Of a stretch of 64,000 nt of DNA, positions 1 to 64,000 are shown piece by piece. Both the position numbers and the translations under genes were made by a program. The stretch comes from Marinospirillum alkaliphilum DSM 21637 (GTDB lineage Bacteria; Pseudomonadota; Gammaproteobacteria; Pseudomonadales; Halomonadaceae), in contig NZ_FPJW01000006.1 of NCBI RefSeq assembly GCF_900119735.1, positions 1 to 64,000 of the forward strand. The letters are read 5' to 3'. Positions within the stretch are counted from its first letter, which is position 1. The number at the start of each line of letters is the position of its first letter. Under the pieces are notes generated by a model. The model had not been told where the DNA came from. It did not search any database and was given only the letters and a program-made list of their open reading frames with translations.

Positions 1-1
1 G

Positions 2-277
2 ATCAGCCTACTGGCCAAAAATGACCTGCTGATCATTGATGAGCTGGGCTACCTGCCCATGAGCCGCCAGTCTCGCTACAACCTCTTCCAGTTGGTGAAC
101 AGCCTGTATGAATACCGCTCCATCATCCTGACCACCAACAAGGACTTTACCGACTGGGGAGAGTTCTTCCACAACGACAATGTGGCCATCCCGATTGTGG
201 ACCGGATCATCCATCATTCACACATCTTCATGCTGGGAGGAGAAAGCTATCGACTGAAAGAAAAGTTAACCAACTAA
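2..277 (+). CDS. istB: IstB-like ATP-binding helper of IS21 transposition (3' part)
   Basis: This is the C-terminal 91 residues of an AAA+ ATPase that assists the IS21 transposase in target selection. The reading frame is open to the left edge. It begins with LLIIDELGYLP, the Walker B motif of the IstB family. It continues with the LTTNKDF sensor region and the IVDRIIHHSHI helix that are diagnostic of IstB. The gene is cut only by the window edge; nothing suggests decay in the visible part. It ends just before the terminal repeats of the element, as usual for istB. Confidence 0.9.
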   Translation: MSLLAKNDLLIIDELGYLPMSRQSRYNLFQLVNSLYEYRSIILTTNKDFTDWGEFFHNDNVAIPIVDRIIHHSHIFMLGGESYRLKEKLTN

Positions 278-284
278 CGCATCA

Positions 285-330
285 GGTGGGTCAATTTTAT
301 TGGCCAAAGGTGGGTCAAAATAAATGGCCA
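285..330 (+). repeat. Tandem terminal repeats of the IS21 element
   Basis: Two 22-bp copies, 285-306 and 309-330, share GGTGGGTCAA at the start and TGGCCA at the end, with A/T differences between. They are spaced 24 bp start to start, about two helical turns. IS21 elements carry such repeated transposase-binding sites at both ends. Confidence 0.75.
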
Positions 331-459
331 TTGACAAAACTCAAGCAGAAAATTGCTAGATCTCGCGGTGTTGCTGAGTCGGAAGCCTATTTCGCTCAAA
401 ATTTACTCGCTGACGCTCCTAAATTTCCGCAGAGCGCGGCGTTAGGCCTGGAGACTCCG

Positions 460-825
460 ATGATCAAAGTAACGAAATCCGGTTCCTGCGGTAACTCACC
501 GAAGGCTGCGCTCGTGGAAGATTTAGCAATCGCACTGGAGACGAGAGACACTGATGCGTTATGCAGCGTGATCGACGAGGCCACCGAGTGGATCACCACT
601 ACACGTGAAATTGTGAAGGGGAAGGAAATTACTGATTACCTTGGCAAGCTTAAGAAACCCTCTGCTCTGCAGATAGATGCTGTCGTAACACACGGCAAGT
701 TCGGCAGCGTTTCGGGAACGTCTCACTTTGGCGGCACAGAGCATGGGTTCAACCACACCTTCGAGTTTACAAAAACCACTTTTCGCACATTCAAGCGCGT
801 GCATTCCTATGCTTCAGGAAGCTGA
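460..825 (+). CDS. NTF2-like / SnoaL-fold protein
   Basis: A 121-residue protein of the nuclear transport factor 2-like fold. The start MIKVTKSGSCGNSPK, the helix with LETRDTDAL and the strand IDAVVTHGKFGSVSGT fit the small NTF2 family proteins I know from many bacteria; these are stand-alone cone-shaped barrels without an assigned reaction. The ATG at 460 has a good GGAG six bases upstream. The frame is also open back to the IS end at 336, so a longer start, or a remnant of another gene between 337 and 459, is possible. The IS insertion has probably removed the native promoter. The last residues (YASGS) depart from the family and the gene overlaps a broken higA, suggesting a rearranged 3' end. 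Confidence 0.7.
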   Translation: MIKVTKSGSCGNSPKAALVEDLAIALETRDTDALCSVIDEATEWITTTREIVKGKEITDYLGKLKKPSALQIDAVVTHGKFGSVSGTSHFGGTEHGFNHTFEFTKTTFRTFKRVHSYASGS

Positions 826-1108
826 AGTCGCGCCTAACTACGCATTTCAGTTTTTGCATCCGATGCAGATTACGCAGCGCGAGCTGGCGGATGCTATTCA
901 TGTTCCTTACCAAAGGGTGAATGAGCAGGTTAATCAGAAGCGTGGTATCACGCCCAGTACTGCACTTCGTTTGGGCTTGTTCTTTGGTGTTTCAGCCGAC
1001 TTCTGGCTTAACCTGCAAATCAGATGGAATCTTTACAAGACACAACAAGCAGAGCAGGACGATTTAGCCGAGATTCAAGATGTTACTCATTGGCGGCAGA
1101 TGGCTTAA
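809..1108 (+). pseudogene. higA: HigA-type antitoxin, 5'-truncated and without toxin
   Basis: An XRE-type helix-turn-helix antitoxin. The conserved core is present: ITQRELADAIHVP, then KRGITPSTALRLGLFFG and SADFWLNLQ, which are strongly diagnostic of HigA. The usual N-terminal HPGEILxEEF stretch is missing, and the frame instead runs back into the NTF2 gene. The ATG at 809 lacks a ribosome site and overlaps the previous gene by 17 bases; ATG 863 is an alternative. No HigB toxin precedes it. I read it as a fragment left by a deletion or cassette rearrangement, though an N-terminally divergent functional orphan antitoxin cannot be excluded. Confidence 0.65.
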
Positions 1109-1184
1109 CAAAATGTTATGTTTCTTGACGGAACCTGTTAACCGGTGCTATTGGTAGGACCAAGTCGTTAGCTGGGTAATCAAT

Positions 1185-1454
1185 ATGCAAGTGAAATTTT
1201 CCGAGGATGTCATTCCTCTATCAGACCTGAAGATCAATCCCGGCAAGGTGGTTGGTCGAGCGCAGGATACGCATCGCCCGATCCTGCTTACCAGTCGTGG
1301 CCGTGGTGTAGCTGTTGTGCAGGGGCTCGAGGATTATGAGAGAACTGCCGAGGAATTACGGTTTGTAAAGGCGGTGGCGCTGGGGCTTATGGATGTTCGC
1401 GAGGGCAACACCGTATCGTTGGAGGACGCCAGGAAATCGTTGGGTATCAAGTAA
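1185..1454 (+). CDS. Phd/YefM-family antitoxin
   Basis: An 89-residue antitoxin of a type II toxin-antitoxin pair. The N-terminal half (VIPLSDLKINPGKVVGRAQD, then RPILLTSRGRGVAVV) is the Phd/YefM DNA-binding fold: a short strand, the helix with PGKV and the strand containing ITxxGRxxAV. The C-terminal helix would wrap the toxin. It is followed without any gap by a RelE/ParE toxin gene (TAA then ATG), so the two are certainly co-translated. Such antitoxins normally repress their own promoter, which would lie in the 76 bases upstream. Confidence 0.9.
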   Translation: MQVKFSEDVIPLSDLKINPGKVVGRAQDTHRPILLTSRGRGVAVVQGLEDYERTAEELRFVKAVALGLMDVREGNTVSLEDARKSLGIK

Positions 1455-1754
1455 ATGGAATTACGCATCGCACAGTCTGCTCTTGAGGACTTACAGGCTA
1501 TTCAGGGCTATTACAAAGAGCAGGATGTACCACACATCGGTGATGATTTCGTGACTGCTATCCTGGAGCACTGTGAATTGCTTCAAATTCACCCTGATGC
1601 TGGCCGAGTTGTTCCTGAGTTCAACATGGATCATATTCGCGAATTGATTCACGCGCCGTTTCGAGTTGTCTATCTCAGGCAAGCTAAAGAGGTTGTGCTC
1701 ATACGAATCTGGCGTAGTGAGAGGCAGCTCGAATTACCAGCAAACGAAACATAA
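1455..1754 (+). CDS. RelE/ParE-superfamily toxin
   Basis: A 99-residue toxin of the RelE/ParE fold. It shows the helix AQSALEDLQAIQGYYKEQ, the loop LLQIHPDAGRVVPE, and the strands IRELIHAPFRVVYL and VVLIRIWRSERQL that form the active sheet. The ARRL-like C-terminal strand with arginines is consistent with mRNA cleavage (RelE) or gyrase poisoning (ParE); sequence alone does not decide. The start is adjacent to the stop of the antitoxin, so expression is coupled. The gene ends at the border of a structured palindrome shared with ccdB. Confidence 0.9.
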   Translation: MELRIAQSALEDLQAIQGYYKEQDVPHIGDDFVTAILEHCELLQIHPDAGRVVPEFNMDHIRELIHAPFRVVYLRQAKEVVLIRIWRSERQLELPANET

Positions 1755-1826
1755 CCAAACCATGCACCGGATGCCAAATCCTCCGCTTCGCTGAGGTTTT
1801 GTCACCGGTGATGGCGGGCGTTAAAT
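1751..1826 (+). other. attC-like imperfect palindrome (possible integron recombination site)
   Basis: The 76 bases from ATAAC to GTTAAAT fold back on themselves. CACCGG at 1765 pairs with CCGGTG at 1805, and CAAATCCTC at 1775 pairs with GAGGTTTTG at 1793 with one mismatch. The right end, GGCGGGCGTTAAAT, closely resembles the L'-R' end of integron attC sites (GTTRRRY). The left core ACATAAC fits RYYYAAC imperfectly. It sits exactly at the 3' end of the toxin gene, where an attC belongs. No integrase is visible, and a bidirectional terminator is a simpler reading. Confidence 0.35.
1780..1800 (+). terminator. Hairpin between convergent toxin genes
   Basis: CCTCCGC and GCTGAGG form a seven-position stem with one mismatch around a TTC loop, followed by TTTTG. 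It lies between the RelE-like gene and the oppositely oriented ccdB and could stop transcription of the former. It is the tip of the larger attC-like foldback. Confidence 0.5.
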
Positions 1827-2138
1827 GCCGGTGATCGCCAGGTCCAGAGCCGCAACAATCTGGTCTCTGAAATGAGAGAGGGAACCGATGGGGCTCTTGA
1901 GGTGTTTTTCGGGCACGGAGGAAATTTGCGGAGTTAATAGCAACAACTCCTGATCGGCAAAGCTGATTTCAGGAGTGAGTCCTTGCATGGCTTCGCCGCC
2001 AAAGGCAGAGCGTTTGCCCAAGGGAATAACGATTCGAGTTGCCAGATCGTTCAGGAGGCTGCTCTGAATATCGACAAGATAAGGGTAGTGCGCTTTGCTG
2101 GTTTTACTTGGGTTGGGGTACACATCGAACTGTGCCAT
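1821..2138 (-). CDS. ccdB: CcdB-family toxin
   Basis: A 105-residue toxin of the CcdB family, which poisons DNA gyrase. The start MAQFDVYPN, the segment YPYLVDIQSSLL, the TRIVIPLGKRSA strand and the end VAALDLAITGI align by eye with F-plasmid CcdB (VDVQS, MVIPLA, and a C-terminal WGI or TGI). The C-terminal GI is required for gyrase binding in F CcdB and is kept here. The start was chosen because TGATG joins the ccdA stop to this ATG with one shared base. Its stop codon lies inside the attC-like element. Confidence 0.9.
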   Translation of the reverse strand: MAQFDVYPNPSKTSKAHYPYLVDIQSSLLNDLATRIVIPLGKRSAFGGEAMQGLTPEISFADQELLLLTPQISSVPEKHLKSPIGSLSHFRDQIVAALDLAITGI

Positions 2139-2383
2139 CAGAACTCCCTGAATTCGTCGCCGAAGCATCCATGTTGTTCGACGAAGTCGTTGTAGCTTCT
2201 TATCGCAGCGCAATTTTCTTCAACCCACTGGGCGGCTTCGCGTTTTGAGAGCTCTTCTTTCAGAGCTCGTTCCAGGGTGGCAGACAAGTTAATTTTCAGT
2301 TCCCTGGTTTTACGCAGAAGATCGCTATTGATTGAGAGATTTGCTGCTTTTTTGGGGGCGGCTGAGTTATACAGTTGGGCCAT
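2138..2383 (-). CDS. ccdA: CcdA-family antitoxin
   Basis: An 81-residue antitoxin. Residues 1-45 form the ribbon-helix-helix DNA-binding part (KKAANLSINSDLLRKTREL, then INLSATLERALKEEL). Residues 46-81 (EAAQWVEENCAAIRSYNDFV) are the CcdB-binding tail, ending GDEFREF much like F CcdA. The ATG at 2383 has GGGAGG five bases upstream; a longer open frame exists but lacks a start signal. It is transcribed from a clear promoter with palindromic operators in the spacer, so CcdA/CcdAB autorepression is very likely. Confidence 0.92.
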   Translation of the reverse strand: MAQLYNSAAPKKAANLSINSDLLRKTRELKINLSATLERALKEELSKREAAQWVEENCAAIRSYNDFVEQHGCFGDEFREF

Positions 2384-2418
2384 GAGGGCCTCCCAGAAGA
2401 TATAGAATACAAAGTCTG

Positions 2419-2447
2419 ATTTTATGCGCATAGTTATGCGCATGCAA
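2419..2447 (-). promoter_or_regulatory. ccdAB promoter with tandem palindromic operators
   Basis: Read on the minus strand, TTGCAT (2447-2442) and TAAAAT (2424-2419) form a sigma-70 promoter with an ideal 17-base spacer. The spacer and its edges are filled by two palindromes 12 bp apart, TATGCGCATA at 2423-2432 and TATGCGCATG at 2435-2444. This placement is what a ribbon-helix-helix autorepressor such as CcdA would use. Confidence 0.75.
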
Positions 2448-2582
2448 ATATTTAACCGATAGCTGGTGATGTGATGGAGGGTACAGGTGGAATTCGTAAA
2501 CTTCGTTAGGGTAGGGGGAGCAAGGGAAAAAGTGGTGGTGTGCGAGTGTAGTGGTTCAATGAAACTCGATGAGTAATGAACG

Positions 2583-3182
2583 ATGACTTTTATCCAACCG
2601 GTTACGCTGGCTGACAGGGGCATCAGATTGGTCCCGCTTGATCTGGAGCACGAGGCGGGGCTTGGTGCTGCTGCGGCAGATGGTGAGCTGTGGAGGCTGC
2701 GTGTCACTTCGGTGCCTGAACCGGATGAAACGCGTGCTTATATCGAGGCGGCCTTGAAGGGGCGTGATGAAGGCCATCGGTTTGCTTTTGCTGTTCTGGA
2801 TGATGCCAGTGGCAAGGTGCTGGGTTCAACCAGTTACCATGATGTGTTGCCTGCCGTTAAACGTGTGGAAATCGGTTACACCTGGTACGCCCGTTCTGTG
2901 CAGCGAACGCATGTCAACACCACTTGCAAGCTGTTGCTTCTGGAGCATGCCTTTGATGTGCTGGGGTGTCATGTGGTCGGTTGGCGCACGGATAATTTCA
3001 ACTTTGCAAGTCAGCGTGCAATTGAGCGATTGGGTGCCAGAAAGGATGGTGTGATCCGTGGTCATGCCCTGCGTCGGGATGGCACAATTCGCGATACGGT
3101 GATGTACAGTCTGCATCGGGGTGAGTGGCCGGAGGTGCAGGCCCACCTCCGGTATCTGCTGAGTTGTTATCCTCAAGGCTGA
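2583..3182 (+). CDS. GNAT N-acetyltransferase, RimJ/RimL type
   Basis: A 199-residue acetyl-CoA-dependent acetyltransferase. It has the RimJ/L layout: an N-terminal LVPLDLEHEAGL strand-helix, FAVLDDASGKVLGSTSYHDV, the VEIGYTWYARSVQRTHVNT acetyl-CoA loop region, and the WRTDNFNFASQRAIERLGARKDGV motif with the conserved Asn and Ser. Members acetylate N-terminal amines or small molecules; the substrate here is unknown. It is a single gene ended by the hairpin at 3209. It faces the toxin-antitoxin genes and may still belong to the accessory patch. Confidence 0.9.
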   Translation: MTFIQPVTLADRGIRLVPLDLEHEAGLGAAAADGELWRLRVTSVPEPDETRAYIEAALKGRDEGHRFAFAVLDDASGKVLGSTSYHDVLPAVKRVEIGYTWYARSVQRTHVNTTCKLLLLEHAFDVLGCHVVGWRTDNFNFASQRAIERLGARKDGVIRGHALRRDGTIRDTVMYSLHRGEWPEVQAHLRYLLSCYPQG

Positions 3183-3192
3183 CGCCGGTCAC

Positions 3193-3333
3193 TTAATCTT
3201 CCATTATCAGGCCGCTGTGGTAATACCAGCGGCCTTTTTGTTTGATGAAGCCGGATTTTTCTTCCAGGCAGCGTGGGCCCTTGGGTGCCAGATGCTCAGG
3301 TTTGGTAGGGGTTGCCTTGTGCTCCGTAATCAT
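3193..3333 (-). CDS. 46-residue ORF nearly identical to the YchJ C-terminus
   Basis: A short ORF starting MITEHKATPTKPEHLAPKG. Its last 34 codons mirror the end of the ychJ gene at 18105: both contain PKG, RCLEEKSGFIKQKGRW and YYHSGLI, ending IMED here and ILEP there. At DNA level 69 bases (3206-3274) are identical. The start is supported only by a weak GAAG. It lies 30 bases after the hydrolase gene on the same strand. It may be a real small protein made of one YchJ segment, or a recombination fragment kept because its other strand is a terminator for the acetyltransferase gene. Confidence 0.45.
   Translation of the reverse strand: MITEHKATPTKPEHLAPKGPRCLEEKSGFIKQKGRWYYHSGLIMED
3206..3285. 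repeat. Copy 1 of an 80-bp repeat shared with the ychJ 3' end
   Basis: Bases 3206-3274 are identical to 18118-18186, and identity continues to 3285 with two mismatches before ending abruptly. Copy 1 sits between the acetyltransferase and the hydrolase, 14.9 kb from copy 2. Confidence 0.9.
3209..3239 (+). terminator. Rho-independent terminator after the acetyltransferase gene
   Basis: A perfect nine-base stem, AGGCCGCTG with CAGCGGCCT, closes a nine-base loop and runs into TTTTT. It lies 26 bases after the acetyltransferase stop. The same DNA encodes the tail of the small YchJ-like ORF on the other strand. Confidence 0.85.
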
Positions 3334-3363
3334 CGGACTTCTGCAGCAGTTGTTTGGTATCTC

Positions 3364-4518
3364 TCAATCGCTGACACTTTCCAGTACTTCCTGAATGACC
3401 TGTGATTGCCAGTCGAAATAGGGGTTAAAGGTGAGGCGTGCATGAATTTTTCCTCGCTCACGATAGTCCCAGTCGGAGTACCAGACCGGCTCACCCGCTT
3501 GGCAGCGGGCGGTATCCTCGTCCGTTTGTCCATTGAAGCAGATGCGTTCACTGCCATTCCGCCCATACAGCGGATTCTGAGGTGAAAACAGGATGCCCAT
3601 GTGTGAAAACTGGCTGATGCGTTCCTGAGGCAATGCATCGGTACGCACCAGCACGCGTTCCGAGGAGGCTGATCTGGGCAGAGGGTTTCCATACCAGATC
3701 AAGCGGCTGGAGGCATGGGTGAAATGACGCTCAAAGATGTGCCGAACATAACGCACATCAACGACTGAATCATGCTGGGCCAGCACAATGACGGCTGGGC
3801 GATCGAAGGTCCGACTTTTCAGGTTTTTGCGCACCGCCACGCTGCTGCGGTAGAACTGAGCCAGGCCATTGGTGGGTACGATGTGGTAACGAAGCGGTGA
3901 TTGTAACGGGTTTCGCTCGGGAGAAAGCAGCCAGGGCCTGATATGTGTGAGCCAGGGTGTTGCCCAGTCAAACAGCTCGTTCGAACGCAATGCCGGGGAG
4001 AATAATACCAGGCCATGAATCCGAGGGTCGTCCAGGGCGTATTCGAGCACCAGGTTGGCACCGGTTGAAAAGCCACCCAGCCAGACATCCGGGAATTCCT
4101 GTTGTAACAAGCTGATCTGTTCGTGTACCAGTTGCTGCCAGTCTTCCAGCCGAATGCCAATCAGGTCGGCGGGCTGGGTGCCGTGTCCCGGCAGCAGCAG
4201 TGTTCGCACCACATAGCCTTGCTCAGCAAGACTATTCGCGACATCGGTGAATGACCAGGGTGAATCGCCCAGGCCATGCACCAGCAGGATGGCCTTGGTG
4301 GTTGGCGCGGGTGGCTGGAGCTCAAAGGGAGCATTCCACTTGATTTCATGGAGCGGATTTTCAGTCTGAAAACTGCGCTGTGCTTCAAGTAATTGCCGTG
4401 TTGTTTCTGTATAAGCCTGAAAGGCCGAAACATCCACTTGTGCAGAGTGCCCCGTTACCGGCAGCCCAATGACTGCAAAGATGAACATGGCAACAAGGCG
4501 GCGGATCGGCTGACTCAT
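3364..4518 (-). CDS. Exported alpha/beta hydrolase
   Basis: A 384-residue serine hydrolase with an N-terminal signal peptide (LVAMFIFAVIGLPVTGHSA). The alpha/beta fold is shown by ILLVHGLGDSPWSF (oxyanion HG), LLLPGHGTQP, and the nucleophile elbow GGFSTGAN. Further on are the acid strand VIVLAQHDSVVD and a late histidine in QFSHMG. The family covers lipases, esterases and monoglyceride lipase-like enzymes; the substrate is not evident. I chose ATG 4518, which has GGAG nine bases upstream; an ATG five codons earlier lacks one. A C-terminal region with two cysteines (ERICFNGQ and TARCQAG) could hold a disulfide, fitting a periplasmic location. Confidence 0.85.
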   Translation of the reverse strand: MSQPIRRLVAMFIFAVIGLPVTGHSAQVDVSAFQAYTETTRQLLEAQRSFQTENPLHEIKWNAPFELQPPAPTTKAILLVHGLGDSPWSFTDVANSLAEQGYVVRTLLLPGHGTQPADLIGIRLEDWQQLVHEQISLLQQEFPDVWLGGFSTGANLVLEYALDDPRIHGLVLFSPALRSNELFDWATPWLTHIRPWLLSPERNPLQSPLRYHIVPTNGLAQFYRSSVAVRKNLKSRTFDRPAVIVLAQHDSVVDVRYVRHIFERHFTHASSRLIWYGNPLPRSASSERVLVRTDALPQERISQFSHMGILFSPQNPLYGRNGSERICFNGQTDEDTARCQAGEPVWYSDWDYRERGKIHARLTFNPYFDWQSQVIQEVLESVSD

Positions 4519-4599
4519 GTACTTGATCTCCATGGTGACACCGTGTCTTGAATGAGCGTGGCAAATGAGAGCGCTCTGTGAGTAATGCCTGATCTTCCA

Positions 4600-5031
4600 T
4601 CAGCCTTTGCGGTTTTCTAACATGCGTACAAGTAACTGCTGAAGCTGGTGCTGATCCTGTGTGTTGAGCCCCGCGATGAGCGGTGCCAGTGCCTGTTGGC
4701 CTTGAGCACGCACCTGCCTGACAAGTTCGATGCCGTTGCTTGTCAAAAACACATCTGTTGCTCTCTTGTCTTCTTTATTCGGCGCACGTGCCACTAACCC
4801 CCGCTTTTCTGCTCGCGCAATCAGCCCCGACATCGTCTGTTTCTCCAGACCAAGGTAGGCGGCAAGCTCAGTCATGCGTGGGCGCCGATCCCACAGTATC
4901 CCCAGGACACGAATCAGAGAGAGGGATAGGTCTTTTTCGGCACCGATCTTGTTAATGACGGCCATCGTGACAAAGGCGCTTACTACAAGAGCATCGGCCA
5001 GCTCCTCGCTGGATGGAGGGGCTTGCTTCAT
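4600..5031 (-). CDS. MarR-family transcriptional regulator of the adjacent RND pump
   Basis: A 143-residue winged helix-turn-helix repressor. It has the MarR layout: an N-terminal dimer helix, then LIRVLGILWDRRPRMTELAAYLGLEKQTMSGLIARAEKRGLVAR (helix-turn-helix), the wing NKEDKRATDVFLTSNG, and a C-terminal dimer helix. The start at 5031 has AAGGAG six bases upstream; upstream in-frame ATGs at 5067 and 5049 have none, and the first overlaps the operator region. The gene is divergent from the efflux genes, with two palindromic operators between, so it most likely represses both and is released by a pump substrate. Confidence 0.92.
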   Translation of the reverse strand: MKQAPPSSEELADALVVSAFVTMAVINKIGAEKDLSLSLIRVLGILWDRRPRMTELAAYLGLEKQTMSGLIARAEKRGLVARAPNKEDKRATDVFLTSNGIELVRQVRAQGQQALAPLIAGLNTQDQHQLQQLLVRMLENRKG

Positions 5032-5060
5032 GGATTTCTCCTTACTCATTACGGTTGATA

Positions 5061-5106
5061 TTGACATGGTTCGTATTACGAATCAATAATAGGTTCGTAA
5101 TGCGAA
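5061..5106 (+). promoter_or_regulatory. Efflux promoter with two MarR-type operators
   Basis: TTGACA (5061-5066) and AATAAT (5085-5090) form a near-consensus promoter, spacer 18, reading toward the efflux genes. Two 13-bp palindromes lie in it: TTCGTATTACGAA at 5070-5082, perfect and inside the spacer, and TTCGTAATGCGAA at 5094-5106, over the expected start of transcription. They are 24 bp apart, so two MarR dimers would sit on nearly the same face. Confidence 0.8.
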
Positions 5107-5140
5107 CTATATGGTCGTGTGTCCATTGAAGGAGAAGCCT

Positions 5141-5212
5141 GTGAATGCTGCAGAGAGCTGCGAATGTATCCCTGTCATGCCAGTTTCATCGATCAATGGG
5201 CATTGGTCATGA
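5141..5212 (+). CDS. Predicted 23-residue leader ORF coupled to the efflux adaptor gene
   Basis: A GTG with a perfect AAGGAG six bases upstream opens a 23-codon frame (start MNAAESCECIPVM). Its TGA overlaps the ATG of the adaptor gene as ATGA. The adaptor ATG itself has no visible ribosome site, whereas its inner-membrane anchor begins exactly there. This suggests translational coupling through a leader peptide. The only alternative is a GTG start at 5119 for the adaptor, giving an odd Cys-rich N-terminal extension. Confidence 0.5.
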   Translation: MNAAESCECIPVMPVSSINGHWS

Positions 5213-6327
5213 GGTGGCGCCTTGTCTTTATCTTTACTGTTGTCCTTTTCATTGCCTGTGCTGCCCTGTTCATCACTCTGCGCAGCAGCATTCCTTCTGC
5301 TCCTCTGCCCACCACAACCACACCGGTGCTGACGGTCCGGCACACTTTTGCCAGCATACAGCAGTGGCCAGAAATATTGCATGCCGTTGGCAGCATTGCT
5401 GCCTGGCAGGAGGTCATCATTGGTGCTGAAATCGGCGGAAAGCGGTTGTCACGTCTGCTGGTCAATGTTGGTGATCGAGTGGAAAAGGGGCAACTGCTGG
5501 CACAACTCAGCACCGGTACACTTGAAGCAGATTTGATGGCTAGTCGTGCAGTGCTTCAGGAAGCCGAAGTTGATGCTGCTCAGGCAAGGCGTGCCGCTGA
5601 TCGTGCTCGCATGTTGCAGGGCACTGAGGCACTCTCGGAGCAATCCCTTGATCAGGCCCTGGCGGTGGCTGATACGGCACATGCACGTCTGGTTGCGGCT
5701 CGCGCACGGGTACAGGCGGACTTGCTGCGTCTGACATATACCGAAGTGCGTGCTCCTGACGAAGGACTGATCAGCTCCATTTCTGCTGTTGAAGGCGCGC
5801 TGCTGCAAACCGGAGAGGAACTCATGCGGCTGCAACGCCAGAGTCGTTTGGAGTGGCGTGCTGAGTTGCCCGGGTCGGAGCTGGTGCAGGTGGTGCCCGG
5901 TCAGGTCGTTCACCTTGCTCTTGGTGATTCGCAGATTGTTGAAGGTCGTGTGCGCAGGGTCTCGCCGCAGGTTGATCCGCATACTCGCACCGGTATTGTT
6001 TATGTGGATCTTGAGTCTTCAGCACAGGTGCGTGCGGGGCTGTTTGCACGCGGTGAATTGCTGCTGGCAGAACACAGGGTGCTGACCTTGCCAGAAACTG
6101 CCGTTCTGCTGCGTGATGGATTCAGCTATGTCTTCGTTCTGGATGGCAACCAGGTGCGGCAGCAGAAGGTGAGGGTTGGTGCAAGGCGCGGTGATCGTGT
6201 GGAGATCCGTGAAGGGATCGAAAACGAGACACCGGTGGTTGAGTCCGGTGTGGGTTTTCTGTCGGATGGCGTAACGATACGTCTTGCGGCTGTAGATCAG
6301 AAAACCCTCTCCCAAACCTCGCACTGA
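5209..6327 (+). CDS. RND efflux periplasmic adaptor (membrane fusion protein)
   Basis: A 372-residue HlyD/AcrA-type adaptor that would link the inner-membrane pump to an outer-membrane channel. It begins with a membrane anchor (RWRLVFIFTVVLFIACAALF). The split lipoyl domain follows (GGKRLSRLLVNVGDRVEKGQLLAQL and LTYTEVRAPDEGLISS), flanking a helical hairpin (about residues 100-170). Beta-barrel and membrane-proximal domains come last (PGQVVHLAL, RTGIVYVDL, VRAGLFARGEL, LPETAVLLRDG). The pump gene starts 11 bases after its stop. It is under the MarR-controlled promoter. Confidence 0.9.
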   Translation: MRWRLVFIFTVVLFIACAALFITLRSSIPSAPLPTTTTPVLTVRHTFASIQQWPEILHAVGSIAAWQEVIIGAEIGGKRLSRLLVNVGDRVEKGQLLAQLSTGTLEADLMASRAVLQEAEVDAAQARRAADRARMLQGTEALSEQSLDQALAVADTAHARLVAARARVQADLLRLTYTEVRAPDEGLISSISAVEGALLQTGEELMRLQRQSRLEWRAELPGSELVQVVPGQVVHLALGDSQIVEGRVRRVSPQVDPHTRTGIVYVDLESSAQVRAGLFARGELLLAEHRVLTLPETAVLLRDGFSYVFVLDGNQVRQQKVRVGARRGDRVEIREGIENETPVVESGVGFLSDGVTIRLAAVDQKTLSQTSH

Positions 6328-6337
6328 AGGAGCGATC

Positions 6338-9300
6338 ATGAATTTTTCTGCCTGGTCGATCCGCAACCCGGTTCCAGTCATCCTGCTGTTCACCATACTC
6401 ACGGTGGCAGGTCTCTTTGCATTCCATGGTGCCAGAGTCCAGAACTTCCCGGATGTAGATCTGCCGATGGTGACCGTTGTGGCCAGTTTACCTGGTGCAG
6501 CCCCGGCACAGATGGAAACCGAGGTGGCACGCAAGCTGGAAAATGCGATGGCCACCATGAATGGGCTGCGACACCTGCACACCGTAGTGCAGGATGGTGT
6601 GGCCACGGTATCGGCTGAATTTCGCCTGGAGAAACCACCTCAGGAAGCTCTGGATGATACTCGTGCTGCAGTGGCTCGGGTACGAGCCGATCTGCCTGCT
6701 GCCCTGCGTGATCCCATCATCAGACGGATTGAATTCAAAAATGAGGCGATTCTGACCTACACGGTGGCATCAGCGCGCATGGACGAAGAGGCCTTGTCAT
6801 GGTTCGTGGAAGACCAGATCACTCGGCGTCTGCTTGCTGTGCCAGGTGTTGGTTCAATCATCCGTGTGGGTGGCGCGAGCCGGGAAGTGCGCGTGGAACT
6901 GATCCCGGACAGGTTGTTGGCACTGCGCCTGAATGCCGCCGATATCTCGCGCCGACTCGCTCAGGTGCAGCGCGAGGCTCCAGGCGGCCATGTCCGGTTG
7001 GGGGGTGGCGAGCAGGCCGTGCGTACTGTTGGCACGGTGCATTCGGCTGAAGCACTGGCAGCGATGGATATCCCTCTGCCCAATGGCCGTAGCGTGCGCC
7101 TGGATCAGGTGGCCACGGTGACTGATACGCTGGCCGAGCGCCGCAGTGGCGCTTTTCTTGACGGCAAGCCAGTGGTCGGTTTTGAGGTCTTTCGTGCCAC
7201 AGGTGCCAGTGATCTGGATGTGGCCCGGGGTGTGCGCCAGGCTCTTGCCGAGTTGCAGAGGGAGCGCCCTGACCTTGAGCTCACCGAGGCCGTCAATGCT
7301 ATTGATCAGGTTGTAGAGAACTTTCGAGGCAGTTTGTTCCTGCTTATTGAGGGTATTCTGCTCGCTGTACTGGTGGTGGGGCTCTTTCTGCGTGACCTGC
7401 GTGCCACTCTCATCTGTGCAGTGGCTTTTCCGTTGTCTATCATTCCTACTTTCCTGTTCATGCAATGGATGGGGTTCACGCTGAATATCATCACCCTGCT
7501 GGCTCTATCGCTGGTGATCGGGCTTCTGGTGGATGATGCCATCGTAGAAATTGAGAACATCATGCGCCATATGGGGCAAGGCAAGGAACCTATTGTGGCG
7601 GCACACGAAGCGTCCGACGAGATTGGACTGGCAGTAATCGCCACGACTGTTACCTTGATAGCCGTTTTCCTGCCAACTGCTTTCATGCAAGGACTGGCCG
7701 GTAAGTTTTTTGTGCAGTTTGGCTGGACGGCCTCCATCGCCGTGCTTATCGCGCTGGCTGTGGCACGCTTGCTCACACCGATGATGGCGGCCTACCTGTT
7801 GAAAAAACCATCTCGGCCCCAGGCTGAGCCTTTCTGGATGGCCTCGTACCTGAAGGTTGCCCGCTGGACCTTCACACACAAGGGAGTCACGCTGGCAATC
7901 ACGCTGGCCTTCTGTCTTGCCAGTGGCATTCCCTTGCTCATGGGTACGATCAAGGGTGATTTTATTCCGCCGGGTGACCTGAGTCAGACCCGAATCAGTA
8001 TCGAGTTGCCGCCAGGCAGCACCTACGTACAAACACTAATGATCGCTGATGAGGCTCGCACCATCGTGGCAGCACATCCGCATGTGAAGCAGGTTTATAC
8101 CGCCATCGGCGACGGCAGTGGAGGAGACAACGCCATGGGTGGAGTTGCCGAGTCCCGCACGGCCCAACTTACACTGAACCTGACACCACGCAAGGAGCGT
8201 CAGGGCATAAGTCAGCAGGACATCGAACGCGAGCTGCGCATGCGCTTGCAAGCCGTGGCCGGTGCGCGCATCAAGGTGGCTGCCAGTGAAAACTATGTCC
8301 TGGTGCTTTCCGGCGAAGACAGTAAACTGCTCGCCCAGCATGCCTCCCAGGTGGAGCGGGAGTTACGCGGACTGGCAGGAATCGGTCAGGTAACCAGCAG
8401 TGCAGGCCTGCAGCGGCCTGAGCTGATTGTGCGACCGAATGCTGCGCGTGCAGCAGACCTTGGTGTAAGCACTGACGCCATCGCAGAAACCGTGCGGGTG
8501 GCCACACAAGGTGACTATGAGCAGTTCCTGCCCAGGCTGAACCTTGACCAGCGCCAGGTACCGATCCTTGTGCGATTGCCTGATGAGGCCATTCAGGATC
8601 TTCAGCTGTTGCGCCAGCTCATGGTACCGGGTACACGGGGGCCAGTGCCGTTGCGTGACGTGGCAGAGATCGAAATCACCAGCGGCCTGTCGCAGATCAA
8701 CCGGCTGAATCGTGTACGTAATGTGAATTTTGAGATTGAGCTTGACGGTCAGGCGCTGGGTGATGTTCAGCAGCGTGCCAGCGTCTTGCCCAGCTTGTCC
8801 CAACTGCCGCCAGGCTTGGCAAAGCACGACATCGGCCAGGCAGAAACATCCAATGAGCTGGGTCAGAGTTTTCTGCTGGCAATGGGTACGGGTGTGGCCT
8901 TTATCTACATCGTGCTGGTGTTGCTGTTCCGTACCTGGATGCAGCCGGTGACCATCTTCGGGGCACTGTTGTTATCTCTTCCGGGTATGATTCTGGCGCT
9001 GTTCCTGACTGGTACTCACCTGAGTATGCCCGCCATGATCGGGATGATCATGTTGATGGGCATCGCAACCAAAAATTCCATCCTGCTGGTGGAGTATGCC
9101 ATTGTGGCGCAGCGTGATCACGGCTTATCCAGACTCGATGCATTGCTCGACGCCTGTCGCAAGCGCGCACGCCCCATTTTGATGACTTCGCTGGCCATGG
9201 GTGCCGGAATGCTGCCCATTGCTCTGGGCCTCGGCGTCGATCCAGGTTTTCGTGCACCGATGGCCATTGTTGTGATTGGTGGCCTCATCACTTCCACTTT

Positions 9301-9376
9301 CCTGAGCCTGCTGGTAATCCCCGTACTCTACGAAGTGGTGGACGACTTCGTTCTGCGTTTTGTGCCGAGACGATAG
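6338..9376 (+). CDS. RND-family efflux transporter
   Basis: A 1012-residue proton-driven inner-membrane exporter of the AcrB superfamily. The start MNFSAWSIRNPVPVILLF is TM1 and has AAGGAG just upstream. Proton-relay residues are visible: two adjacent aspartates in TM4 (LVIGLLVDDAIVEIENI) and a lysine in TM10 (GIATKNSILLVEYA). Two large periplasmic loops follow TM1 and TM7. The sequence is closest in feel to the shorter MexK/VexF-like members rather than AcrB, but the substrate is not readable. No outer-membrane factor is encoded in the operon, so a TolC-type channel from elsewhere must be used. Confidence 0.93.
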   Translation: MNFSAWSIRNPVPVILLFTILTVAGLFAFHGARVQNFPDVDLPMVTVVASLPGAAPAQMETEVARKLENAMATMNGLRHLHTVVQDGVATVSAEFRLEKPPQEALDDTRAAVARVRADLPAALRDPIIRRIEFKNEAILTYTVASARMDEEALSWFVEDQITRRLLAVPGVGSIIRVGGASREVRVELIPDRLLALRLNAADISRRLAQVQREAPGGHVRLGGGEQAVRTVGTVHSAEALAAMDIPLPNGRSVRLDQVATVTDTLAERRSGAFLDGKPVVGFEVFRATGASDLDVARGVRQALAELQRERPDLELTEAVNAIDQVVENFRGSLFLLIEGILLAVLVVGLFLRDLRATLICAVAFPLSIIPTFLFMQWMGFTLNIITLLALSLVIGLLVDDAIVEIENIMRHMGQGKEPIVAAHEASDEIGLAVIATTVTLIAVFLPTAFMQGLAGKFFVQFGWTASIAVLIALAVARLLTPMMAAYLLKKPSRPQAEPFWMASYLKVARWTFTHKGVTLAITLAFCLASGIPLLMGTIKGDFIPPGDLSQTRISIELPPGSTYVQTLMIADEARTIVAAHPHVKQVYTAIGDGSGGDNAMGGVAESRTAQLTLNLTPRKERQGISQQDIERELRMRLQAVAGARIKVAASENYVLVLSGEDSKLLAQHASQVERELRGLAGIGQVTSSAGLQRPELIVRPNAARAADLGVSTDAIAETVRVATQGDYEQFLPRLNLDQRQVPILVRLPDEAIQDLQLLRQLMVPGTRGPVPLRDVAEIEITSGLSQINRLNRVRNVNFEIELDGQALGDVQQRASVLPSLSQLPPGLAKHDIGQAETSNELGQSFLLAMGTGVAFIYIVLVLLFRTWMQPVTIFGALLLSLPGMILALFLTGTHLSMPAMIGMIMLMGIATKNSILLVEYAIVAQRDHGLSRLDALLDACRKRARPILMTSLAMGAGMLPIALGLGVDPGFRAPMAIVVIGGLITSTFLSLLVIPVLYEVVDDFVLRFVPRR

Positions 9377-9447
9377 TTGGTAAGCTGAAGACAGCGACTT
9401 GCCTGGTGCATCTTGCATGGCCGAATGAGAGAAACTTTTACATCAAC

Positions 9448-10068
9448 TCACTTCTTCTGCCAGATAAGCAGTCGGTTGTTGGCGGGTAGGGGGTGATCTG
9501 CCGTTAGTTTGAAACCGGCGGCCTTGGCAAGGGGCTCAAGGATGTCCAGGTCTCTAATGCCCATGCCTGGGTCTTGTTGGCGCAGGTGGCGATCAAAACT
9601 TTCATTGCTTTCACTGGTGTGCTGGCCAGAGTAGCAAAAGGGGCCGTAGAGGCAGAAGTATCCCTGCGCTGGAAGGCGTTGACCCAGTCCATGGAACATG
9701 GCTTCAACGGCGGGCCAATGCATGATATGAGCTGTATTGGCAGAATAGGCTGCTTCCATTTCAAGTTCTGGCCACTTGGGCTGTAGTACATCCAGAACCT
9801 TGGGTAGCTGCAAGTTATTAGCTCCGGCTGCTCGGGCTTCTTCTATCCAGAGTCGGCATCCAGGTAGGTAATGGGCTTGATCTGTTGGCTGCCAGTTTAG
9901 CCAGGGTAGGCGGGGTGCAAAGTAAGCAGCATGCTGACCGGTGCCAGAGCCTATTTCCAAGACCTGGGCATTGGGGTGTGAGGCCTCTTGCAGTACCTCT
10001 TGCAGGACTGCCAATATGGGAGCCTTGTTGTTTTCACAGGCTTGGGAAAAGGGTTTTGAGATTTGCAT
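9448..10068 (-). CDS. DUF938 SAM-dependent methyltransferase
   Basis: A 206-residue class I methyltransferase-like protein of the DUF938 family. The start (MQISKPFSQACENNKAPIL) is characteristic, and the SAM-binding loop VLEIGSGTGQHAAYFA follows at about residue 36. The segments WQPTD, ANTAHIMHWPAVEAMFHGLG and YGPFCYSGQHTSESNESFD are hallmark DUF938 stretches. The substrate is unknown. I chose the ATG at 10068 because the family motif begins there. It converges on the efflux operon and stands alone. Confidence 0.88.
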   Translation of the reverse strand: MQISKPFSQACENNKAPILAVLQEVLQEASHPNAQVLEIGSGTGQHAAYFAPRLPWLNWQPTDQAHYLPGCRLWIEEARAAGANNLQLPKVLDVLQPKWPELEMEAAYSANTAHIMHWPAVEAMFHGLGQRLPAQGYFCLYGPFCYSGQHTSESNESFDRHLRQQDPGMGIRDLDILEPLAKAAGFKLTADHPLPANNRLLIWQKK

Positions 10069-10257
10069 ACCAGGGATTGTAGCAGTCTTTGGGTGGCATG
10101 ATGCAGCCATGACAGTACTAACTACTGATGGTAAGGAGCCAATGGCTGAGCGGTGAAAGATTTGGTGATTCGGTTGCTGGAAACCAACAAACTATTTCCG
10201 TGGCGATAAGCTACTATGCTATGGCAACCATTTTCAGGGAATACACACGAGGTCTTT

Positions 10258-10848
10258 ATGTCTGTTAGCGCTGATGAGTCCAATATCCTGACCGAGCTGC
10301 GAAACAAAGCAGAGCAACAGTTGCAGACAGGCACCACCCGGGCTGGTCAGCAGTGGTCGCTGGGGGTTGATGCCCTGCAGATGTTATATCGCATGTCCAG
10401 TGATCCCGGCAGAGCGGAAGACGCGTTAAAACTGCTCCATGAATTGCAGGTTCACCAGGTTGAGCTTGACCTGCAAAGTGAAGAAATGGCGACCAATGAG
10501 CGCGATCTGGCCGAGGATTTATCCCTTTATCGGGAACTGTATGATTCCGCCCCGATCAGCTTTTTTGTTGTTGATCTCACGGGTAAGGCCATACAGGGAA
10601 ATGCTGCTGCTGCCGAGCTGCTTGGTATTGGGTTTAATGAGTTACCCGGGCAGGATTTTGGCACTTTTCTGATCCCTCAAAACCGACCCCTGCTGCTCGA
10701 TTTGTTAAAACGGGTGGCACAGAGTGGTAACAAAGACTTTTGCATCGTAGAGCAGGCTAAGGACAAAAAAGGGTCTCGTGGCCTGCGGCTTATGGCATCA
10801 ACCTGTTCAAGACATGAACACCTGTTGTTAGCCTGCTGTGAGTGCTGA
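10258..10848 (+). CDS. PAS-domain sensor protein coupled to cheBR
   Basis: A 196-residue cytoplasmic protein. The first half is helical and contains LLHELQVHQVELDLQSEEM, a helix common ahead of PAS domains in chemotaxis-like sensor proteins. A PAS domain follows (LYRELYDSAPISFFVVDLTGKAIQGNAAAAELLGI). It has no output domain. The stop overlaps the GTG of the CheB-CheR fusion by 11 bases, so the two are co-translated and probably work together. The ATG at 10258 with GAGG nearby is preferred over an earlier ATG. Confidence 0.85.
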   Translation: MSVSADESNILTELRNKAEQQLQTGTTRAGQQWSLGVDALQMLYRMSSDPGRAEDALKLLHELQVHQVELDLQSEEMATNERDLAEDLSLYRELYDSAPISFFVVDLTGKAIQGNAAAAELLGIGFNELPGQDFGTFLIPQNRPLLLDLLKRVAQSGNKDFCIVEQAKDKKGSRGLRLMASTCSRHEHLLLACCEC

Positions 10849-13390
10849 ATCCACGCGTATTGTAGGGCTTGGCGCATCTGCTGGTGGTCTGGCTCCGCTG
10901 GAAGCCTTTCTTGCCGGAATCCCGCCTGAAAGTAATATGGCCTATGTGGTGGTGCAGCATCTTGATCCCAACCATAAAGCGTTGCTGACAGAACTGCTGC
11001 AGCGTGTCACCCATATGCCCGTGCGTGAAGCAACTCAGGGCATGTCCATCAAGCCCAACTGCGTGTATGTGATTCCACCGAATACCGAGCTGAGTGTGGT
11101 TGATGGTTCACTGCACCTGGCCAGGCCGGTGGAGCCCAGAGGTTTGCGTTTACCCATTAATGTGCTGTTTTCATCCCTGGCCAGTGCTCTGGGGGAGCGT
11201 GCCATCGGGGTTGTTTTGTCTGGCATGGGATCTGACGGCACACTGGGTCTGCAGGCAATCAAGAGTGTTGGTGGTTTAACGGCTGTGCAGCAGCCCGATA
11301 CGGCACAGTACGATGCCATGCCACAAAGTGCCATCGCTGCTGACTGTGTTGATATCCTTGCCCCTCCCGGTGATTTGCCTGCCCGCATCCTGTCCTGCCT
11401 TGCCCAGGAGCCGGATCAAAACACCCCGGACGTGCATTCGGTGGAGCCTGATGCAAGGTCAACACCCTTGCAGCGGATTTTGCGCTTGTTGCAAGAGCGA
11501 ACCCGTCATGATTTTTCGCTCTACAAACCCAGCACACTGCACCGTCGCATTGAGCGGCGCATGGGAATCCACGAAATTGCCACTTTATCCCACTACGCGG
11601 ATTTTCTGGAGCATAATCCCCAGGAGATCGACCTGCTGTTTAAAGAGGTGCTGATTGGGGTAACCCGTTTTTTCCGTGATACTGCGGTCTGGCAGCATCT
11701 GGCGGAAACCACTCTGGCAGAACTGCTGGCGCGAGATTCTGGAGCGTCTCATCTGCGTGCCTGGGTGGTGGGTTGTTCAACGGGTGAAGAGGCTTATTCC
11801 CTTGCCATGATTTTTACTGAGGTGCTGGAGAAACTGCCACAGCCGCATGGTTTTACCCTGCAGATTTTTGCCTCTGACCTGAGCCCGGATGCCATCGCCA
11901 CTGCCCGGCGCGGTTATTACCCTGCAGAAATCAGCAGCAGTGTTTCGGCGGAGCGCCTGGCGCGTTTTTTCAGCCCCCGCAACAAGGGCTACCAGATTAA
12001 CAGCGATATCCGCGAGCTGGTGTTATTCGCTCAGCAGGATGTGGTGCTTGATCCACCCTTTACCCGCCTGGATCTGATCTCCTGTCGTAATCTGCTGATC
12101 TATTTTGATCCCAGCTTGCAGCGCAAACTCATTCCACTGTTTCATTACAGCCTGCGTGATGGAGGAGTGCTGCTACTGGGGAGTTCAGAAACGATTGGGC
12201 GTTATACTCAGTTGTTTAGCCCGATTGAATCAAAGCTGCGACTTTATCGACGCCAGAACAAGGTTCAGAGTGATACTGCCCGGTTACCGGTCAAATCTTT
12301 TCCACCCTTGTCCTGGATATCCAAGGAGCTTCCTGTGCCCCCAAGTTATTCCCCTCCTACAACAACGGATAATCTGCAAACGGCAGCTGACCAGGTATTG
12401 TTGCAGGTGTATGCACCCGCCGCCGTGGTGGTTAATGACGAGGGCGATATTGTTTATATCAGCGGGCGCACAGGAAAATACCTGGAACCTGCTGCTGGCA
12501 AAGCCAACTGGAATTTTCATGCCATGGTGCGGGAAGGTCTGCGAACGCCCATCGGCAGCGCCCTGCGTCAGATCGGGAATCAAAGTGAACCGTTACAACT
12601 GCAAACCCTGCAGGTGCAATTGCCCGGTGGGGGCACACAGAGTATAGATGTCACGGTACAAGCGCTGCGAGAGCCAGCCGCGCTGCGCGGCATGAAGATG
12701 ATTGTCTTCCGCGACATTGCACCGCCTCAGGCCGACCCGAAAAACAAGAACCAATCAAAAACAACCACGCAGCAGATTCATACCGCCGAGCTGCAACAGT
12801 GTCAGGATGAAATCCAGGCTTTGCGAGAGGAAAACCGCGCCTCCCGAGAGGAGCTGCAATCAGCCAACGAGGAGCTGCAATCAACCAATGAAGAGTTGCA
12901 GTCAACCAACGAAGAGCTGACCACTTCCAAGGAAGAAATGCAGTCGATGAACGAGGAGCTGCAAACCATCAATTCGGAAATGCAGACCAAGCTGGACGAT
13001 CTTGCCCTTGCTCAAAGTGATATGAGAAACCTGCTTAACAGCATCGACATTGCCATTCTGTTTCTCGATCAGAGCTTGAATCTGCGGCGCTTCACCGACC
13101 GGGCTTCAAAGATTATCAGCATCCGAGAGGGTGATATCGGTCGGCCTTTGAGCGACCTCACCACCACCCTGCAGTATCCTGAACTGAACGATGATGCTCG
13201 CAATACCCTGAATACTTTGGCGTTTTCTGAGAAGCAGATCGCCACCACTGACAATCGCTGGTTTACCGTGCGAATCATGCCTTATTGCCGGTTGGATAAC
13301 GTCATTGATGGGGTGGTAATTACCTTGCTGGATATTACCGAAACCAAGAAGCTGGAGCGGTCTTTACGAGAGGATTTGCAACAAGAGTGA
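10838..13390 (+). CDS. CheB-CheR fusion with C-terminal PAS domain
   Basis: An 850-residue fusion. Residues 1-190 are a CheB methylesterase domain with the triad Ser14 (GASAGG), His41 (VVQHLD) and Asp133 (GMGSDG), and no receiver domain in front. Residues about 210-470 are a CheR methyltransferase (SAM loop GCSTGEEAYSLA; SCRNLLIYF). Residues 650-720 are a regular heptad coiled coil, followed by a PAS domain (MRNLLNSIDIAILFLDQSL). The GTG start overlaps the PAS gene upstream. Such fusions often end in a histidine kinase; this one stops after PAS. No receptor, CheA or CheW is nearby, so the target of methylation is open. Confidence 0.92.
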   Translation: MSAESTRIVGLGASAGGLAPLEAFLAGIPPESNMAYVVVQHLDPNHKALLTELLQRVTHMPVREATQGMSIKPNCVYVIPPNTELSVVDGSLHLARPVEPRGLRLPINVLFSSLASALGERAIGVVLSGMGSDGTLGLQAIKSVGGLTAVQQPDTAQYDAMPQSAIAADCVDILAPPGDLPARILSCLAQEPDQNTPDVHSVEPDARSTPLQRILRLLQERTRHDFSLYKPSTLHRRIERRMGIHEIATLSHYADFLEHNPQEIDLLFKEVLIGVTRFFRDTAVWQHLAETTLAELLARDSGASHLRAWVVGCSTGEEAYSLAMIFTEVLEKLPQPHGFTLQIFASDLSPDAIATARRGYYPAEISSSVSAERLARFFSPRNKGYQINSDIRELVLFAQQDVVLDPPFTRLDLISCRNLLIYFDPSLQRKLIPLFHYSLRDGGVLLLGSSETIGRYTQLFSPIESKLRLYRRQNKVQSDTARLPVKSFPPLSWISKELPVPPSYSPPTTTDNLQTAADQVLLQVYAPAAVVVNDEGDIVYISGRTGKYLEPAAGKANWNFHAMVREGLRTPIGSALRQIGNQSEPLQLQTLQVQLPGGGTQSIDVTVQALREPAALRGMKMIVFRDIAPPQADPKNKNQSKTTTQQIHTAELQQCQDEIQALREENRASREELQSANEELQSTNEELQSTNEELTTSKEEMQSMNEELQTINSEMQTKLDDLALAQSDMRNLLNSIDIAILFLDQSLNLRRFTDRASKIISIREGDIGRPLSDLTTTLQYPELNDDARNTLNTLAFSEKQIATTDNRWFTVRIMPYCRLDNVIDGVVITLLDITETKKLERSLREDLQQE
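12848..12973 (+). repeat. Six 21-bp heptad repeats in the CheBR coiled coil
   Basis: Codons 671-712 encode six consecutive heptads of the type EELQSxN (EELQSAN, EELQSTN twice, EELTTSK, EEMQSMN, EELQTIN). DNA copies are near-identical (GAGGAGCTGCAATCA...). They form a rigid signalling helix between the enzyme domains and PAS and could vary in number by slippage. Confidence 0.9.
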
Positions 13391-13487
13391 TGGTAAATGT
13401 TTGCACTATTTATCAATATCTACTCTTTCGGTTGCTGGCCACCTGTTCGCAAGCCTCATTCAGGGTGCCTGGAGCTTGCAACACCAG

Positions 13488-14195
13488 TCAGTGCTCCTGG
13501 TGTACCTGACCAGGTATGTAGCACTCGCAAGCTTTTGCTTCCAGTCCGGTCTGGTTCACAATGCTGATATTTCCCCTTGTGTACTTTATGAGGCCAGCCT
13601 GTTTCAGTGTTCCTGAGGCAAGGGTTACTGCACTGCGGCGTACACCAAGTATTTCGGCAAGTTGCAGGTGTGTCAGATAAAAGTGGCCCTTTTGTCCACG
13701 GTCGTTTGCCATGAGAAGCCAGCGTGCCAGGCGGGCTTCAACCTGGTGTATGCGACTGCAGACGGTATTTTGTCCCAGCTGTACCATGAGCTGATAGCAG
13801 TATCGTTGCAGGCAACGTACGAGTGTCGGGTTGTTTGAGAGCAGTTGATGAAGTGCATCCCTGTGGATTCGGAGTGCACTGCCTGGCCCTGTCACAATGG
13901 CATCATGGGGTGCCTGTTCAGTGGCCAGCAGCAGTGTGGCACCGAGCATGCCTTCATGACCGATCATGCCGATTTCCATGGCAGGGTGTTTCGCCACGGA
14001 AGCAGTCACCGAGATGCAGGCAGTCACAGGAAACCAGGCATGACTATAGCGTTCATGCTGCGTACAAAGTTTTTCACCATCAACCAGATCAACCAGATCA
14101 ACCAGCTCGCAGTGCTTCATCAGGCTTTTGTATACTGTATCCGGCAGGTCAGCAATCAACTGGTTCGCTGCTGGCAGTCTGGGTATGGGTATCAA
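13488..14195 (-). CDS. Crp/Fnr-family regulator
   Basis: A 235-residue regulator. The N-terminal cyclic-nucleotide-binding-like barrel (YSHAWFPVTACISV, GMIGHEGMLGATLLL) lacks the Arg-Ser phosphate cassette typical of true cAMP sites. The C-terminal HTH is LTHLQLAEILGVRRSAVTLASGTL followed by GLIKYTRGNISI. This group, with FPxxxxIS and GxEGxxG, resembles the second Crp/Fnr gene next door. The start codon is TTG with no strong ribosome site. Residues 31-39 are an LVD triplet repeated three times, the result of a 9-bp tandem repeat. Confidence 0.88.
   Translation of the reverse strand: MIPIPRLPAANQLIADLPDTVYKSLMKHCELVDLVDLVDGEKLCTQHERYSHAWFPVTACISVTASVAKHPAMEIGMIGHEGMLGATLLLATEQAPHDAIVTGPGSALRIHRDALHQLLSNNPTLVRCLQRYCYQLMVQLGQNTVCSRIHQVEARLARWLLMANDRGQKGHFYLTHLQLAEILGVRRSAVTLASGTLKQAGLIKYTRGNISIVNQTGLEAKACECYIPGQVHQEH
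14079..14105. repeat. Three perfect 9-bp tandem repeats inside a crp/fnr gene
   Basis: ATCAACCAG occurs three times in a row, in frame, giving (LVD)3 on the minus strand. The corresponding site of a Crp/Fnr barrel normally holds one such triplet. Copy number could change without frameshift. Confidence 0.95.
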
Positions 14196-14343
14196 GGTTT
14201 ATGTTCCCGCAAATGTTTTAATCAGGGGGGCTGTCTGACAAGTTGGTATTGTGGTGCCGGTACGCTGGGGTGCTGCAATTGAATAGGCAGCGCAAGGTAG
14301 TCAGCGGATGTGCATTCAGTAATAATCTGATGATTGTCGGTTT

Positions 14344-15117
14344 TCAGCGATAGGGGCGTTGCTGGCGGGGTGGATAGCTGAATTCTTCGAACAGCCGATC
14401 AGACTCCTTTTTCACCACTGCATAACACTCGCAGCAGCGGTGCTCCAGCTCAGGGCGATCGAGCACCCTGATGTGCCCCCGGTGATATTGAATGATACCG
14501 GCGCTTTGTAGTTTACTGGCTGCTTCAGTGACACCTTCGCGTCGTACACCCAGCATATTGGCAATCAGTTCCTGAGTCATGTCAAGCTTGTTCCCCTTGA
14601 GCCGGTCCATGGACAGCAGTAGCCAGCGGCAGAGTTGCTGGTCTATTGTGTGATGTCGATTGCAGGCTGCAGTTTGAGCCATCTGGGTGATCAGTGCCTG
14701 GGTGTAGCGCAACAGCAGGTGATGCATTTCACCATGCCGGTCAAACTCGGCTTTCAATTGTTTGCTGTCGAGACGATAGGCATGTCCTGCGCTTTGTACT
14801 ATTGCCCGGCTTGGTGTGCTCAGACCACCCATGAACAGAGCAATACCAACGATCCCTTCATTTCCTACCACTGAAATTTCTGCTGAGCGACCGTCCTCCA
14901 TTACATACAGCAAGGAAACGATGCTGTTGGTCGGAAAGTAGACGTTTTCCATCACGTCACCAGACTCATAGAGCACCATACCAAGTGGCAGTTCAGTCAG
15001 TTTGAGATACGGATAAATGCGACCACGGATCTCTGCAGAAATAGCCTTGAGTAGCCGGTTGTCCTGTTGGCAGGGTATTTCCGGATCATCTGTGGTTTGT
15101 TGGATTGTTCTGGACAT
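14344..15117 (-). CDS. Crp/Fnr-family regulator
   Basis: A 257-residue paralog of the neighbouring regulator. It has an N-terminal barrel (GMVLYESGDVMENVYFPTNSIVSLLYVMEDG, VVGNEGIVGIALFMGG) and a C-terminal HTH (MTQELIANMLGVRREGVTEAASKL, then GIIQYHRGHIRV). The paired cysteines near the C-terminus (HRCCECYAVV) recall CECY in the neighbour (KACECYIPG), so both may carry a redox or metal site. The start at 15117 has AAAGGA eight bases upstream; the open frame extends further without a start signal. It is divergent from the small envelope-stress genes that follow and may control them. Confidence 0.9.
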   Translation of the reverse strand: MSRTIQQTTDDPEIPCQQDNRLLKAISAEIRGRIYPYLKLTELPLGMVLYESGDVMENVYFPTNSIVSLLYVMEDGRSAEISVVGNEGIVGIALFMGGLSTPSRAIVQSAGHAYRLDSKQLKAEFDRHGEMHHLLLRYTQALITQMAQTAACNRHHTIDQQLCRWLLLSMDRLKGNKLDMTQELIANMLGVRREGVTEAASKLQSAGIIQYHRGHIRVLDRPELEHRCCECYAVVKKESDRLFEEFSYPPRQQRPYR

Positions 15118-15333
15118 CAGGGTGGTCCTTTTGGCTGTGCGATGCTTATTGTGAGCTTGAGCCGGGCGTCTGTATGTACGAAACCGCACACAAGACTTGC
15201 AGGTTAGTCTACTGATTTGGTTGTTCGCTATCGCACAGACGGGTTCGAGTCCCTCCGGTTTTACTTGGCCCTGATGACCTGAGCGTGTCATCCCGATACG
15301 TAGGGTCACAGTCAACAATCGGAGTCCATCACC

Positions 15334-15534
15334 ATGAGCCTTCACCATATTATCGGTATTCTTTTGCTGATTGCCGGCGGAGCTTTGCTTTATTTCGGTT
15401 ATCAGGCATCCCGGAGAGTGGGAGAGCAGATTTACCAGAGTTTTGCTGGACGTTTCACGGATTCGACGACCTGGTATCTGATCGGTGGTGTAACAGCACT
15501 GATTAGTGGTTTGGTTCTGCTCATCAGCCGATAG
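15334..15534 (+). CDS. DUF3185 small membrane protein
   Basis: A 66-residue protein with two hydrophobic segments: IIGILLLIAGGALLYFGYQAS and WYLIGGVTALISGLVLLI. The start, the QASRRVGEQI linker and the FTDSTTWYLIGG segment match the DUF3185 family. Function is unknown. Members are small inner-membrane proteins often found beside stress-responsive lipoprotein genes, as here. A GGAG lies nine bases before the ATG. The divergent Crp/Fnr gene shares its upstream region. Confidence 0.85.
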   Translation: MSLHHIIGILLLIAGGALLYFGYQASRRVGEQIYQSFAGRFTDSTTWYLIGGVTALISGLVLLISR

Positions 15535-15589
15535 TTGCTACCTTACTTCACAATAAAAAAGACGGATCAACCGGGAAGGGGGAAAGGTC

Positions 15590-15736
15590 ATGCTTGAAAT
15601 AGTGATTTTTGTACTTCTGGCGTTGTGGATTCTGGGGTTTCTCAGCTCGCATACCCTGGGTGGTTTCATTTATGTACTTATGATCATTGCAGCATTATTG
15701 ATCATGGTTCGACTGGTTCAGGGTCGAATCCTGTAG
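15590..15736 (+). CDS. lmo0937-family small membrane protein
   Basis: A 48-residue protein starting MLEIVIFVLLALWILGF with a second hydrophobic segment (GGFIYVLMIIAALLIMV) and a basic tail. This pattern, including LGG between the two segments, is that of the lmo0937 family of small membrane proteins of unknown role. A strong purine-rich ribosome site (GGGGGAAAGG) precedes the ATG. It follows DUF3185 on the same strand with a 55-base gap, so the two may be co-transcribed. Confidence 0.85.
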   Translation: MLEIVIFVLLALWILGFLSSHTLGGFIYVLMIIAALLIMVRLVQGRIL

Positions 15737-15855
15737 CAACTGCCATGGTTGACAAAGTGTTCGACACCGTACAGACGCTGTTTGTTGCCGAGATTAGATT
15801 CCGCGGGTAGCCGATCAATCCTGTGAGTCGGTTTCACTGTTGAAGGAGTTGGATT

Positions 15856-16257
15856 ATGAAATGCTTGTCTGAAGAACGTACGAAGCGGATGACTCTTTTG
15901 CCCTTGTCGCTGCTTTTGAGTCTGTTGTTGCTGAGTGCCTGTGCTTCGACTCCGGATGCACCGAATGCATCCATGTCTGATGCTCGTGATGCCATTGCCC
16001 AGGCTGAGCAAGCTGACAGTCGACAGTATGCCGGTGGTGAGTTGAATGAGGCACGAAGAAAACTGGAAATGGCGGAGCGTGCCATTCACCAGGAGGACAT
16101 GGTTGAAGCTGGGTATCTGGCCAGGGAAGCCGAGGTTTTGGCGTTGTTGGCAGCGGCAAAAACTGAAGCCGCAAAAGCCGCTGAAATCAATCAGGAAATG
16201 GAGCGTGCTGCCAAGGCACTGACTGAAGAAATGGGTCGTTCAGGAGATAAAAAATGA
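15856..16257 (+). CDS. DUF4398 lipoprotein
   Basis: A 133-residue lipoprotein. A signal peptide ends in the lipobox LLSAC, then a DUF4398-type helical repeat region follows: ARDAIAQAEQADSRQYAGGELNEARRKLEMAERAI. Members are periplasm-facing helical hairpins of unknown role. GAAGGAG precedes the ATG. Its stop overlaps the start of the next gene as ATGA, so it is made together with the OmpA-like lipoprotein, probably as partners linking outer membrane and peptidoglycan. Confidence 0.9.
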   Translation: MKCLSEERTKRMTLLPLSLLLSLLLLSACASTPDAPNASMSDARDAIAQAEQADSRQYAGGELNEARRKLEMAERAIHQEDMVEAGYLAREAEVLALLAAAKTEAAKAAEINQEMERAAKALTEEMGRSGDKK

Positions 16258-17072
16258 AACACACTGCATGCAACAAGCTGATGGGTGGCAGCACAACAGC
16301 AATGGCTCTGGTCATATCGCTGCTTCTGCTTGTCGGCTGTGGGTCTGCTCCCGTGAGTTCTGATGGTGCAGTGAAGGCCCGCAGCGATCTGACGGCCCTG
16401 CAGAAGGATCCAAACCTGGGGGAGCGGGTACGTCGTGAAATGTCGGAAGCAGAGCAGGCGGTAAAGTTGGCCGAGGAGCCACTGCCAAAAGACAGCGCAC
16501 GGCTGAATGAGCACCGGGTATATATGGCGAATCAGAAAATCGGGATAGCACGGGCTCGAGCCATGGCCAGTTATGACGAAGATCAACGTAGGCATCTGGG
16601 ACAGGCAAGGGATGATGCGCGCTTGCAGTCCCGTACCGCAGAAGTGGACCGTGCACAGCGGCGAGAAGCGGATCTGCAGCGTCAGTTGACGGCTTTGCAG
16701 GCGGAAACCACCGACCGGGGTATTGTGCTGACGCTGGGTGATGTTCTGTTTGCTTCCGGTAGTGCGGAGCTGCAGCCTGCCGCTGATGGCAATCTTGACC
16801 GCCTGGCAAACTTTCTGAGGCAGCACCCGGAGCGTCAGGTATTGATTGAAGGGCATACCGACAGTACCGGTAATAAGGCATCTAATCAGCAGTTGTCACA
16901 GCGGCGGGCAGACTCGGTGAGTCGCTACCTGGTTCGGCGCGGCATTGCTGCTGACCGCTTGTCCACTCGCGGGGTTGGAGAAGAGCGGCCGGTTGCCAGT
17001 AATGCATCAGCATTGGGGCGTCAGCAGAATCGGCGGGTTGAGGTGATTATTGAAAACTCGAGAGGAAGCTAG
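16254..17072 (+). CDS. DUF4398 / OmpA-like peptidoglycan-binding lipoprotein
   Basis: A 272-residue lipoprotein: signal peptide with lipobox LVGC, a DUF4398-like helical part (residues 35-150, rich in Arg, Glu and Ala), and an OmpA C-terminal domain (residues 155-268). The OmpA domain shows VLFASGSAELQP, LIEGHTDSTGNKASNQQLSQ and RGVGEERPVA, then NRRVEVII. It includes the conserved Asp and Arg that bind diaminopimelate. It should tether the outer membrane to the cell wall. It overlaps the DUF4398 gene upstream and is followed by a strong terminator, closing the unit. Confidence 0.93.
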   Translation: MKHTACNKLMGGSTTAMALVISLLLLVGCGSAPVSSDGAVKARSDLTALQKDPNLGERVRREMSEAEQAVKLAEEPLPKDSARLNEHRVYMANQKIGIARARAMASYDEDQRRHLGQARDDARLQSRTAEVDRAQRREADLQRQLTALQAETTDRGIVLTLGDVLFASGSAELQPAADGNLDRLANFLRQHPERQVLIEGHTDSTGNKASNQQLSQRRADSVSRYLVRRGIAADRLSTRGVGEERPVASNASALGRQQNRRVEVIIENSRGS

Positions 17073-17082
17073 TTAAACCAGG

Positions 17083-17106
17083 CCGGTCGCAAGACCGGTT
17101 TTTTTT
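17083..17106 (+). terminator. Rho-independent terminator
   Basis: CCGGTC and GACCGG pair around a GCAA tetraloop and run into eight T residues. It ends the lipoprotein transcript. Confidence 0.93.
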
Positions 17107-17129
17107 GCATCACACCAGGAGGGGTTCAA

Positions 17130-18089
17130 GTGTCATTAAATGCAGAGAAGATTCGCAGCCTCGAAATACTGGATTGTGTCGGTGATGCGGTGTTGACCAC
17201 CAATCTTGAACTTGAGGTCACCTACATTAACCGCATGGCGGAGATTTTGACTGGTATCTGCAGGGAAAAGGCTGTTGGCTTTCCCCTGCAGCAAGTGCTC
17301 CAGGTCATCAATGCAGATACACGTCAGTCGCGGATAGAGGCTCTCGCCAGAAAAGCCATGCGTGCAGATGCCTTTATTCCACTGGAGAATAATGGCTTGC
17401 TGATCAATCCTGTCAAGGGCGAGATTAATATCGAAGATTCTGCCATCCCCCTGCATGACCCGGATGGCAAGGTGATTGGTGTCGCGATAGTGTTTCACGA
17501 CAGCCGTTATTCCTCCGAGCTGACGGCCAGAATGGCTGATCTCGCACTGCAGGACTCTTTAACAGGTTTGTTGAACCGTCATGCCTTTGATGAACGTTTT
17601 CATCAGTCGCTGGCATTGGCACGCAGACATAAGAAACGAATGGGTTTGTTGTTTATTGATCTGGATAATTTCAAGGTCATTAATGACACTCTGGGGCATG
17701 GTGGTGGAGATGAAATTCTGAAAGCCTTGGCAAAGGCGTTGCAGACTTGCCTGCGAACTGCCGATGTTGTCTGCCGTTACGGTGGGGATGAGTTTGTGGT
17801 GCTGTTAAGTGAAATTGAGCAACCGGCTCACGCTTATTTGGTTGCCGGGAAAACACAAGTGCTGGCTTCCAGTCTGTTGTTGCCGGGCGGCGAGGTGGTT
17901 ACGGTTAATCTAAGCATTGGCATCAGCATTTATCCAGACGATGGTCATACACAGGAGGCATTGTTGAAGCTGGCAGATGCTGCCATGTATCGAAGCAAGG
18001 TGCAGGGCAAGAAAGAGGAGGCAAGGGTGCGGTACAAGTCGGTTCAGGCAAGCACAGCCCGGTGGTTATCCGAAAAGGGCTGCCTATGA
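17130..18089 (+). CDS. PAS-GGDEF diguanylate cyclase
   Basis: A 319-residue cytoplasmic enzyme making cyclic di-GMP from two GTP. Residues 8-130 are a PAS domain (LEILDCVGDAVLTTNLELEVTYINRMAEILTG). Residues 140-300 are GGDEF: DSLTGLLNRHAF, LLFIDLDNFKVINDTLGH and RYGGDEFVVLL. The inhibitory site RTAD lies five residues before GGDEF, so product feedback is likely. The start is GTG with AGGAGG eight bases upstream. Its terminator lies within the opposite-strand ychJ gene. Confidence 0.95.
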   Translation: MSLNAEKIRSLEILDCVGDAVLTTNLELEVTYINRMAEILTGICREKAVGFPLQQVLQVINADTRQSRIEALARKAMRADAFIPLENNGLLINPVKGEINIEDSAIPLHDPDGKVIGVAIVFHDSRYSSELTARMADLALQDSLTGLLNRHAFDERFHQSLALARRHKKRMGLLFIDLDNFKVINDTLGHGGGDEILKALAKALQTCLRTADVVCRYGGDEFVVLLSEIEQPAHAYLVAGKTQVLASSLLLPGGEVVTVNLSIGISIYPDDGHTQEALLKLADAAMYRSKVQGKKEEARVRYKSVQASTARWLSEKGCL

Positions 18090-18104
18090 CAGAGAAACAT
18101 TTGT

Positions 18105-18488
18105 TCATGGTTCAAGGATCAGGCCGCTGTGGTAATACCAGCGGCCTTTTTGTTTGATGAAGCCGGATTTTTCTTCCAGGCAGCGTAGGCCTTTGGGGGT
18201 GGTGTACCAGGCTTTGAAGTGGACTTGCCCCCGGGTGCCTTGTTGCCCGGATGAGAGCACTTCGAGCTTTTGCCAGTCGGGGTTGTCGATGAAGTTCATG
18301 CCTTTGGGGCGGGTTTCCGGGTGCCAGGTGTCCAGCAGATAGTCGGCCAGTTGCAGTACGTAGGCTGAGTAGCGTGAGCGCATGAGTTGTTCGGGGGTGC
18401 GGGCGGCTTCGCCCTGGTGCAGGGGTTGGCAGCAGTTTGCCAGGTTTTTGCCGCTGCCACAGGGGCAGGGTATGGGCTGGTGGTTCAT
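18105..18488 (-). CDS. ychJ: YchJ-family SEC-C protein
   Basis: A 127-residue protein. The N-terminus CPCGSGKNLANCC is the SEC-C zinc motif. PEQLMRSRYSAYVLQLADYLLDTWHPETRP is the hallmark YchJ (UPF0225) sequence on an NTF2-like fold, and the end is GFIKQKGRWYYHSGLILEP. Function is unknown; SEC-C motifs bind zinc and often protein or nucleic acid partners. The ATG has GGAG seven bases upstream. Its final 27 codons are duplicated at 3206-3285, and their opposite strand doubles as the terminator of the diguanylate cyclase gene. Confidence 0.93.
   Translation of the reverse strand: MNHQPIPCPCGSGKNLANCCQPLHQGEAARTPEQLMRSRYSAYVLQLADYLLDTWHPETRPKGMNFIDNPDWQKLEVLSSGQQGTRGQVHFKAWYTTPKGLRCLEEKSGFIKQKGRWYYHSGLILEP
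18118..18197. repeat. Copy 2 of the 80-bp repeat (inside ychJ)
   Basis: This is the source copy of the repeat at 3206-3285: 69 identical bases, then two mismatches in the last 11. Here it is an integral part of the ychJ coding sequence. Confidence 0.9.
18121..18151 (+). terminator. Rho-independent terminator embedded in ychJ
   Basis: The same nine-base stem (AGGCCGCTG / CAGCGGCCT) and T run as at 3209-3239, here 32 bases after the diguanylate cyclase stop. It stops plus-strand transcription while encoding part of YchJ on the minus strand. Confidence 0.85.
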
Positions 18489-18584
18489 GCGGTGGCTCCG
18501 GGTTGATTGCCGCAGATTGTAGCACCCTTTAACATGGCGGCCGCCAGTGAGGTGTTGCTGGTCCATTCGTTGAGTGAGTTGCTG

Positions 18585-18956
18585 ATGAAAAAACAAACGG
18601 GGTTGCGTCATCTGGCCTGTGCTGCAGGTTATTCCCTGAAGGGGTTGCGGGCGGCCTGGTGTCATGAGTCGGCCTTTCGTCAGGAGTTGTTGCTTCTGGT
18701 GCTGCTGACGCCGGTAGCCTTGTGGCTGGGGCGCACACCGGTGGAAATTGCATTGCTGCTGGGCTCTCTGGTGTTGGTGTTGCTGGTGGAGCTGCTGAAC
18801 TCTGCGATTGAAGCGGTGGTGGATCGTGTTGGTGAAGAACCGCACGAATTATCTGGCCGCGCCAAGGATCTGGGTTCGGCGGCAGTGATGCTGAGTCTGT
18901 TGCTGGCAGCGCTGATCTGGGGTGCGGTGGTCTGGAGTGTGTGGCAAGCCGGTTAA
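18585..18956 (+). CDS. dgkA: Diacylglycerol kinase
   Basis: A 123-residue integral membrane kinase that phosphorylates diacylglycerol for lipid recycling. Length equals E. coli DgkA. It has the amphipathic N-terminal helix (GYSLKGLRAAWCHESAFRQEL, with the catalytic-face Glu) and three TM helices. The signature is LVLLVELLNSAIEAVVDRVGEEPHELSGRAKDLGSAAV. The ATG at 18585 matches the family start; upstream in-frame codons lack support. It is divergent from ychJ. Confidence 0.95.
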   Translation: MKKQTGLRHLACAAGYSLKGLRAAWCHESAFRQELLLLVLLTPVALWLGRTPVEIALLLGSLVLVLLVELLNSAIEAVVDRVGEEPHELSGRAKDLGSAAVMLSLLLAALIWGAVVWSVWQAG

Positions 18957-19030
18957 TGGAATATTCTATTATTGTCGGGTACATAAATTAGTCATTCCGG
19001 ATTGCTGGTTTCCCTGCGACAATAGGCCCA

Positions 19031-20269
19031 ATGTCAGGACAATTGGACTGTTCCATGCTTAAAGTGATTCCGGTCGATCAGATTCAGGTGGGGATGTTCA
19101 TTTCCGAGCAGAATGCGGAGTGGATTCCCGAACAAAACCGTACCAAGTCCGGTTTGATCATGAAACCTGAGACGATCACCAAAATTCGTCAGCGTGGCAT
19201 CGAGTTTGTCACCATTGACACTGACCGGGGCATAGACTCGGAAGACCGACCAATGGAGCCTTCCATTCGCAATCGCGAGGCTGCAGGACAGCGTAATCTG
19301 TTGCAGCAGGAACAGTCGGGTGTCGCCTCTCCCTCCGTTTCCCTTGAAGACGAACGTACCAAAGCCCAACGCATTCACACCGAGGCGTTGCAGCTGCTGG
19401 ATAACGTGATGGACCGGGTGCGCGGTGGTGTCAGCATTGACGTTGCCGAAGTGGAGTCAGTCGCGGAAAACCTGGTGGATTCGGTATTTCGCAACGAAAA
19501 TGCACTGGCTTGCCTGTCTCGCATTCGTAACAAGGATGCCTACCTGATGGAGCACTCCCTGAATGTGGGGGTGTTACTGAGTATTCTTGCCAAATCCATG
19601 GGCTTTGATATTGGCACCATCCGCAAGCTGGCGGTTGGCGGTATGCTGCATGATGTGGGTAAGGTGCAGGTGCCGGATGAAGTGTTGCACAAACCCGGCA
19701 AGCTCGAAGCCGAAGAATGGGAAGAGATGAAGCGCCATGTCATGTATGGTGAGGCTTATCTGGAACAGATCGCCGTTGACAGCACCGTGCGTGCCATATG
19801 TGCCCAGCATCATGAGCGGTTGGATAGCAGCGGTTATCCGCGTGGTCTGGCTGCTGATGCCATCAGTCTGTTTGGGCGCATGTCGGCGGTGTGTGATGTG
19901 TATGACGCCATAACCGCTGATCGTTGTTATCACCAGGGGATGGCACCGTCAGTTGCCATGAAGCGCCTGGTGGAGTGGAGTGATGACCACCTGGATCGCA
20001 AGCTGGTGTATCAGTTCATTCGGGCGATGAGTATTTATCCGGTGGGTACACTGGTGGAGCTGAATAATGGCCACCTGGGTATAGTGGTGGAGCCCAACCG
20101 AGTGCAGCAGGCCAAGCCCAGGGTGCGGGTGATTTATCACTTGAAACACCGCAGCTTTTTACCCGTTGAAGATATTGACCTTGCACATGCCGGTGAAGAT
20201 TATGCGATTGTGCGTGCTCTGGAGCCTTCACGTCTGGATGTGCAAATCAAGATCATGGACTTCATGTGA
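19031..20269 (+). CDS. HD-GYP cyclic di-GMP phosphodiesterase
   Basis: A 412-residue enzyme degrading cyclic di-GMP. An N-terminal DUF3391 domain (MLKVIPVDQIQVGMFI) precedes the HD-GYP domain (about residues 160-340). Key motifs are EHSLNVGVLL, GGMLHDVGKVQVPDEVLHKPGKL, AQHHERLDSSGYPRGL and SAVCDVYDAITADR, so the metal-binding His/Asp set and GYP are intact. The true start may be the ATG at 19055, where DUF3391 begins; neither start has a strong ribosome site. It lies between two diguanylate cyclase genes and could oppose them. Confidence 0.94.
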   Translation: MSGQLDCSMLKVIPVDQIQVGMFISEQNAEWIPEQNRTKSGLIMKPETITKIRQRGIEFVTIDTDRGIDSEDRPMEPSIRNREAAGQRNLLQQEQSGVASPSVSLEDERTKAQRIHTEALQLLDNVMDRVRGGVSIDVAEVESVAENLVDSVFRNENALACLSRIRNKDAYLMEHSLNVGVLLSILAKSMGFDIGTIRKLAVGGMLHDVGKVQVPDEVLHKPGKLEAEEWEEMKRHVMYGEAYLEQIAVDSTVRAICAQHHERLDSSGYPRGLAADAISLFGRMSAVCDVYDAITADRCYHQGMAPSVAMKRLVEWSDDHLDRKLVYQFIRAMSIYPVGTLVELNNGHLGIVVEPNRVQQAKPRVRVIYHLKHRSFLPVEDIDLAHAGEDYAIVRALEPSRLDVQIKIMDFM

Positions 20270-20288
20270 TCGGTAGCGGCTGACTGGG

Positions 20289-20756
20289 TCAGTAGATCCC
20301 TGCTTCCAGTCCGGCGGCCACGGAAAGGCCCAGTTCTTCCACCTGTTTCAGAAACTCGTCCTGCCATTTGCCCCGCAAAGTCAGGGGTTCTTGTATCCAC
20401 TTCCAGCGTAACCCGGTCACGATGCTTTCCACCGCGCGACGGGTGCCGGTGCCATCCAGCCCTGCCCGAATAAACAATGCGCAGGGCAGCCCCTGCTTTT
20501 TTTCTAATACCGGGTAATAACACCGGTCAAAAAAATCCTTGAGTGCGCCACTCATGTAGCCCAGGTTTTCAGTGGTGCCAAGAATGATGGCATCGGCAGT
20601 CAGTACGTCTTCGGGTTGGGTTCGCAGTGGCGGAAGCCAGCGGGTATGCACCTGTTCAATATCCGGGTGGCTGGCACCCTGCAGCAGGGCATCCACCAGT
20701 TTCTGGGTGTTGGGTGAGGGTGCATGGGCGACCAGTAACAACTGCTTAGATGTCAT
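20289..20756 (-). CDS. Flavodoxin-like NAD(P)H-dependent reductase
   Basis: A 155-residue flavodoxin-fold protein. It has an N-terminal FMN loop (LLLVAHAPSPNTQKLVDALLQG), the segment ADAIILGTTENLGYMSGALKDFFDRCYYP, typical of the NADPH-dependent FMN reductase/WrbA-like group, and FIRAGLDGTGTRRAVESIVTGLRW. It probably transfers electrons from NAD(P)H via FMN; the acceptor is unknown. Its start overlaps the end of the DUF151-PDZ gene by 11 bases, so the two form an operon. Confidence 0.82.
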   Translation of the reverse strand: MTSKQLLLVAHAPSPNTQKLVDALLQGASHPDIEQVHTRWLPPLRTQPEDVLTADAIILGTTENLGYMSGALKDFFDRCYYPVLEKKQGLPCALFIRAGLDGTGTRRAVESIVTGLRWKWIQEPLTLRGKWQDEFLKQVEELGLSVAAGLEAGIY

Positions 20757-21609
20757 GAGCTGATCCTGAAGCGCTTCGGTCTGGCAGGGCAGGACGTTCC
20801 CTTTCCAGTCGTGGCAGTGTCAGTTGCCTTTCCCGATTGTTCTGCCAGTAGGTGATGCGTGTTTGTTCATCTCGTTCATGGCGGCGAATCAGCCTTAAAA
20901 ACTCCATCGGGGTGGCAGCAGGCTGATCGTTGATGCGGGTCAGCAGGTCGCCTGCTTTAAGACCACTGGATTGCAGGCTGCCACGTACATCCGTCACCAA
21001 TACCCCGGCCTGATCCGGCAGGCCCAGTGCTGCACGTAGATCGCTGGTGGCAAGGCCAACACTGATGCTGCGGGCAGAAACACCGAGGTCATCCAGGTCT
21101 TCCGGATTTACCTGTACGGCGCTGGCCAGCACTTCCGGTGCAACTAAAATGCGCGCACCGGAGCGCAGACCTAAAGCCAGGGCATCACTCGGGCGGCTAT
21201 CCACATAATGGTTGATGCCATCCTGCTGCAGGTGCAGAAACCCCATGTAAGAGCCATTCACCAGATCATCAATGATGATGCGTTCCAGCTGACCTTTTAA
21301 CAGGGGGATCAGTTCGCTGGCCAGGTCGTGTGTCATTGGGCGGGGGGTGATTTCATCCTGCAGGGCGGCATGAATGGCGCGGGCCTCGCTATGGCCAATG
21401 AAGATGGGAACCATCTGCTGGCTGCCGGGTGGGGCCAGCAGCACCACAGGAGTGCCATGGTGGGCCAGTAAAATACCGGAGACTTCCACTGGCACCAGTT
21501 GCTGCTCATCCAGTCGCAGCTCACGGGCCTGCAAGGGGGTTGCCAGCCAGGTCAGCAGCAGGACGAGCAGAAGCAGCAGTTTCATAAGACAGTTCATCCG
21601 AATGATCAT
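20746..21609 (-). CDS. Secreted DUF151 (bifunctional nuclease-like) protein with PDZ domain
   Basis: A 287-residue protein. A signal peptide (MKLLLLLVLLLTWLATPLQA) is followed by a DUF151/BFN domain (residues 35-165) with VVLLAPPGSQQMVPIFIGHSEA and the signature DSRPSDALALGLRSGARI. A PDZ domain follows (residues 185-265: AGVLVTDVRGSLQSSGLKAGDLLTRIND). DUF151 proteins are usually cytoplasmic and are linked to nuclease activity in plants and actinobacteria. Export and PDZ fusion suggest a different, periplasmic role. The start could be any of three nearby Met codons. It is coupled to the flavodoxin-like gene downstream. Confidence 0.85.
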   Translation of the reverse strand: MIIRMNCLMKLLLLLVLLLTWLATPLQARELRLDEQQLVPVEVSGILLAHHGTPVVLLAPPGSQQMVPIFIGHSEARAIHAALQDEITPRPMTHDLASELIPLLKGQLERIIIDDLVNGSYMGFLHLQQDGINHYVDSRPSDALALGLRSGARILVAPEVLASAVQVNPEDLDDLGVSARSISVGLATSDLRAALGLPDQAGVLVTDVRGSLQSSGLKAGDLLTRINDQPAATPMEFLRLIRRHERDEQTRITYWQNNRERQLTLPRLERERPALPDRSASGSAHDI

Positions 21610-21679
21610 GTCTTACAGACTAGCCGGATTTGCACTGGCTGACTAGTTGTGTGCGGATCTCACCGGTTGTGTACGGACC

Positions 21680-23209
21680 TTACAGGGTGCGAGCGCAGTT
21701 GCGTCCGGCACACTTGGCTTCATACAGGGCGCGGTCTGCCCGGTCGATCACACTGGCTGGTTCAGTGTCTGCCGGTGTGATGCTGGTCAGGCCAATGCTG
21801 ACGGTGATCTGCAGGGTTTTACCTTCATGATGGATGGTGTGGCTTTGCAGCAGTTTGCAGATGGTTTCACCCCGCTCCAGGCCTTCACGCAGGGTTAATC
21901 CGGGTGATAACAGGGCAAACTCTTCGCCACCTAAGCGACCCATTTGTTCACCAGGTAAGAGGTTGTGCTGTAATAATTCAGCAAAATCCATCAGCACCCG
22001 GTCGCCGCACAGGTGGCCGTGTTCATCATTGATGGATTTAAAGTGATCCAGATCCATCATCATCATCACACCCTTGTGTTTTTCACGCGTTTCCAGGGTG
22101 GCGCTCAGGTGCTCCATAAACGTACGGCGGTTGGGCAAGCCGGTCAGGCTATCGCGTGAGGCGCGTTCTTCGAGTTCCAGTTGCGCTTGTTTGCGGTCAG
22201 AGATGTCGTGTTTCACCGCAATGTAATTGGCAGTGCGGCCCGATTTATCCAGTACCGGTGTGATGGTCATCTGCTCATAATAAAGGTGCCCTTTGCGGTG
22301 GCGGTTGATCAGTTCGCCGGTCCAGTGTTCACCTCGGTTCAGTCGTCGCCACATTTGCTGGTAAAACGCGCTGGACTGCTTGCCCGAGCGGGTGGTTTCA
22401 GACGGTGTTTTGCCTTTGATGTCTTTCAGTGCATAACCCGTCAGGCGTTCATAAGCAGAATTTGACCAGATGATGCGGGTATTCCGGTCGGTGATGATAA
22501 TGGCTTCGGCACAGGCCTCCAGTGCGGTGGCCATGAGTTTGTTGGAGTGGAAGGCTCGTGAGTCAACCCTGAGGATGCTCCATACCAGGCCGCTGATCAT
22601 CACCAGCAGAAAGGTGAGGGTGGCAGCATAACCCCAGGCTTCACGGCGGAAGATGGTCTGGATGTCATCCAGATAGATGCCGCTGCCAATCACCCAGCCC
22701 CAGGGTTCGTAGAGTTCGATGTAAGAAAGTTTTTCGACCGGCTCTATGCCGCCGGGTTTGGGCCAGTGGTAGTGCACATAACCCGCGCCGGATTCCCGTG
22801 CGATTTGTACAAAGATCTGAAAGATGGGCTGGCCGTGGCTATCGCGGTATTCAAGCTGCAGTTCACCTTCAAGGCCGGGAAAAATGGGATGTACCAGAAT
22901 GCGGGTTTCCAGATCGTTGATCCAGAAATACCCTGATTTTTCGTATCTCAGGCTGCGGATGGCATTTTTTGCGTTGGTGCGGGCTTTTTCTTCACTGATC
23001 TGGCCAGTGACTGCCAGTTGGTGGAAGTGTTCCAACAGGGTCAGGTTGTTTTCCACCAGATGGCGAACATGGTCGCGTCGATCATCCAGCAGGCTGCGAT
23101 GCAAGGTGTAGAGGGCGTGTGAAACCAGCAGCAGGCTGGCAACCACCACTGAGAGGTAGATCAACAACAGCTTGTAGTTGAAGCCCAGCTGAAAGCGATG
23201 CCCTTGCAC
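21680..23209 (-). CDS. Membrane-bound Cache-PAS-GGDEF diguanylate cyclase
   Basis: A 509-residue sensor enzyme. TM1 (YKLLLIYLSVVVASLLLVSHALY) is followed by a periplasmic single Cache domain (residues 40-185), with RYEKSGYFWINDLETRILVHP and YIELYEPWGWVIGSGIYLDD. TM2 follows (ATLTFLLVMISGLVWSI). Then come a PAS domain (LMATALEACAEAIIITDRNTRIIWSNSAYERLTGY) and a GGDEF domain (DSLTGLPNRRTF, MMDLDHFKSINDEHGH, GRLGGEEFALL). No RxxD inhibitory site precedes GGEEF. The GTG start has AAAGGAG eight bases upstream. Cache of this type commonly binds small organic acids. Confidence 0.95.
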   Translation of the reverse strand: MQGHRFQLGFNYKLLLIYLSVVVASLLLVSHALYTLHRSLLDDRRDHVRHLVENNLTLLEHFHQLAVTGQISEEKARTNAKNAIRSLRYEKSGYFWINDLETRILVHPIFPGLEGELQLEYRDSHGQPIFQIFVQIARESGAGYVHYHWPKPGGIEPVEKLSYIELYEPWGWVIGSGIYLDDIQTIFRREAWGYAATLTFLLVMISGLVWSILRVDSRAFHSNKLMATALEACAEAIIITDRNTRIIWSNSAYERLTGYALKDIKGKTPSETTRSGKQSSAFYQQMWRRLNRGEHWTGELINRHRKGHLYYEQMTITPVLDKSGRTANYIAVKHDISDRKQAQLELEERASRDSLTGLPNRRTFMEHLSATLETREKHKGVMMMMDLDHFKSINDEHGHLCGDRVLMDFAELLQHNLLPGEQMGRLGGEEFALLSPGLTLREGLERGETICKLLQSHTIHHEGKTLQITVSIGLTSITPADTEPASVIDRADRALYEAKCAGRNCARTL

Positions 23210-23329
23210 TGGAGACTCCTTTCAATTTTGTTGCCATCAATAAAGCCGCATGGCAAGTATGGCTTATGAGCTTACAGAATTAAAACGAATTAACGTAGCG
23301 ATACATTAGTCTTGGTTGTTGGAAGTCAC

Positions 23330-24253
23330 TCAAGCATGAGGTGCTGGAGGCAGGGGCGTTTCGGCACCACGAAGACGCTGCTGATACTGGCTGATGCCAA
23401 TGCCGGTGAAGATCACCAGCACTGCCAGCCACTGCTGCAGGTTGATGTTGTCTTTTAATACCACCAGAGCAAATACCAGGGCAAAGACAGGAATCAGATT
23501 GATGTAGGCACCGGTGATGGTGGCAGGCAGGCGACTGAGGGCGATGTTGTACAGACCATAGGCACCCAGGCTAACCACTGCGCCCATGTAGATGATGCCC
23601 CAGATCACCTGAGGCTCTACATGAGTCGGTAGTGGTTGACTGAGCGCCAGTGGCAGGAAGAACACTGCGCCGACAAAGGTCTGAAAGGCGGTCAGAAACA
23701 CCGGGTTGTAGCGACTGGTCAGCTTTTTAACCAGCAGGGTGTAACCCACTGCAGAAACCATTGCCAGCACCTCCAGAAAATTGCCGAGCAGGGGGTTGGG
23801 GGCACTGCTGGATACTTCACTGTGTGCTGACATCCAGACCACCCCGGCAACGGCCAGGGTAAAACCGAACCACTGGCGTTTTTTGATCTGTTCCTTCAGG
23901 AACAACCAGGCCCCGGCAGCAATCATCAGGGGCAGAATGCTGGTGATCAGTCCGGCCTGGCTGGCACTGGTGTATTTCAGGGCCAGGCCTTCAAACAGGA
24001 AATACAGGCAAGGTTCAAACGCTGCCATCGCCAGCAGCCATTTCCAGTCACCCTTCTGGTATTTCACACCGCGCAGCCACCAGCGGACAAACAGCAGTAA
24101 CACCACACTGCCGACCAGCATGCGGAAGAACATCACCTGCATGGCAGGCATCACATCAATGGTGATTTTCAGCAGTGTGAAGGAGCTGCCCCAGATGAGC
24201 ATGGCCAGCAACAGGGCAAGGTGGGCTTGCAGATTGGAAATACGCAGGTTCAA
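23330..24253 (-). CDS. EamA-family (DMT) transporter
   Basis: A 307-residue inner-membrane protein with ten predicted helices in two EamA repeats. The first begins ALLLAMLIWGSSFTLLK with the FFRMLVGSVVLL helix. The second begins LLGNFLEVLAMVSAVGYTLLVKKL and includes FVGAVFFLPLALS. The C-terminal half carries TITGAYINLIPVFALVFALVVL, diagnostic of the family. Members export amino acids or other metabolites; the substrate is not evident. The start appears to be TTG, as no ATG lies in frame nearby. Confidence 0.9.
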   Translation of the reverse strand: MNLRISNLQAHLALLLAMLIWGSSFTLLKITIDVMPAMQVMFFRMLVGSVVLLLFVRWWLRGVKYQKGDWKWLLAMAAFEPCLYFLFEGLALKYTSASQAGLITSILPLMIAAGAWLFLKEQIKKRQWFGFTLAVAGVVWMSAHSEVSSSAPNPLLGNFLEVLAMVSAVGYTLLVKKLTSRYNPVFLTAFQTFVGAVFFLPLALSQPLPTHVEPQVIWGIIYMGAVVSLGAYGLYNIALSRLPATITGAYINLIPVFALVFALVVLKDNINLQQWLAVLVIFTGIGISQYQQRLRGAETPLPPAPHA

Positions 24254-24324
24254 GATAAAATACTCATCGATCAGGCTGCGGCGGATTATAGCCTGTTCAT
24301 TTGACCATTCGGTGAAATTTTATG

Positions 24325-24374
24325 GCAGACAGCAACTTGCCATGGTTGGGTGTCTGCATTAGGGTAAAAACCCT
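24325..24374 (+). other. Two consecutive hairpins upstream of the LolA-like operon
   Basis: GCAGACA-GCAAC (24325-24336) pairs with GTTG (24345) and TGTCTGC (24351-24357). Directly after it AGGGT (24361) pairs with ACCCT (24370). No T run follows. They end 22 bases before the first ATG of the operon, so they would lie in its leader RNA or serve as an operator. Confidence 0.5.
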
Positions 24375-24396
24375 CATACGGATAAGCGAGGCCGTC

Positions 24397-25161
24397 ATGG
24401 TATTCAAATTGCTCCTGCAAGGACTGGTCGGTGTTCTACTGTGGACTGGTTTAACGCAGATTCAGGCGAGTCAGCCGAACCCACGTGAGTTGCTGCGTCA
24501 GATGGAGGCAGTGATGCGCGGTGACGCCAGTTATTTTGAAATGACCATGACACTGCAGCGCCCGCGTTACACCCGTGAATATGCGCTGAAAGGCTGGGAA
24601 ATGGGGCAGGACTATTCGCTGATCCTGATCACCGCACCGGCCCGTGATGCCGGAACGGTGTTTCTAAAGCGTCAGCGCGATATCTGGAATTATGTACCCA
24701 CCATTGATCGCACCATCAAAATGCCACCTTCGATGATGTCCCAGGCCTGGATGGGCTCGGATTTCAGCAATGATGACCTGGTGCGGGATGCCTCGGTGAT
24801 TGATGATTATCACCATCGTTTGTTGAGGGAAGAACCGGTGGATGGACGCATTGCCTGGGTGGTGGAGTTGATTCCAAAGCCGGATACGGCGATTGTCTGG
24901 GGCCGGGTGCTGATGTGGATTGATCAGCAAACCCATGTTCAGCTGCGCATTGAAAACCATGATCAGGATGGTCAGCTGGCCAGTACCCTGGTGTTTTCAG
25001 ATATCGGTGAGCTGGGCGGGCGGCTGCTGCCTCGTCGCATGCAGATGACGCCGGCGGATCGACCGGATCAGCACACCTTGCTGGAATATCAGGCGGCGGA
25101 CTTCAATCCTGAGCTGGATGAGCGTTTTTTCACGCGCCAGAACATGCAGCGGGTGCGCTGA
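24397..25161 (+). CDS. LolA-like outer-membrane lipoprotein-sorting protein
   Basis: A 254-residue periplasmic protein with a signal peptide (FKLLLQGLVGVLLWTGLTQIQA). The mature part fits the LolA-like family: ELLRQMEAVMRGDASYFEMTM, then KGWEMGQDYSLILITAPARDAGTVFLKRQRDIWNYVPTIDRTIKMPP and WVVELIPKPDTAIVWGRVLMWID. These build the open half-barrel that carries acyl chains. The start at 24397 has GAGG five bases away. It is the first gene of a five-gene operon with LolC/E-like permeases, which suggests it ferries a lipid or lipoprotein across the periplasm. It is distinct from housekeeping LolA. Confidence 0.85.
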   Translation: MVFKLLLQGLVGVLLWTGLTQIQASQPNPRELLRQMEAVMRGDASYFEMTMTLQRPRYTREYALKGWEMGQDYSLILITAPARDAGTVFLKRQRDIWNYVPTIDRTIKMPPSMMSQAWMGSDFSNDDLVRDASVIDDYHHRLLREEPVDGRIAWVVELIPKPDTAIVWGRVLMWIDQQTHVQLRIENHDQDGQLASTLVFSDIGELGGRLLPRRMQMTPADRPDQHTLLEYQAADFNPELDERFFTRQNMQRVR

Positions 25162-25162
25162 G

Positions 25163-26389
25163 ATGCTGTATCTGTCACTGGCCTGGCGCAACCTCTGGCG
25201 TAATGCCCGGCGTACCTTGATCACTCTGGCATCCATTGCGTTTGCGGTGGTGCTGGCGCTCTGGGTCAGTTCCATGAACCGGGGGTCCCATCAACTGATG
25301 GTGGACAACCTGTCGCGCTTTCACACCGGGTTTATCCAGCTGCAGGAACCGGCCTGGCTGGATGAGCCTTCACTGGATCATACCCTGACTTATGACCCTG
25401 CCCTGCAACAGCAGTTGCTGGCTGATACCCGGCTGGACTATCTGGTGCCTCGGCTGGAAACCTTCATGCTGGCCGGGGGTGCCGAGCAGGTGCGTGGTGC
25501 AATGGTGCTGGGCGTGGATGCGGCTGCTGAGCAGCAGTTGAATGGTTTGCAGGAACGGCTGATTGCCGGTGAGTTTTTTCAGCCCGGTGATGGGCGGGCC
25601 GTGCTGACAGAAGGCCTGGCGCGACGCCTGCAACTGACGGTGGGGGATGAACTGGTGTTGCTGGGGCAGGGACGCTTTGCCAGTTCTGCTGCCGGTTTGT
25701 TTGAAGTGGCCGGGGTAGTGCGCCATCCGCTGCGGGAGCTGGATAACCAACTGGTGTACCTGTCCCTGCCGGATGCCCAATGGTTATTGTCTGCAGAGCA
25801 GCAGGTGTCCACCCTGTTGCTGACCCCCCACCAGTTGCAGCAGACCGATGCACTGGTGAGCAGTCTGCGGCAGTCACTGGATGCACAACGCCATCGGGTG
25901 GTGCCCTGGCAGGAGTTGATGCCGGAAGTGCTGGGTGCCATACAGTTTGATCTGGCCCAGCAGAATTTTGTACTGGGCACCCTGTATATGGTGATTGGTT
26001 TTGGTCTGTTCGGCACCATTCTGATGATGACACTGGAGCGCACCCGTGAGTTTGGTGTGCTGATTTCACTGGGCATGCAGCGTTACCGGCTGAGTCTGGT
26101 GCTGCTGCTGGAAACCCTGATGCTCACGCTGCTGGGTGTGCTGGCCGGTTGCCTGCCCGGCTGGCTGCTGCTGCGGCATTTTCATCATAACCCCATCCAG
26201 TTGGGGGGTGACATGGCACAGGTCTTCGAGGACATGGGCATGGGGCTGGAGCCCATACTGCCGTTTGCACTGGATGCCGACCTGTTCATCACTCAGGGGT
26301 TGGTGTTGTTTGTGCTGTCTTTTCTGATCTGCCTTTATCCCGTGTTGCGGGTGCTGCGGCTGGATCTGATGACGGCGGCAAGGAGTTAA
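25163..26389 (+). CDS. FtsX/LolC-type ABC permease (first of two)
   Basis: A 408-residue type VII ABC permease: N-terminal TM (LAWRNLWRNARRTLITLASIAFAVVLALWVSS), a large MacB_PCD-like periplasmic domain (residues 40-265), then three TM helices. The first of these is preceded by FVLGTLYMVIGFGLFGTILMMTLERTREFGVLISLGM, the coupling region. The length equals LolC/LolE. ATG is one base after the stop of the LolA-like gene. It works as a mechanotransmission permease, likely forming a heterodimer with the next gene, rather than passing substrate through its core. Confidence 0.9.
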   Translation: MLYLSLAWRNLWRNARRTLITLASIAFAVVLALWVSSMNRGSHQLMVDNLSRFHTGFIQLQEPAWLDEPSLDHTLTYDPALQQQLLADTRLDYLVPRLETFMLAGGAEQVRGAMVLGVDAAAEQQLNGLQERLIAGEFFQPGDGRAVLTEGLARRLQLTVGDELVLLGQGRFASSAAGLFEVAGVVRHPLRELDNQLVYLSLPDAQWLLSAEQQVSTLLLTPHQLQQTDALVSSLRQSLDAQRHRVVPWQELMPEVLGAIQFDLAQQNFVLGTLYMVIGFGLFGTILMMTLERTREFGVLISLGMQRYRLSLVLLLETLMLTLLGVLAGCLPGWLLLRHFHHNPIQLGGDMAQVFEDMGMGLEPILPFALDADLFITQGLVLFVLSFLICLYPVLRVLRLDLMTAARS

Positions 26390-26392
26390 GGC

Positions 26393-27613
26393 ATGACAAC
26401 CTTGATGCTGCTGGCCTGGCGTAATGTCTGGCGTAACCCCGCCCGAAGTGCAGTGCTGCTGCTGGCCATTGCGCTGGGTCTGTGGGCTGGATTGCTGATG
26501 GTGGCGGTCAGTCAGGGCATGCTGGTGCAGCGTTTTGAGCGCCTGATCGAACAGGAGTTCTCACACCTGCAGGTGCATCACCCGCAGTTTCTGACCGAGC
26601 GGGAGGTGCAGGATCATCTGCCGGACGTTGCAGCCTTGCAACACTGGTTGCAACAACAGCCCGAGCTGCGTGAACACACCCTGCGGGTGCTGGTGGATGG
26701 CATGATTCAATCACCGGCACTGACGGCCGGGGTGGAAATCCGGGGGGTGGATCCGCAGCGGGAGCGGCGTGTTTCGCAGCTGGATACCACCTTGAATCAG
26801 GGGAAGTATCTGGATGCAGCGCTGCGCAATCCGATATTGATGGGCGCAAGGCTGGCGGAAAAACTGCGTGTCCGGCCCGGTCAGCGAGTGGTGCTGACGT
26901 TTCAGGATACGCGTCAGGAGCTGGTTTCGGCCTCCTTCACCTTGAGTGGCACTTTCACCAGCCTGTCGCGGGCTGAAGAGGAAAGTCGGGTGTATGTGCC
27001 GGCGGAGGTGTTGTCCGCTTACCTGGCTGATCAGGCAATCTGGCATCAACTGGCGGTGTTGTTGCAACATCCTGATCAGGGCAGTGCCGTGGCAGCCCGC
27101 CTGCAGCAGGCTTTTCCGCAGGTGCAGGCATTGGCCTGGCTGGAATTGTCGCCAGAACTGCGTTTTCTGACGGAAATGGGTGATCTGCTGACCTGGATAT
27201 TGATCGGTGTGATTCTGCTGGCGCTGGCGTTTGGATTGCTCAACACCCTGCTGATGGCCACATTTGAGCGTACCCATGAACTGGGCATGCTGCTGGCCAT
27301 CGGCATGAACAAGCGACGGGTGTTTGGTCTGATCACTCTTGAGTCCTTGTTGATCACCGCCAGCGGTGCCTTGCTGGGTGTGCTGCTGGCGCTATTGAAC
27401 ATCAACTGGCTGGCACGTGAAGGCCTGGATCTGAGTCGTTTTGGCGGTGCTGCGCTGGCAGAGTTTGGTTATGACACACTGATTGTTCCAGTGCTGGGCA
27501 GTGATGAGCTGCTGGCTGTGGCACTGTTGGTGGTGCTGACGGCGCTGCTGGCAGCCCTTTATCCGGCTTGGAAGGCACTGCAACTGAATCCGGCACAAGC
27601 CGTACGCAACTGA
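26393..27613 (+). CDS. FtsX/LolE-type ABC permease (second of two)
   Basis: A 406-residue paralog of the preceding gene with the same plan. TM1 is LLAWRNVWRNPARSAVLLLAIALGLWAG, and a periplasmic MacB_PCD-like domain covers residues 45-265. The C-terminal TM bundle contains LLTWILIGVILLALAFGLLNTLLMATFERTHELGMLLAIGM and ends in LYPAWKALQLNPAQAVR, the FtsX-family signature. It starts three bases after the stop of the first permease. Two different permeases plus one ATPase is the LolCDE arrangement. Confidence 0.92.
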   Translation: MTTLMLLAWRNVWRNPARSAVLLLAIALGLWAGLLMVAVSQGMLVQRFERLIEQEFSHLQVHHPQFLTEREVQDHLPDVAALQHWLQQQPELREHTLRVLVDGMIQSPALTAGVEIRGVDPQRERRVSQLDTTLNQGKYLDAALRNPILMGARLAEKLRVRPGQRVVLTFQDTRQELVSASFTLSGTFTSLSRAEEESRVYVPAEVLSAYLADQAIWHQLAVLLQHPDQGSAVAARLQQAFPQVQALAWLELSPELRFLTEMGDLLTWILIGVILLALAFGLLNTLLMATFERTHELGMLLAIGMNKRRVFGLITLESLLITASGALLGVLLALLNINWLAREGLDLSRFGGAALAEFGYDTLIVPVLGSDELLAVALLVVLTALLAALYPAWKALQLNPAQAVRN

Positions 27614-27624
27614 CAGGACAAATC

Positions 27625-28329
27625 ATGGCCATCATCACCACCCACGGATTGAGCAAGGTGTATCAGGCTGGCAAGGTGCCGGTGCATGCCTTGCGGGATG
27701 TTGATCTGAGTATTGAGGAAGGGGAATTCACCAGCATTGTCGGGCCTTCCGGTTCGGGCAAAACCACGCTGCTGAACCAGTTGGGTGGGCTGGATCGGCC
27801 CAGCAGTGGTGAGGTCTGGGTGGATGGATGCAACATCAGCGCGCTGAAAGACAGCCAGTTGATTGACTACCGCCTGCGCCACATCGGTTTTATCTTTCAG
27901 TCCTATAACCTGCTGCCGGTGTTCACGGCGGCTGAAAATGTGGCGTTCATTCTGCTGTTGCAGGGTGAGAAGAAAGACCGGATTCGCCAGCGGGTCAGTG
28001 AACTGCTGACGGAAGTGGGGCTGGGTGATCGCATGGATGCCCGCCCCCGAGAGCTGTCCGGTGGTCAGCAGCAACGGGTTGCCGTGGCCAGGGCACTGGC
28101 ATCACGCCCACGTTTCATTCTGGCGGATGAGCCCACCGCCAATCTCGACAGCCAATCGGCGATGAAGCTTTTGGACATCATGGAAAAGATGAATCGGGAG
28201 CATCGCATGACCTTCATTTTTTCCACTCATGACCAGCGGGTGATTGAGCGGGCCAGACGGGTCATTCGTATGGTGGATGGTGCCATTGAAAGTGATCAGG
28301 TCCAGCAGCCGGAGCCACACCAGGCATGA
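27625..28329 (+). CDS. LolD/MacB-type ABC ATPase
   Basis: A 234-residue ATPase that would power the two preceding permeases. Walker A is GPSGSGKTT, the Q-loop FIFQSYNLLPVFTAAENV, the signature LSGGQQQRVAVARAL, Walker B ILADEPTANLD and the switch His in FSTHD. The Q-loop sequence SYNLLPVFTAxEN is typical of LolD/MacB/FtsE ATPases. The start at 27625 leaves an 11-base gap after the permease. Its stop overlaps the barrel gene (ATGA), binding that gene firmly to the operon. Confidence 0.95.
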   Translation: MAIITTHGLSKVYQAGKVPVHALRDVDLSIEEGEFTSIVGPSGSGKTTLLNQLGGLDRPSSGEVWVDGCNISALKDSQLIDYRLRHIGFIFQSYNLLPVFTAAENVAFILLLQGEKKDRIRQRVSELLTEVGLGDRMDARPRELSGGQQQRVAVARALASRPRFILADEPTANLDSQSAMKLLDIMEKMNREHRMTFIFSTHDQRVIERARRVIRMVDGAIESDQVQQPEPHQA

Positions 28330-29477
28330 AACTGCGGCTTTGTCTGGCTGTGCTGCTGTTGTGCTGGCAGAGTGCCTTGATTCAGGCCGACAACCTGGAG
28401 ATCAGCGGTTACTGGCAAGTGATGCCGGTGTATCTGGAGCTGGACGATCCGCAGACCGGTGAACAGCAGGGCTGGTGGGATTACCGGGCACAGAACCGCC
28501 TGAACCTGCGCTGGTTTGCCAGTGACAGCGTGAATGTCACCTGGCAGATGCGAACCCGTTATTTTGCCGGTGACCTGGTGCAGGAACTGCCCGGTTATAA
28601 GCAGTCAGTGGCGCAGGACGCCGGTTATTTTAATCTGTCCGCCACGCTGGTGGACGACCGGCAGCAATTGCTGCATTACAACACCGACCGCTTGTTTGTG
28701 GAGTGGCAGCAACCCGACTGGAACCTGCGGGCCGGGCGGCAACGCATCAACTGGGGCGTTAATCTGCTCACCAACCCCAGTGACCTGTTTAATATCGATT
28801 CCCTTTATGCTTTTGATTATCCCGAGCGTCCCGGTGCTGATGCTTTGCGCCTACAGCACTCTCTGGGCATGGCCGGGCACTGGGAGCTGGCTGCCAGTCG
28901 TGGTGCCTCCGCCGAGGATTCAGTGGTGGCGGGCTTGTTGGCGTTCAACTGGCAGATGGTGGATCTGCAAGGGGTTGCCGGCCGTTATCGTGAGCGTTTT
29001 GCCCTGGGCGCTGGCTGGGCCAGTAATCTGGGGGAGGCCGGTTTTAAGGGTGAAGTCATGTGGTTCCGGGATCGGGCAGCCGATGCCGAGGGTGAATATC
29101 CCCATTCAGGCGTGGTGGCAATATCGCTGGATTACATGTTCAGTAACGGGCTGTTTGCCGTGCTGGAAGCACTCTGGAATGAGCAGGGTGGCCAGCAGCA
29201 GCCCTTAGTGTTTCAGCCGACAGCAGACAATCCCTCGCTCACGCGTCGGCAATTGGCCAGCCAGTTGACTTATACCGTTAACCCCTTGCTGGATCTGAGC
29301 CTGACCGGACTGCTGTATCTGGATGAAGAGGCCGTGTTTCTGGCACCGGCTGTGCGTTTTTCACTGCTGCCGGACCTGGACTGGCACAGTCAGGCGCAGT
29401 TTCATCTGGCTGGCGGTGATTCCGCCTTGCGGCAGGCAGGCAGTTTGCTGGCAACTTCGTTACAATGGAATTTTTGA
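28326..29477 (+). CDS. Outer-membrane beta-barrel protein of the LolCDE-like operon
   Basis: A 383-residue protein with a signal peptide (MKLRLCLAVLLLCWQSALIQA). It shows many alternating amphipathic strands ending in aromatic residues (LRWFASDSVNVTWQMRTRYF, RLFVEWQQPDWNLRAGRQRI). It ends in SLQWNF; a terminal Phe is the signal for BAM-dependent assembly. Segments such as GRQRINWG and FNIDSLYAFDYPERPGADALR recall DUF1302/alginate-export-like porins. I do not recognise a specific function. Overlap with the ABC ATPase gene implies it is the outer-membrane end of the same pathway, in the place where LolB would act. Confidence 0.8.
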   Translation: MKLRLCLAVLLLCWQSALIQADNLEISGYWQVMPVYLELDDPQTGEQQGWWDYRAQNRLNLRWFASDSVNVTWQMRTRYFAGDLVQELPGYKQSVAQDAGYFNLSATLVDDRQQLLHYNTDRLFVEWQQPDWNLRAGRQRINWGVNLLTNPSDLFNIDSLYAFDYPERPGADALRLQHSLGMAGHWELAASRGASAEDSVVAGLLAFNWQMVDLQGVAGRYRERFALGAGWASNLGEAGFKGEVMWFRDRAADAEGEYPHSGVVAISLDYMFSNGLFAVLEALWNEQGGQQQPLVFQPTADNPSLTRRQLASQLTYTVNPLLDLSLTGLLYLDEEAVFLAPAVRFSLLPDLDWHSQAQFHLAGGDSALRQAGSLLATSLQWNF

Positions 29478-29493
29478 TTCAGGAAAACCCCGA

Positions 29494-30036
29494 ATGGCTC
29501 TACGTTCCAGCGTGGTGAAAGCCCAGCTGCAGATTGCCGACATGGATCGGCATTATTACCAGGATCACAACCTGACCCTGGCACAACACCCTTCTGAAAC
29601 CGATCTGCGCCTGATGGTGCGCCTGCTGGCGTTTGCGCTGAATGCTTCTGAGCAGCTGCAGTTTTCCAGCAACCTGAGTGATGAAGGTGAGCCGGAACTG
29701 AGTGAGAAGAACCTGCATGGGGATATTGAGCTGTGGGTGGCCTTCGGACAACCGGATGAAAAATGGCTGCGTAAAGCCTGCCAGCGGTCAGCACGGGTTC
29801 GGCTGTATGCCTATGGCGGTCGGGCTGTACCCATCTGGTTACAGCAGAATGCCAAGGAATTAAAGCGGTTTGACAACCTGGAACTCTGGGAAGTCCCGGA
29901 GCAGGATGCCCAGGCGCTGGCTGGCTTATATGGCCGCTCCATGCAACTCCAGTGCACCATCAACGAAGGCCAGGTGTGGCTGTCGGATGGTGACACCAGT
30001 GTGCAGGTGGAGTTGAAGCGACTCGGCTTTGATTAA
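29494..30036 (+). CDS. yaeQ: YaeQ family protein
   Basis: A 180-residue protein of the YaeQ family. It has a PD-(D/E)XK-like fold but no demonstrated nuclease activity; the E. coli protein was once tied to RfaH suppression. Recognised from the start ALRSSVVKAQLQIADMDRHYYQ, HPSETDLRLMVRLLAFAL, EKNLHGDIELWVAFGQPDEKWLRKA and RLYAYGG. It follows the barrel gene by 16 bases on the same strand and may be co-transcribed, but YaeQ genes occur in many contexts. It meets the DUF2237 gene tail to tail with no gap. Confidence 0.93.
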   Translation: MALRSSVVKAQLQIADMDRHYYQDHNLTLAQHPSETDLRLMVRLLAFALNASEQLQFSSNLSDEGEPELSEKNLHGDIELWVAFGQPDEKWLRKACQRSARVRLYAYGGRAVPIWLQQNAKELKRFDNLELWEVPEQDAQALAGLYGRSMQLQCTINEGQVWLSDGDTSVQVELKRLGFD

Positions 30037-30411
30037 TTAGCTTGTTAACGCATGAGCCTGCAGGTGTTGCAGCGGAATGACATCCAGGGTGCGTTCATGG
30101 GTGCTCTGCAACACCACCGGCGGTGCCATTCCGGCTCGCCGGGCTTCTTCCCAGCGCAGGGCACACAGGCACCAGCGATCCCCGGCCTTTAACCCCGGAA
30201 AACCCCACTCCGGGCGCGGTGTGCTCAGATCATTGCCCTGTTTTTTACTGAACACCAGAAACTCATCGGTGACCTGTGCACAGACGGTGTGCAGGCCAAC
30301 ATCTTCCTGACAGGTATGACAGTGACCATCCCGAAAAAAACCAGTCATGGTGTCAAAACTGCAGGGTTGCAGCAGGGTTCCCAGTACATTGCGTGTCAGC
30401 TCGGCTTTCAT
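30037..30411 (-). CDS. DUF2237 family protein
   Basis: A 124-residue protein recognised as DUF2237. The signature is NVLGTLLQPCSFDTMTGFFRDGHCHTCQEDVGLHTVCAQVTDEFLVFSKKQGNDLSTP, then GLKAGDRWCLCALRWEEA. Conserved cysteines and histidines suggest metal binding or redox sensitivity; the function is unknown. It is the last gene of a minus-strand group with a DUF1801 gene (11-base gap) and a DNA glycosylase-like gene. Confidence 0.9.
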   Translation of the reverse strand: MKAELTRNVLGTLLQPCSFDTMTGFFRDGHCHTCQEDVGLHTVCAQVTDEFLVFSKKQGNDLSTPRPEWGFPGLKAGDRWCLCALRWEEARRAGMAPPVVLQSTHERTLDVIPLQHLQAHALTS

Positions 30412-30422
30412 GGTGTTTATCT

Positions 30423-30791
30423 CTATTGATTGACCAGTAACCAGGCTGCCTGAAGGGTTTCGGTCAGATGACTGGTCTGGATGTCAGCAAGGCTGTTGAG
30501 TTTGATATGACGCCGGTATTTGCCCTTGCCCTGCAATTGCTGATGAGGGTTCGGCAGCTCGGCACCGCGCCCGAACTCCACGGAGCAGTGGCTGGTATAG
30601 ACAAAAATGCCACAGAAGCCTTCATCCTTGCCATTTGGGTGGCTGAACAGCAGGCCACCGTACTTCACCTGTTCACTGGCTTCCGGTGCAATGGCATGCA
30701 CACTTTCCCTGATGGCTACAGCCAGCGCATGCAATTCAGGACTGGTTTGTTGCCAATCCTGAAGCAGCGCCTGGATACATGGGTCAGTCAT
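30423..30791 (-). CDS. DUF1801 family protein
   Basis: A 122-residue protein of the DUF1801 (YdhG/frataxin-like fold) family. It shows LHALAVAIRESVHAIAPEASEQVKYGGLLFSHP, a strand FCGIFVYTSHCSVEFGRGAEL and the basic GKGKYRRHIKLN segment typical of the group. No biochemical role is established. It overlaps the end of the upstream glycosylase gene by eight bases and lies 11 bases before the DUF2237 gene, so the three are one operon. Confidence 0.87.
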   Translation of the reverse strand: MTDPCIQALLQDWQQTSPELHALAVAIRESVHAIAPEASEQVKYGGLLFSHPNGKDEGFCGIFVYTSHCSVEFGRGAELPNPHQQLQGKGKYRRHIKLNSLADIQTSHLTETLQAAWLLVNQ

Positions 30792-31323
30792 GTTCAGTTC
30801 CCTGATTCTGATTCAGCAGTGATGTCATGACTTTATACCACTCCAGTTGTTTTTGCTGCAGTGTTCGGCTGGCGTGGGCCGGGCTGGTGGATGGCAGTTG
30901 GTGCAGCGGCAACTGTTGGAAGTGTTCATCCAGCAGGGGTAATACATGACGTCGATAACTCTGAAAGGCCTTGCCGCCATTGCAGAAGATGGCCTGGGTG
31001 TGTGGGTGGCGTCTGAACCACGCAGGAAAATCATTGGGAAGAATGCTGGTTTCTTCTATATCGCTGTCCAGGCTGGAGGGGCGGATGCAGGATTGCATCA
31101 CATCCCAGAGACCAATCCCGGCCTGTTGTAATGCCTGAGTGCGTTGCGGGTAGTCTGCTTCAGCATCAAAACCCAGCAGTTCGGCCATGATCGGCCAGAA
31201 TGCATTGCGCGGATGAGCGTAATACTGCTGAGCTGCCAGTGATGCCTTGCCGGGCATCGATCCGAGAATCAGCAGGCGGCAGTGAGTTGGTTCAATCGGC
31301 GGGAAGCTGTAGACAGGCTGCAT
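30784..31323 (-). CDS. Uracil-DNA glycosylase superfamily, deoxyinosine glycosylase type
   Basis: A 179-residue base-excision enzyme. LLILGSMPGKASLAAQQYYAHPRNAFWPIMAELLG is the active-site region of the hypoxanthine/deoxyinosine DNA glycosylase branch (GSxP, YYxHPxNxFW). GIGLWDVMQSCIRPSSLD and AIFCNGGKAF follow, and the second active-site loop is LPSTSPAHAS (SxxPA). It should remove deaminated bases. ATG 31323 was chosen as the family start, with AAAGGA about 11 bases upstream; an earlier open frame is untranslated-like. It is first in an operon with the DUF1801 and DUF2237 genes. Confidence 0.9.
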   Translation of the reverse strand: MQPVYSFPPIEPTHCRLLILGSMPGKASLAAQQYYAHPRNAFWPIMAELLGFDAEADYPQRTQALQQAGIGLWDVMQSCIRPSSLDSDIEETSILPNDFPAWFRRHPHTQAIFCNGGKAFQSYRRHVLPLLDEHFQQLPLHQLPSTSPAHASRTLQQKQLEWYKVMTSLLNQNQGTEHD

Positions 31324-31372
31324 CCGGGTTACAATCCTTTTTTTAGAATTAAAGAGAGATGAGGAACCCCGG

Positions 31373-31510
31373 ATGTATGTTACGAGTGCAGGCCAGACCA
31401 GGCGAAATTGGCCGATAAAACGGAGTTTACACGCAGTAAATGAGTATTTGGAGGCAAATTTCAACGCCGTAGGGTCAAACGCAGTAGTTCATCGGGGGCT
31501 TCCAGAATGA
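31373..31510 (+). CDS. Possible 45-residue ORF coupled to yaiI
   Basis: An open frame starting [16 protein letters not shown] with GAGGAA upstream. Its TGA overlaps the yaiI ATG as ATGA. No family is recognised and composition is unremarkable. It may be a leader ORF that delivers ribosomes to yaiI, whose own ribosome site is weak, or it may be chance. Confidence 0.3.
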
Positions 31511-31974
31511 AGATCTGGGTCGATGCCGACGCCTGTCCCGTCGTCCTGCGGGAGATTCTTTTTAAAGCGGCCGAGCGGGTCAAGGTGCCGTTGATTCTGG
31601 TGGCCAATCAGCCGATTCGTGTACCGAAATCCGAGTGGATCAGTGCCATTCAGGTGTTGTCCGGCTTTGATGTGGCAGACAATGAAATTGTGCAGCGGGT
31701 GGAAGCGGGTGATCTGGTGATCACCAGTGACATTCCGCTGGCTTCCGAGGTGATCGATAAGGGTGGGCTGGCGCTGAACGCACGGGGTGAGTTGTATACC
31801 GTGGATACCGTGAAGGCGCGGCTGAACATACGAGATTTCATGGAAACCATGCGCTCCAGCGGTGTGCATACCGGTGGCCCGTCGGCATTGAACCAGCAGG
31901 ATCGACGCGAGTTTTCCAATCAACTGGATCGGATTTTAACGCGTTATCTGCGTCAGCAGCGTGCAGGTCAATGA
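31507..31974 (+). CDS. yaiI: YaiI/YqxD family protein (DUF188, NYN-like fold)
   Basis: A 155-residue protein of the UPF0178 family. Signature stretches: [76 protein letters not shown] and [26 protein letters not shown]. The fold is PIN/NYN-like with conserved Asp residues (DADAC, TSDIPLA), implying a nuclease-type activity not yet shown. Single gene followed by a hairpin terminator. Confidence 0.95.
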
Positions 31975-31992
31975 ATCTTGCGTGATGTCAGT

Positions 31993-32023
31993 GCAGAAAT
32001 AGCCTGCCTGATGGCTATTTTGC
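31993..32023 (+). terminator. Hairpin after yaiI
   Basis: AAATAGCC (31997) pairs with GGCTATTT (32013) around an eight-base loop, extended by GCA/TGC outside a single bulge. Only four T residues follow, so it is a moderate terminator or a bidirectional one. Confidence 0.5.
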
Positions 32024-32137
32024 AGTAAATAAGCTGGTATACTTGTTGCATTGAAGATGATTGTCCGGCCTTCAAAAGAGGTGGCGGACAAATGCTTTGC
32101 TGTTCACCACAAGTTAACATTGCAAGAAGTGAAACCG

Positions 32138-32734
32138 ATGAATACAACACATCGCTGGCTTTCCATCGTGGAAGGCTGCCTGCTGGTTGCCCTGGGCATC
32201 CATCTGTTGCAGACCTCCCAGCTTTTGATCAGCGGCACGGCCGGGCTGGGTCTGGTACTGATTCAGGTCACTGACCTGTCTTTCGGGCAGGTGTTTTTTC
32301 TGCTGAATCTGCCGTTTTATATTCTGGCCTGGCGCAGTCTGGGTCGGGATTTCACCCTGCGCACCTTTTTCAGTATTTCACTCTTGTCGCTGCTTTCAGA
32401 GCTGATGGCACGTTTTGTGGAACTGAGCATTCATCCTTTGCTGGCGGCTCCTCTGGGGGGCTTGCTGGTGGGTTTCGGATTGATTCTGCTGTTCCGACAC
32501 AATGCTTCGCTGGGTGGTCTGAATATTCTGGCTGTGTATCTGGAACGGCGTTTTGACTGGCATGCCAGTCTGACCCTGCTGATCGGTGATCTGGCTATTC
32601 TGCTGCTGGCTTTGCTGTTGCTGGACCCGGCTCAGGTGATCTGGTCACTGCTGGCATTTCTGGCGCTCAGCTCGGTGGTCAAACGTTATCATCGTCCACC
32701 GGCCTGGGCCACACCCAAGCCTGCAGGTGCGTGA
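32138..32734 (+). CDS. YitT family inner-membrane protein
   Basis: A 198-residue membrane protein with about five to six helices: WLSIVEGCLLVALGIHLLQTSQLLISGTAGLGLVLIQ, FGQVFFLLNLPFYILAWRSLGRDFTLRTFFSISLL, GGLLVGFGLILLFRHNASLGGLNILAVYLERRF. The SGGxxG-like ISGTAGLGL and the LNLPFYILAWRSLGRDF segment are diagnostic of the YitT/DUF161 family, whose substrate is unknown. It lacks the C-terminal DUF2179 domain that many Gram-positive members carry. Start at 32138 in a stretch without a strong ribosome site. Confidence 0.85.
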   Translation: MNTTHRWLSIVEGCLLVALGIHLLQTSQLLISGTAGLGLVLIQVTDLSFGQVFFLLNLPFYILAWRSLGRDFTLRTFFSISLLSLLSELMARFVELSIHPLLAAPLGGLLVGFGLILLFRHNASLGGLNILAVYLERRFDWHASLTLLIGDLAILLLALLLLDPAQVIWSLLAFLALSSVVKRYHRPPAWATPKPAGA

Positions 32735-32752
32735 AAATAAAAAAATAATTGT

Positions 32753-32957
32753 TTGACTTGTCCTGAAAACAGGCGCATTGTGTGCTTCGTAGGTTGCAAG
32801 GTAGTAAAAAGTGTTGTGACGGTACTGTGATCGAAGTTGGCTTTAACCTTTCGGTAACATCAGTTCTTCATTGTATCTATCTTGATTCCCGCACCAATGA
32901 GCTTGGGAAATCATTTCTGAAAGTTCTGATATTTAATACATTGAAAGGTAATGCAAA
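32753..32957 (+). promoter_or_regulatory. Long 5' leader of the cold-shock gene with a cold-box-like motif
   Basis: A TTGACT box at 32753 lies about 200 bases upstream of the cold-shock ATG; the matching -10 is poor (CATTGT). Between them, TGACGGTACTG at 32817 resembles the cold box TGACGTACAGA of E. coli csp leaders. AAAGGTAATGCAAA precedes the ATG. Long structured leaders that remodel at low temperature are known for cspA-type genes. Confidence 0.45.
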
Positions 32958-33161
32958 ATGGCTAACGGCACAGTAAAATGGTTCAACGACACCAAAGGTT
33001 TCGGTTTCATCACTCCTGATAACGGTGGTGAAGACCTGTTTGCTCACTTCTCTGAAATTCAATCCTCGGGCTTCAAGTCCCTGGCTGAAAACCAGAAAGT
33101 TTCCTTTGAAGTGACCACTGGTCCCAAAGGCAAGCAAGCTTCCAAGATTCAAGTTCTGTAA
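32958..33161 (+). CDS. Cold-shock protein, CspA family
   Basis: A 67-residue single OB-fold nucleic-acid chaperone. Both RNP motifs are intact: [19 protein letters not shown] (RNP1 KGFGFI) and [10 protein letters not shown] (RNP2 LFAHF). The C-terminus [20 protein letters not shown] is standard. It binds single-stranded RNA and DNA and melts mRNA structure. Whether it is cold-induced cannot be read from the protein, but the long leader suggests post-transcriptional control. A perfect terminator follows. Confidence 0.97.
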
Positions 33162-33182
33162 TCTGAAGCTGGCTTGAAGAAA

Positions 33183-33207
33183 AACCCACCGTAAGGTGGG
33201 TTTTTTT
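33183..33207 (+). terminator. Rho-independent terminator after the csp gene
   Basis: AACCCACC and GGTGGGTT pair around GTAA and run into a T tract of seven. It separates the csp gene from the convergent fumC. Confidence 0.95.
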
Positions 33208-33242
33208 ATGCTTTCTTTTCAGCTTTTGCTTTTTCTCCAGCG

Positions 33243-34619
33243 TCAGAGCCCACCGCGTGTCAGCTTTTCCGGGTTGAGTAACTGCTCCAGTTCGGTACGG
33301 GAAAGATCCGTCTGTTCTGCTGCCACATCCAGAATCGGGCGTCCCTCCTTGTAAGCCTGCTTGGCAATTTCTGCTGCTTTGGCATAACCGATCAGCGGAT
33401 TCAAGGCTGTCACCAGTATCGGGTTACGGTCCAGTGCTTTTTGCAGATTGCTTTCCTTCACCTTGAAGGTGGTTATGGCTCGATCCGCCAGCAAGTGGCT
33501 GGCATTGCTCAGCAATTGCAGGCTCTCCAGCAGATTGGCGGCCACCAGTGGCAACATCACGTTTAATTCAAAGTTACCGGACTGCCCGGCAACAGTGATT
33601 GCAGCATCCTTGCCAATCACCTGTGCTGCAACCATGGCCACTGCCTCCGGAATCACCGGATTGACCTTGCCAGGCATGATGGATGAGCCGGGTTGCAATG
33701 CTTCCAGCTCAATTTCTGCCAATCCGGCCAGCGGGCCGGAGTTCATCCAGCGCAGGTCATTGGCAATTTTCATCAGGCTGACGGCAGTGGTTTTTAACTG
33801 GCCAGATAACGCCACAGCCGTATCCTGGGAACCGATCAGTGCAAAGAAATGATCCGCCGGGCGAAAGTCCAGCCCGGTCTGTTCACTCAGCAGCTGACAG
33901 AAGCGGGTCGTAAATGCCGGATGGGCATTGATGCCGGTACCCACGGCGGTGCCTCCTTGCGCCAGTTGCTGCAATTGGGGTTGCAGGGTTTCCAGGCGTT
34001 GAATGTTGTGGTTGATTTGAGTTGCCCAGCCTTCCAGCATCTGGCCAAAGGTGACAGGCATGGCGTCCATCAGATGAGTCCGACCGGTTTTCACCAGATG
34101 ACCCACTTGATCTGCTTTGTTCAGGCAGGCCTGTTGCAGATGCCGGAGTGCAGGCAGCAGGTTGCCCTGTAATGCCAGTACTGCGCTGACGTGAATGCAG
34201 GTGGGAATCACGTCATTACTGCTCTGGCTGCAGTTGATGTGATCATTGGCGCTGACGGGTTGGCCAAGGATGCGGCTGGCCAGGGTGGCCAGCACTTCGT
34301 TGGCGTTCATGTTGCTGCTGGTACCGGAGCCGGTCTGGAAGACGTCTACCGGGAAGTGTTGCATGAATGAGTTGTTGCCCAGCAGCTCATCGGCAGCAGC
34401 TTCAATGGCATCAGCCATTTCCTGTGACAGCAGGCCCAGCTCGGCATTGGTGTGTGCTGCAGTGATTTTTATCAGCAACAGTGAGCGGATGAAAGCTTCC
34501 GGCAGTGGCTGGCCACTGATCGGAAAGTTGTTGATGGCGCGTTGAGTCTGGGCTGAGTAGAGGGCATCAGCAGGGACTTGCAGTTCACCGAGACTGTCTT
34601 TTTCAATGCGGATGTTCAT
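33243..34619 (-). CDS. fumC: Class II fumarate hydratase
   Basis: A 458-residue iron-free fumarase interconverting fumarate and malate in the TCA cycle. The start MNIRIEKDSLGELQVPADALYSAQTQRAINNFPISG and the signature GSSIMPGKVNPVIPE (catalytic Ser loop) are clear. GSGTSSNMNANEVLA and TGRTHLMDAMPVTFGQ (active-site His) are also present. Length equals E. coli FumC. The ATG has AAGGAG ten bases upstream, but that site lies within a 15-bp RNA stem, suggesting controlled translation. It follows metG on the same strand with an 83-base gap. Confidence 0.97.
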   Translation of the reverse strand: MNIRIEKDSLGELQVPADALYSAQTQRAINNFPISGQPLPEAFIRSLLLIKITAAHTNAELGLLSQEMADAIEAAADELLGNNSFMQHFPVDVFQTGSGTSSNMNANEVLATLASRILGQPVSANDHINCSQSSNDVIPTCIHVSAVLALQGNLLPALRHLQQACLNKADQVGHLVKTGRTHLMDAMPVTFGQMLEGWATQINHNIQRLETLQPQLQQLAQGGTAVGTGINAHPAFTTRFCQLLSEQTGLDFRPADHFFALIGSQDTAVALSGQLKTTAVSLMKIANDLRWMNSGPLAGLAEIELEALQPGSSIMPGKVNPVIPEAVAMVAAQVIGKDAAITVAGQSGNFELNVMLPLVAANLLESLQLLSNASHLLADRAITTFKVKESNLQKALDRNPILVTALNPLIGYAKAAEIAKQAYKEGRPILDVAAEQTDLSRTELEQLLNPEKLTRGGL

Positions 34620-34623
34620 GGTT

Positions 34624-34668
34624 GCTGCGCTCCTTGTTGGCTGATTTCAGCTTAACAAAAAGCGCAGC
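34624..34668 (-). promoter_or_regulatory. Hairpin that buries the fumC ribosome binding site
   Basis: In the minus-strand RNA, GCUGCGCU (34668-34661) pairs with AGCGCAGC (34631-34624). Two U-G wobbles and UUGUU/AACAA extend this to a continuous 15-bp stem, topped by GCUG-AAAU-CAGC. The fumC Shine-Dalgarno AAGGAG (34635-34630) is entirely inside the stem. There is no T run, so a terminator is unlikely. Confidence 0.65.
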
Positions 34669-34702
34669 AGGGGCCTGAATCAATTCTGGCTATCTGCCTG
34701 AT

Positions 34703-36745
34703 TTAAACCACGCGCATGCCGGGCTGGGCACCTGAGTGGGGTTCCAGCAGGTAAATGCCTTCACCATCACCGGCAGCCAGTACCATGCCTTCGGACAGGC
34801 CAAACTTCATCTGGCGCGGTGCCAGGTTGGCCACCATCACTGTCAGTTTGCCTTCCAGGTCTTCCGGCTGGTAGGCACTTTTGATACCGGAGAACACAGT
34901 ACGGGTTTCACCGCCCAGATCCAGGGTCAGTTTCAGCAGCTTGTTGGCCTTGGGTACAGCTTCACACTTCACAATACGGGCGATGCGCAGATCCACCTTG
35001 ATGAAATCATCAAAGGAGATTTCTGCGGCAAGCGGCTCTTTTTGCAGCGGGCCATCAGCAACCGGTGCCACAGCACCTTGTTTTAAGGCCATTTCCTTTT
35101 CAGCATCTTCGCGGCTGGCTTCCAGCAGGGCTTCAATCTGGCTGCTTTCTACGCGGGTCATCATCGGCTTGAAGGCTTCAATCGCATGGTTTTCCAGCGG
35201 CTGGCTACGGCTGTTCCAGTCCAGTGTGGCAATTTTCAGGAATTCAGCGGTTTGTCCGGCCATACCTGGCAACACCGGGGCCAGGTAAACCATCAGCACA
35301 CGGAACAGGTTGATGCCGGTGGAGCAGACAGCCTGCACTTCAGCGTCCTTACCTTCCTGTTTGGCCAGCACCCAGGGGGCCTGATCGTTGATCCAGGTGT
35401 TGGCTTCATCCGCCAGCTCCATGATCTGACGCAGGGCGCGACCGAACTCGCGGCGGTCATAGTCGGCAGCAATGGCATCACCGGCATCAACAAACCGCTG
35501 ATAAAGCGCTGCATCACTCATGGGTGCCAGTACACCACCGCCTTTTTTGACAAAACCGGCACAGCGGCTGGCGATGTTGACCAGCTTGCCGACCAGATCG
35601 GAGTTCACCCGGAACACAAAGTCTTCCAGATTTAAATCCAGATCATCCACGCGGCTGGTCAGTTTGGCGGCAAAGTAATAACGCAGGTATTCCGGGTTCA
35701 GGTGATCCAGGTAGGTGCGCGCTTTGATGAAGGTGCCGCGAGACTTGGACATCTTGGCACCGTTGACGGTGACAAAGCCGTGGCAGTTGATGCTGTTGGG
35801 GGTGCGGAAACCGGCACCTTCCAGCATGGCAGGCCAGAACAGGGCATGGAAATAAACAATGTCCTTGCCGATGAAGTGATACACCTCGGCATCCGAGCCC
35901 GGTGCCCAGTAGTCATCAAAGTTCAGGTCTTCGCGCTGGTCACAGAGGTTCTTGAAGCTGGCCAGGTAACCGATGGGGGCATCCAGCCAGACATAAAAAT
36001 ACTTGCCGGGTGCATCAGGGATTTCAAAACCGAAATAGGGTGCATCACGGGAGATATCCCATTCTTGCAGGCCGGATTCAAACCATTCCTTCAGCTTGTT
36101 GGCAATCTGCTCCTGCAAACGGCCATCCTGCGTCCAGCTTTGCAGAAAATCAGCAAAATCCGGCAACTTGAAGAAGAAATGCTGAGAGCTTTTCATCACC
36201 GGGGTGGCACCGGAAATGGCTGAACGGGGATTGATCAGCTCGGCAGGTGTGTAGGTGGCTGAGCATTTTTCGCAGTTATCACCGTACTGGTCTTCAGCAC
36301 CACACTTGGGGCAGGTGCCCTTGATGAAACGATCCGCCAGAAACAGGCCTTTCTCGGGGTCATACATCTGCTCAATTTCGCGCGTGGCAATGTGGCCCTT
36401 GTCGCGCAGGCGGGTGTAGATCAGTTCGGAGAAATAGCGGTTTTCATCCGAATGGGTGGAGTGGTAGTTGTCAAAATGGATCTGGAAGCCTTTGAAGTCT
36501 TCATGATGCTCCACCCGAACCCGGTCAATCAGTTGCTGGGCAGTGATGCCTTCCTGCTCGGCGCGCAGCATGATGGCGGTGCCGTGGGCATCATCGGCGC
36601 AGACGTAGGTGCACTGGTTGCCGATGCTGTTCTGGAAACGGGTCCAGATGTCGGTCTGAATGTATTCCAGCAGGTGGCCAAGGTGAATCGGACCGTTGGC
36701 ATAGGGCAGGGCGCTGGTGACCAGAATTTTGCGTTGAGTGGGCAT
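34703..36745 (-). CDS. metG: Methionyl-tRNA synthetase
   Basis: A 680-residue class I aminoacyl-tRNA synthetase. It has the HIGH-type motif [15 protein letters not shown], the four-cysteine zinc knuckle [17 protein letters not shown] and KMSKS ([12 protein letters not shown]). An anticodon-binding helical domain follows ([14 protein letters not shown]). The C-terminal tRNA-binding/dimerisation domain (residues 575-680, [31 protein letters not shown]) is that of the long E. coli-type enzyme. AGGA lies just upstream of the ATG. Confidence 0.98.
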
Positions 36746-37014
36746 GGAGATCCTGAATCTTGAAACGGTGAATGCAAGAAAATAATGAATCCCGCTATCT
36801 TAGCGATTTTCAGGCTGCAGTGCATCTGCTCAAGGGCGTTGCTTCATCTCAGTCTTGCCTTGCCACAAAACCTGCTGCTAATCTGAGAGACAGCAACAGG
36901 TTACAGGTGCGTGGCAGGAATGATCTTTCTGCCCGCCCGTAAACATCCCGGCTGACACAATCGGCCAGGGACAAGTGGCAATAACAACTATAAGTAACTC
37001 AGAAGGTACTAGCC

Positions 37015-38220
37015 ATGAGCGACCTGCGTAATCTGGACGTGGAGCTGGTTCATCAGCCTGCGTTTCTGGATCCCGTGACTTCGGTGATTCCCACCTTCCG
37101 TCTGCTGCAACAGGACGGCACGCTTTACCCCGGTGCCCAGGCACCTGACATGAGTCAGGAACTGGCACTCAAAATCCACGATACCTTTCTGTTCATCCGT
37201 GCCCTGGACGAACGCATGCTGGCTTCCCAGCGGCAGGGGCGGATCAGCTTTTACATGACCCAGACCGGTGAAGAGGCCTCGGATACCTGCAGTGCTGCGG
37301 CACTGGATGCCGGGGATGTGATTTTTGCCCAGTATCGTGAACAGGGCGCACTGGCTTTTCGTGGTTTCAGTGTGGATCAGTTCATGAACCAGATCTTTTC
37401 CAATCACAAGGATCTCGGTAAAGGGCGTCAGATGCCGATTCATTACGGCTCCCGTGAATTGAATTACGTCACCATCTCCTCACCGCTGGGCACCCAGATT
37501 CCTCAGGCCACAGGTTATGCCTTTGGCTTCAGACAGTCGCAGCAGAAGCAGTGTGTGATTTGTTATTTCGGTGAGGGTGCAGCCTCGGAAGGTGATTTTC
37601 ATGCCGGCCTGAACATGGCCGGTGTGCTGAAAGTGCCGGTGATCTTTTTCTGCCGCAACAATGGTTATGCCATTTCCACACCGGTGCATGAGCAACTGGC
37701 CGGTGATGGTGTGGCCGGGCGCGGTCCCGGTTATGGCCTGAAAACCCTGCGGGTGGATGGCAATGATGCACTGGCGGTTTATGAAGCCACTCGCCTGGCA
37801 CGTCAGATGGCGGTGGAAGAACACCAGCCGGTGTTGATTGAATCCATGACCTATCGCCTGGGCGCTCATTCCAGCTCGGATGACCCCAGTGGTTACCGCA
37901 GCCGCAAGGAAGAAGACCAATGGCGTGATAAAGACCCGGTGGCGCGTTTCCGCAACTGGCTGATCAAGCAAGGCTGGTGGACTGATGCGCAGGATCAGGC
38001 GCGACAGGCTGAACATCGCAAGGCGGTGGCGGATGCCATGAAACGGGCAGAAAAACTCGACAGCCCGCCGTTGGAAGACCTGTTCAGTGATGTGTATGAC
38101 CTGCTGCCCTGGCACCTGCAACAGCAGCAGCAGCAGGCCAGAGAACACATCCTGCGGCATCCGCAGGCTTATCCGGCCACTGCGCCGCGCCTGAAAGCCG
38201 CTGGGGAGGGCAAAGCATGA
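37015..38220 (+). CDS. bkdA1: Branched-chain 2-oxoacid dehydrogenase E1 alpha
   Basis: A 401-residue thiamine diphosphate-dependent subunit of the complex that decarboxylates keto acids from Val, Leu and Ile. It shows [20 protein letters not shown], the TPP motif [23 protein letters not shown] and [10 protein letters not shown] phosphorylation-loop-like [22 protein letters not shown] segment marks the BCKDH type rather than pyruvate dehydrogenase. GAAGG lies upstream. The stop overlaps the beta subunit (ATGA). First of three genes; no E3 or bkdR is adjacent. Confidence 0.95.
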
Positions 38221-39194
38221 GCCAGATGAATCTGCTGCAAGCCATCAATTCAGCGCTGGATACGGCCATGAAGCAGGATGAGCGGGTGTTGTGTTTTGGT
38301 GAGGACGTGGGAGCATTCGGGGGCGTATTCCGTGCGACCAGTCATCTGCAGGAAAAATACGGTAAACACCGCTGTTTTAATACACCGCTGACGGAACAGG
38401 GCATCATCGGTTTTGCCAATGGTCTGGCGACCCAGGGGCAGGTGCCGGTGGCCGAGATCCAGTTTGCGGATTACATCTTCCCGGCTTTTGACCAGATCGT
38501 GAACGAAACGGCCAAATACCGGTATCGCTCCGGCAATGAATTTAATGTGGGTAGCCTCACCATTCGTACGCCCTACGGTGGCGGCATTCATGGCGGTTTG
38601 TATCACTCCCAGTCACCGGAAGCCTATTTCACCCATACCCCCGGCCTGAAAGTGGTGGTGCCTCGTAATCCTGAGCAGGCCAAGGGACTGCTGCTGGCAT
38701 CCATCCGTGATGACAACCCGGTGTTGTTTTTTGAGCCGAAAAAACTCTATCGCGCGGCTGTGGGTGAGGTACCGGATGAAGACTACACCCTGCCGCTGGG
38801 GCAGGCCGAAGTGCTGCGTGAAGGCACCGATGTGACTCTGGTGGCCTGGGGGGCACAGGTGCAGGCCATCGAAAAGGCCGCTGAGCTGGCGGCAGAGGCG
38901 GGTATTTCCTGCGAGGTGATTGACCTGCGCACGCTGCTGCCCTGGGATCATGACACCCTGGCAACTTCACTGAAAAAAACCGGGCGACTGATCATCAATC
39001 ACGAAGCCCCGCGCACCAGTGGTTTTGGTGCCGAATTGGCAGCCAGTCTGCAGGAAAGCTGTTTCCTGTACCTGGAATCTCCCATCCTGCGGGTCACCGG
39101 CTGGGATACCCCCTTCCCGCTGGCGCTGGAGAAGGAATACTTCCCCAACGAATTACGTACCCTGGATGCCATCAAGGCCAGTGTCGGTTACTGA
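38217..39194 (+). CDS. bkdA2: Branched-chain 2-oxoacid dehydrogenase E1 beta
   Basis: A 325-residue partner of the alpha subunit. Typical landmarks: [115 protein letters not shown]. The HSQSPEA motif with its active-site His is intact. The transketolase C-terminal domain follows. It overlaps the alpha gene by four bases and is ten bases from the E2 gene. Confidence 0.96.
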
Positions 39195-39204
39195 GGAGAT
39201 TGCC

Positions 39205-40443
39205 ATGAAAATTGACTTTATCCTGCCCGACATCGGGGAAGGCATTGTGGAATGTGAGCTGGTCGAATGGCACATTCAGGAAGGTGAAGCGGTCGCAGAA
39301 GACCAGCCTGTGGCGGATGTGATGACCGACAAGGCGCTGGTGGAAATCACCGCCATGCACACTGGCACCATCACCCGGCACTATTGGAACAAGGGTGATG
39401 TGGCCAAGGTCGGCAAACCCTTGTTCCAGATCGAAGTCAGTGCTGAAGAAGCCGCCAGACACCCGGAAGTCACTCAGGTGGCTGAGGATGCCGCACCGGC
39501 AGCAGCAACCGAAGCAGTGACTGCGCCGACCTGCTCTGATCAACCCCGGACTCGCCCCGGCAAGGCACTGGCCAGCCCGGCCGTGCGGCGCATGGCGCGT
39601 GAGCTGGAACTGGACCTGAGCCAGGTGCAGGGCAGTGGCAGGGATGGCCGGGTGTTAAAAGAAGATCTGCTGGCACTGCAAGGGGATGAATCCCGCCCCG
39701 CAGTTGCATCAGACGATTCGGTCAGCAGGCCTGCAGCGGTGAATCGCACTGTATCCATCAAGGGCGTGCAGGCGGCGATGGCCCGGCAGATGCAGGATGC
39801 CTATTCCAGCATTCCGCATTTCACCTATGCCGAAGAGCTGGATGTCACCGAGCTGGAAGCCCTGCGTTTGCAATTGCGGCCGGAATTCGAGAAGGACGGG
39901 CTGCGTCTGAGCCTGATGCCTTTCATGATGAAAGCCATTGCGCTGGCCGTGCAGCAATACCCACTGCTGAACAGTCGCGTGAATGCAGAATGCACCGAAA
40001 TCACTTATCTGGCAGATGTGAACATCGGCATGGCTGCGGATACCCCGATGGGCTTGCTGGTGCCCAATGTCAAACAGGTGCAGCACAAGTCACTGAAAGA
40101 GCTGGCAGCGGAAATCAACCGCCTCACCGATGCCGCCCGTCAGGGCAAACTGCCACCGGACAGCATGAAAGGTGGCAGCATCAGCATTTCCAACATCGGT
40201 GTGATCGGTGGCACCGTGGCGACTCCCATCATCAACAAACCGGAAGTGGCGATTGTGGCGCTGGGACGCATCCAGCAGCTACCACGCTTTAACAGCAAGG
40301 GAGAGGTGGAAGCCCGCCAGATCCTGAACGTCAGCTGGTCCGGTGACCACCGGGTGATTGATGGAGCCACCATGGCCCGCTTCTGCAACCTCTGGAAAAG
40401 CTACCTCGAACAACCCGCCAGAATGCTGGTGGATTTGAGGTGA
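39205..40443 (+). CDS. bkdB: Branched-chain 2-oxoacid dehydrogenase E2 (lipoamide acyltransferase)
   Basis: A 412-residue core subunit. One N-terminal lipoyl domain with the lipoylated Lys43 (VMTDKALVEI) is followed by a linker and a peripheral subunit-binding domain (residues 117-155, SPAVRRMARELELDLSQVQGSG). The catalytic domain ends in SWSGDHRVIDGATMARF, with the His and Asp of acyltransferases. GAGGAG precedes the ATG. A single lipoyl domain is usual for BCKDH E2. E3 must come from elsewhere. A strong hairpin lies 34 bases downstream. Confidence 0.96.
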   Translation: MKIDFILPDIGEGIVECELVEWHIQEGEAVAEDQPVADVMTDKALVEITAMHTGTITRHYWNKGDVAKVGKPLFQIEVSAEEAARHPEVTQVAEDAAPAAATEAVTAPTCSDQPRTRPGKALASPAVRRMARELELDLSQVQGSGRDGRVLKEDLLALQGDESRPAVASDDSVSRPAAVNRTVSIKGVQAAMARQMQDAYSSIPHFTYAEELDVTELEALRLQLRPEFEKDGLRLSLMPFMMKAIALAVQQYPLLNSRVNAECTEITYLADVNIGMAADTPMGLLVPNVKQVQHKSLKELAAEINRLTDAARQGKLPPDSMKGGSISISNIGVIGGTVATPIINKPEVAIVALGRIQQLPRFNSKGEVEARQILNVSWSGDHRVIDGATMARFCNLWKSYLEQPARMLVDLR

Positions 40444-40476
40444 TTAACGGGGGTTAGAGGAGAACCTGAAAACTAT

Positions 40477-40508
40477 CAGGGTGTGGCTGAGCAACTCAGC
40501 ACACCCTG
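40477..40508 (+). other. Strong hairpin downstream of the bkd operon
   Basis: CAGGGTGT-GCTGAG pairs with CTCAGC-ACACCCTG, 14 pairs with one bulged G and a CAA loop. No T run follows (TCTGGC). It may protect the 3' end of the mRNA or act in both directions; it is too strong to be chance folding. Confidence 0.6.
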
Positions 40509-40652
40509 TCTGGCACTAAATCTAATCAGGTGCAGACTGCCCTGAACTCCCTTGCAAGTCCATTTGTGATAGGATCAATCAGATTCTGGTGCAAAACGCC
40601 CCTGTACACGCCCTTGTCATTATTGAGACGTCATCAGTGATCTTGAATCATC

Positions 40653-41474
40653 ATGCATCGATCTGAAACCGGCTGGATCTGGCGTCTTTTTCTTCTCTTG
40701 CTTCTTGGCCTTTCCCTGCTGGCCTGCCGCCAGCCCGATGCTGATACTTATCAAGCCCCTGATACCACGCCTGTTGCCAGTTACCGGGTCATACAACACT
40801 ATCCTCATGATGCTGAAGCCTTCACCCAGGGTTTGTTGTTTCATCAGGGTTACCTTTATGAAAGCACCGGCTTGTATGGTCAGTCCACGCTGCGCCGGGT
40901 GAAGCTGAAAACGGGTGAGGTGAAGCAGTCGGTACCCCTGGATGCAGCCTTGTTCGGTGAAGGGCTGGCGCTGTGGCAGGATCGTCTGATTCAGCTCACC
41001 TGGTTGGCCGGTGTGGCACTGGTTTATGACCTGCACAGTCTGGCATTGCTGGATGCTTTCCGTTACGAGGGCCAGGGCTGGGGGTTAACACATGATGATC
41101 AATGGCTGATTCTCAGTGATGGCACGGCAACCCTGCGTTTTCTGAACCCGGAAACCTTCGAGGAAATCCGCCGTGTGCAAGTGCTGGATGGTGGTGTTCC
41201 AGTCACTCAGCTGAATGAGCTGGAATACGTGAATGGTGAAATCCTTGCCAATGTCTGGCATACCGATCAAATCGCCCGGATTGATCCGCAATCCGGTCAG
41301 GTGCTCGGTTGGATTGATCTCACCGGCCTGCTGCCGGAACACCTCAAGCCGGAAGACCGTGAAGGGGTGTTGAATGGCATCGCCTGGGATGCAGAAAGCC
41401 AGCGACTGTTTGTTACCGGTAAGTTATGGCCAAAAATCTTTGAAATTGAATTACAGTCAACGGATAAAAAGTGA
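40653..41474 (+). CDS. Glutaminyl-peptide cyclotransferase, lipoprotein
   Basis: A 273-residue glutamine cyclotransferase that converts N-terminal Gln to pyroglutamate. A signal sequence with lipobox LLACR predicts a lipoprotein. The five-bladed propeller type of plant and bacterial QCs is shown by HYPHDAEAFTQGLLFHQGYLYESTGLYGQSTLRRVKLKTGEV, EGLALWQDRLIQLTW and GWGLTHDDQWLILSDGTATLRFLNPETF. ELEYVNGEILANVW and GVLNGIAWDAESQRLFVTGKLWPKIFEI follow. All blades are present at the usual length. The substrates are probably exported peptides. Confidence 0.93.
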   Translation: MHRSETGWIWRLFLLLLLGLSLLACRQPDADTYQAPDTTPVASYRVIQHYPHDAEAFTQGLLFHQGYLYESTGLYGQSTLRRVKLKTGEVKQSVPLDAALFGEGLALWQDRLIQLTWLAGVALVYDLHSLALLDAFRYEGQGWGLTHDDQWLILSDGTATLRFLNPETFEEIRRVQVLDGGVPVTQLNELEYVNGEILANVWHTDQIARIDPQSGQVLGWIDLTGLLPEHLKPEDREGVLNGIAWDAESQRLFVTGKLWPKIFEIELQSTDKK

Positions 41475-41499
41475 CTTGTTGATCAAAAGGAGCTTCAGG

Positions 41500-42198
41500 A
41501 TGAAAACAATTGGTCTGCTCGGTGGTATGAGCTGGGAAAGCACCCGGGATTATTACACCTCCATCAACCAGGGCGTCAAAGAACGCCTTGGAGGTCTGCA
41601 TTCGGCTCAACTGGTGCTCTACAGTGTTGATTTTGATCCCATTGAAAAACTGCAGCATCAGGGTGACTGGGCTGGCACAGCGGCGATTCTTTGTCAGGCA
41701 GCGCGTAATATTGAAGCGGCAGGTGCTGATTTTCTGTTGATTTGTACCAACACCATGCACAAGGTCGCACCGGAAATAGAGGCAGCAATTCAGATTCCAT
41801 TGGTGCATCTGGCCGATGCCACTGCTGAAAGCCTGCTGGCATCTGGTATCAAGAAGGTCGGTTTACTGGGTACAGCATTCACCATGGAGCAGGATTTTTA
41901 CAAAGGTCGCCTGCAGCAGAAGTTTGGCCTGGATGTACTGGTTCCTGATGCTGATGACCGAGCATTGGTGCATCAGGTGATTTATCAGGAGCTGTGTCTG
42001 GGACAGCTTCACGAAACATCCCGTAAAGAGTATCTGCGCATCATCAGTCAGTTGGCACAGCAGGGTGCGGAGGCGGTGATTCTGGGGTGTACAGAAATTG
42101 CCATGCTGGTTCATCAGAAGGATACTGATGTTCCCCTGTTTGATACAACAGCCATTCATGCAAGAAAGGCTGTAGCGCTGGCGCTGGATGTTGTTTGA
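41500..42198 (+). CDS. Aspartate/glutamate racemase family protein
   Basis: A 232-residue PLP-independent racemase. It has the start MKTIGLLGGMSWESTRDYY, the first catalytic cysteine in FLLICTNTMHK, and the second in EAVILGCTEIAMLV. Spacing is standard for the YgeA/aspartate racemase group. AAAAGGAG lies eight bases before the ATG. It follows the cyclotransferase gene by 25 bases on the same strand. Substrate preference among Asp, Glu and other amino acids cannot be told. Confidence 0.93.
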   Translation: MKTIGLLGGMSWESTRDYYTSINQGVKERLGGLHSAQLVLYSVDFDPIEKLQHQGDWAGTAAILCQAARNIEAAGADFLLICTNTMHKVAPEIEAAIQIPLVHLADATAESLLASGIKKVGLLGTAFTMEQDFYKGRLQQKFGLDVLVPDADDRALVHQVIYQELCLGQLHETSRKEYLRIISQLAQQGAEAVILGCTEIAMLVHQKDTDVPLFDTTAIHARKAVALALDVV

Positions 42199-42244
42199 AA
42201 TCGATCTTTCCATCATGACGCAAAGCTTTTAAGGGCGTTACTGA

Positions 42245-43219
42245 TCAGGGGTCAGTCAGGCATCCCAGGCTTTTCAGGGTTTTTTCCAGCGCCTGATCCA
42301 GCGGGGTGTGAGGCTCCTGTCCAAGCAATGAAATCAATCTTGTGTTATCCAGCTGCAGTGTCTGTTGCCAGAGATAACGCATTTCCAGAAGTTCAGCAAA
42401 GGTTTCGTTGAAGGGTGAGGCCAGTTGCACCAGCCACCAGGGAAAGCGCCAGACCTTCGGAACTTTACCCCTGTGTGCCGTAACAACCCGCTGCAAGGCT
42501 GCAACCATCTGTCGGCCATCCTCATCCCAATGCCCTCGGAAGTGAAAGTGGCTGAAGCCAGGCAGTTGTTCACGTCGCTCCAGCAGTTTGATCAGGGTTG
42601 CTGCCACGTCTGGCAGGTAAGCCCATTGGTGGCCTGCCCCGGGGGTATTGGGATCAACAATGAAACGGGTCGCTTTCCCCGGCTGGATCATGCCTTGAGC
42701 CAGCCAGTTGTTGGCCGCACCTGGACCAAAAAAATCTCCGCTACGCAACAGAATCACCTGTCCACCCTGATCTGCGTGATTCTGCAGGCGCTGCTCCAGT
42801 TCAACCCGAATTCTGCCTTTACGGGTCAAAGGTTGCTGAGGTGCATCTTCTGTGATCAGAGGAAAAACATCCGGTCCATAGTTGTAGACAGTACCCGGCA
42901 TGAGAATGCAGGCATGGTGGTTGCGAGCGGCAGTCAAGGTGCTTTCCAGCATCGGCAGCACCAGACCACTCCAGTTACGGTAACCGGGTGGGTTCACCGC
43001 ATGCAGCAAGACACTGCAGCCGGCAGCTGCCACATCGGTGTCAGCCGGGTTCATGGCGTCACCCCTGATCCAGGTGATGCCGTCCTGCTGTACCTCCTGA
43101 TGTTTCAAATCGCGCTTCATGGCTTTGACCTGCCAGCCTGCATCACGCAGCTGACGTGTTGTTTCACCACCTATGCCACCAGTGGCACCCAGTACCAGAA
43201 TGGAAGGTTGTTGATTCAT
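42245..43219 (-). CDS. NAD(P)-binding NmrA/epimerase-like protein
   Basis: A 324-residue extended short-chain dehydrogenase-type protein. The Rossmann loop is LVLGATGGIGGETTRQL. ILMPGTVYNYGPD holds a Tyr near the SDR position, though the YxxxK lysine is not obvious. LLRSGDFFGPGAANNWL and HQWAYLPDVAATLIKLLE are typical of the epimerase branch. The substrate is unknown. It is divergent from a LysR regulator with palindromes between them, so regulation by that protein is likely. Confidence 0.85.
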   Translation of the reverse strand: MNQQPSILVLGATGGIGGETTRQLRDAGWQVKAMKRDLKHQEVQQDGITWIRGDAMNPADTDVAAAGCSVLLHAVNPPGYRNWSGLVLPMLESTLTAARNHHACILMPGTVYNYGPDVFPLITEDAPQQPLTRKGRIRVELEQRLQNHADQGGQVILLRSGDFFGPGAANNWLAQGMIQPGKATRFIVDPNTPGAGHQWAYLPDVAATLIKLLERREQLPGFSHFHFRGHWDEDGRQMVAALQRVVTAHRGKVPKVWRFPWWLVQLASPFNETFAELLEMRYLWQQTLQLDNTRLISLLGQEPHTPLDQALEKTLKSLGCLTDP

Positions 43220-43260
43220 GTTTTTGCTCCTGTGTGATCAGTTGGGAGCTTACAGGCATT

Positions 43261-43303
43261 TATTGATAAACAATATTGACTTGATTTGTATATTGGCCAT
43301 ACA
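43261..43303. promoter_or_regulatory. LysR-type operator palindromes between divergent genes
   Basis: Two inverted repeats lie just before the LysR start: TATTG-ATAAA-CAATA at 43261-43275 and TGTAT-N7-ATACA at 43287-43303. The second fits the T-N11-A LysR box. They are placed to control both the regulator and the divergent dehydrogenase-like gene. Confidence 0.6.
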
Positions 43304-43310
43304 TTTATGA

Positions 43311-44204
43311 ATGACTAAAAATCTTGACTGGCAACTCTATCGTTCTTTTCTGGTTGTGATGCAGCAGGGCTCCCTGTCAGCTGCAGCGCGATGGCTGGGT
43401 ATTGCCCAACCTACAGTGGGAAGGCATATTGCTGCTCTGGAGCAGGCACTGGGTGTGAAGCTTTTCACCCGATCCACCGATGGCCTCTTGCCAACTCGCC
43501 TGGCACTGGATTTGCTGCCCCATGCCGAGCAAATGGCCAATATGGCCGCTGTACTGGAGCGCATGGCGAGCCAGCAGTTTGAGCGTGTCAGTGGCAGGGT
43601 GCGCATTACTGCCAGTGAAGTCATGGCAGTGGAAGTACTGCCTGCGATCCTGGCATCCATGCATCAGCAATACCCTGGTTTGAAGCTGGAGATTCTGCCA
43701 TCAAACCAGGCTCAGGATTTGTTGCATCGTGAAGCTGATCTGGCGGTGCGAATGTTTCGTCCAGGTCAGCAACAGCTGGTCATCAGGCGGGTCGGGGTGA
43801 TTGAGCTGGGGTTGTATGCCAACCGGAATTACCTGCAGCGCCAGGGGCGACCATCAACAACGGCAGATCTTGCACAGCATGCCCTGATTGGCTTTGATCA
43901 GCCGAATGAATTTATTCGGCAGGCATTAAAAAAGCTTCCTTTCAGCTTTGAGCGGAGTGAATTTGCTTTCAGTACGGACAGTGATCTGACGCAACTGGCC
44001 CTGCTGCGAAGCGGCGCTGGAATTGGTTTTTGTCAGGTGCCTCTGGCGGTGGCCGATGAGCGACTGGATCGTCTGTTTCCTGATCACTTTTCGCTGGGTA
44101 TGGATACCTATGTGACTTTTCATGAGGATCTGCGCGACAATACTGTCTGCAAACTCGTGGCTGATGCCCTGGTCGATGGTCTGAAGCAATACCTGCAGGC
44201 CTGA
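43311..44204 (+). CDS. LysR-family transcriptional regulator
   Basis: A 297-residue regulator. The N-terminal winged HTH (LYRSFLVVMQQGSLSAAARWLGIAQPTVGRHIAALEQALGVKLFTRS) is followed by an effector-binding domain (VRITASEVMAVEVLPAILASMHQQYPGLKLEILPS, DLAVRMFRP). It is divergent from the NmrA-like gene, the usual LysR layout, and also lies 31 bases upstream of a class A beta-lactamase on the same strand. An AmpR-like role for the lactamase would need divergent orientation, so I favour the dehydrogenase as target. Confidence 0.94.
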   Translation: MTKNLDWQLYRSFLVVMQQGSLSAAARWLGIAQPTVGRHIAALEQALGVKLFTRSTDGLLPTRLALDLLPHAEQMANMAAVLERMASQQFERVSGRVRITASEVMAVEVLPAILASMHQQYPGLKLEILPSNQAQDLLHREADLAVRMFRPGQQQLVIRRVGVIELGLYANRNYLQRQGRPSTTADLAQHALIGFDQPNEFIRQALKKLPFSFERSEFAFSTDSDLTQLALLRSGAGIGFCQVPLAVADERLDRLFPDHFSLGMDTYVTFHEDLRDNTVCKLVADALVDGLKQYLQA

Positions 44205-44235
44205 GGCTTTTCCTGAGTGTTGAAGGAGTTCTCTT

Positions 44236-45120
44236 GTGAAGCAGAGTCGTGGAGTGATTTTTTTGAGCGGCCTTCTCTATGCGTATGTGCTGTTCGTTTC
44301 GGTTCCGGTCCTTGCACAGGGTGATGCACTGGTGACTGAGCTTCAGCGCATCGAAAGCGACCTGAAGGCGCGTATTGGTTTTTCTGCACATGACCTGGAG
44401 ACAGGTTTACGCTGGGAGCACCATGCGGATCAGCGTTTTGCCATGTCCAGTACATTCAAAACCCTGGCGTGTGCAGCACTGCTCCAGCAGGTTGATGAGA
44501 ATGAAGTGCAGATTGAAAGAAAAATCAGTTTTTCAGAAGCTGACCTGGTTACCTATTCACCGGTTACTGAACAACATGCCGGCCAACGGGAAATGTCGCT
44601 GTTTGAGTTATGTGAAGCGACGATGACAACCAGTGATAACACGGCAGCAAATCTCATTTTACAGGCCATTGGTGGACCCGAGGCGGTGACTGAATTTGTC
44701 AGGGGCATCGGTGATGATGTTACACGGCTGGATCGCTGGGAGACAGAATTGAACCAGGCAACTCCTGACGATGAGCGGGACACCACAACACCCAATGCCA
44801 TGGTTGCCAACCTTGAAGCATTGCTGTTGGGGAATGTCTTGTCACCGAGCTCCAGAGGTCAACTGCGAGAGTGGCTGGTTGGAAATAAAGTGGCTGATGG
44901 CTTATTCAGATCAAGCATGCCTGCCGACTGGGTTATCGCTGATCGAACCGGGGCGGGCGGTTTCGGATCAAGGTCAATTACAGCAGTCATCTGGCCCCCC
45001 GAGCGTTTGCCTGTAGTTGTTGCATTCTACATTACCGAAACAACGGCTTCTTTTGACGATAGAAATGCAGCCATTGCCGCGCTGGGACGTGTCATCAAAG
45101 ACATGCTTGAAGCAAAGTAA
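44236..45120 (+). CDS. Class A beta-lactamase, carbenicillinase-like (RTG type)
   Basis: A 294-residue periplasmic serine beta-lactamase with a signal peptide ending near VLAQG. All catalytic motifs are present: STFK with Ser72 (Ambler 70), SDN at 133-135 (130-132) and RWETELN with Glu169 (166). RTG is at 237-239 in place of the usual KTG, so Arg replaces Lys234, the hallmark of CARB/PSE enzymes. Cys79 and Cys126 fit the 77-123 disulfide. The start is GTG with AAGGAG. No cassette or IS flanks it; it looks resident in the chromosome. Confidence 0.93.
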
Positions 45121-45205
45121 CGCCTGGAAACCGGCTGCAAGTCATGAAGTACAGATGCTCCGCTATACTGATACGGTCGGCCAACTTTGCAACAAGGGAG
45201 GCAAT

Positions 45206-47923
45206 ATGTCATCAGTTTACGCAAAACCCGCCACGCTGCAGCATCAGGGGCGCTCATACCAGTATTACCCATTTAATGCCTTGGCTGAAAAATTCAGTCT
45301 GGAACGCCTGCCTTACAGTTTAAAAATCCTGCTGGAAAACATGCTTCGCCATGCTGATCAGGACTTTGTCAGTGACAAGGACATCGAAGCCTTGGTGAAC
45401 TGGCAGCCAGAAGCGGAGCCAGACAAGGAAATTGCCTTTGTGCCTGCGCGTGTATTGTTGCAAGACTTTACCGGGGTTCCGGTGATTGTGGATCTTGCTG
45501 TCATGCGTGATGCCATGCAACAGCTTGGTAAACCGGCGGACAAGATTAACCCGCTGACTCCAGTGGAACTGGTGATTGACCACTCGGTGATGGTGGATGA
45601 ATACGGTGCGGCCGATTCCTTCAGCAAAAATACCGACATGGAGATGCAGCGCAACAAGGAGCGTTATCAGTTCCTGCGCTGGGGTCAGCAGGCCTTTGAT
45701 AACTTCAAGGTAGTGCCACCAGGCACCGGCATCGTTCATCAGGTCAATCTGGAATACCTGGCTCGGGTGACCTTCGAACGTGACGGTGTGCTGTATCCTG
45801 ATACGCTGGTGGGTACGGATTCCCATACCACCATGATCAATGGTCTCGGTATTCTCGGCTGGGGAGTCGGTGGTATCGAAGCTGAAGCAGCCATGTTGGG
45901 CCAGCCCATCAGCATGCTGATTCCACAGGTAGTCGGTGTGAAACTCAGTGGCTCAATGCCTGAGGGAATCACCGCGACGGATCTGGTGCTGACCGTTACC
46001 GAACAACTGCGCAAGCTGGGTGTGGTGGGCAAGTTTGTGGAGTTCTTCGGCCCGAGCCTGAGTCAGCTCAGTCTGGCTGACCGTGCCACCATCGCCAATA
46101 TGGCACCGGAATACGGCGCCACCTGCGGTATTTTCCCGGTTGATGCAGAAACCTTGAATTATATGCGTCTGACAGGCCGCAGCGATGCACAGGTCGAGCT
46201 GGTACGCTGCTATATGCAAAAGATGGGTTTGTGGCACGATGACAACACCCCCGAGGCTGACTATTCCGACCTGCTGGAGCTGGATTTGTCAGCACTGGTG
46301 CCTTCCATCGCTGGGCCAAAACGCCCGCAGGACCGCATCAGTTTGACCGATAGCAAAGCCGAGTTTGTCAAACTTGTCACTGAACATCAGGAAGCACAGC
46401 AGCAACTGATTGCCCGGTTTGAGGGTGAGGGTGGCAGTACCGCCATAGGTCATGACGATGTTGGCGAGATGGATAAGGTCGAGGTGAGTTATCGGGGTGA
46501 AACCTTCTCCCTGACCCATGGAGATGTAGTCATTGCGGCTATCACCAGTTGCACCAATACTTCCAACCCAGCGGTGCTGATGGCTGCTGGTCTACTGGCA
46601 CAAAATGCCCGTAAACTGGGACTGAAAACCAAACCCTGGGTGAAGACCAGCCTGGCTCCCGGTTCACAGGTTGTTACTGGTTATCTCAAGCAGGCTGGCC
46701 TGATGGCGGACCTTGAAGCACTGGGCTTTTATCTGGTGGGTTATGGTTGTACCACCTGTATCGGTAATGCGGGCCCGTTGCCCGAACCCATCAGTGCCGC
46801 AATCAAACAGGCCAACCTGCTGGTTTCTTCGGTACTGTCCGGAAATCGCAACTTTGAAGGGCGCATTCATCAGGATGTACGCACCAACTATCTGGCCTCA
46901 CCACCCCTAGTGGTTGCCTATGCTCTGGCTGGCAGCATGAATATCGATTTATACAAGGATCCGCTGGGACAGGATACCCAGGGCAAGGATGTGTACCTTA
47001 AAGACATCTGGCCCAGCAGCAAAGCCATCCAGCAGAGTATTCACGCCCATGTACATGCCAGGGACTTTACCGAGCGTTATGCTGATGTGTTCAAAGGTGA
47101 TGCCAATTGGCGCAACCTGGATGTAGACGACTCAGACCGTTACCAATGGCCGGATTCCAGTTATGTTCGCAAACCGCCTTTTTTTGACGGGCTTAAGGCC
47201 GAACCTGACAAGTTATCCGAGATAAAAGATGCCCGCTGCCTGGTCAAGGTAGGTGACAGTATTACCACCGACCATATTTCGCCAGCAGGGGCGATCAAAC
47301 CCGACAGCCCGGCGGGTGAGTACCTGCAACAGCAGGGAGTGGCGCCGAAAGACTTTAATTCCTATGGCTCCAGGCGTGGTAATCATGAGGTGATGATGCG
47401 TGGCACCTTTGCCAATGTCAGACTGAAAAACCTGCTGGCACCGGGAACCGAAGGTAGCGCCACCCATTACTTCCCGGATGACAAGCCCATGTCGATCTAC
47501 GCAGCGGCGATGAAGTACAGGGCGCAGGGCACGCCCCTGATTGTACTGGCGGGTAGGGAGTATGGTACTGGTTCCTCCAGGGACTGGGCCGCCAAAGGTC
47601 CGGCCTTGCTGGGTGTAAAACTGGTGATTGCACAAAGCTATGAGCGCATTCACCGCTCCAATCTGGTGGGCATGGGCATTCTGCCGCTGGAGTTTGTTGA
47701 TGGGCAAAGTGCCGATTCCTTAGGTCTTGATGGCCGTGAATATTTCTCTGTGCCTGCTGTGGGGCAGGACACCCGGCGAGTGACGGTCACAGCCAGAAGA
47801 CACAGCGGCGAAATATTGAGTTTTGAGGCTCGGGTACGTATCGATACACCCAATGAGTTCCAGTACTATCAGCACGGCGGCATACTGCACTTTGTACTGC
47901 GCAAGCTGGCTCGGCAGGCGTAA
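45206..47923 (+). CDS. acnA: Aconitate hydratase A
   Basis: A 905-residue monomeric aconitase of the IRP/AcnA type, converting citrate to isocitrate. The three cluster cysteines lie in ITSCTNTSNP and YGCTTCIGN. Other landmarks are LVGTDSHTTMINGLGILGWGVGGIEAEA, TGRSDAQVELVRCYMQ, GDSITTDHISPAG and GREYGTGSSRDWAAKGP, with the swivel-domain Arg and Ser. AGGGAGG precedes the ATG at 45206; the frame is open further upstream without reason to use it. Next to beta-lactamase and a FrnE-like gene, in no obvious operon. Confidence 0.98.
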   Translation: MSSVYAKPATLQHQGRSYQYYPFNALAEKFSLERLPYSLKILLENMLRHADQDFVSDKDIEALVNWQPEAEPDKEIAFVPARVLLQDFTGVPVIVDLAVMRDAMQQLGKPADKINPLTPVELVIDHSVMVDEYGAADSFSKNTDMEMQRNKERYQFLRWGQQAFDNFKVVPPGTGIVHQVNLEYLARVTFERDGVLYPDTLVGTDSHTTMINGLGILGWGVGGIEAEAAMLGQPISMLIPQVVGVKLSGSMPEGITATDLVLTVTEQLRKLGVVGKFVEFFGPSLSQLSLADRATIANMAPEYGATCGIFPVDAETLNYMRLTGRSDAQVELVRCYMQKMGLWHDDNTPEADYSDLLELDLSALVPSIAGPKRPQDRISLTDSKAEFVKLVTEHQEAQQQLIARFEGEGGSTAIGHDDVGEMDKVEVSYRGETFSLTHGDVVIAAITSCTNTSNPAVLMAAGLLAQNARKLGLKTKPWVKTSLAPGSQVVTGYLKQAGLMADLEALGFYLVGYGCTTCIGNAGPLPEPISAAIKQANLLVSSVLSGNRNFEGRIHQDVRTNYLASPPLVVAYALAGSMNIDLYKDPLGQDTQGKDVYLKDIWPSSKAIQQSIHAHVHARDFTERYADVFKGDANWRNLDVDDSDRYQWPDSSYVRKPPFFDGLKAEPDKLSEIKDARCLVKVGDSITTDHISPAGAIKPDSPAGEYLQQQGVAPKDFNSYGSRRGNHEVMMRGTFANVRLKNLLAPGTEGSATHYFPDDKPMSIYAAAMKYRAQGTPLIVLAGREYGTGSSRDWAAKGPALLGVKLVIAQSYERIHRSNLVGMGILPLEFVDGQSADSLGLDGREYFSVPAVGQDTRRVTVTARRHSGEILSFEARVRIDTPNEFQYYQHGGILHFVLRKLARQA

Positions 47924-47970
47924 GGTTGTGAGGAGTCTGAAGCAGCATTGTTCCAATCACGAGAATCCAT

Positions 47971-48630
47971 ATGCAAACTGTAAAAATCGACATTGTTTCT
48001 GATATTGCCTGCCCTTGGTGTGCCATAGGTTATGCACGGCTGGAGCAAGCCATGCAACAACTGAAGGATGAAATGAGCTTTGATGTGCAATGGCACGCCT
48101 TTGAGTTGAATCCTGATCCGAACGGGGATGGTGAACCCATCCTGCAGGCATTAAGTCGCAAGTACGGTCGCAGTGCCGAAGAGATGGAACAGATCCAGAG
48201 CCAGATGCAGGCCATTGCCCAAAGCTTGGGACTAAATTTCTCAGCACTGCAGCAGCGCCATACTCGTAATACTTTTGATGGGCATCGGTTGGTGAAATGG
48301 GCAGCTGAACAGGGTAAACAAACTGCCATGAAAAAAGCGCTGTTTGAGGCCTATTTCGGCGAAGATGCCATCATCACCGACCCCAACGTACTGGTACGCC
48401 TGGTAGAGAGCATCGGGCTGGATGGTGAGGCCGCACGGCAGTTACTGGTATCGGATCAATACGTGCAGATGGTGCGTGATGATGAAGCCCACTGGCAACA
48501 GGCAGGCATCTCTTCTGTACCGGCTTTTATCATCAATGATCGTTACCTGATCTCCGGTGCGCAGGAGCCAGCAACACTGATTCAGGCATTCCAAGATATC
48601 TGTGATGCAGGTCAGGTGCAGCCATCATGA
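47971..48630 (+). CDS. FrnE-like DsbA-family oxidoreductase
   Basis: A 219-residue cytoplasmic thioredoxin-fold protein (no signal peptide). DIVSDIACPWCAIGYARLEQAM contains the CPWC active site. FELNPDP, TRNTFDGHRLVKWA and the cis-Pro loop SSVPAFIINDRYLISGAQEP are diagnostic of the FrnE/2-hydroxychromene isomerase-like group. It probably catalyses disulfide exchange or a glutathione-type isomerisation. Its stop overlaps the next start as ATGA, coupling it to a flavin-binding-type protein. Confidence 0.94.
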   Translation: MQTVKIDIVSDIACPWCAIGYARLEQAMQQLKDEMSFDVQWHAFELNPDPNGDGEPILQALSRKYGRSAEEMEQIQSQMQAIAQSLGLNFSALQQRHTRNTFDGHRLVKWAAEQGKQTAMKKALFEAYFGEDAIITDPNVLVRLVESIGLDGEAARQLLVSDQYVQMVRDDEAHWQQAGISSVPAFIINDRYLISGAQEPATLIQAFQDICDAGQVQPS

Positions 48631-49127
48631 AGGCTGAATCCGTGGATCTGAATGCCGCGGCAGCGGATTTTTCTGTTTTTGTGGCATCGTTTAATAGCGT
48701 GATTCTGTCCACTGTTAATGCCGATGGCCTGCCGGAAGCCAGTTATGCCCCCTGCATCCAGCAGGATGGATGTTTTTATGTCTACGTCTCGGAGCTGGCC
48801 AGCCATACCCGCAACCTGCTGGATCGCCCACAGGCCAGCCTGCTGTTTATCGAACCTGAAACAGAAGCCCGTAACCTCTTTGCCCGCAAACGCGCCACGC
48901 TGGAGATCAGTGCTCGCAACATCGAGCGGGAGTCTCAGCAGTGGCTGGTTGTGTTGTCAGCGATGGAAACAAAACTGGGCAATACCGTGAGTGTGATCCG
49001 GGGGTTAAAAGACTTTCATCTGCTGGAACTCAAACCTCGCAAAGCCACCTTTGTGACCGGCTTTGGTAAAGCCTTTGAACTGCATGGTGCGCAGTTAAAG
49101 GAAATCAGCCACATCAGCCGCAGGTAA
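48627..49127 (+). CDS. PNPOx-fold (HugZ-like) protein
   Basis: A 166-residue split-barrel protein of the pyridoxamine phosphate oxidase-like superfamily. FVASFNSVILSTVNADGLPEASYAPCIQQDGCFYVYVSELASHTRNLLDRPQASLLFIEPE is the typical N-terminal half. KDFHLLELKPRKATFVTGFGKAF near the end matches HugZ-type heme-utilisation proteins. It may bind FMN or heme; the true HugZ C-terminal His region is not clearly present. Coupled to the FrnE-like gene upstream. Confidence 0.85.
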   Translation: MKAESVDLNAAAADFSVFVASFNSVILSTVNADGLPEASYAPCIQQDGCFYVYVSELASHTRNLLDRPQASLLFIEPETEARNLFARKRATLEISARNIERESQQWLVVLSAMETKLGNTVSVIRGLKDFHLLELKPRKATFVTGFGKAFELHGAQLKEISHISRR

Positions 49128-49145
49128 TTCGCTGTAGCTATAACA

Positions 49146-50330
49146 TCAAGCTTGGGTGTGTTTGCGTAGGTGTGCAAAGCAGAAGAACACCAGCCAAGCC
49201 AGTGCTGCCAGTCCGATTAAGCCACCAATATAGCCAGTTTGATCCAACCCACGGCTGAGAATTATTTGGCTGCCGACCAGTGCACCGCCGCCAATACCAA
49301 CGTTATAAATACCCGAAAAAATGGCTGTTGCCACATCGGTAGCATCGGCGGCCAGCTCCAGTACCAACACCTGTGCGGCCAGTGTCATTAATGTAATGCC
49401 CATACCCCAGCAGGCGGCGATCAGCATCAGATGAGTGCTGGTGGTGGTTAATGGCACCAGTACCAGCATCGACAATACAATCAGGCCGACCGCCAGCAAC
49501 AGCACTCCTGCCTTTAGATGCCGGTAAAGACGACTGAACAACAGCGCCGCTGTAAAACCGGCCAGCCCATACACCAGCAACACCAGTGTGGTCAGGCTGC
49601 CACTGAACCCCAGCACCTGCTGCACCAGAGGTTCGATGTAGGAATAAACCGTAAAATGAGCAGTAACAATCAACAGTACCAGCCCATACAATCCGATTAA
49701 TGCCGGTCGTCTTAACAACAGCGGCAAGCTGCGGATGGAACCGGCATTACGGCTCGGCAGGGTGGGCATTACCCGCAAAATCACCAGCAATACCAAAGCT
49801 GCACAACCACCAATCAGCAAAAACGTGATGCGCCAGTTAAACCATTCACTCACCAGCCGACCCACCGGCAAACCCAGAATACTCGCCAGTGTGGCACCGG
49901 TAATCAACAGACTTACGGCCTGAGTCTTTTTGCCCTCCGGCGCAATTCGCATGGCAATTGCCGCTGTAATCGCCCAGAACACCGCATGAGCCAGTGCAAT
50001 GCCAATACGGGACACCATCAACACGGCAAAACTCCAGGCCACAGCCGACAACAGATGACTGACAATAAACAAAGCAAACACCACAATCAGCAAGCGCCGC
50101 CGCTCAACATCACTCAGCAGAATAATGGCCGGTAAAGATGTCAGCGCCACCACCCAGGCGTAATAGGTCATCATCAGCCCGGTTTCGGCGATGTGCATGT
50201 CAAAAGAATCAGCAATACCGGACAACAACCCGATGGGCGCAAACTCCGAGGTGTTGAACACAAAAGCAGAAAAGGCAAGGCTGACCACAGCAAGCCAGGC
50301 TTGACGGTCGGAAGGTTGCTCGGTTTGCAT
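49146..50330 (-). CDS. SotB-like MFS exporter
   Basis: A 394-residue major facilitator with twelve predicted helices. The start LAVVSLAFSAFVFNTSEFAPIGLLSGIADSF and DVERRRLLIVVFALFIVSHLLSAVAW are characteristic of the SotB/YdhP sugar and drug exporter group. VLMVSRIGIALAHAVFWAITAAIAMRIAPEGKKTQAVSLL and GLPVGRLVSEWFNWRITFLLIG are too. It likely exports sugars or arabinose-like compounds by proton antiport. Converges on the PNPOx gene; divergent from a methyltransferase. Confidence 0.92.
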   Translation of the reverse strand: MQTEQPSDRQAWLAVVSLAFSAFVFNTSEFAPIGLLSGIADSFDMHIAETGLMMTYYAWVVALTSLPAIILLSDVERRRLLIVVFALFIVSHLLSAVAWSFAVLMVSRIGIALAHAVFWAITAAIAMRIAPEGKKTQAVSLLITGATLASILGLPVGRLVSEWFNWRITFLLIGGCAALVLLVILRVMPTLPSRNAGSIRSLPLLLRRPALIGLYGLVLLIVTAHFTVYSYIEPLVQQVLGFSGSLTTLVLLVYGLAGFTAALLFSRLYRHLKAGVLLLAVGLIVLSMLVLVPLTTTSTHLMLIAACWGMGITLMTLAAQVLVLELAADATDVATAIFSGIYNVGIGGGALVGSQIILSRGLDQTGYIGGLIGLAALAWLVFFCFAHLRKHTQA

Positions 50331-50374
50331 GAAAGAAAAGATCCGGAAGGCCAGCAGGTCAGGGAGGGCATTTT

Positions 50375-50440
50375 ATGCCTGTTGCCATCCGGAAGCGAAT
50401 GAAAACAGCCAGAATGACAGTGGACCTGAACCATGAGTGA
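50375..50440 (+). CDS. Possible 21-residue leader ORF before the methyltransferase
   Basis: An ATG seven bases after AGGGAGG opens a 21-codon basic peptide (MPVAIRKRMKTARM...) whose end overlaps the methyltransferase start by eight bases. The methyltransferase has only a weak ribosome site. It may couple translation, or the strong site may be chance. Confidence 0.3.
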   Translation: MPVAIRKRMKTARMTVDLNHE

Positions 50441-51182
50441 CGAACAGCAGGACATGCAGGTGTTTTTTAATGTTTTTGATGCCATGCAACGCCAGGGGCC
50501 GGGCAGTGACTCCACAATTCATCGGGTGCTGCAACAGGTGAAGCGTATTCATCTGCCACAGCGCATTGTGGATATGGGTTGTGGCAAGGGTCATGCAACC
50601 TGCCTGCTGGCGCGTGAAACCCAGGCTGAAGTGCTGGCGCTGGATTTGCATCAGCCTTTTATCAAAAGCCTGCAACAGCGAGCCGCAGCTGAAGGCCTGA
50701 GCCAGCTTGCCGCTCGGGTTGGCAGTATGGACCAGCCAGAGTTGCTTCCCGGTGTTTTTGATCTGATCTGGTCCGAAGGCAGTGCCTACAACATTGGTTT
50801 TGAACGGGCACTGGCGATCTGGCGGCCTTTGCTGAGTGAAAACGGGCTGGTGTATATCAGTGATATGGTGCAACTGACGGATGAGCTGGCAGCCGAGGCC
50901 CGCATTTATCTGGAGCAGGAAGGTGTTGAGTTTCAACATGTGGATGATCGCATCCGGCAGGCTCAGGCGCTGGGTTACCAGGTGCTGGAGCACTTTATCT
51001 TGCCACAGCAGGACTGGCTGGATTTTTATGGCGATATGGAACAGCAGATCAAACGGCTGGAACCGGTCGTTGGTAAGGATCATCCGGTGCTGATCTCGCT
51101 GAAACAGGAAATTGACATCTACCGTCGTTTTGGACACCAGTTTGGTTATGCTTGTTTGCTGATGCAGAAAACCAGAGACTGA
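50433..51182 (+). CDS. SAM-dependent methyltransferase
   Basis: A 249-residue class I methyltransferase. The SAM loop is IVDMGCGKGHATCLLA, followed by VLALDLHQPFIKSLQQRAA (acidic ribose-binding loop) and the motif IV region FDLIWSEGSAYNIGFERALAIWRPLL. The WSEGSAYNxGF string is typical of a small-molecule methyltransferase group. The substrate is unknown. It is 13 bases ahead of the pterin dehydratase gene and probably co-transcribed with it. Confidence 0.9.
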   Translation: MSDEQQDMQVFFNVFDAMQRQGPGSDSTIHRVLQQVKRIHLPQRIVDMGCGKGHATCLLARETQAEVLALDLHQPFIKSLQQRAAAEGLSQLAARVGSMDQPELLPGVFDLIWSEGSAYNIGFERALAIWRPLLSENGLVYISDMVQLTDELAAEARIYLEQEGVEFQHVDDRIRQAQALGYQVLEHFILPQQDWLDFYGDMEQQIKRLEPVVGKDHPVLISLKQEIDIYRRFGHQFGYACLLMQKTRD

Positions 51183-51195
51183 ACAGGAGTTTGCC

Positions 51196-51507
51196 ATGAG
51201 CCGAACACCACTGGCCAGCCAGCGAGAATTGCAGGACTTTCTGCACCAGTACCCACAATGGTTTGTTCAGGATGGGCGCCTGCACCGGGAATACCAGTTT
51301 TCCGGCTTTGTGCAGGCCTTTGGGTTCATGACCCGGGCGGCACTGCTGGCCGAAGCCATGAATCACCACCCGGACTGGAGCAATAGCTACAACCGCGTGA
51401 GGATCGACCTGATTACCCATGCATCCGGCGGTATCACCCGGCTGGATATGGAACTGGCAGGGAAGATGGAAGCGCTTGCCGTGTGTGGCAGTGGCGTTGA
51501 CTGTTGA
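51196..51507 (+). CDS. phhB: Pterin-4a-carbinolamine dehydratase
   Basis: A 103-residue enzyme recycling the pterin cofactor of aromatic amino-acid hydroxylases. FGFMTRAALLAEAMNHHPDWSNSYNRVRIDLITHASGGITRLDMELA carries the active-site motif (E-x-M-N-H-H-P-x-W) and the late His of the family. No phenylalanine hydroxylase gene is adjacent, so it may act with a distant phhA or have another role. The start has AACAGGAG nearby. Confidence 0.93.
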   Translation: MSRTPLASQRELQDFLHQYPQWFVQDGRLHREYQFSGFVQAFGFMTRAALLAEAMNHHPDWSNSYNRVRIDLITHASGGITRLDMELAGKMEALAVCGSGVDC

Positions 51508-51636
51508 ATTCTGAGTTCACTCAGCAGGCCCGAGTGAAAACCGGATGAAAGACTTGCAGTGGCGGCTTGCCTGTGTTCCATTCTGAGCTTTCATCGTGGT
51601 TGGTTTGCCTGGGCTAATGGATAAAGGTTGTTGATA

Positions 51637-51918
51637 ATGAAGCAGATGTTAATCAAGATTTTCTGGCCGATTCTGAGTTTTTTTGAAACGGAAGAAGAAC
51701 CGAGCAATTACAAGGAATCACACCGACTGTTCCTGAACGTGGTGGGGGTGTTGTTTCTGTTCCTGTCGATGGTATCCGCCTGGGCGGGTTACACCAGCGG
51801 TGAAGTGGGTTCGTTGATTCCGATACTGGTCTTTTTCTCGGTTGGTTTTGTGGCCTTGGTGTTGGGTACTCTGGGCTCCAATGGTGCGGTTGCAAAGATC
51901 TGGGGTTTCAAGAAATAA
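51637..51918 (+). CDS. Small membrane protein of unknown function
   Basis: A 93-residue protein with two clear hydrophobic segments: RLFLNVVGVLFLFLSMVSAWAGY and GSLIPILVFFSVGFVALVLGTLG. The basic C-terminus is KIWGFKK. I do not recognise the family. ATG 51637 is preferred over an earlier TTG and has AAAGG about nine bases upstream. It precedes the serine hydrolase gene by 39 bases on the same strand. Confidence 0.7.
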   Translation: MKQMLIKIFWPILSFFETEEEPSNYKESHRLFLNVVGVLFLFLSMVSAWAGYTSGEVGSLIPILVFFSVGFVALVLGTLGSNGAVAKIWGFKK

Positions 51919-51957
51919 CAGGCTTTTCTGCTGTTTATCATCAACAGGATGTGATGT

Positions 51958-52965
51958 GTGAATACCGATGCTGCTGTTTTGCTGATGCAGGATTTTCTGG
52001 CTCACTCTCCACGCAGTGGGCTTGATGTGCAGTTGGTGCTGCGAGATCAGCACTGGCGCTGGCGTTCCGGCACAGCGGAACAGGTGGCATCCCCGGTGTT
52101 TGAAATCGGTTCGGTGGGTAAAACGCTGACCACCAGCTTGCTGGCGCTGCTGGTTCAGCGTGGGCAGCTTGCCCTGACTGATCCGGTCAGCCGGTTTTAT
52201 CCGAATTTGCCCTGGGGGCATCGGGTTACACTTGAGCAATTGGCCAGCCACACTTCCGGGCTTCCGACAAATCCTTTCAGCCGCTGGCAATTGATGCGCC
52301 GTGGGCGTCAACTGGCTGAGGCCTTTAAAGCTGAGGATCTGCTGGCTTTCCTGCAGCAGTTGCCTGCGAGATTGCAACCAGGCACTAAAGCCCATTACTC
52401 CAATGTTGGCATGGCGTTGCTGGGCAGGATTCTGGGTGAGGTGTCGGGTGGCTCCTACGCTGATGCTGTACAACAACTGATCCTGCAACCGCTGGGCATG
52501 CAAGATACCCATCTGGAACCTTCATATTATGATGCTTCCCGCTTGATGCAGGGCCATGATACTGCCGGCCGACCGGTGCCACCTTTTGTCTGGCGAGGCA
52601 TGGAGGCAGCCGGTGTGTGGCGTTCAACAACGGATGACATGATGCGTTTTCTGCGAGCACAACTGGGTGAGCAAGGTGCACCCTGGGATGCGCTGGCGCG
52701 CATGACGACTCAACCGCGTGCACGGTTCAGTCGGGATACTCAGGTCGGGCTGGGATGGATGTTGAGCCCGGTCAAACCTGAAGGAATCGCGGCCTGGCAT
52801 GGTGGCGGCACCTTCGGGCAACACAGCATGGTCGCCTGGTCACTGGAGCTTTCTGCTGCGGTTGTGGTGCTGACAAATCGCATGCCGCCCTGGTGGCACC
52901 ATCTGTTACCCAGTCGCCAGTTGGAGTTATTACCTCAGCGGCTGATCACTGTGCTAGACCAGTAG
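51958..52965 (+). CDS. Serine hydrolase of the beta-lactamase-related (class C-like) family
   Basis: A 335-residue penicillin-binding-fold protein without a signal peptide. The catalytic SxxK is SVGK (IGSVGKTLTTSLLALLVQRG), the second motif YSN (KAHYSNVGMALLGRILGEVSG) and the third HGG (AWHGGGTFGQHS). LASHTSGLPTNPF is the standard loop of this family. It is likely an esterase or peptidase, not a lactamase; lack of export supports a cytoplasmic role. GTG start. Confidence 0.9.
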   Translation: MNTDAAVLLMQDFLAHSPRSGLDVQLVLRDQHWRWRSGTAEQVASPVFEIGSVGKTLTTSLLALLVQRGQLALTDPVSRFYPNLPWGHRVTLEQLASHTSGLPTNPFSRWQLMRRGRQLAEAFKAEDLLAFLQQLPARLQPGTKAHYSNVGMALLGRILGEVSGGSYADAVQQLILQPLGMQDTHLEPSYYDASRLMQGHDTAGRPVPPFVWRGMEAAGVWRSTTDDMMRFLRAQLGEQGAPWDALARMTTQPRARFSRDTQVGLGWMLSPVKPEGIAAWHGGGTFGQHSMVAWSLELSAAVVVLTNRMPPWWHHLLPSRQLELLPQRLITVLDQ

Positions 52966-53045
52966 TTGCCTCCACTTTGTTTGTTGTTGCTCCGGGCTGA
53001 TGCTTCCCCTAGTATGCGACTCCTGTTTTCAGCCAGTGAAGTGCC

Positions 53046-54503
53046 ATGAGCCGTTTGTTCACCAAACCCCGTAAAAATGCAGCCGCCAAGGCTGAAAATA
53101 AATCCCCGTCTCGCCGGGAGAAGGGCTCGCATCCGTTGGTTGCGGGTGTGGCCACAGGTATGGCTGCCGATGATGCAGATGGACTGTCGGATACCGCTCC
53201 GGATTCTCTTGAACAACATTTGCAGATTCTGCGCCTGAGTCATGAGGGGCGTGGCGTGGCACGTAATGCCGCAGGCAAGACGGTGTTTGTGGAAGGTGCC
53301 CTGCCCGGTGAACGGGTGACCTGCAAGGTGCGTTTCACGCGCAGCCGTTATGACGAAGCGGTGGTGGATCAGGTGCTGGCACCCTCACCACAACGGATAA
53401 AACCGGTGTGCCCGCACTATGAGGCTTGTGGTGGTTGTAACCTGCAGCATCTGGATATGTCCGGTCAGTTGGCGTTTAAGCAGGCACTGGTGGCCGAGCT
53501 GCTGGATTACCCGCAGCAGCAAATGCAGGCGGCCATCACGGCGGATGCCCTGGGTTATCGACGCAAGGCGCGATTGGGTGTGAAGTGGCGCAAGGATGGC
53601 CGTTTGCTGTTGGGTTTTCGGGAAAAAAGTTCTGCTTTCATCACTGATATCCAGGGCTGCCCGGTGTTGTTGCCGCAGTTGCAGCCCTTGTTGCCTGCCC
53701 TGCATGAGCTGTTGCCACAACTGGAAGGTAAAAAGCAGCTGGGTCACATTGAGCTGATCCAGGGTGAAAACCAGCCTGGGGTGCTGGTGCGCCTGTTGCG
53801 AGTGGTGCAGCGAATGAGCCATCGGGATCAGCAGCTCTGGCGTGCCTGGGCGCAGCAGCAGGGTGTGCAGTTGATCTGGCAGGATGAGCAGGGATTGCAT
53901 GCTGCCACCGAGGCAAATGCCGCTGAGCCGCCTTTGTTCAGTTATGCTCTGATCGGGCAGCAGTTGCAGTTCAGTGCCGCTGATTTTGTGCAGGTGAATC
54001 CTACGGTGAATCAGCAGATGGTGGCCCAGGCGCTGGATTGGCTGGCTTTGCAGGGCCATGAGCGGGTGCTGGAGTTGTTCTGTGGTTTTGGCAACTTCAC
54101 CCTGCCGCTGGCACAACAGGCTGCGGAGGTGCTGGGTGTGGAGGGGCTTGAATCCCAGGTGCAGCGTGCTCGCCTGAATGCTGCTCACAATCACTGTGAC
54201 AATGTGCGTTTTGCCACAGCCGATCTGAGCCTACCCTTGCAACAGCAGCCCTGGAATCAGGGCTCGGCGCACTGGGATGTGATTCTGCTGGACCCGCCGC
54301 GTGCCGGTGCGGAAGGCATCTGTGAACAACTGGGCATGCTGGGTGCCAGTCGCATTCTGTATGTATCCTGCAATCCGGCCACCCTGGCGCGGGACAAGGC
54401 CAGTCTGGAGCGGCAGGGGTATCAACTGAAACGGCTGGGCATGATGGATATGTTCCCACAGACCGCACACGTGGAAAGCATGGCGCTTTTTGTTCGCCAC
54501 TGA
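53046..54503 (+). CDS. rlmD: 23S rRNA (uracil-1939-C5) methyltransferase
   Basis: A 485-residue rRNA methyltransferase. An unusually long basic N-terminus (about 55 residues) precedes a TRAM domain (LQILRLSHEGRGVARNAAGKTVFVEGALPGE). The 4Fe-4S cysteines Cys122, Cys128 and Cys131 follow (CPHYEACGGC), with a fourth in DIQGCPVL. The catalytic part has LELFCGFGNFTLPLA, LLDPPRAGAEG and the nucleophile in YVSCNPATLARD. A terminator follows closely. Confidence 0.96.
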   Translation: MSRLFTKPRKNAAAKAENKSPSRREKGSHPLVAGVATGMAADDADGLSDTAPDSLEQHLQILRLSHEGRGVARNAAGKTVFVEGALPGERVTCKVRFTRSRYDEAVVDQVLAPSPQRIKPVCPHYEACGGCNLQHLDMSGQLAFKQALVAELLDYPQQQMQAAITADALGYRRKARLGVKWRKDGRLLLGFREKSSAFITDIQGCPVLLPQLQPLLPALHELLPQLEGKKQLGHIELIQGENQPGVLVRLLRVVQRMSHRDQQLWRAWAQQQGVQLIWQDEQGLHAATEANAAEPPLFSYALIGQQLQFSAADFVQVNPTVNQQMVAQALDWLALQGHERVLELFCGFGNFTLPLAQQAAEVLGVEGLESQVQRARLNAAHNHCDNVRFATADLSLPLQQQPWNQGSAHWDVILLDPPRAGAEGICEQLGMLGASRILYVSCNPATLARDKASLERQGYQLKRLGMMDMFPQTAHVESMALFVRH

Positions 54504-54510
54504 TCCGCTG

Positions 54511-54538
54511 GCCTGACATCAACTCAGGCGCATTTTTT
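54511..54538 (+). terminator. Rho-independent terminator after rlmD
   Basis: GCCTGA and TCAGGC pair around a seven-base loop, followed by GCATTTTTT. It lies eight bases after the rlmD stop. Confidence 0.6.
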
Positions 54539-54572
54539 GCATCACCTCGGCTAATTTTAAAGCGGAGGTGGC

Positions 54573-54991
54573 ATGTCAGACTCTTTTTTATCCTTTCAGC
54601 ATCTGGGCCATGAAGCCATGAAGCCATGGACCAGGATCATCTGGCCTTGCATCAGCTGCTGGACGCCTTGCAGCAGGCCGATAAGGCGGCTTTCAAAAGT
54701 GGTTTTGCCGAGCTGATCGAGCTGACTGCGAGGCATTTTGCCGAAGAGGAACTGCTGATGGATCAATCAGGTTTTCCGGCCACAGCCGAACACAAGTCAG
54801 AACACGCCCGCTTATTGTCGGAAATGCGCCAGATCGGCCAGCGTGTCGCTGAAGGCAAGCAGATGCTGGGTCGGGGTTATGTGCAGGACCGTCTGCCGCA
54901 ATGGTTGAAGCTGCATGTCAGTTCGGTGGACTCTTCGCTGGTGGCCCATCTGCAAAAATCAGGTCTGGGTGATGCAGGAGGTTCATCATGA
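54573..54991 (+). pseudogene. Hemerythrin-like protein gene frameshifted by an 8-bp duplication
   Basis: The natural start, ATG 54573 with GGAGG upstream, reads MSDSFLSFQHLGHEAM and then shifts frame in a duplicated GCCATGAA. Deleting one copy restores HLGHEAMDQDHLALHQLLDAL, the hemerythrin pattern (GxxxIDxQHxxL). The second frame, from ATG 54626, encodes 121 residues with all iron ligands: MDQDH, ARHFAEEELLM, AEHKSEH and WLKLHVSSVDSSL. That shorter protein could be made by re-initiation but lacks a ribosome site. As drawn the gene is broken or switched off; a one-copy repeat loss would reactivate it. Confidence 0.75.
54607..54628 (+). repeat. 8-bp tandem repeat in the hemerythrin gene
   Basis: GCCATGAA at 54607 and 54615, then partial GCCATG at 54623: 2.75 copies of an eight-base unit. 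Eight is not a multiple of three, so each copy gained or lost changes the reading frame. Confidence 0.95.
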
Positions 54992-55239
54992 GCAGTTACC
55001 ATCTGATCCGTCATCTGGAAGGCAGCTTGCAGGCGGTGATGGAGTTGCAGCCCCAGGAACAGATGCAGCATTGGCGTTTGATGGTGAAGTTGATTTATGC
55101 CGGTGAAGCAGCCGGAGAGATCAGTTTTAACCTGCACAACTATTCTGAAGATGAAGCTCGCGATCTGGTGCATAACATCACTGATCACGGTTTCATCATG
55201 CGGGAAATTGATGACCTGCTGTTTGGTGACAGTGAATGA
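54988..55239 (+). CDS. Small acidic protein of unknown function, coupled to hemerythrin
   Basis: An 83-residue soluble protein (start MSSYHLIRHLEGSLQAVMELQ). It is rich in Glu and Asp in its second half (YSEDEARDLVHNITDHGF) and has no membrane segment. I do not recognise the family. Its ATG overlaps the hemerythrin stop as ATGA and GGAGG lies just upstream, so it was co-evolved with the hemerythrin. A weak hairpin follows. It might be a regulator or partner of the oxygen-binding protein. Confidence 0.75.
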   Translation: MSSYHLIRHLEGSLQAVMELQPQEQMQHWRLMVKLIYAGEAAGEISFNLHNYSEDEARDLVHNITDHGFIMREIDDLLFGDSE

Positions 55240-55243
55240 AATC

Positions 55244-55263
55244 ACCGGGCATCCTTGCCCGGT
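55244..55263 (+). terminator. Weak terminator-like hairpin
   Basis: ACCGGGC and GCCCGGT pair perfectly around ATCCTT, then TGGGGTT. The T tract is poor. It lies between the hemerythrin partner gene and the convergent SulP gene. Confidence 0.45.
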
Positions 55264-55300
55264 TGGGGTTGCTGTCTGTCATCAGAAGAAAGTGCTGGCA

Positions 55301-56869
55301 TCAGGGTGAAGCGGTGGCCTTTTCCAGACTGTCGTGAATGATCTCCGGGGGTAGATGTGGTGCATGAAGCTGCAGCAGTTGCTCCTTCACTTCCGGACTG
55401 GCAATCACTGTGGCCTTGATGCCTTTTTTCTGCAGTCGTGCCGCCATCTCATCTAGTGCAAAAATGGCGGTCAGATCCATAAAGTGCACCTGGCTGCAGT
55501 TGAAGATGATCTCACGGGTATCCAGCACCTGGTCCACCCTTTCGATTCGATCCAGCATCTGGCTGGTGGTCCCGAAAAACAGTGCCCCCCTCACATTGAC
55601 TACTCGCACTCCGTGTTGCAGTACCGGCATGCCGGGCACTGTGCCGCTGTCATCGTGAAAGGAAATGTGTGCTTCTTTTGCCACACGCCAGGTCAGCAGG
55701 CCCATGGCCAGTACCACGCCGGCACCCACGGCGATCACCAGATCCACCAACACCGTCAGGGCAAACACCACCACCATGATCAGGCTTTCCTGTTTCGGGA
55801 TGCGCTTGATCAGTTTCAGCAGGCGGTAGTCCAGAATATCGATGCCAACCTTGATCAGGATGCCGGCCAGCACGGCCAGCGGAATGCCGGAAGCCAGTGG
55901 TGCCAGGCCCAGCAGCAACAACAGCAGGAACACTGAGTGCACCACGCCGCTCAGACGAGTCTGGCCGCCGGAGTTGACATTGACCACGGTTCGCATGGTG
56001 GCACCGGCACCGGGCAGGCCACCGATGAAAGAACACAATACATTGCCAAGGCCCTGACCGATCAGCTCCTTGTTGGGGCGATGGCGGGTCTGGGTGATGG
56101 AGTCTGCCACCAGGGAGGTCAGCAGGCTGTCGATGCTGCCCAGCAGGGCCAGTGTTAGGCCCAGGGTGAAGATCAGCGTCCACTGCTCCAGACTGAAGTG
56201 GGGTAAGTGCAGGTCTGGCAGGCCGGTGGGAATGTGGCCGATGGTTGGTACATCAAAGCCCAGGATCACGGACAGCAGGGTACAGGCTATCAGTGCCAGC
56301 AGCGGTGATGGCATGAAGCGGCTGATGCGAATGGGGGTCAGAAACACGATGGCCAGGGTGATGGCACCTAGCAGTAGGGCTTGATGATTAAAGGCACCCA
56401 GGGTGGCCGGAATATTGGCCAGGGCTTTTAAAGGGGATGATGAAGGCGGTGCGCCCAGTAAGGGCCCAAACTGCAACAGAATGATGATGATACCGATGCC
56501 ACTCATAAAACCGGAGATCACCGGGTAGGGGATGTAACGCACCAATCCACCGGTTTTCATCAGACCCAATGCAACCTGCAGCAGACCACCAACCAATACC
56601 ACGGCCAGCGCCATTTCAAAACTGCCACCAAAGGCTGCAATGGCTGAAGCAAACACCACCGTCATTGGGCCGGTGGGGCCAGAAATCTGTACGCGGGTGC
56701 CACCAAACAGGGTTGCCATCAGGCCCAGTGCAATGGCGCCGTAAAGTCCTGCTGCAGCACCGGCACCGGATGCGACCCCGAAGGCCAGCGCCAGTGGCAG
56801 CGCCACCACTCCTGCGGTCAGGCCACCAAACAGGTCGCCGCGTAGGGTTGTTGCGGAAATATTTTGCAT
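55301..56869 (-). CDS. SulP-family anion transporter with STAS domain
   Basis: A 522-residue membrane transporter. The N-terminal SLC26/SulP domain starts RGDLFGGLTAGVVALPLALAFGVASGAGAAAGLYGAI and includes QISGPTGPMTVVFASAIAAFGG and NVLCSFIGGLPGAGATMRTVVNVNSGGQTRLSGVVHS. The cytoplasmic STAS domain occupies about residues 410-515 (VVNVRGALFFGTTSQML, REIIFNCSQVHFMDLTAIFAL). Possible substrates are sulfate, bicarbonate or dicarboxylates. It stands alone; no carbonic anhydrase is adjacent. Confidence 0.95.
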   Translation of the reverse strand: MQNISATTLRGDLFGGLTAGVVALPLALAFGVASGAGAAAGLYGAIALGLMATLFGGTRVQISGPTGPMTVVFASAIAAFGGSFEMALAVVLVGGLLQVALGLMKTGGLVRYIPYPVISGFMSGIGIIIILLQFGPLLGAPPSSSPLKALANIPATLGAFNHQALLLGAITLAIVFLTPIRISRFMPSPLLALIACTLLSVILGFDVPTIGHIPTGLPDLHLPHFSLEQWTLIFTLGLTLALLGSIDSLLTSLVADSITQTRHRPNKELIGQGLGNVLCSFIGGLPGAGATMRTVVNVNSGGQTRLSGVVHSVFLLLLLLGLAPLASGIPLAVLAGILIKVGIDILDYRLLKLIKRIPKQESLIMVVVFALTVLVDLVIAVGAGVVLAMGLLTWRVAKEAHISFHDDSGTVPGMPVLQHGVRVVNVRGALFFGTTSQMLDRIERVDQVLDTREIIFNCSQVHFMDLTAIFALDEMAARLQKKGIKATVIASPEVKEQLLQLHAPHLPPEIIHDSLEKATASP

Positions 56870-56982
56870 GAATGAAGCCCGGTTTGTTGTTGTCTTTATC
56901 CTGAGTCTTTCAGTTGTGCAAAGATCAAGTTACGGCAATCACCGGGCGAATGCAAACCCCCAAAAAGCAGTAGAAGCAAGCA

Positions 56983-57417
56983 TTAATGATGTGTTTCCGG
57001 CGCTTTACACTGGCTGCCTGAATGGGATCTGGTGCAGGTCTGCACATCCATCGCTGTATCCTGTTGATCCAGCCCCACCCAGGCCTTGACCTCTGCCAGA
57101 TCAAAACCCACCATGCGGCGTTCTTCACTGATCATCAGCGGGCGCCTGATCAGCAGAGGGTCTTCCAGCATCAGTGCCAGAGCCTGAGCTTCAGTCAGGT
57201 GATCCGGTGTCACTTCACCTTGTTTGATTCGCGGGGCCGCTGGGTTAAACCACTGTTGCAGTGGCAGGCCCTCAAAAAAGGCCTGCAGACGCTCTGTGGT
57301 CCAGGGTTCGGTCAGCAGGTTGCAGGCGATCACTTCATGGCCGGAGGCCTGAAGTAACTGTTTCTGGCGGGTATTGTTCATGCAGCCGGGCTTTTCATAA
57401 AAAACAATGCGTGCCAT
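56983..57417 (-). CDS. ArsC/Spx-like thioredoxin-fold protein
   Basis: A 144-residue protein of the ArsC-related group. The start MARIVFYEKPGCMNNTRQKQLLQASGHEV has one Cys (GCMNN) where ArsC has its catalytic Cys. LLTEPWTTERLQAFFEGLPLQQWFNPAAPRIKQGEV and DPLLIRRPLMISEERRMVGFD match the nitrogenase-associated or Spx-like branch rather than true arsenate reductase. An extra C-terminal tail carries Cys and His residues. The start at 57417 has GAGGGA upstream; it is 16 bases after the CCG-protein gene on the same strand. Confidence 0.83.
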   Translation of the reverse strand: MARIVFYEKPGCMNNTRQKQLLQASGHEVIACNLLTEPWTTERLQAFFEGLPLQQWFNPAAPRIKQGEVTPDHLTEAQALALMLEDPLLIRRPLMISEERRMVGFDLAEVKAWVGLDQQDTAMDVQTCTRSHSGSQCKAPETHH

Positions 57418-57433
57418 CTTGAGTCCCTCGGTT

Positions 57434-58801
57434 TTATTGCTGTAATCGGTCGCGTAGCAGTTGCACCAGATGCCTGGGTTGCCGGCCAGTGTGGCTGATG
57501 ATCTGCTGGCGGCAGGAAAAACCATTGGCTAGAACCGCAGCCTGGGGTTGCTGCTCCAGAGCGGGCAGCAGGGCGTCAGCAGCCATTGCCTGAGACAAGG
57601 CGTGATGTTCCTTTTCATAACCAAAGCTACCACCCATGCCACAACAACTGGCTTCAATAAACTCCACCTGGGTGCCTGGCAGGTAACTGAGTACCTTGCG
57701 CATGGATTTCATGGCTCCTACAGCCTTTTGATGGCAATGACCGTGCACCAGCAGTGGTTCGCCTTCACCATTGAGTGGGTCAGCAGTGAAGTTGAGCTTT
57801 AATTTGCCGGTACGCAGCTCGCGGGCCAGAAACTCTTCCAGTAACCAGGACTGGCGGCTGATTTTTTCTGCTGCATCACCCAGCCCCAGTGCCCGATAAT
57901 CATCACGCAGGGCCAGCAGGCAAGAAGGCTCCAGGCCAACAATCGGATAACCCTGTTCCACCCAGGGCAGTAATGCATGCAAGACTCTCTGGGCTTCGTG
58001 ACGGGCTTCCTTGATGAGTCCCTGTGCCAGCAGACTGCGTCCACAACAAAGCGGGCGATCAGGCTCTGCATCTTCTGCCGCAGCCTGCACCAATTGCACT
58101 TCACAGCCACCGGCCTGCAACAGCTCCAGGGCTGCTTCGGCCAGCTCCGGCTGGTAATGACGCGTCCAGCTATCAACAAACAGCACCAGGCGCAGTTCTG
58201 ATACTGGTGGCAGACAGGCATCCTGGTTGTTCTGCAGTGGTTCACGAAAGGGTTGCTGGCAGGCGACCGGCAGGGTACGAGGTGCCAGTCCCAATAGCAG
58301 CTTGTTTAACTGGCGCAGCAGTGCAAAACGGTTGTGCAGCTTCGGCAAACGCCCCAGCAACGGCCAGCGGTGCATCCATTGTGGCAGTTTGCCAAGCAGC
58401 CTGGTGCGCAGGCCTGCGCCATGATAACTGTGGCGCTGAGCCAGGTATTCCAGCTTGATTTGTGCCAGATCCACGCTGTTTTCACATTCACGCTTGCAGC
58501 CTTTACAGCCCACACACAGGGCCATGGCTTTTGCCAGTTCCTGATCCAGCAGCAGGGTTTCCGGTGATTCACTGTTTAATGCGCGTTTCAGCAGCTTCAC
58601 CCGGCCACCAGGCGTGAAAGCGGGATCCCCCGTGACTCGATAGCTGGGGCACATCACACCACGGTCACGGGTTTCACACTGACGGCTGTTGATGCAGACG
58701 GCTACAGCCTTGGCAAAATCACCGCCTCGCCTGGGGATGTCAGCATAGGCATCACCCATACCGGCATCCTTGTATTCACGCCAGTCCAGAAAATGTTTCA
58801 T
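57434..58801 (-). CDS. Fe-S protein with CCG domains (GlpC/LutA/HdrD-like)
   Basis: A 455-residue electron-transfer protein. The N-terminal part holds cysteines for two 4Fe-4S clusters: NSRQCETRDRGVMCPS, and CVGCKGCKRECENSVD. Two CCG domains follow: RPLCCGRSLL and ASCCGMGGSFG with VHGHCHQKA. Such proteins pass electrons from flavoprotein dehydrogenases to quinone and are usually fused or adjacent to an FAD oxidase for D-2-hydroxy acids. No such partner is here, so it probably works with one elsewhere or replaces a lost gene. Confidence 0.9.
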   Translation of the reverse strand: MKHFLDWREYKDAGMGDAYADIPRRGGDFAKAVAVCINSRQCETRDRGVMCPSYRVTGDPAFTPGGRVKLLKRALNSESPETLLLDQELAKAMALCVGCKGCKRECENSVDLAQIKLEYLAQRHSYHGAGLRTRLLGKLPQWMHRWPLLGRLPKLHNRFALLRQLNKLLLGLAPRTLPVACQQPFREPLQNNQDACLPPVSELRLVLFVDSWTRHYQPELAEAALELLQAGGCEVQLVQAAAEDAEPDRPLCCGRSLLAQGLIKEARHEAQRVLHALLPWVEQGYPIVGLEPSCLLALRDDYRALGLGDAAEKISRQSWLLEEFLARELRTGKLKLNFTADPLNGEGEPLLVHGHCHQKAVGAMKSMRKVLSYLPGTQVEFIEASCCGMGGSFGYEKEHHALSQAMAADALLPALEQQPQAAVLANGFSCRQQIISHTGRQPRHLVQLLRDRLQQ

Positions 58802-59013
58802 CTGCGATTATCCTTCAACAAGTGCACCTGGATTCAGCACTGGCAGATGCAAGGCTTGTGCCGGGCCGGAAAGTCGCATTTATTCAGTGGTTGTAGATCA
58901 GCGATGTTGTATTTGTGACAGAGCAGCAGGTGCTTTTTACTGATTTGCCACAGCTAGACTGACGAGTCAAAATTTCGTGTTAAACTTCCGTTTCTTTTCT
59001 ACTTATTTGCAGG

Positions 59014-60849
59014 ATGCCTGACATGTTGCGCTGGTTTGAGTCCCGCCTGAATCCTTTCCCGCCTGAAGAACCGCAGGAGCCGCCACGGACACTGCTGGCT
59101 TTCTGCCTGTATTTCACCAAGGGCTCCTGGCCCTGGATTAGTGTCACAGCCGTGCTGATGGCGTGTATTGCGCTGGTGGAAGTCTGGCTGTTCAGTTTTC
59201 TGGGTGAGGTGGTGAACTGGTTGTCGGTACAGAACCGGGAAACCTTTCTGGCCACCGAGGGCTGGAAGTTGGCTGGCATGGCGCTGGTGATTCTGGGGCT
59301 GCCCTTGATGGTGCTGATGCATTCGCTGCTGAGTTTTCAGGTGCTGATGGGCAACTACCCGATGCGCATTCGCTGGATGGTGCACCGTTACCTGCTGAAG
59401 CAGTCGATGGCTTTTTATCAGGATGAGTTTGCCGGGCGCATTGCCACCAAACTGATGCAGACCTCTCTGGCGGTGCGGGAGTGTGTCATCAAGCTGGTGG
59501 ATGTGCTGAATTACGTGTCGGTCTACTTCATTGGCACCCTGGTGATTGTGGCTTTTGCCGACCCGCGCCTGATGGCACCACTGGTGCTCTGGCTGGCGGG
59601 TTACATCCTGCTGATGCGGTTTTTTATTCCGGTGATGGGTCGGGTGGCGCAGGAACAGGCGGATGCCCGTTCCATCATGACCGGGCGGGTGGTGGACGCT
59701 TATACCAATATCCAGACGGTGAAGCTGTTTTCTCATGCCCGGCGTGAATCGGATTATGCCCGTGAAGGCATGGACAACTTTCTGGTCACGGTGCACCGGC
59801 AGATGCGGCTGGTGACGGGTTTCAACACCAGCCTTTACCTGCTGAATTCGCTGCTGCTGCTGTCGGTGGCCAGTCTGGCCATCTGGCTGTGGCTGGGAGA
59901 TCTGATCAGTGTGGGTGCAGTGGCTGTGGCGCTGGGTCTGGTGCTGCGCCTGTCTGGCATGTCCCAGTGGATCATGTGGGAGGTGGCCTCGCTGTTTGAA
60001 AACATCGGTACGGTGAAGGATGGCATTGGCACCATTTCAAAACCCCAGGTGGTTGAGGATGTGCCGAATGCGCCACCTTTGCAGGTGGAAAAAGGCCGAA
60101 TTCAGTTTGATGCCCTACGTTTTCATTACGGCAAGGGTTCCGGAGTGATTGAAAACCTGTCGCTGGATATCCAGCCCGGTGAAAAGGTGGGGCTGGTGGG
60201 GCGTTCGGGTGCCGGAAAGTCCACCCTGGTGAACCTGCTGCTGCGTTTTTATGATCTGGAAGGCGGCCGCATCGTGATTGACGGGCAGGACATTGCCGGC
60301 GTTCAGCAAGACAGCCTGCGTGCTGCCATCGGCATGGTCAGTCAGGATACCTCGCTGCTACACCGCTCGGTGCGCGACAACATCCGTTATGGCAAACCCG
60401 ATGCCACAGAAGAAGACGTATGGCATGCAGCAGTCCAGGCACAGGCTGACACCTTTATCCCAGCGCTGGAAGATATCAAAGGCCGCAAGGGGTTGGATGC
60501 CCACGTGGGTGAACGGGGGGTGAAACTCTCCGGTGGTCAGCGTCAGCGGGTGGCCATTGCCCGGGTGATGCTGAAGGATGCCCCGATCCTGATACTGGAT
60601 GAAGCCACCTCGGCACTGGATTCGGAAGTGGAAGCCGCCATTCAGGACAATCTCAATCGCCTGATGGAAGGCAAAACGGTGATTGCCATTGCCCACCGCC
60701 TGTCCACCATTGCCCAGATGGATCGGCTGGTGGTGATGGATCAGGGCCAGATCGTGGAAACCGGCACTCATGAACAACTGATAGCCAGCGGTGGTTTGTA
60801 TGCCCAGTTGTGGGCGCGCCAGTCTGGTGGTTTTCTGGCGGAGGATTAA
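59014..60849 (+). CDS. ABC exporter (fused permease and ATPase)
   Basis: A 611-residue half-transporter of the MsbA/multidrug type. Six TM helices (residues 30-330) are followed by an ATPase: Walker A GLVGRSGAGKST, Q-loop MVSQDTSLL, signature LSGGQRQRVAIARV, Walker B ILILDEATSALD and the switch IAHRLST. It acts as a homodimer. The loop FYQDEFAGRIATKLMQT is typical of lipid or drug exporters. True start may be the Met three codons in. It is followed by a GNAT gene two bases after its stop. Confidence 0.93.
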   Translation: MPDMLRWFESRLNPFPPEEPQEPPRTLLAFCLYFTKGSWPWISVTAVLMACIALVEVWLFSFLGEVVNWLSVQNRETFLATEGWKLAGMALVILGLPLMVLMHSLLSFQVLMGNYPMRIRWMVHRYLLKQSMAFYQDEFAGRIATKLMQTSLAVRECVIKLVDVLNYVSVYFIGTLVIVAFADPRLMAPLVLWLAGYILLMRFFIPVMGRVAQEQADARSIMTGRVVDAYTNIQTVKLFSHARRESDYAREGMDNFLVTVHRQMRLVTGFNTSLYLLNSLLLLSVASLAIWLWLGDLISVGAVAVALGLVLRLSGMSQWIMWEVASLFENIGTVKDGIGTISKPQVVEDVPNAPPLQVEKGRIQFDALRFHYGKGSGVIENLSLDIQPGEKVGLVGRSGAGKSTLVNLLLRFYDLEGGRIVIDGQDIAGVQQDSLRAAIGMVSQDTSLLHRSVRDNIRYGKPDATEEDVWHAAVQAQADTFIPALEDIKGRKGLDAHVGERGVKLSGGQRQRVAIARVMLKDAPILILDEATSALDSEVEAAIQDNLNRLMEGKTVIAIAHRLSTIAQMDRLVVMDQGQIVETGTHEQLIASGGLYAQLWARQSGGFLAED

Positions 60850-60851
60850 GC

Positions 60852-61367
60852 ATGACCGCATTGCAGATCAGAAACGCCCGGAGCAGTGATCTGGATGCCA
60901 TACTGACCATTCAGGCACTGTGTTACACCGAGTTGGAGCCGGAGTCGGCCCGGTCGATGGGTGCCAAGTTGGCTGCAGCGCCGAACAGTTGTTTTGTGGC
61001 TGAGCATCAGGGCCGGGTGGTGGCTTATCTGCTGTCCCTGCCCTGGCTGTTGCACCGCTTGCCCGCTCTGAACAGTCAGGAATGCCAGTTGCCGCATCAG
61101 CCGGATTGTTTTTACCTGCATGATCTGGCGGTGGTCCCACAGGGACGCAAGCTGGGTGCCGGGCGGGCATTGATTCAGGCCTTTTTCACCGCATTGACCC
61201 GTGCCGGGCTGGATGTGGCCTGTCTGGTGGCGGTGCAGGGTTCCGGTGATTACTGGCAGCGCTGGGGATTTGTGGTGCAACAGCCGGATGCCGAGCTGCA
61301 ACATAAACTCAGCAGTTATGGTGAGGGGGTGGAGTATCGGGTGTGGTCGCGTGAAAGCGTTTTCTGA
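60852..61367 (+). CDS. GNAT N-acetyltransferase
   Basis: A 171-residue acetyltransferase: IRNARSSDLDAILTIQALCY, CFVAEHQGRVVAYLLSLPWL, FYLHDLAVVPQGRKLGAGRALIQAFF (the Q/RxxGxG/A acetyl-CoA loop) and VACLVAVQGSGDYWQRWGFVV. Substrate unknown. It starts two bases after the ABC exporter stop, so the two share an operon. Its last 59 bases overlap, tail to tail, the coding region of the MATE gene on the other strand. Confidence 0.9.
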   Translation: MTALQIRNARSSDLDAILTIQALCYTELEPESARSMGAKLAAAPNSCFVAEHQGRVVAYLLSLPWLLHRLPALNSQECQLPHQPDCFYLHDLAVVPQGRKLGAGRALIQAFFTALTRAGLDVACLVAVQGSGDYWQRWGFVVQQPDAELQHKLSSYGEGVEYRVWSRESVF

Positions 61368-62634
61368 ATACCCAGGCCAGTGTCAGCCCGCGCAGGGCAT
61401 TAAACACCAGCAAGGCCGCCCACAAGCCATGATTGCCCCAATCCTGCAATAACCACCAGGCCAGCAGGTAACCGGCCAGTGAAAGCAGCAGGGTATTGCG
61501 CATGGCATCCGTCCAGGTGGCCCCGATGAACACTCCATCAAACAGATAACACCAGAGTGATACCGGCAGAATCAGCCACAACCAAGGCAGGTGGTTTTCC
61601 GCCACCTGACGCACCTCCGGCAGATCGGTAAGCCGGTGGATCAGCCATGCACCACCCAGCCAGACCAACAGTGTCAGCAGCAAAGCGGTGACGACTGATA
61701 AAAACAGCCCGGCACGAAAAACCTGCACTGCTTCCTGATGGCTGCGGGCAAAAGCAGCACCAAAACGTGCTTCCACCGCCTGAGCAAAACCATCCAGCAA
61801 ATAACTGGATAACATCACCAGCTGCATCAACACCGCATTAGCAGCCAGCACTTCGTTACCCTGCTGGGCACCCTGACGGGTGAAAAAGGCCAGTGCCAGC
61901 AGCAGCGCCAGGGTACGCACAAACAGGTCACTGTTCACCTGAATCAACCTTTTGAGAGCGGCTGCGTCAGCAGTGGGGCGTTGCAGGGGAATGCCCAACT
62001 GACGGCAGGTGCGCAACAACCAGAATAGTCCAGCCACAGCAGCGGCCCATTCCGCCAACAGACTGGCCAGTGCCACACCGTTGCTGGTCATGCCCAACTC
62101 CAGTACAAACCACAGATCCAGCAGGATATTTATACCGTTAGCTAATATCAGCAGGGCCAACACCACTCGACTGCGCCCCAGGCCGATGGCAACACCCAGC
62201 ACCACGTATTGCATCAAAACCGCAGGAGCACTCCACAGACGAATGCTGATGTACTCTGCCGCCAGCAGACGGGTTTCCGGTTCACCATCCAGCAGTGTCA
62301 GCAGCCACGGCACCAACGGCCGCAGCAGTTGCAGTGTCAATCCCAGCAAAAACGCCAGCCCCAGTGCCTGTAAAATCAATCGGCCCAGTGCAGCCTGATC
62401 CTGCCTGCCCCAGGCCTGAGCCACCAAGCCAGTGGTGCCCATGCGCAGAAAACCAAAACCCCAGTACAAAAAGCTGAACACCACCGCACCCAGCGCCACT
62501 GCCGCGAGGTAACGACCATCCGGCAAATGCCCCAGCACTGCCGTATCCACCAACCCCAGCAGTGGAATGGTGCAATTGGACAACAAAATCGGCCAGGCCA
62601 GACGAAACAAAGGGCGGGTTTGAGCAGGGAGCAT
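61309..62634 (-). CDS. MATE-family efflux transporter (DinF-like)
   Basis: A 441-residue membrane antiporter with twelve predicted helices. FRLAWPILLSNCTIPLLGLVDTAVLGHLPDGRYLAAVALGAVVFSFLYWGFGFLRMGTTGLVAQAWGR is the DinF-branch signature. EVLAANAVLMQLVMLSSYLLDGFAQAVEARFGAAFAR marks the second half. It exports toxic cations or drugs with Na+ or H+. Its Pro/His-rich C-terminus (TPPPHHNC) overlaps the GNAT gene. Confidence 0.94.
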   Translation of the reverse strand: MLPAQTRPLFRLAWPILLSNCTIPLLGLVDTAVLGHLPDGRYLAAVALGAVVFSFLYWGFGFLRMGTTGLVAQAWGRQDQAALGRLILQALGLAFLLGLTLQLLRPLVPWLLTLLDGEPETRLLAAEYISIRLWSAPAVLMQYVVLGVAIGLGRSRVVLALLILANGINILLDLWFVLELGMTSNGVALASLLAEWAAAVAGLFWLLRTCRQLGIPLQRPTADAAALKRLIQVNSDLFVRTLALLLALAFFTRQGAQQGNEVLAANAVLMQLVMLSSYLLDGFAQAVEARFGAAFARSHQEAVQVFRAGLFLSVVTALLLTLLVWLGGAWLIHRLTDLPEVRQVAENHLPWLWLILPVSLWCYLFDGVFIGATWTDAMRNTLLLSLAGYLLAWWLLQDWGNHGLWAALLVFNALRGLTLAWVFRKRFHATTPDTPPPHHNC

Positions 62635-62724
62635 GGAAATGTGCCGTTGGGAATGGGTGTTGGCTTATTGTTGGGCTTTACGCAATAATGAACAGAGCAT
62701 GTCCAAGTGTTCTAGGAGGTATCT

Positions 62725-62940
62725 ATGATACGCGAGACCAAACCCTTGCATTATGGTAAAACCGAATCTTCGCATGAGCAGAAGGCCGGATCTCTAGATG
62801 ATTGTAAATTATATAACTCTGATGATGCCGATATGTATCAGATACTTCAGACGGTTTCTATTCGTGTAGCTGAATCTGTAGCCAGGGCAGACCTGATCCA
62901 TAAGCAGCGTCTACAGAAGATTCATGCGGCCACCATCTAG
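62725..62940 (+). CDS. Putative antitoxin of the zeta-type module
   Basis: A 71-residue protein (start MIRETKPLHYGKTESSHEQ) with an acidic middle (DDCKLYNSDDADMYQ) and a helical C-terminus (VRAESV-like SIRVAESVARADLIHKQRL). I know no named family for it. It has an excellent AGGAGG five bases upstream and lies two bases before the zeta toxin gene. Small proteins directly upstream of chromosomal zeta-toxin genes act as antitoxins in characterised modules, so this is the likely role. The DNA is more AT-rich than its neighbours. Confidence 0.7.
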   Translation: MIRETKPLHYGKTESSHEQKAGSLDDCKLYNSDDADMYQILQTVSIRVAESVARADLIHKQRLQKIHAATI

Positions 62941-62942
62941 CC

Positions 62943-63560
62943 ATGAGAAAACCAGTATTGGCAATCATTGCTGGCCCTAATGGATCAGGAAAAACCACGA
63001 TTACTGAGGTTCTTTTACAGCATCAATGGCTGAAAGAATGTGTGTATATCAACCCGGATAACCTTGCTCGGGATCTGGGAGACTGGAACGACCCGAAACT
63101 ATCCCTGCAGGCTGCAAATCAGGCCGCTGAGTTACGTGAAAAGCTGCTGAAAGAGCAAAAATCCATAGCGTTTGAAACGGTGTTTTCTGCACCTGATAAG
63201 CTGGATTACCTGAAGCGGGCGAAACAGGCAGGTTATTTTACTAGGCTATTTTTTGTCTCCACCAGTTGCCCTTCAATCAATGCTGCCCGTATCACCAAAA
63301 GGTATTTGCTGGGTGGCCATGAAGTGCCTATTTCCAAGATCGTTGAGCGTTATTACAAATCCATCCAGCAAGCGGCGGATGCAATTCCTTATGTTGATCG
63401 CTTGGATGTTTTTGATAACAGCCAGGAAGGTGAGGGTGTCTGGCTGCGTCTGTTCAAATTCGGTCCCGAGTACCGGATGAAACTGATGATTGGTCAAGAT
63501 CAGTTGCCAAGCTGGTCTGCTTCGCTTTATCAAACAGCAACTGAGCTTCAGACAAGCTAA
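62943..63560 (+). CDS. Zeta-toxin-family ATPase
   Basis: A 205-residue P-loop kinase. It begins VLAIIAGPNGSGKTTITEVLL (Walker A). CVYINPDNLARDL and KSIAFETVFSAPDKLDYLKRAKQAGYFTRLFFVST are the zeta-toxin signature, with the FETVxS loop and LRVxxR-like TKRYLLGGHEVP. Zeta toxins phosphorylate UDP-N-acetylglucosamine and block wall synthesis. It is short and lacks the long C-terminal part of plasmid zeta. With the small upstream gene it makes a toxin-antitoxin pair. Confidence 0.88.
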   Translation: MRKPVLAIIAGPNGSGKTTITEVLLQHQWLKECVYINPDNLARDLGDWNDPKLSLQAANQAAELREKLLKEQKSIAFETVFSAPDKLDYLKRAKQAGYFTRLFFVSTSCPSINAARITKRYLLGGHEVPISKIVERYYKSIQQAADAIPYVDRLDVFDNSQEGEGVWLRLFKFGPEYRMKLMIGQDQLPSWSASLYQTATELQTS

Positions 63561-63706
63561 CCTGATGGCTTTCAAGTACTGGTTTGGCAGGATTTAGTAA
63601 CCTGCATCTGGTTTTTTCTCAATCGGCATTATATGCTCTGGTGCGGATCGAATGATCGGTCCACGTCGCTGGGACGGTTCCCGGCGCTGACGCTATCGAG
63701 TGTATT

Positions 63707-64000
63707 ATGAGCAAAGACACCTCTGGTGTGCCTTCTGCACGCCGTTTTTCCCGTATTGATCGCCTGCCTCCTTATGTATTCAACATCACTGCCGAGCTGA
63801 AGATGGCGGCTCGCCGTCGTGGTGAGGACATCATTGATTTCAGCATGGGCAACCCGGATGGCGCCACACCGCCACACATTGTTGAAAAACTCTGTGCCGT
63901 GGCTCAGCGTGAAAACACCCACGGTTATTCCACTTCTCGCGGCATTCCGCGCCTGCGCCGGGCCATTGCCAACTGGTATCAACAGCGTTTTGATGTGCAG
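63707..64000 (+). CDS. alaC: Alanine transaminase AlaC (5' part)
   Basis: The first 98 codons of a PLP-dependent class I aminotransferase, cut by the window edge. [51 protein letters not shown] and [21 protein letters not shown] are near-standard for AlaC. It makes alanine from pyruvate and glutamate. The ATG at 63707 has only GAG in the ribosome-site position. PLP lysine is beyond the window. Confidence 0.95.

Follow-up and report, generated by a model that had tools for sequence, protein, structure and literature searches.

LolCDE, MacB and the MMPL/RND pumps are exporters. MMPL/RND pumps carry lipids and small hydrophobes, and in mycobacteria, MMPL proteins carry lipids to the outer membrane. 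The Lol system (LolCDE-LolA-LolB) has two LolC/E-type permeases, a LolD-type ATPase, a carrier with the LolA fold, and the lipoprotein LolB. In E. coli, LolA is recruited by a stretch of LolC known as the Hook, which is essential (PMC10865981).

Several described systems combine an inner-membrane transporter with a LolA-like protein. AmeABCD from Castellaniella defragrans is described as an efflux system for apolar monoterpenes, and a single gene cassette encodes its RND pump, its DUF1302 barrel, its DUF1329 carrier (from the LolA superfamily) and an extra component, AmeC (PMC6394551). In Thalassolituus, an MMPL protein, a LolA-like protein and an adjacent predicted porin increase on C28 alkane (PMC6304351). 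In Porphyromonas gingivalis and Prevotella intermedia, sets with an MMPL protein, a LolA-like protein and a “hypothetical protein” increase strongly under a shortage of iron or hemin (PMC10434189, PMC10470040). These relatives with functional data have an RND engine. The Borrelia cluster BBJ23-29 encodes a LolA-like carrier, a MacB/LolE-like ABC transporter with a single permease, an Omp85-type outer-membrane barrel and two TPR proteins, and a non-polar ligand was proposed for it (PMC13078400). Among the matches listed for the open-licence PMC literature, we found no description of a system with a PF17131 carrier, a LolCDE-type transporter and a DUF1302-like barrel. Here we describe such a set of genes.

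A compact five-gene operon

We analyzed a stretch of 64,000 nucleotides from Marinospirillum alkaliphilum DSM 21637 (contig NZ_FPJW01000006.1, positions 1 to 64,000), which we will call the window. A previous sequence-only reading described five tightly packed genes at 24397-29477, and both the coordinates of the open reading frames and the family matches agree. All five are on the + strand. They encode a LolA-like periplasmic carrier (254 amino acids; 24397-25161), two LolC/E-type permeases (permease 1, 408 amino acids, 25163-26389; permease 2, 406 amino acids, 26393-27613), a LolD-like ATPase (234 amino acids; 27625-28329), and an outer-membrane barrel that ends with phenylalanine (383 amino acids; 28326-29477). 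The first four genes are separated by gaps of 1 base (25161/25163), 3 bases (26389/26393) and 11 bases (27613/27625), and the ATPase and barrel genes share a 4-base overlap, ATGA (28326-28329). Longer upstream starts are possible for three of the genes (24322, 25118 and 27568). The longer starts for permease 1 and the ATPase would run into the preceding gene, and for the carrier, the originally chosen start codon (24397) is where the signal peptide begins.

Upstream of the operon, an inverted repeat (7+7 bases, 19 apart; 24325-24357) may be an operator, or it might be due to chance. Scans for promoters and terminators gave results at the chance level. A gene for YaeQ (29494-30036, + strand) begins 16 bases past the barrel gene and may be cotranscribed with it; YaeQ is not among the recurring neighbors of the operon in the relatives' loci. 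On the other side of the operon, 20746-21609 (- strand) encodes an apparent signal peptide and a bifunctional-nuclease domain (PF02577) joined to a PDZ domain.

Both permeases match FtsX and MacB_PCD above the cut-offs, and the model of permease 1 (pLDDT 90.6) has four transmembrane helices and a periplasmic domain. These are the domains of MacB, which belongs to the same transporter superfamily. Unlike in MacAB-TolC, the ATPase is separate from the permease, there is a LolA-like carrier, and none of the five genes encodes an adaptor or a TolC-type channel, so we rejected MacAB-TolC as the identity of this system. Among proteins in the PDB, permease 1 matches LolF (E = 1.3e-11), LolC (6.6e-6) and MacB (7.8e-4), and permease 2 matches LolF (3.4e-10), LolC (1.1e-8) and MacB (7.3e-6). 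By sequence, both permeases are nearer to LolF, LolC and LolE than to MacB.

Conservation and distribution

Permease 1 has matches at 1e-20 in 48 of 369 genomes of Gammaproteobacteria, including the window's own. Among the other 47 genomes, 37 contributed the 40 loci that we read; the remaining 10 genomes have one match each, at 2e-25 to 4e-21. We also read two records from a plasmid collection and, from named genomes, the 80 relatives most like the query out of at least 555. The named set was ranked by that likeness and is not a census.

The exact order of LolA-like carrier, permease, permease, ATPase and barrel is found in 23 of the 40 gammaproteobacterial loci, in 49 of the 80 named loci (the top 80 of at least 555), and in both plasmid records. 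The other loci are on cut contigs, are variants, or are missing a part. This order recurs far more often than would occur by chance. We considered the barrel to be assessable if at least 2.2 kb followed the last permease. By this standard, and using a barrel profile that had absorbed the genome's own RND-linked barrel, 33 of 35 gammaproteobacterial loci and 61 of 64 named loci (from the top 80 of at least 555) have the barrel. It is absent from L045, L072, L132, L134 and L145. The sequence-only reading had called for a check of synteny across the Gammaproteobacteria and had asked if the barrel might be missing from most syntenic operons; instead, the five-gene unit is conserved and nearly all of the assessable loci carry the barrel. 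These counts, and the similar placement of the window in trees for the barrel and the permease, rule out the barrel being a chance neighbor.

Nearly all of the best 80 (of at least 555) named relatives are from Bacteroidota, Balneolota and neighboring groups. We built quick trees from 76 complete operons, with SH-aLRT as the only measure of support. In the trees for permease 1 and for the barrel, the window's copy groups with four Balneolota and with one of the Pseudomonadales from a soda lake (SH-aLRT of 98 and 100), while the 24 gammaproteobacterial operons from our sample of the class form one group, apart from the window's copy. So, going by these relatives, the set does not belong mainly to marine gammaproteobacteria, where the sequence-only reading had placed similar gene sets.

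We found no match to the barrel in 150 other genomes from the same family, including 7 from the same genus. In two of those 7 congeners, YaeQ lies 1.7 to 2.6 kb from an FMN-reductase gene, and there is no match to the carrier, a permease or the barrel between them. Because the window's copy groups with Balneolota and the barrel is missing from the 150 genomes of the same family, the unit was probably acquired laterally, as a whole. The GC content of the operon is 0.581, versus 0.546 for the window, which is a weak sign of transfer.

The carrier and the barrel

The carrier matches PF17131 (LolA_like) with 184.7 bits, far above the cut-off of 30. It also matches DUF1329 (26.3 bits) and MucB_RseB, each just above its own cut-off, and it has no match to PF03548 (LolA) at E ≤ 1. 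By eye, its signal peptide lacks a lipobox. The nearest relatives with solved structures are 3buu, 9tp6, 4z48 and 3bk5.

We identified the outer-membrane barrel from its AlphaFold model, from its conserved columns, and from its homology to RND-linked barrels (see below). The model was built with 44 sequences (pLDDT 93.6, pTM 0.86), and by our own count, it has about 18 predicted strands. Many of the invariant residues lie within or beside a segment that is not a strand (residues 140-170). In a Foldseek search, the 50 best rows were all porin-type barrels; MOMP and AlgE, for example, had TM scores of about 0.55. No PDB sequence matched the family profile at E ≤ 10. Unlike in Borrelia, the window's barrel has no match to the Omp85 family, and Omp85 is not among the families matched by 46 related barrels (E ≤ 0.01).

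Almost the only Pfam match for the window's barrel is to DUF1302 (PF06980), with 15.2 bits, which is below the cut-off of 23.2. Across the 46 related barrels, 10 match DUF1302 at E ≤ 0.01, and two divergent ABC-linked barrels score above the cut-off (54.7 and 43.1 bits). An hhalign comparison between the barrel family and the genome's single DUF1302 protein was not significant, so it is the divergent ABC-linked barrels that tie the family to DUF1302 itself.

Similar carriers and barrels beside RND pumps

The M. alkaliphilum genome encodes another carrier and barrel of this kind. At C18, genes for an AraC-family regulator, an MMPL/RND pump, a PF17131 protein and a barrel occur in a row. This barrel has 461 amino acids, versus 383 for the operon's barrel. 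At C22, a DUF1329 protein (501.6 bits, with PF17131 just above its cut-off) adjoins the DUF1302 barrel (493.3 bits). These two genes also adjoin a gene for a MalT-like regulator of the LuxR family (L011, 1779-7914).

More broadly, PF17131 has a match in 46 of 75 genomes of Gammaproteobacteria. If we consider the best-scoring place in each genome, 37 of the 46 have an RND pump within 4.5 kb (within 300 bp for 33 of the 37), 5 are beside an ABC pump, and 4 are beside neither in the stretch that we read. So, RND/MMPL pumps are a commoner partner for the PF17131 carrier and its barrel than ABC pumps are. Carriers linked to either type of pump pass the cut-offs of both PF17131 and DUF1329.

We compared the two groups of barrels by using a profile from 44 ABC-linked barrels, with no RND-linked rows. 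This profile has 10 matches in 45 loci: 2 are ABC-linked, and 8 adjoin an RND-linked carrier. The RND-linked matches include those from Puteibacter (2.8e-11) and from M. alkaliphilum itself (5.6e-11), as well as three weak ones (6.5e-4, 1.0e-3 and 5.4e-3). In other words, the profile directly matched barrels in 8 of 38 RND-linked loci; the other 30 are tied in only through intermediate barrels. Using hhalign, the ABC-linked barrels match 6 long RND-linked barrels with 97.3% and 29 small RND-linked barrels with 99.2%, where the small barrels had been chosen with an earlier profile that included the genome's RND-linked barrel. These sequence comparisons indicate that the ABC-linked and RND-linked barrels are homologous. 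Thus, the MMPL/RND-PF17131-barrel operons (the set on C18, or TOL_3187/3188 in Thalassolituus) resemble the operon in the window in the family of the carrier and in having a homologous barrel. They differ in having a proton-driven RND pump and, for the set on C18, a longer barrel.

Regulators and neighboring genes

Our TetR profile was built from 10 seeds from these loci (5 ABC-linked and 5 RND-linked), and Pfam confirmed that five ABC-linked examples and two RND-linked examples are TetR proteins. In 44 of the 64 named ABC loci that have enough upstream sequence (from the top 80 of at least 555), the carrier gene has a TetR gene no more than 700 bp away. The two types of operons are alike in this respect, as 15 of 36 RND pumps have a TetR gene beside them. 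Another 4 loci have a MarR-like gene instead; of the two that we checked, one passes the MarR model and the other only nears a winged-helix model. None of 33 gammaproteobacterial ABC loci has a TetR gene nearby, and there is no regulator gene beside the operon in the window.

The recurring neighbors are mainly TetR, a gene of about 220 amino acids (see below) and the MarR-like regulators. The rest do not point to a substrate. In particular, among the neighbors of the loci that we read, no gene family for lipid biosynthesis recurs, and neither does any catabolic gene family.

The dearth of recurring catabolic neighbors argues against uptake, in which hydrophobic molecules would be brought inward via the barrel and the carrier. 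Also, the pump's closest relatives (LolCDE and MacB) and the MMPL/RND pumps are exporters. We consider uptake to be very improbable, even though the porin beside MMPL and the LolA-like protein of Thalassolituus was proposed to pass long-chain alkanes (PMC6304351) and relatives rise if iron or hemin is limited (PMC10434189, PMC10470040).

Alternatively, the transporter might build an outer membrane with a particular endogenous lipid (for instance a glycolipid, a pigment or a polyene lipid), instead of removing toxic compounds. Acyl chains would suit LolA-like carriers, and the mycobacterial MMPL proteins are a precedent for moving lipids to the outer membrane. We doubt this explanation: neighbors for lipid biosynthesis do not recur, and the operon's distribution is patchy, with lateral movement. 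It also overlaps with the export of hydrophobic molecules, which we favor below and whose cargo we leave general.

Comparison to the Lol system

The operon's permeases score 91.6 and 112.3 bits against the equivalog model for LolC/E (TIGR02212), which is below its cut-off of 362 bits. The ATPase matches ABC_tran with 121 bits, and its best NCBIfam model is LolD, at 239.1 bits, below the equivalog cut-off of 308 bits. With the Hook defined as in PMC10865981, 5 residues of this stretch are absent from all 30 of the operon permeases that we compared (the 2 from the window and 28 from 14 other complete operons). In the model of permease 1, only a short turn is predicted at this position. LolC/E from the same genome has the Hook stretch.

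M. alkaliphilum also encodes LolB, a PF03548 LolA away from the operon, and a true LolC/E whose gene adjoins a LolD-like gene. All 38 of the tested genomes of Gammaproteobacteria with the ABC system, including the window's, have both a LolC/E above the equivalog cut-off and a PF03548 LolA. So, we did not find genomes that have the set and no other Lol system, which the sequence-only reading would have taken as a sign of the ordinary Lol pathway. Its proposal of a dedicated route that reaches the outer membrane and is distinct from housekeeping Lol fits with this coexistence and with the conservation of the barrel. Because of the coexisting true Lol proteins, the missing Hook and the scores below the equivalog cut-offs, we exclude the ordinary Lol pathway. 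The operon does share two LolC/E-type permeases, a LolD-type ATPase and a LolA-fold carrier with Lol; it differs in having a barrel, in lacking the Hook stretch and the lipoprotein LolB, and in that its carrier belongs to PF17131 and not to PF03548.

A separate system could still carry lipoproteins. The permeases and the ATPase are closest to LolF, LolC or LolE and to LolD, the carrier's family is named after lipoprotein sorting, and the Borrelia set of a LolA-like protein, an ABC transporter and an Omp85 protein was proposed to move, possibly, lipoproteins (PMC13078400). We think that lipoprotein cargo is unlikely because the Hook, which is essential for recruiting LolA in E. coli (PMC10865981), has no counterpart in the 30 permeases compared, because TetR and MarR-type regulators are near many of the relatives outside the gammaproteobacterial set, and because this kind of carrier and barrel also occurs with MMPL/RND pumps as the engine, whose cargo is lipids and small hydrophobes. 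The original guess at the cargo was a lipid, a lipoprotein or a hydrophobic compound; we retain the first and the last and disfavor the lipoprotein.

A proposed export route

We favor the view that the operon probably encodes an ATP-driven exporter that relays a hydrophobic small molecule or a lipid via the carrier, with both the cargo and the direction being inferred. By analogy to LolCDE, the two permeases and the ATPase would pull an amphipathic molecule out of the inner membrane, from its outer leaflet. As expected from its family, the LolA-like protein would hold the molecule in its cavity and cross the periplasm. The barrel would then take the molecule and either release it into the outer membrane or pass it across. 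This scheme would be that of AmeABCD-type exporters (an RND/MMPL pump, a LolA-like or DUF1329 carrier and a barrel) with an ABC transporter replacing the RND pump. The carrier and the barrel would be the common outward half, and the engine would be exchangeable. Because its engine is a LolCDE-type ABC transporter instead of RND/MMPL, the operon is a variant of the AmeABCD-type exporters and not a member. It also lacks AmeC, and its barrel and carrier are smaller than those of AmeABCD (PMC6394551).

Some observations count against an exporter. These include the lack of TetR genes in the gammaproteobacterial ABC loci (0/33) and of a regulator beside the window's operon, as well as the barrel's score below the DUF1302 cut-off and its family's direct matches to only 8/38 RND-linked loci. 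Also, the rise of the MMPL sets of oral Bacteroidota under iron or hemin limitation is a poor fit to plain solvent efflux.

A broader idea, which we put forward tentatively, is that the carrier and the barrel of about 18 strands may form a stand-alone outward half that is coupled to two unrelated engines, either proton-driven MMPL/RND pumps or ATP-driven LolCDE-type transporters. This could be a general means of exporting hydrophobics across the envelope, without a TolC channel or an adaptor, in Bacteroidota, Balneolota, Chlorobiota, Zixibacteria and Gammaproteobacteria. If so, then hydrophobic compounds leave Gram-negative cells by a route, built from a carrier and a barrel, that is parallel to the TolC pumps and whose engine is interchangeable (ATP or proton). 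LolCDE-type transporters would also include a branch without the Hook that recruits LolA, which would be a natural contrast for studying how Lol chooses its cargo. Scattered annotations of “outer membrane lipoprotein-sorting protein” become one testable system.

Variants of the operon

In 5 loci, a single fused permease of 835 amino acids is encoded after the ATPase, and 4 loci have an additional, third permease. Sets with a single permease are found in L052 and in L213, which is from Vibrio campbellii. The set in L213 is a second ABC set, with an ATPase, one permease, a LolA-like carrier and a barrel, and is perhaps a homodimeric version.

A divergent group from Gammaproteobacteria (L081-L084) has barrels of about 600 amino acids, and the carrier gene is inverted in three of these loci. 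We scanned two of these barrels (L082, 10943-12763; L083, 10507-12315). Both are ABC-linked DUF1302 barrels and have a SPOR domain at the N terminus; through this domain, the barrel might be linked to peptidoglycan.

Finally, the gene of about 220 amino acids lies between the ATPase and the barrel in L110, L111, L114 and L126; in a fifth locus, it follows the ATPase at the end of the contig. We checked the copy from L111, and it has a CAP domain.
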